Below are positions 1 to 24,202 of a stretch of DNA of 24,202 nt, piece after piece. Both the position numbers and the translations under genes were made by a program. Each line of letters begins with the position of its first letter. Position 1 is the first letter of the stretch. The stretch lies in IMG/VR virus record IMGVR_UViG_3300046514_000577, positions 1 through 24,202 of that record; one strand, 5' to 3'. This stretch comes from a virus. The notes below the pieces were generated by a model that saw only the letters and a program-made list of their open reading frames with translations, was not told the origin of the DNA and searched no databases.

Positions 1-163
1 GCCGCCGCCGCCCCCTACGTTGGCCAGTGCGGTAACCCCCCCGCCGCCCACGTCAACGGCCGGCGCGGCGGCGGCCGGCGGGCTCGGCTCGACCATCCTC
101 ACCAGCCCCGGAGGCGTGCTGGGACAGCCGCAGACCGGCGGCAAGACCCTGCTGGGGGGATGA
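1..163 (+). CDS. 3' end of Pro/Ala-rich small phage protein (partial)
   Basis: The reading frame is open from the window edge to a TGA at 161-163. About 53 residues are visible: a proline run, a second proline run, an Ala/Gly stretch, then the C-terminus STILTSPGGVLGQPQTGGKT followed by LLGG. Small proteins with polyproline and polyalanine N-terminal parts and an ending of the type 'TILTSPxG...KTLLG' are common next to portal genes in proteobacterial podoviruses and siphoviruses; their function is unknown to me. The start lies outside the window. The GCC-triplet run at the very start encodes the proline run and has no separate meaning that I can see. Confidence 0.7.
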   Translation, partial: PPPPPTLASAVTPPPPTSTAGAAAAGGLGSTILTSPGGVLGQPQTGGKTLLGG

Positions 164-179
164 GTGAGCGAGTTCCGCC

Positions 180-473
180 ATGGTGCCGGACAACCACGAC
201 CGCTTGATCTGGGCGGCGCTGGGCTTGGTCGCCGTGCTGATCATGGTCAGCGGAGCGATAACTTTCGGCGCCGTCTTCTTTGCCCCTGGCAGCGACACCA
301 CGGCTGGTCAGATGATCGAGGGGCGGATCATCTCGCGGGCAATCGCGCTCTTCCTGATCATCCCGAGCATCGCATTGCTCTGCCTGCAGGACAAAATCCA
401 CGGCGATGCCGCCCTGGCCGCGCTCTCGGCGATCGCCGGATACATCCTCGGCAGCAGCACCCCCGGTCAGTAG
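180..473 (+). CDS. small two-helix membrane protein (holin-like or unknown)
   Basis: A 97-residue protein. Residues about 9-33 (IWAALGLVAVLIMVSGAITF and following) and about 53-68 (AIALFLIIPSIALLC) form two clear membrane segments, and a third weaker hydrophobic patch ends in a glycine motif near residue 88. An in-frame TGA at 165-167 makes the ATG at 180 the first possible start; the upstream Shine-Dalgarno is weak. It ends 5 bases before the portal gene. Size and topology would fit a holin, but position next to the portal and lack of a neighbouring endolysin do not prove this. Membrane localisation is well supported; lysis function is only one possibility. An overlapping ORF in another frame (from 164) looks like a shadow because only this frame gives a coherent membrane protein. 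Confidence 0.75.
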   Translation: MVPDNHDRLIWAALGLVAVLIMVSGAITFGAVFFAPGSDTTAGQMIEGRIISRAIALFLIIPSIALLCLQDKIHGDAALAALSAIAGYILGSSTPGQ

Positions 474-478
474 CGTAG

Positions 479-2167
479 ATGGCCGCCGAGCACTCCGATA
501 ATTACGAGCTGCGGCAGCGCGCGGAGAACCGCATGGCGGGGCTGCGCTCTAACCGCTACTCGTGGTGGGTCCACGCCCAGGAGCTCGCCAACTACTTCCT
601 GCCCAGAAGATACAAGTGGATCATCACCCCGAACCAGGCAGCGCGCGGCTCGCCGATCAACCAGCACATCATCGATAGTACCGGCACGCTGGCGGCGCGC
701 ACGCTGGCCTCGGGGCTCCTGGCGGGGTTGTCCAATCCGAGCACGCCCTGGTTCAAGTTCATGATCGACGGCGAGGACGACGCCGGCTCCGACGTCGTGC
801 GCTGGCTCGCCGAGTGCGCTCGCCGGATGTACACGGTCTTTCAAGAAAGCAATTTCTACAACGCCATGGCGACGATGTATTTTGATTTGGTCATCTTTGG
901 GACGGCGGTTGTTATCATTTACGAAGATTTTGAGAACGTCATCCACTGCTACAACCCGTGCTTTGGCGAGTACTTTGTCGACAGCTTGAGCCGGTTTGAG
1001 AGCGTCATCCTCTACCGCGAGTTCGTCCTCACCATCGCCCAGATCGAGGACCAGTTCGATTACGAGAATATGTCGCCCGGGCTGCAGAAGCAGTTCGACA
1101 CCGGCGGTGCCTCGCTCACCCGCGAACAGGTCGTGATGTGCGCCATCGAGCCCAACCTCGAACCCTATTGCGGCGTCCCGAAAATGTTCAAGTTTCGCGA
1201 GGTCTACTGGGAGGCGGGGAGCGGCCGCGACTACATCCTGCGCAAGTGCGGCTACCACGATTTTCCCGCCGTGGTGCCGCGTTGGGATCTGACGGGCAAC
1301 GATCCTTACGGGCGCTCGCCAGCGATGGACGCGCTCGGCGACGTCAAGCAACTGCAGCAGGAAACCAAGCGCAAGGCGCAGGCCATCGACAAAATGGTCA
1401 ATCCGCCAATGACCGCCGACGTGCAGATGAAGAACCAGCCGGCGAGCCTCCTGCCGGGCGGTATCACCTATGTCAACGGGCTCAGCCGCGATCGGCCGGG
1501 GTTTACCACGGTCTACACCGTGATGCCGCCGATCGCCGAGATGAAGCAGGACATCCAGGAGGTCCAGGAGCGGATCAAGCGGACGTTCTTTAATAACCTC
1601 TTCACCGACATTTCCGATTTGCAGACCGTGCGCACCGCCGAGGAAATCATCGCCCGGAAAGAAGAAAAGCTGCTGATGCTGCCGACCATCAAGCGCATCG
1701 ACAACGAAGCGCTGGCGCGGGCGATCGAGCGCACCTGGGGCATCATGCTGCGGGGAGGTCTCCTCCCAAAGCCGCCGCCCGAAGCCGCCGGCAAGTTTGT
1801 CGCGATCAAATACACCTCGCCCTTTGCCATGGCGATGAAGGCGGCCGAGACCGGCGCGATCGAGCGCGCCATGCAGTTCGCCGGCAATCTGGTGGCGGTC
1901 GACCCGACCGTCATGGACAATTTCGACCTCGACAGCACCGCCCATGTCTATTCCGACATGATCGGCGCCGACCCGCGCATCCTGCGCAAGGAGAGCGACC
2001 GCGACCAGATCCGCGCGGCGCGGGCCAAGGCCAAGCAAACCGCCCAGGTCCAGCAGGAAACCGCAGCCGCGGTGCAGGGCGCCAACGTGCTGTCGCAAAC
2101 CGATGTCGGCGGCGGCCAGAACGCGCTCGAGCGGATGCTCGGCGGCGCCCCCGGAGGCAACGCATGA
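479..2167 (+). CDS. portal protein (podovirus head-tail connector)
   Basis: 562 residues, the usual size for T7 gp8-type connectors. It forms the dodecameric ring at the capsid vertex through which DNA is packaged and ejected. Recognition features are the N-terminal block RSNRYSWWVHAQELANYFLP near residues 23-42, the 'DSTGTLAARTLASGLLAGLSNPSTPWFKF' type block at about 66-94 (given here only as a description of the hallmark), and 'GRSPAMDALGDVKQLQQ' near 280. The C-terminal part after residue 500 is an Ala/Gln-rich helix and tail. This matches the head-tail connector family (Pfam Head-tail_con). The ATG at 479 lies just after the preceding stop, and the stop overlaps the next start as ATGA, so the gene is coupled to the Bbp19-like gene. 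Confidence 0.95.
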   Translation: MAAEHSDNYELRQRAENRMAGLRSNRYSWWVHAQELANYFLPRRYKWIITPNQAARGSPINQHIIDSTGTLAARTLASGLLAGLSNPSTPWFKFMIDGEDDAGSDVVRWLAECARRMYTVFQESNFYNAMATMYFDLVIFGTAVVIIYEDFENVIHCYNPCFGEYFVDSLSRFESVILYREFVLTIAQIEDQFDYENMSPGLQKQFDTGGASLTREQVVMCAIEPNLEPYCGVPKMFKFREVYWEAGSGRDYILRKCGYHDFPAVVPRWDLTGNDPYGRSPAMDALGDVKQLQQETKRKAQAIDKMVNPPMTADVQMKNQPASLLPGGITYVNGLSRDRPGFTTVYTVMPPIAEMKQDIQEVQERIKRTFFNNLFTDISDLQTVRTAEEIIARKEEKLLMLPTIKRIDNEALARAIERTWGIMLRGGLLPKPPPEAAGKFVAIKYTSPFAMAMKAAETGAIERAMQFAGNLVAVDPTVMDNFDLDSTAHVYSDMIGADPRILRKESDRDQIRAARAKAKQTAQVQQETAAAVQGANVLSQTDVGGGQNALERMLGGAPGGNA

Positions 2168-2508
2168 GCGACCTGCGGATTGTGGAAGAGACCACGGACG
2201 ACCTGCCCTACGACGCCGGCGATCCGGTTGCCGTCAAGGCAAAGCAAAAGACCGCCCGCCTGCGCGACGAGGCCAACAAAAAGGTGCTGCGCCAGCTCAT
2301 GGGCTCGAACGAGGGCCGCGCCTGGACCTACGAGCTGCTCTCGCTCTGCCATGTCTACCAGTCGGCGTTCTCGACCAACGCGATGACCATGGCTTGTGCC
2401 GAAGGGGAACGGAACATCGGGTTGCGCATCCTCGCCGATCTGATGCAGGCCTGCCCGGAACGGTACATCGAAATGCTCAAGGAGGCGAACGGTGAGCGCA
2501 GCAGTTAA
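2164..2508 (+). CDS. Bbp19-like phage structural protein
   Basis: 114 residues. The core 'GRAWTYELLSLCHVYQSAF...N.MTMACAEGERNIGLRIL.DL..ACPERY' fits the family named after Bbp19 of Bordetella phage BPP-1, in which a short helical domain ends with an ExGxRNxGLRLLADLM-type motif. Here that motif is EGERNIGLRILADLMQACPE at about residues 80-99. The role is unknown beyond a likely structural or head-assembly function inferred from its constant position between portal and scaffold. It starts inside the portal stop (ATGA), and its last 17 bases overlap the next gene, which has its own strong ribosome site. Confidence 0.85.
   Translation: MSDLRIVEETTDDLPYDAGDPVAVKAKQKTARLRDEANKKVLRQLMGSNEGRAWTYELLSLCHVYQSAFSTNAMTMACAEGERNIGLRILADLMQACPERYIEMLKEANGERSS
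2479..2485 (+). promoter_or_regulatory. ribosome binding site fixing the GTG start of the scaffold gene
   Basis: AAGGAGG lies 6 bases upstream of the GTG at 2492, inside the 3' end of the Bbp19-like gene. It is a near-perfect Shine-Dalgarno and is the reason GTG is taken as the start. Confidence 0.75.
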
Positions 2509-3241
2509 TACCGAAGCCCCAGCGCCAGGCGCAAGTGCGCCTCCCGTCACGGCACCCGTCGAGGCGCCCGTCACCGCACCTGTCCCGGAGCCGACCGGTC
2601 CCGGTACCGCGGTCGCCGCGCAGGAGCAATTGAAGGCGTCGGAGAAGCCGCCGACATCTCTCCTCACCGAGGCAGCGCCGCCCGCGGAAGCGGAAGCGCC
2701 GCCCGCACCGGAAGCATTTGATCCGGAAAAGATCACGTTTCCCGAGGGCACCGCTCCCGACAAGGAGCTCCTCGGGAAGTTTGGTGAAATTGCGAAAGCC
2801 CATGGCCTGACACAGCCGGCGGCCCAGCAATTGGTGGACCTTTACAACACCGTCGCCAAGACCCAAGCCGATGCCAATCGGACGGCCTGGAACTCAACTC
2901 TAGCCAGTTGGGAAACGGAAGTAAGGGAAGATAAGGGCGTGATCGGAAAGGCAACCCTGAAGGGCGAGAACGGAACCGTTCTGCAGGGGCTGGAAGCCGT
3001 CAAGCTGACGGTTGCAAGAGTCATCAACAATCCAGAGCTCACCGATCCGAAATTTCGCGAAGCCTTGGAAATAACGGGGATCGGCAGCAATCCCGCCGCC
3101 GTGCGCACGCTGTACCAGTGGGCCAAAGCGCTCACCGAAGGCAGCGCCGTGCGGGCTGGAGGACCGTCCCCCAATGTCGGCGCGCGGTCCGATGCCGGCC
3201 CGCAAACCGCAGCCAGGGCGCTCTATCCCAATCTTCCTTAA
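2492..3241 (+). CDS. capsid scaffolding protein
   Basis: 249 residues starting at GTG. Residues 1-75 are a Pro/Ala/Glu-rich disordered segment. Residues about 76-215 hold a helical region with ITFPEGTAPDKELLGKFGEI, a WETEVREDKGVIGKATLKGE-like block and 'EALEITGIGSNPAAVRTLYQWAK'. The combination of 'W...V..D...G', 'L..TG.G.NP..VR....' and a C-terminal LYPNLP motif is typical of scaffold proteins encoded directly before the major capsid gene in podoviruses. The role would be to guide procapsid assembly and leave before or during packaging. The family is recognised by pattern and by position; I see no protease motif, so protease activity is not claimed. Confidence 0.8.
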   Translation: MSAAVNTEAPAPGASAPPVTAPVEAPVTAPVPEPTGPGTAVAAQEQLKASEKPPTSLLTEAAPPAEAEAPPAPEAFDPEKITFPEGTAPDKELLGKFGEIAKAHGLTQPAAQQLVDLYNTVAKTQADANRTAWNSTLASWETEVREDKGVIGKATLKGENGTVLQGLEAVKLTVARVINNPELTDPKFREALEITGIGSNPAAVRTLYQWAKALTEGSAVRAGGPSPNVGARSDAGPQTAARALYPNLP

Positions 3242-3253
3242 CGGAGACTTCTC

Positions 3254-4297
3254 ATGGCTGTTATTGGATCAAATGCCCTGACCTACGCGGACTGGGCCAA
3301 GCGTTTGGACGACGACTACCGTACCGCCACGATCATCGAGCTGCTGTCGCAGACCAACGAGATCATGGACGACATGCTGCTGGTGGAGGGCAACCTCCCG
3401 ACCGGGCATAAGACCACGGTGCGGACGGGGCTGCCGTCGGCAACCTGGCGTCTGCTCAACTACGGTGTTCCAAACGCAAAGTCGACGACCGCGCAGATCG
3501 TCGATAGCTGCGGCAACCTCGAAACCTATGCGGTAATCGACAAGGATATCGCCGATCTCAACGGCAACACCGCCGAGTTCAGATTGAGTGAGGTGCGGGG
3601 CTTCCTCGAGGGGATGACCCAGCAGATGGCGTCGACCGTCGTTTACGGCAATGTCGGGGTTAATCCCGAACGCTTTCATGGGCTCGCGCCTCGATATAAC
3701 AGCGTCAATACCGCAACCGCGCAGACCGCCGCCAACGTCATCGACATGGGGGGAACGGCATCGACCAACACCTCGATGTGGATCGTCGTCTGGGGCAGCG
3801 ATACCTGTCACGGAATTTTCCCAAAAGGCAAGATCACCGGCCTGCAGCACCGCGACATGGGCGAATGGCCGGTCCTCGACAGCAACAACAACACCTACCA
3901 GGCCTACCGCGACCACTTCAAATGGGAGCTCGGCCTCACGGTGCGGGACTGGCGGTACGTCGTTCGGCTGGCGAACATCGACGTCACGCTACTCAACTCG
4001 GTCAATGCGGCGAACATCCTCAACGGCCTGGTGCGGGGATTGAGGCGTCTGCCGACGTCCAGTGCCCGGGCCTCGGCCGTGCAGGACTCGGATGCGCCGT
4101 CGGTCAGGGACTCGATGGGGCGGGTGGTTATTTACTGTAATCGCGTGGTGAGCACGTACCTCGATCTGCAGGCGATGAATAAAACCAATGTATTGCTACA
4201 GATGAGGGAGTTCGAAGGGCATGTAGTCACAACATTCCGTGGTATTCCTGTGCGCACGGTTGACGCTATACTTAACACCGAGGCACGTTTGGTGTAA
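3254..4297 (+). CDS. major capsid protein
   Basis: 347 residues. It forms the icosahedral shell. The opening block 'LTYADWAKRLD' followed by 'IIELLSQTNEIMDDMLLVEGN' and 'PSATWRLLNYG' is the hallmark start of BPP-1-like capsid proteins (the gp7-type family); BPP-1 capsid has an HK97-like fold of altered topology according to published cryo-EM work. The C-terminal 'FRGIPVRTVDAILNTEARLV' also fits this family. A good Shine-Dalgarno (GGAGA, 3242-3246) precedes the ATG. The last ~155 bases (about 4141-4297) are about 50% G+C by hand count and use AT-ending codons unlike the rest of the gene; the change comes just before the HNH gene. Confidence 0.93.
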   Translation: MAVIGSNALTYADWAKRLDDDYRTATIIELLSQTNEIMDDMLLVEGNLPTGHKTTVRTGLPSATWRLLNYGVPNAKSTTAQIVDSCGNLETYAVIDKDIADLNGNTAEFRLSEVRGFLEGMTQQMASTVVYGNVGVNPERFHGLAPRYNSVNTATAQTAANVIDMGGTASTNTSMWIVVWGSDTCHGIFPKGKITGLQHRDMGEWPVLDSNNNTYQAYRDHFKWELGLTVRDWRYVVRLANIDVTLLNSVNAANILNGLVRGLRRLPTSSARASAVQDSDAPSVRDSMGRVVIYCNRVVSTYLDLQAMNKTNVLLQMREFEGHVVTTFRGIPVRTVDAILNTEARLV

Positions 4298-4307
4298 AGT
4301 GACAATC

Positions 4308-4850
4308 ATGACGCACTTCAAAGAGCGGATGACGGTGGAGATAACTGCTGAAAGGCTTCGGTACGTTCTCCATTACGATCCGTCAAACGGAATGTTTCGC
4401 TGGCGCGTTGCCACAGGGCACCGAGTTGCTGCTGGGGACGCGGCGGGGGTGAGGTCGCGAGGCTATCTTCTGATCGGCGTTGACGGCGTCAAATACCGAG
4501 CCTCAAACCTTGCTTGGCTCTACGTCACTGGCGAGTGGCCAACAGCCGGGATCGACCACAAGGACCAAGATCCCACCAACGACCGTTGGGAAAATCTTAG
4601 GCTCGCCGATCAGTCGCAGAACAACGCAAACGCGCATGTTCGTAGTGACAACACGTCCGGCTTACGAGGCGTCAACTGGAGGCCGGATAAGCAGAAGTGG
4701 CGAGCTTACGTGAGCTTCCACGGCAAGCAGTTCTTCTGCGGCTACTTCGACACCATCGAAGAAGCCAAAGCCGCCCGCGATGCCAAAGCCTCACTTCTTC
4801 ATGGCGAGTTCGCTCGCTTCGACAACCTCTCTCAAGGAGTCATCCAATGA
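4308..4850 (+). CDS. HNH-AP2 homing endonuclease (copy 1)
   Basis: 180 residues from ATG 4308; ATG 4329 (residue 8) is an alternative start with AAGAG before it. Residues about 52-108 form an HNH domain: YLLIGVDGVKYRASNLAWLY, then GIDHKD with Asp83-His84 (expected metal ligand and general base, by analogy with I-HmuI) and WENLR with Asn96. Residues about 116-172 form an AP2-type DNA-binding domain (SGLRGVNWRPDKQKWRAYV ... CGYFDTIEEAKAARD). The usual His of the 'HRLAWLY' block is replaced by Ser65-Asn66 or thereabouts. Free-standing HNH-AP2 nucleases spread by cutting unoccupied sites in related phages. The gene lies 10 bases after the capsid stop, and its stop overlaps the cement-protein start (ATGA). 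Confidence 0.92.
   Translation: MTHFKERMTVEITAERLRYVLHYDPSNGMFRWRVATGHRVAAGDAAGVRSRGYLLIGVDGVKYRASNLAWLYVTGEWPTAGIDHKDQDPTNDRWENLRLADQSQNNANAHVRSDNTSGLRGVNWRPDKQKWRAYVSFHGKQFFCGYFDTIEEAKAARDAKASLLHGEFARFDNLSQGVIQ
4834..4839 (+). promoter_or_regulatory. ribosome binding site of the cement-protein gene, embedded in the HNH 3' end
   Basis: AAGGAG with 7 bases spacing to the ATG at 4847. It is translated as part of the endonuclease tail (…SQGVIQ), after the AP2 domain has ended. This suggests the native leader of the cement gene was captured into the endonuclease reading frame. Confidence 0.7.
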
Positions 4851-5368
4851 TCCTCGACGGCGCATTGCAATTCAGTGGAATTGCGGGTGTAACCACCGTT
4901 GGTAGCGGTACTGGCCAAGGCACGGCCGGCATGGGCGATGACCCCATGCTCGCGGCGATCACCGCCAGCAACAACACGATCGATCTGCTCAATGCCCGCG
5001 ACATGGGCGTCGGCGACGATCCAGCGTTGAAGCTGGTGTGCTCGGTCAGCGTCGCGGGTGCCGGCGGCACCAGCATGATCGTTTCGATCCAGGGCTCGGT
5101 CGATAACTCGACCTGGGTCACCCTGGCGACCGGGCCGACGATCGTGACGGCCAACCTCCTGGTCGGCACGTATCTGTTCGCGACCGATCTGCCGCGGATT
5201 GCCGGGCCGTTGCCCGACCGTCCCGGCGCGACGATGGGCCTGCCGCGCTACCTGCGGCTTGGCTACACCGCGGCGGGGGTGTTCACCGCGGGGCGGATGT
5301 TTGGTTATCTCGCGCTCGACCGCACCGACCAGGTGGCTTACCCGCCAGGCATTGTGATTGCCAATTAA
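4847..5368 (+). CDS. Bbp16-like capsid cement protein
   Basis: 173 residues. Gene position after the capsid gene and sequence pattern fit the capsid cement family named after Bbp16 of BPP-1. Visible hallmarks are an N-terminal MILDGALQFSG, 'NTIDLLNARDMGVGDDPALKL' near residues 43-63, 'GGTSMIVSIQGSVDNSTWVT' in the middle, and 'PRYLRLGYTAAGVFTAGRMF' near the end, all predicted beta-rich. Family members sit on the outside of the capsid and stabilise it. The true start is the ATG at 4847, supported by AAGGAG; a longer in-frame extension upstream lies inside the HNH gene and has no family match. In the absence of the endonuclease this gene would directly follow the capsid gene. Confidence 0.85.
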   Translation: MILDGALQFSGIAGVTTVGSGTGQGTAGMGDDPMLAAITASNNTIDLLNARDMGVGDDPALKLVCSVSVAGAGGTSMIVSIQGSVDNSTWVTLATGPTIVTANLLVGTYLFATDLPRIAGPLPDRPGATMGLPRYLRLGYTAAGVFTAGRMFGYLALDRTDQVAYPPGIVIAN

Positions 5369-5382
5369 GGGGAGATAGCCAA

Positions 5383-5625
5383 ATGGCTCAGATCGGCGAC
5401 CTCGTGAACTACGTCGGCGACGGGGCCAATGGCACCGTGGCGGGCACCCCCTATAGCGGGGTGCTCGTGCACCTCAATGCGCCCAGCGGTTGGGGGCCCA
5501 CCGACATCAACGTCAATGTCGGTGGCACCCCGACGATGATCCCCGGCGTGTTGCGGGATGGTCTGCTCGATGTGGATATGGGCTCTGGCGTGCAGCCGAA
5601 TGGAACATGGAGGATAGTGACATGA
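5383..5625 (+). CDS. small phage protein of unknown function
   Basis: 80 residues with a clear ribosome site (GGGGAG at 5370-5375) before the ATG. The N-terminal half reads as an SH3-like or beta-barrel pattern (MAQIGDLVNYVGDGANG...GVLVHLN), followed by WGPTDINVNVGGTPTMIPGV and a C-terminal GTWRIVT. Such 'IGDxVxYxxxGxxxxGxVxxV' patterns recur in small phage head proteins, but I cannot assign a named family. The stop overlaps the next start (ATGA at 5622-5625). A minor capsid or decoration role is inferred only from position. Confidence 0.75.
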   Translation: MAQIGDLVNYVGDGANGTVAGTPYSGVLVHLNAPSGWGPTDINVNVGGTPTMIPGVLRDGLLDVDMGSGVQPNGTWRIVT

Positions 5626-5927
5626 GGGTGCAGCTGCTGGCGAACCACGTCTTTCGAACGACGAGCGGATCGAGCATCACCCTCGTCGCCGGCTCCTTCG
5701 TCGGCGCCAATGCCGGCGATTTTCCGATCAGCCAGCTGGCGGGCGGCACCCTCCAGGTGACGTCCGCGATGATCGGGCTCGACGGCGCCGCAACCACCGC
5801 GATCGGTGCCGAGCTAACCCGGCAGAACGCCGGCGTCATCCCGCCGGGTCAGGGTCCGCCTAGCGGAGCACCGGCGGCAAAACCCCATAAGGGGCAAACG
5901 CTAAATTCGGGCTACGGCAATATGTAA
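5622..5927 (+). CDS. small phage protein of unknown function, MRxxLL-NHVF start
   Basis: 101 residues from ATG 5622, preceded by GGAGGA (5609-5614) with 7 bases spacing; a longer in-frame extension to 5490 overlaps the previous gene and is rejected. The N-terminus (MRVQLLANHVF...LVAGSFVGANAGDFPIS) resembles the first 25 residues of the three paralogues encoded at 6209, 6718 and 7026. The middle is Ala/Gly/Thr-rich, and the C-terminus is a proline-rich tail ending in GYGNM. Function is unknown; position in the head-decoration cluster suggests a virion component. Confidence 0.75.
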   Translation: MRVQLLANHVFRTTSGSSITLVAGSFVGANAGDFPISQLAGGTLQVTSAMIGLDGAATTAIGAELTRQNAGVIPPGQGPPSGAPAAKPHKGQTLNSGYGNM

Positions 5928-5938
5928 AGGAGAGCGCG

Positions 5939-6199
5939 ATGTATATCTGTGAGAGCCAACCGATCACCGTGAGCTGGACGGCGGGACGCGGTGCTGTGGG
6001 GAGCAGCTCTGGTGGGTCGGGGCCGATCCTGACCAATGTCACCTCTGCCGCGCCAGGGGCCAGCAACCTGATCCACCGGACCTATCTGGGACCGTCACTC
6101 GGTGCCCGCCACCAGTTCTCCGGAGCGGTCAATGGCACCACGACGTACTACTTCGTCGATAACGGCCCGACATTCGGCAAGATGCTGTCGGCGACGTGA
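5939..6199 (+). CDS. small phage protein of unknown function
   Basis: 86 residues with a good ribosome site (AAAGGAGAG just before the ATG). The protein is rich in Ser, Gly and Thr with short alternating hydrophobic stretches (QPITVSWTAG, TTTYYFVDN), which suggests a small beta-structured protein. There is no recognisable signal peptide or membrane segment. It sits in a run of small genes between capsid cement and tail genes. No function is assigned. Confidence 0.7.
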   Translation: MYICESQPITVSWTAGRGAVGSSSGGSGPILTNVTSAAPGASNLIHRTYLGPSLGARHQFSGAVNGTTTYYFVDNGPTFGKMLSAT

Positions 6200-6208
6200 G
6201 GATGGCCC

Positions 6209-6721
6209 ATGGCTAGATATCAACTGACCGGCCCGGCCTTTATCGACGGCGCCTATCGCGAGGCCGGTGCAGAGATCGAATTTGAGGGTATCCCCGGGCC
6301 GCATATGCGACCGCTGGACAAGGCGGCCGAGAAGGCTGCTGCGGAACCTCGGGACTCTTCGGAACCCATCGTCACCGGTTTTTACGGGTATCCGGGCGTT
6401 CGTGAGCCGCCGCCCCCTACCGATCCGCCGGTCAATGTCGATGTGCCTTATGTCGACGGCGTCGGCGCGGTTGATGAAATCCTCACTTGCACCATGGGCA
6501 ACTGGGAGGGCGAGCCGACGAGCTATTTGTACGAGTGGAAGCGGGATAGCGAGGAGGATGTCGGAATAGATGATCCGGCCTATGTAGTTGTCGCAGCGGA
6601 CGCCGGCTCTGAGATTACCTGCATCGTGACCGCAACTAACGCCGCGGGATCGACCGAAGCGCCACCGTCAAACGCCGTCGTCGTGGAAGCTGCCCGCAAG
6701 GGAGAAAGGAAGGACAAATGA
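6209..6721 (+). CDS. small virion-associated protein with Ig-like domain
   Basis: 170 residues. Residues 1-45 are a module shared with the next two genes (ARYQLTGPAFIDGAYREAGA, then GPHMRPLDKAAEKA). Residues 65-75 are a proline-rich hinge (EPPPPTDPPV). Residues about 76-160 form a bacterial/phage Ig-like domain: ILTCTMGNWEGEPTSYLYEW, then AADAGSEITCIVTATNAAGS and PPSNAVVV. Cys94 and Cys138 and Trp110 sit where the core residues of such domains fall. Ig-like domains on phage virions are often weak adhesins for cell surfaces or mucus; the role here is inferred. The C-terminus is basic (RKGERKDK). The stop overlaps the next start (ATGA). Confidence 0.82.
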   Translation: MARYQLTGPAFIDGAYREAGAEIEFEGIPGPHMRPLDKAAEKAAAEPRDSSEPIVTGFYGYPGVREPPPPTDPPVNVDVPYVDGVGAVDEILTCTMGNWEGEPTSYLYEWKRDSEEDVGIDDPAYVVVAADAGSEITCIVTATNAAGSTEAPPSNAVVVEAARKGERKDK

Positions 6722-7029
6722 GATACCGACTGACGACCCCGCATTACAGCGAGGAGGATAAACTGCTCGAGGCGAGTGACGAGAAGCCGATCGAGGTCGG
6801 CGACGGCACTCAATTCAAATGGACCCGCCCGCCGACGCCCGAGATGGAAGGGCTCGACGAGGAGTCACGCGCGGCGGTGGAGAAAGAAAGGATCCGCGCC
6901 GGCGAAGACGGACTCAATCCGCTCAATGGGCTGCGGATGGTCGGTGGCGAGGCCGGCGACATCATCGCCAAGAACCCGCCCTCGATCATGAACCACCCCA
7001 ACGAGCGGCCGTCACGGATCGGCCGATGA
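6718..7029 (+). CDS. small phage protein, paralogue of its neighbours
   Basis: 103 residues. The N-terminal MRYRLTTPHYSEEDKLLEAS and the block RPPTPEMEGLDEESRAAVEK (about residues 37-56) align with similar blocks in the proteins encoded on both sides. This 'MxYxLxxPHyxxxxLxEaG ... PTPxMxGLDxxaxxAv' arrangement is a recurring family of small head-region phage proteins, to my knowledge without known function. The C-terminal third is hydrophilic and probably disordered. The start lies in the stop of the previous gene and its stop in the start of the next (ATGA at both ends), so all three are likely coupled in translation. Confidence 0.8.
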   Translation: MRYRLTTPHYSEEDKLLEASDEKPIEVGDGTQFKWTRPPTPEMEGLDEESRAAVEKERIRAGEDGLNPLNGLRMVGGEAGDIIAKNPPSIMNHPNERPSRIGR

Positions 7030-7343
7030 GGTTCAAGCTGCTCGCACCGCATGTAATCCAGGACGTGCTGCGCGAGAAGGGCGAGGTCGTCGAGGATCCG
7101 CCAGCTGGCGCATCGCCGCTGATGGAGGGGTTGGACGACGAGGCCCGGTCGGCCGTGGCCTACGCCAAGCTCAAAGTTTTTGGCCGGTATCCTTGGCCCT
7201 ATGGGCTCTACCCGCCGTCCGGCACGCCGTTGGATGCGCCGCCGATCGACCGGCCGCTCGACGACAACCAGCCGATCTTCCATTTCGTCGGGACACCGGA
7301 ATACACCGGCTCCGGCGGCGGTGCGGGTGGGCCGCCGTCATGA
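7026..7343 (+). CDS. small phage protein, paralogue of its neighbours
   Basis: 105 residues from the ATG at 7026, which overlaps the preceding TGA. The N-terminus MRFKLLAPHVIQDVLREKGE and the block SPLMEGLDDEARSAVAYAKL copy the layout of the preceding two genes. The C-terminal half is Pro/Gly-rich (GRYPWPYGLYPPSGTPLDAP) and ends in a Gly-rich tail. A longer upstream extension in this frame lies inside the previous gene and is rejected. Function is unknown; a virion role is inferred from position. Confidence 0.78.
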   Translation: MRFKLLAPHVIQDVLREKGEVVEDPPAGASPLMEGLDDEARSAVAYAKLKVFGRYPWPYGLYPPSGTPLDAPPIDRPLDDNQPIFHFVGTPEYTGSGGGAGGPPS

Positions 7344-8464
7344 CCGCGGGAGCGTCGCCTATATTGATCTGTCAGCGAGCGCTGGCGGATATCGGGACTC
7401 GCTCCTCGATAACCGGGCTAGATCTCCAGAGTTTCCCCAACGCACTGAATTTGTACGGGCAGGAATCGGCGTACTGCTCTTTATATTATGCCGGCATTAA
7501 AGATCACATCTTGCGCGCGGCTAACTGGAATTTTGCCAAGCGATCGACAGCGCTCCAGTTGTGGAAGGCACTTCCCGGCACGTCCGAGAACCCAACTCAA
7601 GCCACAATCAGCGGGTGGAGTCCGCTGTATCCCGCACCACCCTGGACTTTCTCTTATATATTGCCGAGTGACTGCCTACGGGCGCGGGCGCTGATCGGTC
7701 AACCGCAGCAGGTACCGATTGCTCCCCCGATATTCAGCGGCTCAACTGGAACTAATCCGCCAATCTCGCAGCGGCTGCCAATGGCGCGGTTTGAGGTTGC
7801 CTCTGATCTGTTGGACAACATAGGGCAACAGGTTGGCCAAACTTATGGTGTTACAAACGTATCCATTACGGCTACCGGGGCGGGCCATCGGCCTGGTGAT
7901 ATTATTAGCCTTGTTGGCGGTGCTTATTTCGGTGTCGGTACTTTTGTCCAGGTCGATGCAACGTTCAACTATTCCGCCGGTAATGTTAGTGCCGTAAATG
8001 TATTGTTTCCGGGGACTTATCAAAGCGATCCCATCGGACTTACACTATTGCAGGCTGGCACGACTGGGAACGGTGTATCTCTGAGTGCGACCGTTACCGC
8101 AAGTGCTCCCAACCAGGGTGCGCAAACTGTCCTTCTAACCAACCAAGAATTTCCGGTGCTTGAATACACCTACGAAGACGTGCCTGAAGTCGTGTGGGAT
8201 GCAATGTTTGAGGAGGCCATGATCGCCGCACTCGCCGCCCGGTTGGCACAGGCGTTGACCGGCGACAAGGCGCTGGCCCGCGATAAATACAACATCGCCA
8301 ACAACATCATCACCAACGCACGCGTCATGGATGGCAACGAAGGCCTGACCATCAACGACCACGTTCCCGACTGGATCCGCACCCGCGGCGCCGGCGGCGG
8401 ACTGGGGTACGAGGCCTTCTTTTATCCGCTTGGACCTCTGTTCCCGGTAGCACCGCTTGTTTGA
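7340..8464 (+). CDS. tail tubular protein A-like (T7 gp11-like adaptor)
   Basis: 374 residues from ATG 7340 (overlapping the previous stop). The start 'ILICQRALADIGTRSSITGL' and 'HILRAANWNFAKRSTALQL' near residues 55-75, then 'PPWTFSYILPSDCLRARAL' at about 100-118, and 'EYTYEDVPEVVWDAMFEEAMIAALAARLAQALTGDK' type helix region at 275-310 are typical of podovirus tail adaptor proteins that join portal to nozzle. Residues about 165-260 are an inserted beta-rich Gly/Val/Ser segment (TATGAGHRPGDIISLVGGAY ... VSAVNVLFPGTYQS) between two conserved core parts. Its DNA is about 51% G+C (7801-8100, hand count), lower than the flanks, suggesting a separately acquired domain. Confidence 0.85.
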   Translation: MTAGASPILICQRALADIGTRSSITGLDLQSFPNALNLYGQESAYCSLYYAGIKDHILRAANWNFAKRSTALQLWKALPGTSENPTQATISGWSPLYPAPPWTFSYILPSDCLRARALIGQPQQVPIAPPIFSGSTGTNPPISQRLPMARFEVASDLLDNIGQQVGQTYGVTNVSITATGAGHRPGDIISLVGGAYFGVGTFVQVDATFNYSAGNVSAVNVLFPGTYQSDPIGLTLLQAGTTGNGVSLSATVTASAPNQGAQTVLLTNQEFPVLEYTYEDVPEVVWDAMFEEAMIAALAARLAQALTGDKALARDKYNIANNIITNARVMDGNEGLTINDHVPDWIRTRGAGGGLGYEAFFYPLGPLFPVAPLV

Positions 8465-8471
8465 GGGGAGG
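8465..8471 (+). promoter_or_regulatory. ribosome binding site for the 52-residue membrane protein
   Basis: GGGGAGG starts directly after the stop codon of the tail adaptor gene and lies 5 bases from the ATG at 8477. It is one of the strongest ribosome sites in this part of the operon and supports the short gene that follows. Confidence 0.6.
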
Positions 8472-8476
8472 GCAAA

Positions 8477-8635
8477 ATGATCCTCGAAATCCTGTTCGTC
8501 GTGGTGATGTTCCTCTGGCTCCTGACGATCCTGCCGTTCCCGCCCTTGGCGCCGTTCGCGGCGAGCAGTGCGTTCTTCGCCTTCACGGCGGTGTTGTTGC
8601 TCGGGCTGTTTATTTTCCTGCCCGCGATGCGCTGA
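8477..8635 (+). CDS. small two-helix membrane protein, 52 residues
   Basis: A short ORF in the gap between two tail genes. It encodes MILEILFVVVMFLWLLTILP, a short FPPLAPF turn, then a second hydrophobic stretch (FFAFTAVLLLGLFIFLPAMR). Almost the whole protein is two membrane helices with a proline turn. The strong Shine-Dalgarno and exact fit into an otherwise empty 189-base gap support a real gene. Size and topology would be compatible with a small holin, pinholin or antiholin-type protein, or an unrelated membrane protein; no family is recognised. If it is a lysis protein, its position amid tail genes would be unusual. Confidence 0.75.
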   Translation: MILEILFVVVMFLWLLTILPFPPLAPFAASSAFFAFTAVLLLGLFIFLPAMR

Positions 8636-8653
8636 TCGTGGTCGCGACCGTCG

Positions 8654-11059
8654 ATGGCTGATGCGTCAATCATCCAACCCTCATTCGCTTCGGGCGAAGT
8701 GTCGCCCGATCTCTACGGCCGTGTCGATCTGGCGAAGTTCCATGTCGGCGCGGCGACGATGCGCAACTTCTTCGTCAACTACAAAGGCGGTGCCTCGACC
8801 CGGCCGGGAACCCAGTTTATCGCCAACACCGGCACGGGGCCGATCCGGTTGCGGCGGTTTGTGTTCTCGGCGACCCAGACCTACATCCTGGTGTTCGGCG
8901 TCAACACCCTGCAGTTCGTGAAGAACCCGATGACGCCGGCCTACCCGAACTCGAGCAACTCGGGGTTCATCCTGTCGGGCGGTTCGCCTTATACGATCAC
9001 GACGCCCTACGGGTCGGCGGACTTGCCGGGTCTGAAGTTTTCGCAATCCGCCGACATCATGAACATCACTTGCTCCAATTACGCTCAACCCCGGGCGATC
9101 CTGTCGCGGTTCTCGGATACCAACTGGACGCTGACCACGCCCGTGACCGGCAGCTCGATAGCGGCGCCGCTGGGGCCGACGACATCGATCACCGGCCCGC
9201 CAAGCGGCTCGACCGATCCCCTGCAGACAACCTACCTCTACGCGGTGACCGCCGTTGGATCCGATGGCGAGGAAAGCAGCATCAGCGGGTTTGCTTACGT
9301 TCACGGCCTCGACATGGCCTCAACCTTGGGATCGGTCACCCTGACCTGGCCGTCGGTTGCCGCGGCGAGCTACTACAATGTGTATCGGGCAATCGCCACG
9401 TCGGGAAACTCGGTCCCCTCGCTCGGGCAGCAGCTAGGCTTTCTCGGGTTTTCTACTGGTCCGTCGTTTGTCGACAGCAACATCGTGCCCGATTTTACCC
9501 GGTCGCCACCGTCGCACAGCGATCCGTTCTCGCCCAGCCAGATCATCGCAATTAATCTTGCCCTGACCGGTTCGGGGTATGACATCGGCGCGACGACGAT
9601 CAATTCGCCCGGCAGCTCGTTTCTCATACCTATTTTCGACAGTCATACGGCCGGTTCCCCTGGTTCTATCGTTGCGGTGTCGATACTTAATCCCGGCGAG
9701 AACATAACAAATGGCGCGCCGATTACGGCGAGCGGCCCGACCGGAAGCGGCTTTGCGGCGACGGTAATCACTGGTCCCACCAACAACAACCCGGCGGTGT
9801 CCGCCTACTTCCAGCAACGGCTGATGCTCGCCAGCACGCCGAACAATCCGGTGACGCTGTGGGGAAGCCGGAACGGCTACTACAACAACTTCGACAAATC
9901 CAACCCGATCGTCGACAGCGACTCGATCGAATTCACCCTCGCCGTGCAGCAGGTCAATGCCATCGAGTGGATGGTCACGATGCCCGGCGGATTGGTGCTG
10001 TTCACCGATGCTGGCGTGCAGCAGCTGACCGGCGGCTCGCAGACCGCGACCAACCCGCTGGCGGTAACGCCGAGCTCGGCCGTCGTCGTGCCGCAGTCCT
10101 ATTATGGCGCGAACCAGTTCTGCGAGCCGATCGTTATCAATTACGACATCCTCTATGTCCAGTCGGAAGGCGCGACGGTCCGCGACCTGCAGTACAATTT
10201 CTTTGTTAATATCTACACCGGCACTGACATCACTCTTTTGTCGAGCCACCTGTTCTATCCGCATTCGATAGTCGACTGGGCCTATCAGGATGTGCCGTTC
10301 AAGTGCGTGTGGATCATCCGTGATGATGGCGTGCTGCTCTCGCTGACCTACCTGAAGGAGCAGGAAATAACCGGGTTTGCCCGTCACGATAGCCAGGGCG
10401 GTGTCTTTGAGAGCGTGGCAGTGATCCGCGAAGGCACCATGGATGCGGTCTATTTTGTCGTCAACCGCGGCGGCAATCGGTACATCGAGCGGCTGTGCGA
10501 TCGGCAATATCAGGGCGGTGTGTCGACGGCTTGGTGCCTCGACGCGGCGTTGTCGTACAGCGGAGCGCCGGTAACTGTCGTAAGCGGACTCGATCATCTT
10601 AACGGGCAGTCGGTCATGGCGCTGGCCGATGGTACGCCGCGCGGGCCATTCACCGTTGCGTCCGGTGCGATAACCCTCCCCGTTGCGGCGTCGAACATCG
10701 TCGCCGGGCTCTCGATCCAGGCTCAGCTGCAGACGCTCTATCTCGACGTCGGCGAAGGCGGCGGGTCGATCCAGGGCAAGCGCAAGAAGATCGCGGCGAT
10801 GTCGACGCGGGTGAAGGAGACGGCGGGTCTCAAGATCGGCACCACGTTCAACACGCTGACACCGTTTCGCCCGGGCGTTTCGTCGACCGACCCGGCGGCC
10901 TGGCCGGCGCCGCCGGGGCTGATCACCGGCGACATGCGGCTGGTGATGGATCCGGCCTATCAGGTCGCCGGCAGCGTCTGCATCCAGCAGGACGACCCGC
11001 TGCCCGCGACGGTGCTCGCGGTTATCCCCGAGATCAGCATTGGGGATGGACAGCGATGA
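8654..11059 (+). CDS. tail tubular protein B-like nozzle protein
   Basis: 801 residues, the size of T7 gp12-type nozzle proteins. The N-terminus (IQPSFASGEVSPDLYGRVDL, then AATMRNFFVNYKGGASTRPG) is the hallmark of this large phage family. Residues about 175-285 look like a fibronectin-III-type domain (TTYLYAVTAVGSDGEESSIS, then VTLTWPSVAAASYYNVYRA). Residues about 300-380 are a Gly-rich beta segment (LTGSGYDIGATTINSPGS ... SIVAVSILNPGENITNGAPI) of the same style as the insert in the adaptor protein. The conserved core resumes with QQRLMLASTPNNPVTLWGSR near 387-406. It would form the tail tip channel. The ATG at 8654 lacks a good Shine-Dalgarno, but the conserved start supports it. The stop overlaps the next start. 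Confidence 0.88.
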   Translation: MADASIIQPSFASGEVSPDLYGRVDLAKFHVGAATMRNFFVNYKGGASTRPGTQFIANTGTGPIRLRRFVFSATQTYILVFGVNTLQFVKNPMTPAYPNSSNSGFILSGGSPYTITTPYGSADLPGLKFSQSADIMNITCSNYAQPRAILSRFSDTNWTLTTPVTGSSIAAPLGPTTSITGPPSGSTDPLQTTYLYAVTAVGSDGEESSISGFAYVHGLDMASTLGSVTLTWPSVAAASYYNVYRAIATSGNSVPSLGQQLGFLGFSTGPSFVDSNIVPDFTRSPPSHSDPFSPSQIIAINLALTGSGYDIGATTINSPGSSFLIPIFDSHTAGSPGSIVAVSILNPGENITNGAPITASGPTGSGFAATVITGPTNNNPAVSAYFQQRLMLASTPNNPVTLWGSRNGYYNNFDKSNPIVDSDSIEFTLAVQQVNAIEWMVTMPGGLVLFTDAGVQQLTGGSQTATNPLAVTPSSAVVVPQSYYGANQFCEPIVINYDILYVQSEGATVRDLQYNFFVNIYTGTDITLLSSHLFYPHSIVDWAYQDVPFKCVWIIRDDGVLLSLTYLKEQEITGFARHDSQGGVFESVAVIREGTMDAVYFVVNRGGNRYIERLCDRQYQGGVSTAWCLDAALSYSGAPVTVVSGLDHLNGQSVMALADGTPRGPFTVASGAITLPVAASNIVAGLSIQAQLQTLYLDVGEGGGSIQGKRKKIAAMSTRVKETAGLKIGTTFNTLTPFRPGVSSTDPAAWPAPPGLITGDMRLVMDPAYQVAGSVCIQQDDPLPATVLAVIPEISIGDGQR

Positions 11060-11493
11060 GCGTCGATATCGTCCCAGCGGAGCCATTTCACGTGAAACAG
11101 GCGCTGGCCCATCTGCGTGAGTTTGACAAAGGCACTATCGAGAAATGCACCGCACCCGAAGCGATCCTGCTCGATGAGATCCGCTACGCGACGATGGCCT
11201 GCGCCGGGCTGATCGATGGCCAGGTCGCCTGTGTTTGGGGCATGCGGGCAAACGTTATTCTTAATGACAGCGCCTATCTGTGGATGCTGACGACGCAGCT
11301 GGTCGACGAGCACCCGTTTATCTTTGTCCGTCACTCGCAGCTGATGGCGGAGGAGATCCTCCAGCGGTTCTCCTTTATCCACGGCTGGGTGCTTGCCGAC
11401 AACCACCGCTCGATCAAATGGCTGCAGTGGCTCGGCGGCACGCTCGTGCCGGGCGTAGACGGCGTGTTGAACTTCACGATCGGGAGAGCGTGA
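11056..11493 (+). CDS. GNAT-fold phage protein, T7 gp13-like (internal virion protein A type)
   Basis: 145 residues. The layout matches the small acetyltransferase-fold family that includes T7 gp13 (DUF2833): an N-terminal IVPAEPFHVKQALAHLREFD, central 'GLIDGQVACVWGMRAN', then YLWMLTTQLVDEHPFIFVRH and SIKWLQWLGGTLVPGVDGVL. In T7 gp13 is needed for assembly of active particles. The protein keeps the general GNAT shape, but I see no clear acetyl-CoA binding loop (Q/RxxGxG/A), so enzymatic acetylation should not be assumed. The ATG overlaps the previous stop (ATGA), and the TGA overlaps the next ATG (TGATG). Confidence 0.8.
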   Translation: MSVDIVPAEPFHVKQALAHLREFDKGTIEKCTAPEAILLDEIRYATMACAGLIDGQVACVWGMRANVILNDSAYLWMLTTQLVDEHPFIFVRHSQLMAEEILQRFSFIHGWVLADNHRSIKWLQWLGGTLVPGVDGVLNFTIGRA

Positions 11494-12029
11494 TGGACCC
11501 GGTGACCATGGCCGTCGTCTCGCTCGGCGCGACCGCGCTCAGCGCCGGCGTCGGGGCGATCGGCGCGGAGAAGCAGGCCGAGGCGCAGCAGGCCAGCGCC
11601 AACTACCAGGCGCAGGTCGCCGAGAACAACGCCACCACTGCCCGGCAGAACGCGCAGTACGCGACGCAGGCCGCGGCGGTGAACGCACAGAACACGGATC
11701 TCCAGACACGACAGACGCTGGGGAAGGAGGTGGCGGGCGCCTCCGCCTCGGGGCTGGACCCGACCACCGGCTCGCCGGTGGATGTGCGGACGGGGACGGG
11801 GGAAGTCGGGCGCCTCACCTCGCTGGAGGATGTCCAGAAGGGCGCGCTGACGGCCTATGGCTACCAGACGCAGGCGACGGGTTATGTCGCGCAGGCGGGG
11901 CTTGACCGGGCGACGGGTGCTCGTGCCAAGCAGGCGGGGGACATCGGGGCGGTCTCGAGCATCCTCGGCGGGGCGTCGAGCTTCGCCAGCAAGTGGTCGG
12001 GGTTCCAGAACCAGGGAGTGTTTGGCTAG
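11493..12029 (+). CDS. internal virion protein B-like (T7 gp14-like)
   Basis: 178 residues from ATG 11493, with GGGAG (11482-11486) upstream; GTG 11490 is an alternative one codon earlier. The N-terminus (MDPVTMAVVSLGATALSAGV) is hydrophobic with small residues, followed by a long Ala/Gln-rich helix (AEAQQASANYQAQVAENNAT) likely to be coiled coil. The C-terminus is Gly/Ser-rich (SSILGGASSFASKWSGFQNQ). This pattern is seen in the ejection protein gp14-type family, which inserts in the outer membrane in T7. Assignment rests on composition, size and position between gp13-like and large internal proteins. Confidence 0.75.
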   Translation: MDPVTMAVVSLGATALSAGVGAIGAEKQAEAQQASANYQAQVAENNATTARQNAQYATQAAAVNAQNTDLQTRQTLGKEVAGASASGLDPTTGSPVDVRTGTGEVGRLTSLEDVQKGALTAYGYQTQATGYVAQAGLDRATGARAKQAGDIGAVSSILGGASSFASKWSGFQNQGVFG

Positions 12030-14021
12030 ATGCCGACCGTCCCCGCAGCTGGTTATGACACGGGTCCGGCAGCCCCGCCGCAGATCGACCCGCGGCTTCC
12101 GGTCGACGACTTCCTGCGGATCGACGCCAGGCCCGAGGCGTTTGGTGGCGCGGTTGGTACAGCGCTCACCCGCGCTGGGGGAGAACTTGAGAAGGGCGCG
12201 GGCGAGCTCGCGCAGGCCGCGATCAGCCGGCAGGACTTCTTTAATAAGGTCTCCTCCGATAACGCCAATACCGAGTTCATGAAGGAGAGCCACAAGCTGT
12301 TCTATGGCGACCCCGACGCCGGGGTTAATCCGGTCACTGGGCAAGCGAACAAACCCGGGTTCTTTGCGCTGAAGGGGCAGGATGCGATCGATGCCGGTCC
12401 TCCGAACGATGCGCTCGACAAACTCCAGCGCGACATCGCTGCCCGGCTCCCCAACGATCGGGCGCGGCTCGACTTCAACACCGAGACGCGCCGCCTGCGG
12501 ACGTATCAGGACGGTGAGATCAGCCGGCATTGGGACGAGCAGCTAAAGACCGCCGGAACCGCGACGCTGGCGGCTAAGGCCGATCTGCACGATCGGGACG
12601 CGGCGACTTACTTTAACGATCCGACGCGACTGGCGGACATATTGGAGACGGGCCGGCAGGACGCGACAAAGGCGGCGCAGATTGCCAACGGGATGAACGC
12701 CGACCCGGCGATCCTCGCCGATGCCCGCGCCAAGTCCGATGCAAAGGTCTACGGCTCGGCGTACCGGGCGGCGATCGCCGCAGGCCAACTGGATCGGGCT
12801 GATGCGCTAAAGAACGAAGCGATCGCCCGCGGCATCTGGACCGGCCAACAGGCCGACGATGCCGAGCGGCTCATAGAGCCAAAGCGCAACCAGCAGATCG
12901 GCAAAGATGCCGGGCGGGCGGGATTTACTGGTGGCGCGGGTGGCGGTGGGGGCGGGGCCGCACGGGCCACAGGGTTAGTTCCTTACACGCCATCGTCCGA
13001 CATGCTGAGCGGCACCGGCATGAGTGCCGACCAGTACGAGATCTTCCGCAGCCATGTCGCCGCCCGGGAAAGCGGCAGCTACGCCCAGCCGCCCAATGCC
13101 GGGGGGTACATGGGGCGGTATCAGATGGGGTCGAGCGAGATCAAGGATACCGCCAATCGTCTGGGTGTGCCGGCCCCGACCCAGCAGCAGTTCCTCAGTG
13201 ATCCCGCGCTCCAGGAACGCTTCTTCGAGAACTACACCCTCGACCACCACAACAGTTTGATGGCGCAGAGCACGCAATACCGTAACGCGCCACCGACCGA
13301 AAAGGCGGCGATCCTGATGGGCGCCCATCTCGGCGGGGTCCAGGGGGTGCAGAATTACCTAGCCGGCAAGAGCGACCCCGCCGACAGCAACGGGACACAT
13401 ATCAGCGATTACGTGACGAGTATGCGGCGGGCAATGGCTGGTGGCGCAGCACCTGCCGCCCAGCCGGCCACCGCCACACCGTCATCTGGCGCGATCGAGG
13501 TCTGGGGTGACAGTCTGGGTGTTGGATTGAACTCCATCCTTAAGACACCAGGCCACACCAAATCGGGGGCGCCGACAACAGACATTCTCGACGACATTAA
13601 AGCCCAGCCGGAGGACTCGTGGGCGGGCAAGACCGTGGTGCTCTCGTCCGGGTCTAACGGGCCTAAGATGAGTGAGGTCAGGCAAACCATAGAGTACCTC
13701 CAGGCTCACAAGGCCAATGTCGTCGTTGTTGGCTACGGCACTAAGGGACAGCTTCCGCAGCGGAATGCTGAACTTCAGCAGATGGCGGGGGAGTTGAAGG
13801 TTCCCGTCATCGCCGCGGAGCAAGTGGGCCCTGATGGCGTGCATCCTGGCGGACGGGGCTATCAGAGCATGGCCGACAAGATACGGGCGGCGGCGGGGGG
13901 TAGTCCCGCGACCGGCAAGCCGCAGACCGCGCCCGAGGGCACCATCATTCAGAGCCCCGGCAAACCGCCACTGCAGAATGTCGGCGGCAAGTGGGTGCCC
14001 TACTTGCCCGAGGGCGTCTGA
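12030..14021 (+). CDS. internal virion protein with lytic transglycosylase and SGNH hydrolase domains
   Basis: 663 residues. Residues 1-290 are mostly helical (ejection-protein scaffold), followed by a Gly-rich linker (about 299-310). Residues about 330-445 look like a lytic transglycosylase: catalytic-type Glu347 in HVAARESGSY, then GGYMGRYQMG (359-367), which matches the G-x-x-G-x-YQ signature. After an Ala/Pro linker (470-486), residues about 488-622 look like an SGNH/GDSL hydrolase: block I IEVWGDSLGVGL with Ser495, block III SSGSN with Asn543, and block V PDGVHPGG with Asp602 and His605. The first activity would cut peptidoglycan glycan strands during DNA entry; the second suggests removal of ester groups such as O-acetyl or lipid groups. 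All catalytic positions are seen in sequence; activities are inferred. AGGGAG at 12013-12018 precedes the ATG. Confidence 0.87.
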   Translation: MPTVPAAGYDTGPAAPPQIDPRLPVDDFLRIDARPEAFGGAVGTALTRAGGELEKGAGELAQAAISRQDFFNKVSSDNANTEFMKESHKLFYGDPDAGVNPVTGQANKPGFFALKGQDAIDAGPPNDALDKLQRDIAARLPNDRARLDFNTETRRLRTYQDGEISRHWDEQLKTAGTATLAAKADLHDRDAATYFNDPTRLADILETGRQDATKAAQIANGMNADPAILADARAKSDAKVYGSAYRAAIAAGQLDRADALKNEAIARGIWTGQQADDAERLIEPKRNQQIGKDAGRAGFTGGAGGGGGGAARATGLVPYTPSSDMLSGTGMSADQYEIFRSHVAARESGSYAQPPNAGGYMGRYQMGSSEIKDTANRLGVPAPTQQQFLSDPALQERFFENYTLDHHNSLMAQSTQYRNAPPTEKAAILMGAHLGGVQGVQNYLAGKSDPADSNGTHISDYVTSMRRAMAGGAAPAAQPATATPSSGAIEVWGDSLGVGLNSILKTPGHTKSGAPTTDILDDIKAQPEDSWAGKTVVLSSGSNGPKMSEVRQTIEYLQAHKANVVVVGYGTKGQLPQRNAELQQMAGELKVPVIAAEQVGPDGVHPGGRGYQSMADKIRAAAGGSPATGKPQTAPEGTIIQSPGKPPLQNVGGKWVPYLPEGV

Positions 14022-15712
14022 TGCCTGAGCTCGCCATCCCTGACGGCTACGCGCTGACGCCGCCGCCCGGCGCGACACCGCCTGCGGCCGGCGCAACACC
14101 AACACCGGAAGAACCGACAGCGGCACAACTGGCGCAAGCAGAGCCGCCGATAGACGGCAGCGCCCCTGCGCAACCGGTCGGGGCAACGCCCGCGGCAACC
14201 CCGCCGCCCGCCACGCCACCGCCCGGCCCACCGCCGATGCCGAGCCGCGAGCAAATCCTCGGGCGCATCCCGACGACCAACCCGAGGACAGGGCTACCTC
14301 TAACCCCGGAGCAGACCGACATCGCCCAGCGGGAAGCGATGCGGCTTTACAACGAGCATATGCAGCGCACCGAGGAGACCCGCGCTCGGTTGGAGAACAG
14401 CCTGAAGAACGGTGCTCAGATGCTCGCCGACGGGCGCGACTTTTCGTGGAACGAAGCCAACGTCCGCAACCTGTTGCCGCCCGAGAAGGCCGATCCGATC
14501 GTCGATATCCTCAAGGAAGCGACGATCAACGGGGCCGCGAAACATCAGGTCAGCGGCATGACCCCGGAAGAGATCACCGGCGAGCAAGCCCGGCTGAAAG
14601 CGTCCGTGGAGACCGGGCCGCCCACCGGTTATATCCAGCGCCGCCAGCAGCAGGTCGCTTTTGACGCCGCGGTCACCAAGCGTAATGAGCAGCTCTTCGG
14701 CGACAAGGCCGATCCGGCCAATTACGTCGCCCTCAACAGCCCGCGCATCGCCGAGCTGCAAACCGCGGCCAACGCCAAGGGCGCGTCGCCGCAGGCCTTC
14801 TCCGACTACGCCATCGCTTCGCTCGCCGAGCAGGCTCGGATCGGATTGCGGCCCGAAGACCAGCATGTGCTGACCACGCACATGGCACAGACGCTGAAGG
14901 AGAACATCGCCTCTAACCCGGAGAACGCCCCGGCGACCATTGCGGGACTGCAGAGGCAAACGGGGCAGGCTTGGCCGCATGTGTGGAGCGACCTGGTGAC
15001 CCAAGGCAAGCTGCCGACCGGTTATCAGGTGGTCGGGCAACTGGCCGATTACGATCCTGGCAGCGCCTCCATTCTGGCCCGCGCGGAAGGGGCGAACGCC
15101 AAGGACGACAAAGCCTTTGAGGCGAGCATCAGCCGCAAGGTTGGTGCCGGCGCTCAGACCATCAAGCAAGTCATCGCCGAGCGGGTCGATGATCCGAACG
15201 GGGCGCTGCAGAAATACGAGCACTCGATGCGCATGAGCAGCGCAAGCGAGAGCCAGGTCACCGCCATTCATTCGGCGATCGAGCACCTCGCGGCCGGGTT
15301 CGTGCTGTTCCACCAGGAAGACCCGAGCACAGCCGCCGACCATGCGGTCACTGCCGTCACCGGGCATTTTCAGTTCATGCCCAACGGCGGCGCCCGGGTG
15401 CCGACGGACCGCTACGCCGACGTCACCAGCAACGCGCAGGACAAGATCAATGGGCTATCGCTCGCCAATGTCCGGGTGCCGGAAGTCTATGGCAGAGGCA
15501 CCGCCGCGCCATCGCCGCAGAGTTATATCGATGAACTAAAGGCGGGTACGGGAGTCTGGTTCACCGATCTCAAGGCTGATCGCGTGACACTGATGGATAA
15601 GGGGGGCGGCGTCGTCAAGGACCAGAACGGTCAGCCCATCTCCATCCTGTTCTCACAACCCGGCACGACGCCGCCGTACCAATTCACACCACCGACCGTG
15701 CCGCCGCTCTGA
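14021..15712 (+). CDS. large internal virion protein (ejection protein)
   Basis: 563 residues from ATG 14021 (overlapping the previous TGA). Residues 1-75 are Pro/Ala/Thr-rich and disordered. The rest is mainly helical, with many Ala/Gln/Glu-rich segments (RLYNEHMQRTEETRARLENS, FDAAVTKRNEQLFGDKADPA). The C-terminal 100 residues contain more beta-like sequence (GTGVWFTDLKADRVTLMDKG) and a proline-rich end. There is no enzyme motif. Position between the transglycosylase protein and two further internal proteins suggests the T7 gp15-like slot, i.e. part of the ejected core. No named family is recognised with confidence. Confidence 0.75.
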   Translation: MPELAIPDGYALTPPPGATPPAAGATPTPEEPTAAQLAQAEPPIDGSAPAQPVGATPAATPPPATPPPGPPPMPSREQILGRIPTTNPRTGLPLTPEQTDIAQREAMRLYNEHMQRTEETRARLENSLKNGAQMLADGRDFSWNEANVRNLLPPEKADPIVDILKEATINGAAKHQVSGMTPEEITGEQARLKASVETGPPTGYIQRRQQQVAFDAAVTKRNEQLFGDKADPANYVALNSPRIAELQTAANAKGASPQAFSDYAIASLAEQARIGLRPEDQHVLTTHMAQTLKENIASNPENAPATIAGLQRQTGQAWPHVWSDLVTQGKLPTGYQVVGQLADYDPGSASILARAEGANAKDDKAFEASISRKVGAGAQTIKQVIAERVDDPNGALQKYEHSMRMSSASESQVTAIHSAIEHLAAGFVLFHQEDPSTAADHAVTAVTGHFQFMPNGGARVPTDRYADVTSNAQDKINGLSLANVRVPEVYGRGTAAPSPQSYIDELKAGTGVWFTDLKADRVTLMDKGGGVVKDQNGQPISILFSQPGTTPPYQFTPPTVPPL

Positions 15713-17880
15713 TGCCCGATATCGTCAGCGACGCCACGCGGATCTACGAACCGCCGATCGAGGCGCGGAACCAGGTCTATCTCGACCAGACCAACCCGGG
15801 AGCTGGCGCCGCTTTTGGGGCGGGTGTCGAAGGCAATCAAATCACGCTGCCGTTCAAAGGTGCGGCGGCGCGCGGGGAACTTGAGGGGGCTACGCCTTTC
15901 CAGCGGGGGGTAGCCGCGATGACGGCGACCGGCGGCGCCATCGAGGCAACGCCGTTCACCATGACGCCAAACGGCCCGGCGCCGGGGTATGCACCGCCGA
16001 TCCGGTCGCCGACCATCTCCGCCGACGAAGCCAACGAGCAATACGCGCCGCGCGACCTCGACGGCAAGATCATCCCCTTTACCGACAAGCCGATGCCGCA
16101 GGCGCTGGCGCAATTGGTCGGCAAGGAAAAGACCGAGGCGATCCAGCGCGAGAGCACGCTGGCCCGATTTGCCGCGACGCATTCGGGGCTGACGACCTTT
16201 GCCGTCAATTCCATTGCCTCGCAGGTCGGTGACCCGCTGTCACTCGGATTGTTCTTTGTCCCGCCGGTCGGTGAGGCGGCGATTCTGGCGCGGGTCGGTG
16301 AAGGGTTTCTCGGGCGGACGGTCGCGCGGCTCGGCGCAGGCGCGGTGACCGGAGCCGGGATTGGCGTCGCCGGGGCGGGTATCCGCGGCGGGATCGGCGC
16401 GCTCGATCCCGAAGCCGCCACCGATTACAGCATGCGCGATGCGCTGTCGGACGTGCTCTACAGCGCCGCCGGGTTTGCCGTGCTCCATGCCGGGTTCGGC
16501 GCCGGCGCGGATGTTCTGCGCGGTCTCGGTGTGCTGCGTCCATTGCCTCCGCGCGAAGGCGTGATCGCTCCAGCGCGGGAGCCTGCTCTCCCCGCAATCG
16601 ACGCCGTAACCCAGAACGCGGTGATGCGCACCGCCGCCGCCCAGCTGGCGGACGGTCGTCCGGTCGATGTCGACAGTTTCTTTTACCGGCCACCGCAGGC
16701 TGACACCGCGGTGGGGTTGGCGTTGCGCCCGGTGGGCCGAGCCGAGATCGTCGCCGCTCCCGATGTCGAGGCGCAGGCGCGGCGGATCGCCCCCGAGGTC
16801 TTTGCCCGCTACGACCCGCTGGTGCAGCGGGCTAATGAAATCCGCGCGCAGATTGCCGATCCCGAAGCGACGTTCGGCCGGGAGATCGACCAGCAGATCG
16901 CCGAGTTGCGGGCGCGGGCCGAGGCAGCGCGCAGCGCGCAGGCGGCACCGGTCGGTGCTACCCCCGAAGAGATCCGCGCCGGTATCGCGCAACAGACTGC
17001 GGCTTACGAAGCAGCCGTCCGGGAAGCTGATCTGCTTGCTGCGCAGCGCGCCGCTCTGGTCGCAGCACGGGCTGGTGCCGCTCGCAGCGAGCTTGGCGCG
17101 GTCGACGCGCAACTGCGCGATATTGCCCAGACCGGAGAGATAGCTCGGGCGCGGGCGCAAGCCGAGGATACCTTGTCGGCGCGGGCGGCAGGCCGGGCGA
17201 CGGTCATCGGGCCACGCGAGCCGCTGCCGGAACTGCCGCCATCCACCCCGCTCGATCTCCTTATGCGGCAGATGACCCTGGCGCGCGAAGGTTGGGCACC
17301 CGGCATGTCGCAGGGCGAGCTCGCGGCGGCTAACGAGGCAGTTTATGGCAAGCGGCCCGAGGCAGAGCATCCTGCGGTGCCTCCGACGCCTGCGCCACGC
17401 GCGGCACCAAAAGCGGCGGAGGTCATCACACGGGACGATTTCCTGGAGCCGTTCAGGGACGAGAAGGGCGCTGTCGATATGGGCAAGGCGGCTGATGCGC
17501 TCGTGACGCGCGTTGCGGCTGCGCTTAGTGAGGGGCGGACAGTCACGCTCTATGCCGATGGCAAAGCCATCCCGATCACGGATGTCGTCGGCGGCATGAT
17601 GGCAGACGCGCAGGGGCAGCGCTGGGGCGCGATGGGTCTCGCGACGGCGAAAGATGAGGCGAACCGGGTTGAGATAGGACCAGGCAAGGAAGCTGCTGCC
17701 CCCGCCTCCCCGGAAGAGGCATTGCTCGAACAGCAGATCGCGCGCCTGCCGCCAGAGGCGCTGCACCCGGATGACCGCGCCATGATCGACGAGGCGAGCG
17801 CAGCGGTGACCGAGGCAACGACGACCTTCCGCAGCGCGCTCGAAACCGCAGCCAGCTGCATCATAGGACTCATCGGCTGA
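15712..17880 (+). CDS. large internal virion protein with Gly/Ala-rich hydrophobic segment
   Basis: 722 residues from ATG 15712 (TGATG overlap). Residues about 160-265 are unusually hydrophobic and rich in Gly and Ala (GDPLSLGLFFVPPVGEAAIL, then GAGAVTGAGIGVAGAGIRGG), reminiscent of ejection-protein parts that may enter membranes. Residues about 300-325 hold a QNAVMRTAAAQLADGRPVDV block common in large phage internal proteins. Residues about 350-490 form a long Ala/Arg/Glu-rich coiled coil. The rest alternates linkers and helices and ends in a short Cys-containing hydrophobic tail (AASCIIGLIG). No catalytic motif is seen. The stop overlaps the next start (TGATG). Confidence 0.75.
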   Translation: MPDIVSDATRIYEPPIEARNQVYLDQTNPGAGAAFGAGVEGNQITLPFKGAAARGELEGATPFQRGVAAMTATGGAIEATPFTMTPNGPAPGYAPPIRSPTISADEANEQYAPRDLDGKIIPFTDKPMPQALAQLVGKEKTEAIQRESTLARFAATHSGLTTFAVNSIASQVGDPLSLGLFFVPPVGEAAILARVGEGFLGRTVARLGAGAVTGAGIGVAGAGIRGGIGALDPEAATDYSMRDALSDVLYSAAGFAVLHAGFGAGADVLRGLGVLRPLPPREGVIAPAREPALPAIDAVTQNAVMRTAAAQLADGRPVDVDSFFYRPPQADTAVGLALRPVGRAEIVAAPDVEAQARRIAPEVFARYDPLVQRANEIRAQIADPEATFGREIDQQIAELRARAEAARSAQAAPVGATPEEIRAGIAQQTAAYEAAVREADLLAAQRAALVAARAGAARSELGAVDAQLRDIAQTGEIARARAQAEDTLSARAAGRATVIGPREPLPELPPSTPLDLLMRQMTLAREGWAPGMSQGELAAANEAVYGKRPEAEHPAVPPTPAPRAAPKAAEVITRDDFLEPFRDEKGAVDMGKAADALVTRVAAALSEGRTVTLYADGKAIPITDVVGGMMADAQGQRWGAMGLATAKDEANRVEIGPGKEAAAPASPEEALLEQQIARLPPEALHPDDRAMIDEASAAVTEATTTFRSALETAASCIIGLIG

Positions 17881-20567
17881 TGGCACAGGGACGCAGCTTC
17901 GAGCAGTGCAGCGCCGCGGTCGAGGCCGCCGGCAAGATCGGCAAGAAGGCGGCGCTCGAGCTGCTGAGCGAGGTCTACAGCCGCGCCGAGGCGATGCAAG
18001 CCACCGGGCGGGCGGACCCATACATGATGGCGGTCAGCGACCTGGCCGATGCGAAGCTGGCCGAGGCGCAGAGGGCCAAGCTCTATGCATTGCACAACGC
18101 GGCGGCGCGAACCCAGTGGAGGGGGCGCGCCGAGGCCGAGGCTGAAGGCCGCATCGCACCGACCGTTGGCGCCCGCCTCAATCCGCTGCGGCAACGCCTG
18201 ACCTTGGCAGACGGCCTGGCCTCAGTCCTCAGCCCGATACAAGCGGCCAAGCGTCTCGACACTGTCGAAGGGTTGTGGAACTTCCTGTCGAGGCAATTCG
18301 TCTCGCCGATGGGCAACAAGCTACGCCAGTTAGGCATTTCCAAAGCGGCGCTCAGTGGTGCCATAGACAGTGGGACGAGGGAAGCGCTGTGGCGCCTCAA
18401 CGGCGGCACGCCCGACCCGAGGATCACAATCTCGAAAGAGGAGCAAGCCTTCGCCGAGGCTCTGCATGCCCCGCTGGAGCTGCTCAAGGAACGGCTGAAC
18501 GACTACGGTGCCCATATCGGCGACGCGGTCGACTACGTAACCCACACCAGCTGGGACTCGCGGCAATTACGCGCCGCTGCCGGGAAAGGTGCCGAGCGCG
18601 AGGCGGCCTACCAGAAGTGGAAGGCCGACGATGTTCCGCGCATGGGGGAGAAGACCTTCGACGATATCCTCCCGCGCGAGGGTGAGACGGCGGAAGAGGC
18701 GAAGGAGCGTTTTATCCGCTCGATCTACGATGCCACCGAGTCGGGGATGCATCTCGGTAGTCGCAGCATGGCCGGGCTCGACGCTGTCGGCGACTACATC
18801 CCGGCGGCCTATGAGGGCACGCAGAACCTCGCCCGCCAAGCCTCGCATCAGCGTGTCGTCTATTGGAAAAATGCCGAGGCCTGGGGCCAGCATATGGAGC
18901 AGTACGGCGGCGGCCGAACTCTCTACGAGAATGTGATGCGTACCCTCGACGGGGGGGCGCGGCGCATCGCCCTGATGGAGTATCTCGGCATCAACGTCGA
19001 GGGCAATTTTGAGACGATCGTCCAGCGGATGCTCGAAGAGAACCGCACCTCGGACGAACTGGGGCGGCTGCAGCGCCAGATCGAGGGCGTGCGCAACCAA
19101 CTCGGCCGTCTCACCGGGCGGCTCAATCGCCCCATCAGCGAGGATGCCGGCCAACTCACCAACCAATTGATGTCGTTCGAGGCGGTCACCCATTTGGGCG
19201 GCGTCTCGTGGACCCATGCGATGGCCGCGCCGGCGACCATCACCTCGGAGATGGTGCATCACGGCGTGGGCCGGATACAGACCATCGCCTACATGCTCGC
19301 CTCGGTCGGGCGCGGCACCGCCGAACGCCAGGAAGTCCTGGCCGATGCCGGCGCCTATGCCCACGGTTACGCGAACGCCGTGCAGCGCGCGGGCACGCCG
19401 AGAGACGCCTGGCGGCGCGATGGCTTCCCCGGCTTTGTGTCGTGGGTCTCGGCACATTTTATGAACACGACCGGCTTACCGCGCCTGCTCGACGCGTTTC
19501 AGGCCAACGCCGTCAAGGGGGTGCTGATGGCGCGGTTGGGACGCGCGATCGACCAGGAGTTCGCCGAAATCGAGCCGCATCAGCAGGCGGCGCTCAGCGC
19601 CTACGGGATCACCCCGGAGGAGTGGTCGCTGTTGCGCTCGTCGACCGACCCCTCAATGGTCGAAGGCAATCGCTGGCTGACGCCGAGCGATGCCGTCAAC
19701 AGCGACCCGGCAGCGACAGAGGCATTGTTGCGCAGTCGCGGGCAACTCGGCGCTAACGCCGCCCAGGCGACGATCGACAGCGCGGTGCGCAAGTTTCAGT
19801 ACGAGCTCGGCGACAAGCTGGGAATGTACCTCAACGATGCCGCTGATCACGCTGTGGTGCGCCCCGGATCGCGCGAGCAGGGCATCGTTCTCGGGGCGGC
19901 CCAGCCCGGCACGGCCGAGTATTTCATGCGGCGCGCCGTCGGCCAGTTCAAGATGTGGCCGCTCGCAGCGACTACGCAGATCCTCGGTCGTGACATCGCC
20001 CGCTCGCTTTCCACCAAGGAGATGTTGAGCAACATCGGCATTATGGTGGCGCTCTCGACCGTCGGCGGCGCGCTGCGCATGGCGGTCAACGATGCAGCGG
20101 TCGGACGCCCGCAGCAGGATTATACCAAGCCGCTGACGTTGCTTGCGGCTTTTGCTCAGGGCGGCGGGCTCGGCATCTACAGCGATTTTCTGTTTGGTGA
20201 GACCAACCGCATGGGCGGCGGGATCGTCTCGACCGTGGCCGGCCCGCTGGTCGGCGAAGCTGACCGGTTCATCAACATCTTTTCTCGCTTTAAGGCGGAT
20301 CTGCGCGAAGACCCGGGTAAAGCAATGCAACACATGTGGCCCGACCTGGTGCACTGGGGATTAGTGCAGCACATCCCGTTTGCCAACTTGATCTATTTGA
20401 AGGGCACGCTCGATTATTTATTGTGGTATCATATTTTTGAAGCTTCGTCGCCTGGTTGGTGGGAAAGAGTCAATAGAAGGCTACAAAAAGAACAAGGAAG
20501 GACAATGGTTGGTTATAGACCTGGTGGTGGAATACCATACACACCTTTTGGGATCGGTGCCCGATGA
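17880..20567 (+). CDS. large internal virion protein, T7 gp16-like C-terminal part
   Basis: 895 residues. The N-terminal and central regions are helical without enzyme motifs. The C-terminal third carries features common to gp16-type ejection proteins: VGQFKMWPLAATTQILGRDI near residues 688-708, a membrane-like IGIMVALSTVGGALRMAVN near 719-738, and a terminal block PGWWERVNRRLQ followed by GGGIPYTPFGIG. In T7 gp16 the transglycosylase is part of the same protein; here it is encoded separately at 12030. The last ~150 bases (20411-20560) are about 43% G+C by hand count and rich in AT-ending codons, in contrast to the rest of the gene; the shift runs up to the start of the second HNH gene. Confidence 0.82.
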   Translation: MAQGRSFEQCSAAVEAAGKIGKKAALELLSEVYSRAEAMQATGRADPYMMAVSDLADAKLAEAQRAKLYALHNAAARTQWRGRAEAEAEGRIAPTVGARLNPLRQRLTLADGLASVLSPIQAAKRLDTVEGLWNFLSRQFVSPMGNKLRQLGISKAALSGAIDSGTREALWRLNGGTPDPRITISKEEQAFAEALHAPLELLKERLNDYGAHIGDAVDYVTHTSWDSRQLRAAAGKGAEREAAYQKWKADDVPRMGEKTFDDILPREGETAEEAKERFIRSIYDATESGMHLGSRSMAGLDAVGDYIPAAYEGTQNLARQASHQRVVYWKNAEAWGQHMEQYGGGRTLYENVMRTLDGGARRIALMEYLGINVEGNFETIVQRMLEENRTSDELGRLQRQIEGVRNQLGRLTGRLNRPISEDAGQLTNQLMSFEAVTHLGGVSWTHAMAAPATITSEMVHHGVGRIQTIAYMLASVGRGTAERQEVLADAGAYAHGYANAVQRAGTPRDAWRRDGFPGFVSWVSAHFMNTTGLPRLLDAFQANAVKGVLMARLGRAIDQEFAEIEPHQQAALSAYGITPEEWSLLRSSTDPSMVEGNRWLTPSDAVNSDPAATEALLRSRGQLGANAAQATIDSAVRKFQYELGDKLGMYLNDAADHAVVRPGSREQGIVLGAAQPGTAEYFMRRAVGQFKMWPLAATTQILGRDIARSLSTKEMLSNIGIMVALSTVGGALRMAVNDAAVGRPQQDYTKPLTLLAAFAQGGGLGIYSDFLFGETNRMGGGIVSTVAGPLVGEADRFINIFSRFKADLREDPGKAMQHMWPDLVHWGLVQHIPFANLIYLKGTLDYLLWYHIFEASSPGWWERVNRRLQKEQGRTMVGYRPGGGIPYTPFGIGAR

Positions 20568-21058
20568 TAGAACTTACGGTCCTCCGACTTCAGCAAGTTC
20601 TTGAGTACGCCCCAACGTCTGGCGAATGGCACTGGAAGCGGCGCTCAGATGTGCGCGGTGGCTGGAATTCCAAATGTGCGGGCAAGATCGCGGGGCGCCT
20701 CGACAGCGATGGTTATCGGCAAATTGCGGTCGATGGACGACGGTATTCTGCGGCGCGACTTGCATGGTTATACATGACCGGCGAATGGCCTCCCGATGAA
20801 ATCGACCATAAGAACCGGCGCCGTGACGATGACAGATGGGAAAATCTGCGGGCGGTAACTCATGTGCAGAACATGGCGAACGTTGGGCTCCCATCCACAA
20901 ACACTTCCGGGATCAAAGGTGTCTATTGGAATAAGAAGCTCGGTAAATGGCAGGCGGCTTTAGCCCGCCAACATCTCGGAGTGTTCGATGACATCAACGA
21001 AGCCGCTGCTGCTTATCAGGCTGCTGCGGCACGGCGAGTGCCGCTGACTTACCGCTGA
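20564..21058 (+). CDS. HNH-AP2 homing endonuclease (copy 2)
   Basis: 164 residues. The HNH domain (about residues 48-104) shows RYSAARLAWLYMTGEWP, EIDHKN with Asp81-His82 and DDRWENLR with Asn94; the AP2-like DNA-binding part (about 114-158) is TSGIKGVYWNKKLGKWQAAL, then a shortened GVFDDINEAAAAYQAAA. Its layout is the same as the copy at 4308, with shared blocks AWLY.TGEWP, IDHK, DRWENLR and NTSG; the two are diverged paralogues or independent arrivals of the same family. The usual His of the HRLAWLY block is Ala here. The ATG overlaps the stop of the internal protein gene (ATGA), and the 3' end overlaps the convergent gene on the other strand by 10 bases. Confidence 0.9.
   Translation: MIELTVLRLQQVLEYAPTSGEWHWKRRSDVRGGWNSKCAGKIAGRLDSDGYRQIAVDGRRYSAARLAWLYMTGEWPPDEIDHKNRRRDDDRWENLRAVTHVQNMANVGLPSTNTSGIKGVYWNKKLGKWQAALARQHLGVFDDINEAAAAYQAAAARRVPLTYR
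21026..21044. terminator. candidate hairpin between convergent operons
   Basis: GCGGCAC and GTGCCGC form a perfect 7-bp stem around a 5-base loop. It lies in the 3' end of the HNH gene and 4 bases after the stop of the minus-strand gene ending at 21049. No T-tract follows on either strand, so it is at best a weak or assisted terminator; it could also be a chance palindrome of a GC-rich coding region. Confidence 0.3.
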
Positions 21059-21339
21059 CCCTGCCACTGGCCCCACCACCCCGGAAGCGGCTGGCCTAGC
21101 GGCGTAGGTGATGGTTCCAGTGGCGGCAGGGGTTTGAAGCTTTCCCGAAAAGCCTGGGCTTCCTGATGCTCCTTTTGGAGTTCCATCTGAATGATCAGAG
21201 CCGTGGTATCCGAGCGGAGGCTGTCGATCTGATTGTGAAGATCGATGATCTCAGTCTGCGTTCTATCGGACCATTCGCTGGCGCTGGCTACGCCGCAAAA
21301 CCCGACAAGGAATGCCGTCGTCAGTAGTAACTTTTTCAA
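21049..21339 (-). CDS. small secreted protein with coiled coil and proline-rich tail (TTG start)
   Basis: 96 residues if translation begins at TTG 21339-21337. This start is chosen because AGGAG (21347-21351) lies 7 bases upstream and because it gives a textbook signal peptide, MKKLLLTTAFLVGFCGVASA, with a cleavage site before SEW; the upstream in-frame ATG would add a charged low-complexity extension overlapping the neighbouring gene. The mature part is a helical coiled-coil segment (EIIDLHNQIDSLRSDTTALI) and a proline-rich end (PLPPLEPSPTPLGQPLPG). Location after a small membrane protein gene could fit a spanin-like envelope role, but there is no classical lipobox and no family match, so function is open. 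Confidence 0.7.
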   Translation of the reverse strand: MKKLLLTTAFLVGFCGVASASEWSDRTQTEIIDLHNQIDSLRSDTTALIIQMELQKEHQEAQAFRESFKPLPPLEPSPTPLGQPLPGWWGQWQGQR

Positions 21340-21346
21340 TGTGCTT

Positions 21347-21351
21347 CTCCT
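21347..21351 (-). promoter_or_regulatory. ribosome binding site deciding the TTG start
   Basis: AGGAG on the minus strand, overlapping the TAG stop of the DUF1640-like gene and 7 bases before TTG 21339. It is the only ribosome site that fits the signal-peptide start. Confidence 0.55.
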
Positions 21352-21589
21352 ATGCGTGCGGCGGCCAGATATGCAGCGCGGCGAAGAGTATGGTGATGGC
21401 CGCGGCGGCGATCGAACCGCTCCAGATTTTGAGGTCGCGAACGGCGATCCCAAGGTCGCTCTTGGTAACCAGGTCGGCCCCTGTCATCGCATCGGAGATT
21501 GCGGCTGCCATGTCGCCCGCCTGCTTGTTCTCAAAGCCAGCCGCCTCTAGCTGTCGAGCTAACTTGAGAGTATCGAATGGAATAGCCAT
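21350..21589 (-). CDS. DUF1640-like coiled-coil membrane protein
   Basis: 79 residues from ATG 21589, supported by GGAG (21597-21600) 7 bases upstream; an ATG five codons earlier lacks such a site. The N-terminal MAIPFDTLKLARQLEAAGFE, the central MTGADLVTKSDLGIAVRDLK and a C-terminal membrane helix (IAAAAITILFAALHIW) are the standard layout of the small DUF1640/CCDC90-like proteins common in proteobacteria and their phages. These are tail-anchored helical proteins; phage function is unknown. It is followed 10 bases later by the secreted-protein gene, whose ribosome site overlaps this stop. Confidence 0.82.
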   Translation of the reverse strand: MAIPFDTLKLARQLEAAGFENKQAGDMAAAISDAMTGADLVTKSDLGIAVRDLKIWSGSIAAAAITILFAALHIWPPHA

Positions 21590-21656
21590 GGTCGTGCTCC
21601 TCACACGATGGTGGTCAGGGGCGGGTCCGGTGTGTCCAGCACCGACCGCGCCCCGC

Positions 21657-21684
21657 CTTATAGCGTCCGAGCGCGGACCCGCAA
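21657..21684 (-). promoter_or_regulatory. candidate sigma70-type promoter
   Basis: On the minus strand, TTGCGG (21684-21679) and TATAAG (21662-21657) are separated by 16 bases, within the only intergenic gap (21590-21697, 108 bases) in the window. It would drive the DUF1640-like and secreted-protein genes separately from the recT operon. A bulged hairpin (21624-21647; CGGTG/CACCG core with a GGT/ACC extension) would lie in the leader. The -10 match is good and the -35 match is partial. Confidence 0.35.
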
Positions 21685-21697
21685 GTTTTATTCGCGG

Positions 21698-22015
21698 TTA
21701 ATGTGCTCTCCGGTGTCCAAGCGTGGTCGCCTTCCTGCTGAGTTCCTGGAGCGCGTCGGCGATCTTCGGCCAGTCCTCCCGGCGGATGGGACGCTTGCCA
21801 GCCTCATCCAACAGTGCCGCCATTTGGCCCCAACCCCGCTGGTTGCGATAAAAGCTGAGCGATTGCGCTTGCACAACACAAGTGCGCAGGGCGGTCCCGA
21901 AGTTTACTCGCACCCCGTTCGAGGGCGCGAGCGACTGCGTTCGGGCGCATGACTCAGCCTGGGAGAGGGCGTCGATCAGCTCGCGCAGGTGCTCATGCTC
22001 AGTCTTTAGCGCCAT
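21698..22015 (-). CDS. small phage protein of unknown function
   Basis: 105 residues from ATG 22015, with GAGG 7 bases upstream. The protein is mostly helical and charged (MALKTEHEHLRELIDALSQA, then MAALLDEAGKRPIRREDWPK and ADALQELSRKATTLGHRRAH). There is no membrane segment and no motif I recognise. The start overlaps the end of the upstream 59-residue ORF by 17 bases, and the gene lies in the recT operon, so it may be an early-region accessory protein. Confidence 0.7.
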   Translation of the reverse strand: MALKTEHEHLRELIDALSQAESCARTQSLAPSNGVRVNFGTALRTCVVQAQSLSFYRNQRGWGQMAALLDEAGKRPIRREDWPKIADALQELSRKATTLGHRRAH

Positions 22016-22178
22016 CGGGTCGCCTCAAGTTCCTCAGATAATCGCCGAGATGCTGGCATATATCGTGCGCCCTAACCAAAGGTCCGCTTGCTGCATGGGC
22101 TGAATTTAGCAGCAGCGTCACCAGGTCTTCGACCATCTCGGGCGAGGGGGCTTCTAGCGCGGCGATGGCGTCGGTCAC
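21999..22178 (-). CDS. small 59-residue phage protein, GTG start
   Basis: A short ORF filling the space between the recT-like gene and the 105-residue gene. GTG 22178 overlaps the recT TGA as GTGA, and the 3' end overlaps the next gene by 17 bases, as is usual in this genome. The product starts MTDAIAALEAPSPEMVEDLV, continues TLLLNSAHAASGPLVRAHDI and ends YLRNLRRPDGAKD; it is helical and soluble. No family is recognised. The main support is exact fit and coupling; codon use is ordinary for the region. An internal ATG at residue 15 is an alternative start. Confidence 0.6.
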   Translation of the reverse strand: MTDAIAALEAPSPEMVEDLVTLLLNSAHAASGPLVRAHDICQHLGDYLRNLRRPDGAKD

Positions 22179-23563
22179 GCCGGCGCCCGCTCGATCTCGG
22201 CGATCTCATCCCACCGGGCGGCGATCTCGCGGTCAAGCTCCTGCCGGTCGGCGGCGGCGAGCGCCCGCTTCGCCTGCGTGAGTGCCTCCTCGTTGTCGCC
22301 GAGCAACATGCCGAGGTCGGCCGACGAATTGGCCTGACGCACGCGCGGCAGCAACATCCCCAGCGCCCAGCCGCGATAGTCGGGCTTGTCTGCTGGCATC
22401 CGTCTCGGTACCGGGATCTCCAGCGATTGCGTGGAGGGCTGGTCACCGGGGAATGGCCGCTCGTCGGCGGCGGGGGGTTGTTGCCCGAGCTGCGAGACGA
22501 GCACCTCGAAGCGCTCTCCGGCCTGTTCCAGTTGTTCCTGCACCGCGCGGTTGCTCTCGACGGCACCGGCGACAAATTGCGGCCCGCGCGAAGCGGCGTC
22601 GGCATAGAGGCTGCGCAAAGCCTTCGCCGCCACCTTGGCTTCGTGAAAGGCAAAGACCTCGCCATCGAGGTCGGTCACCTCGAACGACGGCTCGTCCTCG
22701 ACGACCTCGCCGTCGGGCTCGCGGATCGGCTCGGGCTCGGCGATCGGCAGCTCGGTCAGCGGCGGGAATCCCGCCGGCGCCGCCATATTGGCGCCATCCT
22801 CAAGGTCGTCGTCGTCGCGCGCGAACAAGCGCTCGGCATCGGCCGTTTGAGGCGCCGCCTTCGAGCACCGGCGTAGCACCGTTTTTCGAGCAGCCTCCGC
22901 ATAAAATTTGCTCCACATCAGTGAGTCCTTGGCGCGGCTCTGTGACCGGGTCTGCTCGATTTCCTGCTTTGACATGACGTCGCGCAGCACCTCCCCGCTC
23001 TTGAGCCGAATGATCGCGTAGGCGCCGACGATCTCGCCGCGATCCTGGCCCAATGGTGGCGGCTCATGCTCGATTGAGGCGTTGTCGCCGAGGCGGTACT
23101 CGAACCGATCCTGCTTGCAAACGACGTGTGCGTCGGCGCTAACGACCTCGCCGGTGTTGCGCATCCTCTCGCGGATGCCGGCGAGCATCGGCATGTAGCT
23201 AACTGCGTCGATGCGGAACTTCTGATCGATGCCCGTGACTGGGTCACGGCGTTTGATCTCGGTGTTGTAGACGACCAGCGCGGCCTGCCTCCCGTCGGGC
23301 AACAAGCCGTCCGACGCGCACTTGATGCTCGACAGGAACAGCGTGCGACGATCGGCAAGCAACAGGTCGGGGTTCATCGCCGCGGCCGTGATCAAAACTC
23401 GTTTGAATCGATCGAGCGAAACGTGCCGCGGCAGAGCCTGCGTAAGGTGCCCGGCGAAGTTGTCCACCTGCTTCTGAAACTCGGCGATCTTCTGGCCCGT
23501 GGCCGCCACCGCATCCTTCTGAATCTCCTGCGCGCTACGCCGCGCCACCTGCTGGTTTTGCAT
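22175..23563 (-). CDS. RecT-family single-strand annealing protein with C-terminal extension
   Basis: 462 residues, against about 270 for typical RecT. Residues about 20-250 carry the RecT core: LPRHVSLDRFKRVLITAAAM, NPDLLLADRRTLFLSSIKCA and SDGLLPDGRQAALVVYN, then the VSYMPMLAGIRERMRNTGEV block and the WSKFYAEAARKTVLRRCSKA block. RecT proteins bind single-stranded DNA and anneal it for recombination, usually with an exonuclease partner, not seen here. Residues about 250-300 are very acidic (DDDDLEDG ... GEVVEDEPSFEVTDLDGEV), and residues 305-462 are a helical extension without known motif. The ATG at 23563 follows a strong GGAGGA (23568-23573) that overlaps the previous stop. The stop is coupled to the next short ORF (GTGA). 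Confidence 0.9.
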   Translation of the reverse strand: MQNQQVARRSAQEIQKDAVAATGQKIAEFQKQVDNFAGHLTQALPRHVSLDRFKRVLITAAAMNPDLLLADRRTLFLSSIKCASDGLLPDGRQAALVVYNTEIKRRDPVTGIDQKFRIDAVSYMPMLAGIRERMRNTGEVVSADAHVVCKQDRFEYRLGDNASIEHEPPPLGQDRGEIVGAYAIIRLKSGEVLRDVMSKQEIEQTRSQSRAKDSLMWSKFYAEAARKTVLRRCSKAAPQTADAERLFARDDDDLEDGANMAAPAGFPPLTELPIAEPEPIREPDGEVVEDEPSFEVTDLDGEVFAFHEAKVAAKALRSLYADAASRGPQFVAGAVESNRAVQEQLEQAGERFEVLVSQLGQQPPAADERPFPGDQPSTQSLEIPVPRRMPADKPDYRGWALGMLLPRVRQANSSADLGMLLGDNEEALTQAKRALAAADRQELDREIAARWDEIAEIERAPA

Positions 23564-23572
23564 GGGTTCCTC

Positions 23573-24202
23573 CTATCGCACCTGAGCCTGCTTCTGGATT
23601 CGCACCTCAAGGCCGGGGACGTCGACGCCTTGCTCGATCGCCGCGACGCCCAGGCCGCGCAGGTATCTGGACATGATGGTGCTCGCGGCCGCCTGGAGCT
23701 GCCCGGCGATGCCGGGCGTCTTCAGCATCCAACTCAGCAACGTGCGGAGATTGATGACTTGAAAGTCAATCTCCCGCCTTGTGCCGACGGCGCCGAGGTG
23801 CGAGCGCAGCGGCTCGGCGGCAACTGTCGCCACGCGATCGGCGAGACGCCGCGCCTGCTCCTCGGCCTGCATTGCTTCGAGCTCAGCAGCGACACTGTTC
23901 GATCCTGCGGTGCGTTTCTCCTCGGCGACGCGGCGCGCCGCCTCGGCCTCCGCTTCGGCCTGACGGCGTTCTGCCTCTAGCCGCTGGCGCACGGCCTCGG
24001 CGCGTTCCTCCTCGGCGCGGTTCCACGACGTCAGCATCAGCCTCGCACTGTTGCGCGCCACCCCGAGCGGCTGCGTAAGCGCGCCAAACTGCCCATCGAT
24101 CAGCTTGCAGGCGGCGAGATACGGGCGCTTCAGTTGCTCGCGCTGCGCCTCAAGCTCGGCGGCAAGTCCTTTGATTAATACGTCAAGGTCGACCACCTTC
24201 TC
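23573..24202 (-). CDS. coiled-coil phage protein encoded before recT (5' end outside window)
   Basis: The frame is open to the window edge (209 residues visible) with a GTG at 24196 that could serve as start, but two further upstream sense codons and no visible Shine-Dalgarno make a longer protein more likely. The N-terminal half has QREQLKRPYLAACKLIDGQF, a pattern found in phage coiled-coil proteins next to recombinases. Residues about 60-125 are an extreme Ala/Glu/Arg coiled coil (AEAVRQRLEAERRQAEAEAE). The C-terminal part (LRTLLSWMLKTPGIAGQLQA ... GVDVPGLEVRIQKQAQVR) is better ordered. A role with RecT is inferred from the shared operon only. Confidence 0.72.
   Translation of the reverse strand, partial: EKVVDLDVLIKGLAAELEAQREQLKRPYLAACKLIDGQFGALTQPLGVARNSARLMLTSWNRAEEERAEAVRQRLEAERRQAEAEAEAARRVAEEKRTAGSNSVAAELEAMQAEEQARRLADRVATVAAEPLRSHLGAVGTRREIDFQVINLRTLLSWMLKTPGIAGQLQAAASTIMSRYLRGLGVAAIEQGVDVPGLEVRIQKQAQVR

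Follow-up and report, generated by a model that had tools for sequence, protein, structure and literature searches.

The window, meaning the whole stretch of DNA analyzed here, comprises 24,202 nucleotides (positions 1 to 24,202 of the IMG/VR record IMGVR_UViG_3300046514_000577) and contains a phage structural operon (Table 1). The portal, capsid, nozzle, and gp13- and gp14-like genes lie upstream, and genes for two large proteins of no clear family and for a phrog_684 virion protein lie downstream, of a gene encoding a 663-residue protein, which thus occupies the position of gp15 in an operon of the T7 kind. The order is that of T7-type ejection genes, in which this gene follows the gp13- and gp14-like genes and precedes the other large internal proteins. 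Its reading frame is unbroken, opens with an ATG immediately 3′ of the gp14-like stop codon, and closes with a TGA that overlaps the downstream start codon. A gene-calling artifact was considered and ruled out by the continuous open reading frame, the stop/start overlap downstream, and a codon bias that is highest in the frame used. Elsewhere in the window, two open reading frames on the plus strand resemble HNH-type homing endonucleases by eye (RYSAARLAWLYMTGEWP..IDHK), one just 3′ of the capsid gene (4239–4850) and the other at the end of the structural operon (20564–21058).

Table 1. Structural genes of the window and subdivisions of the 663-residue protein, in window positions
Feature	Position	Strand	Basis or remark
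Portal/head-to-tail connector	479–2167	+	E = 1.2e-129
Major capsid protein	3254–4297	+	Pfam GP7, E = 1.6e-131
Tail nozzle-type protein	8654–11059	+	phrog_376
gp13-like internal virion protein	11056–11493	+	phrog_308, E = 2e-19
gp14-like internal virion protein	11469–12029	+	phrog_418, E = 3.4e-21
663-aa protein of the internal virion type, LT-like plus SGNH domain	12030–14021	+	Touches both neighboring genes
N-terminal helical part, residues 1–315	12030–12974	+	phrog_10475, phrog_1044; predicted helices
LT-like domain, residues 321–462	12990–13415	+	phrog_5867 match, phage alignment
Codon of catalytic Glu347	13068–13070	+	LT-like domain
Codons of GYMGRYQM	13104–13127	+	LT-like domain
Ala/Pro-rich linker, residues 471–487	13440–13490	+	Sequence; low model confidence
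SGNH hydrolase domain, residues 488–622	13491–13895	+	Pfam, relatives' profile, predicted fold
Codon of Ser495	13512–13514	+	SGNH domain
Codon of Gly513	13566–13568	+	SGNH domain
Codon of Asn543	13656–13658	+	SGNH domain
Codon of Asp602	13833–13835	+	SGNH domain
Codon of His605	13842–13844	+	SGNH domain
C-terminal tail, residues 626–663 (PEGTIIQSPGKPPLQNVGGKWVPY)	13905–14018	+	Two strands predicted
Next operon gene, 563 aa, from ATG overlapping the preceding stop (position 14,021)	14021–15712	+	Weak phrog_1044 match
Large internal protein without assigned family, 722 aa	15712–17880	+	ORF list and family searches
Virion structural protein, 895 aa	17880–20567	+	phrog_684, E = 4.6e-101

Two domains joined in one internal virion-type protein

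The N-terminal part of the protein is related to the phage virion families phrog_10475 and phrog_1044, which bear the label 'endolysin', and to the gp15-slot proteins of related podoviruses; family searches with the 663-residue protein returned no match to a gp15 or gp16 family. From this similarity and from the operon slot, we infer that the protein is incorporated into the virion of a T7-like podovirus, and it is probably ejected into the host at entry. An AlphaFold model of the whole protein, predicted from the single sequence, reached a pLDDT of 50, and a fold search with it was uninformative.

Judged by sequence, residues 321–462 are a glycan-cutting domain of the lytic transglycosylase (LT) or lysozyme type. 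The domain matches phrog_5867 (E = 1.8e-14) and has a 47%-identical relative on another podovirus contig (L001). Checking the translation placed Glu347 and GYMGRYQM (residues 359–366) where the first-pass annotation had put them, and in an alignment of nine phage proteins (the window protein and eight others) Glu347, G359, G362, Q365, and G367 are invariant; a catalytic Glu is followed by a G-x-x-G-x-x-Q motif. The profile of this alignment weakly matches Rpf domains (E = 0.028), exactly over the catalytic Glu and GY-G-x-Q. Resuscitation-promoting factors are lysozyme-fold peptidoglycan enzymes. Residues 311–470 match no transglycosylase model of Pfam or NCBIfam. Over the length that their contigs cover, the related podovirus loci (L001 and L003–L013) show no SGNH domain.

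Between the two domains lies what had been described as a disordered linker, a segment of low confidence in the whole-protein model; the description needs the correction that the linker is short, about 17–20 residues, and rich in Ala and Pro. Beyond it, the SGNH residues that had been named earlier (GDSL at 493–496 with Ser495, Asn543, Asp602, and His605) are all in place, and the Gly of block II is Gly513. Block I is a GDS with Ser495 as nucleophile, the oxyanion hole draws on Gly513 and on block III (Gly541-Ser-Asn543), and block V is a DxxH that reads Asp602-Gly-Val-His605. None of the 40 representative relatives departs from Ser495, Gly513, Asn543, Asp602, or His605, and the G and N of block III and the D and H of block V are likewise invariant among them.

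Such a residue motif was not by itself counted as proof, and a query-free profile was built from 41 relatives, members that had originally been gathered using the query. Among 253 reading frames of the window, it found only the 12030–14021 frame (E = 2.6e-15). Against Pfam, the domain alone matches Lipase_GDSL at E = 1e-3, under the gathering cut-off; of the 42 sequences in the family alignment, 40 match Lipase_GDSL_2 (best E = 3.5e-9). The sequence profile of the domain also extends to OatA-type acyltransferases (5ug1, E = 9.5e-4).

The predicted structure is of the same kind. An AlphaFold model of the domain, computed on the 42-sequence alignment (pLDDT 87.6, pTM 0.84), has the alpha/beta/alpha fold, and SGNH enzymes lead its fold search, as the first-pass annotation had anticipated. 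In the model the first helix begins at Ser495 and the DxxH precedes the last helix, which are places in the fold and not distances. The best Foldseek match in the PDB is Staphylococcus aureus OatA (6wn9, E = 1.7e-5), and the other best matches are PatB of Neisseria and Campylobacter, the carbohydrate esterases 2w9x and 2vpt, and the Campylobacter jejuni GDSL esterase Cj0610c. Together, the phrog_5867 match, the SGNH profile, and the predicted fold bear out the claim that the LT-like and SGNH domains are combined in one protein of the internal virion type. A narrower assignment does not hold. Motif I of the Ape enzymes is defined as GDS(H/F) (PMC1199599), and the window domain has GDSL, so that the motif I of Ape1 and Ape2/PatB is absent; DGVH does conform to the Ape motif VII, Dx(V/T)H, a motif common to many SGNH families. 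Lacking GDS(H/F), the domain is not classed as an Ape member.

As a separate observation, codon adaptation to the phage is 0.54 in the SGNH segment and 0.65–0.71 in the rest of the gene, as in recently acquired DNA.

Relatives of the SGNH domain in phages and prophages

A direct tblastn of the SGNH domain against phages and plasmids gave no significant match, although the phage set contained a true relative, prophage BK070131; a lack of matches in such searches is thus weak evidence. Scans of genome contigs found nothing, and a second DNA motif scan gave 0 matches. A DNA pattern derived from the spacing of the SGNH motifs picked up short phage proteins of about 133 residues that stand alone, and in an alignment scan at least 187 viral contigs encode SGNH relatives, as a tblastn with the SGNH domain of the window protein confirmed. 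L019–L098 are a widespread standalone phage family whose members start with MLECLIIGDSI. About 40 distinct standalone relatives, devoid of a signal peptide, are encoded near replication and redoxin genes, their neighbors encoding DNA polymerase, exonuclease, AhpC/redoxin, and carboxymuconolactone decarboxylase-like proteins. These settings suggest that the wider SGNH family is also used in roles away from the cell wall. In the kuttervirus Salmonella phage SeF6a, a separate SGNH gene (L110, 4941–5366), annotated as a putative lipase, lies between two baseplate genes and encodes a signal-like N-terminus.

Other relatives reside in virion proteins. Near the top of a search of viral structure predictions stands a 1196-residue protein of the cyanophage S-H38, a Synechococcus phage (QPB07895.1; TM 0.74, 21% identity), which joins an SGNH domain (575–712) to an M15 peptidase and is encoded in a baseplate-region gene slot. 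The comparable protein of S-WAM1 has an LT-like domain and an amidase, and that of S-H68 an LT-like domain and M23. With S-H38 as a bridge, the search reached the tape-measure protein of BK070131, whose SGNH domain is 35% identical to that of the window (pairwise E = 2e-12) and is followed by a GH24 Phage_lysozyme domain (PF00959) above the Pfam cut-off. Ten relatives of this tape-measure protein are found in IMG/VR (L112–L121). In three of them (L117, L119, and L120), the lysozyme slot holds a different domain, 24–28% identical in a forced alignment, with identities elsewhere of 92–98% in the SGNH domain, 87% over the N-terminal 500 residues, and 90–95% in the C-terminal tail. Thus, a single tape-measure family keeps its putative esterase and swaps its muramidase. 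A search with the alternative segment of L117 matched a lytic transglycosylase of solved structure (9udh, E = 6e-16); the domain in the three proteins matches neither Pfam SLT nor Phage_lysozyme2. This is a natural exchange of a GH24 lysozyme (L112–L116, L118, and L121) for an LT-like domain in tape-measure proteins that are otherwise about 90% identical.

In the tree, the SGNH domains associated with virions cluster together and separately from those of the standalone proteins, with 100/99 support on long branches whose bootstrap is not fully settled. The exact fusion of the window, LT-like plus SGNH in this arrangement, was seen on one contig only, with no second copy found. Related pairings recur in unrelated phages, so that the combination looks like a reusable tool for cell entry.

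The hosts of these prophages can be approached through DNA uptake sequences. GGCTRCCTGAA, which we take to be the core of the Eikenella/Simonsiella-type uptake sequence, occurs in 9–21 copies per prophage record, in 4 copies in the record of L121, and in 0 copies in controls; the Neisseria-type GCCGTCTGAA has 33 copies in the record of L121 versus 0 in the control. Across the uptake-sequence types, the counts in controls were 0–1 overall. BK070131 itself has 55% G+C and 20 sequences of the Eikenella/Simonsiella type (for the dialects, see PMC3630211), and together with its relatives spans 54–57% G+C. Given this richness, BK070131 and the prophages L112–L121 most likely live in Neisseriaceae, and the label of BK070131, Helicobacter pametensis, looks wrong, with a host in Neisseriaceae more likely. 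Peptidoglycan O-acetylation is well studied in this family (PMC6174289; PMC7083599). The window contains none of the Eikenella/Simonsiella- or Neisseria-type uptake sequences, and the relatives of its portal are spread over many proteobacterial phages.

A proposed division of labor and its precedents

Lytic transglycosylases form 1,6-anhydroMurNAc and use the C6 hydroxyl to do so. Many bacteria O-acetylate their peptidoglycan, which shields it from lysozyme and also stops their own lytic transglycosylases. LTs require a free MurNAc C6-OH (PMC5077204; PMC1199599), and O-acetylation at C6 blocks LTs and lysozymes alike (PMC5077204; PMC1199599; PMC6174289). Because LTs need this hydroxyl and the same acetyl group blocks lysozymes, an esterase that removed it would unblock the substrate of its partner. 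In keeping with such a partnership, the Neisseria de-O-acetylase Ape1 needs the LT LtgA for optimal function (PMC7083599). In the window protein, the LT-like domain would cut the MurNAc-GlcNAc bond of peptidoglycan via Glu347. The SGNH domain, held on its short linker, would be a serine esterase with Ser495, His605, and Asp602 as its triad and Ser495, Gly513, and Asn543 lining the oxyanion hole; it would strip the C6-O-acetyl group from MurNAc, its most likely substrate, and so free the local glycan for the LT-like partner as the sacculus is being breached by the ejection proteins. We regard it as moderately probable that a tethered SGNH esterase removes the MurNAc C6-O-acetyl for an adjoining LT-like glycan cutter in this virion-associated, probably ejected protein.

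The first-pass annotation had proposed just such a deacetylase clearing the path for a transglycosylase. What favors the proposal is that relatives of the SGNH domain recur in other virion proteins next to three kinds of peptidoglycan enzyme (GH24 lysozyme, LT-like, and M15 peptidase), in part in Neisseriaceae-type prophages; the activity and the substrate retain the status of predictions. O-acetyl removal ahead of the glycan cutter appears the best-supported reading. Several observations weigh against it: GDSL stands in place of the Ape motif GDS(H/F), the next closest phage relatives are the standalone proteins from replication and redoxin neighborhoods, the related podovirus loci show no SGNH domain within their contigs, and the exact fusion is known from a single contig. 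A further counterweight is that OatA and PatB are transferases, and likeness in fold would not separate an esterase from a transferase, nor peptidoglycan from another acetylated glycan.

This last point leads to the alternative that the SGNH domain acts on esters of another envelope glycan, such as O-antigen, capsule, or exopolysaccharide, in the manner of SGNH tailspikes. SGNH deacetylases on tail fibers and spikes have been described (PMC9569702; PMC11058221), deacetylase tailspikes have been reviewed (PMC5380687), and carbohydrate esterases are among the fold matches; yet the SGNH domain of the window is part of an internal protein in the gp15 slot, with an LT-like domain for its neighbor, and not of an exposed fiber, and its closest relatives adjoin lysozyme, LT-like, or M15 domains, which makes this alternative unlikely. 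The same peptidoglycan-enzyme neighbors, and a compact domain of about 135 residues that is closer in the fold search to OatA and PatB than to lipases, render decidedly unlikely a lipase or phospholipase that alters membrane lipids so that the ejection channel can cross the outer or inner membrane, even though Pfam names the family a GDSL lipase/acylhydrolase, the TAP thioesterase family is among the profile matches, and T7-type ejection proteins cross both membranes. Activity in the host cytosol after ejection, modeled on the standalone proteins of replication modules described above, is improbable, as the virion domains split from these in the tree and the SeF6a relative has a signal-like start and a baseplate setting. 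Finally, the single contig and the foreign-like codon adaptation of the SGNH segment could point to a noncatalytic remnant that serves binding or structure, or to an accident of assembly, which we consider highly improbable: every catalytic and oxyanion residue is retained, the reading frame continues through the segment with a codon bias like that of coding DNA, and an assembly chimera is less likely given the overlap with the downstream gene and the related fusions in prophages and in phage S-H38.

Broadening the MurNAc deacetylation reading, we tentatively entertain, as a proposition just short of evenly balanced, a recurring and swappable virion module in phages whose Gram-negative hosts O-acetylate their peptidoglycan: a tethered SGNH domain would deacetylate MurNAc and thereby let the muramidase next to it, whether LT or lysozyme, open the wall at entry; the window protein would be its podovirus form and the Neisseriaceae tape-measure proteins its long-tailed form. 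To our knowledge, how phages with muramidase entry enzymes pass O-acetylated walls has been little studied. If the proposition is true, fusing a deacetylase to the muramidase used for entry would let phages counter peptidoglycan O-acetylation directly, the 663-residue protein is a candidate two-step enzyme for such walls, and the swap of lysozyme and LT-like domains beside a constant SGNH domain makes the mechanism testable in identified prophages.

In a 2017 review, all dual-domain virion lysins then known came from phages of Gram-positive bacteria (PMC5380687). The 663-residue protein is a candidate for this class, its two domains being recognized by sequence and one of them also by fold. 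The pairing had been thought undescribed. In the literature searched, whose coverage is incomplete, we found no description of an LT or lysozyme joined to SGNH in a virion protein, but unannotated muramidase relatives exist and a near precedent has been published in phage phi11. The peptidoglycan of its host, Staphylococcus, is O-acetylated by OatA. Its Gp44 (Tal) is likewise a virion protein with a peptidoglycan-degrading domain and a C-terminal SGNH/GDSL domain (PMC4876445; PMC5380687), but it belongs to a siphovirus tail tip and a Gram-positive host, its first domain is an endopeptidase instead of an LT, and its SGNH domain is putative (PMC4876445). The Neisseriaceae-type tape-measure proteins (BK070131; L112–L121) carry the same SGNH group at 35% identity with a GH24 lysozyme or LT-like domain, a pairing of which no description was found in the literature searched; there, the SGNH domain precedes the muramidase, whereas in the window it follows, and the setting is a long-tailed prophage as opposed to a podovirus. 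S-H38 QPB07895.1, a large protein of the virion type, combines an SGNH domain of this group with a peptidase for peptidoglycan, M15 where the window has the LT-like domain. In Neisseria, Ape1 and LtgA act jointly, as de-O-acetylase and LT, on the same MurNAc (PMC7083599), but as two separate host proteins in a complex, with other SGNH motifs in Ape1, where the window protein is a single fusion. With T7 gp14, gp15, and gp16, finally, the window shares the operon order and an LT-type domain within the ejection set; in T7 that domain sits in gp16, whereas here it belongs to the gp15-slot protein, with an SGNH domain added.
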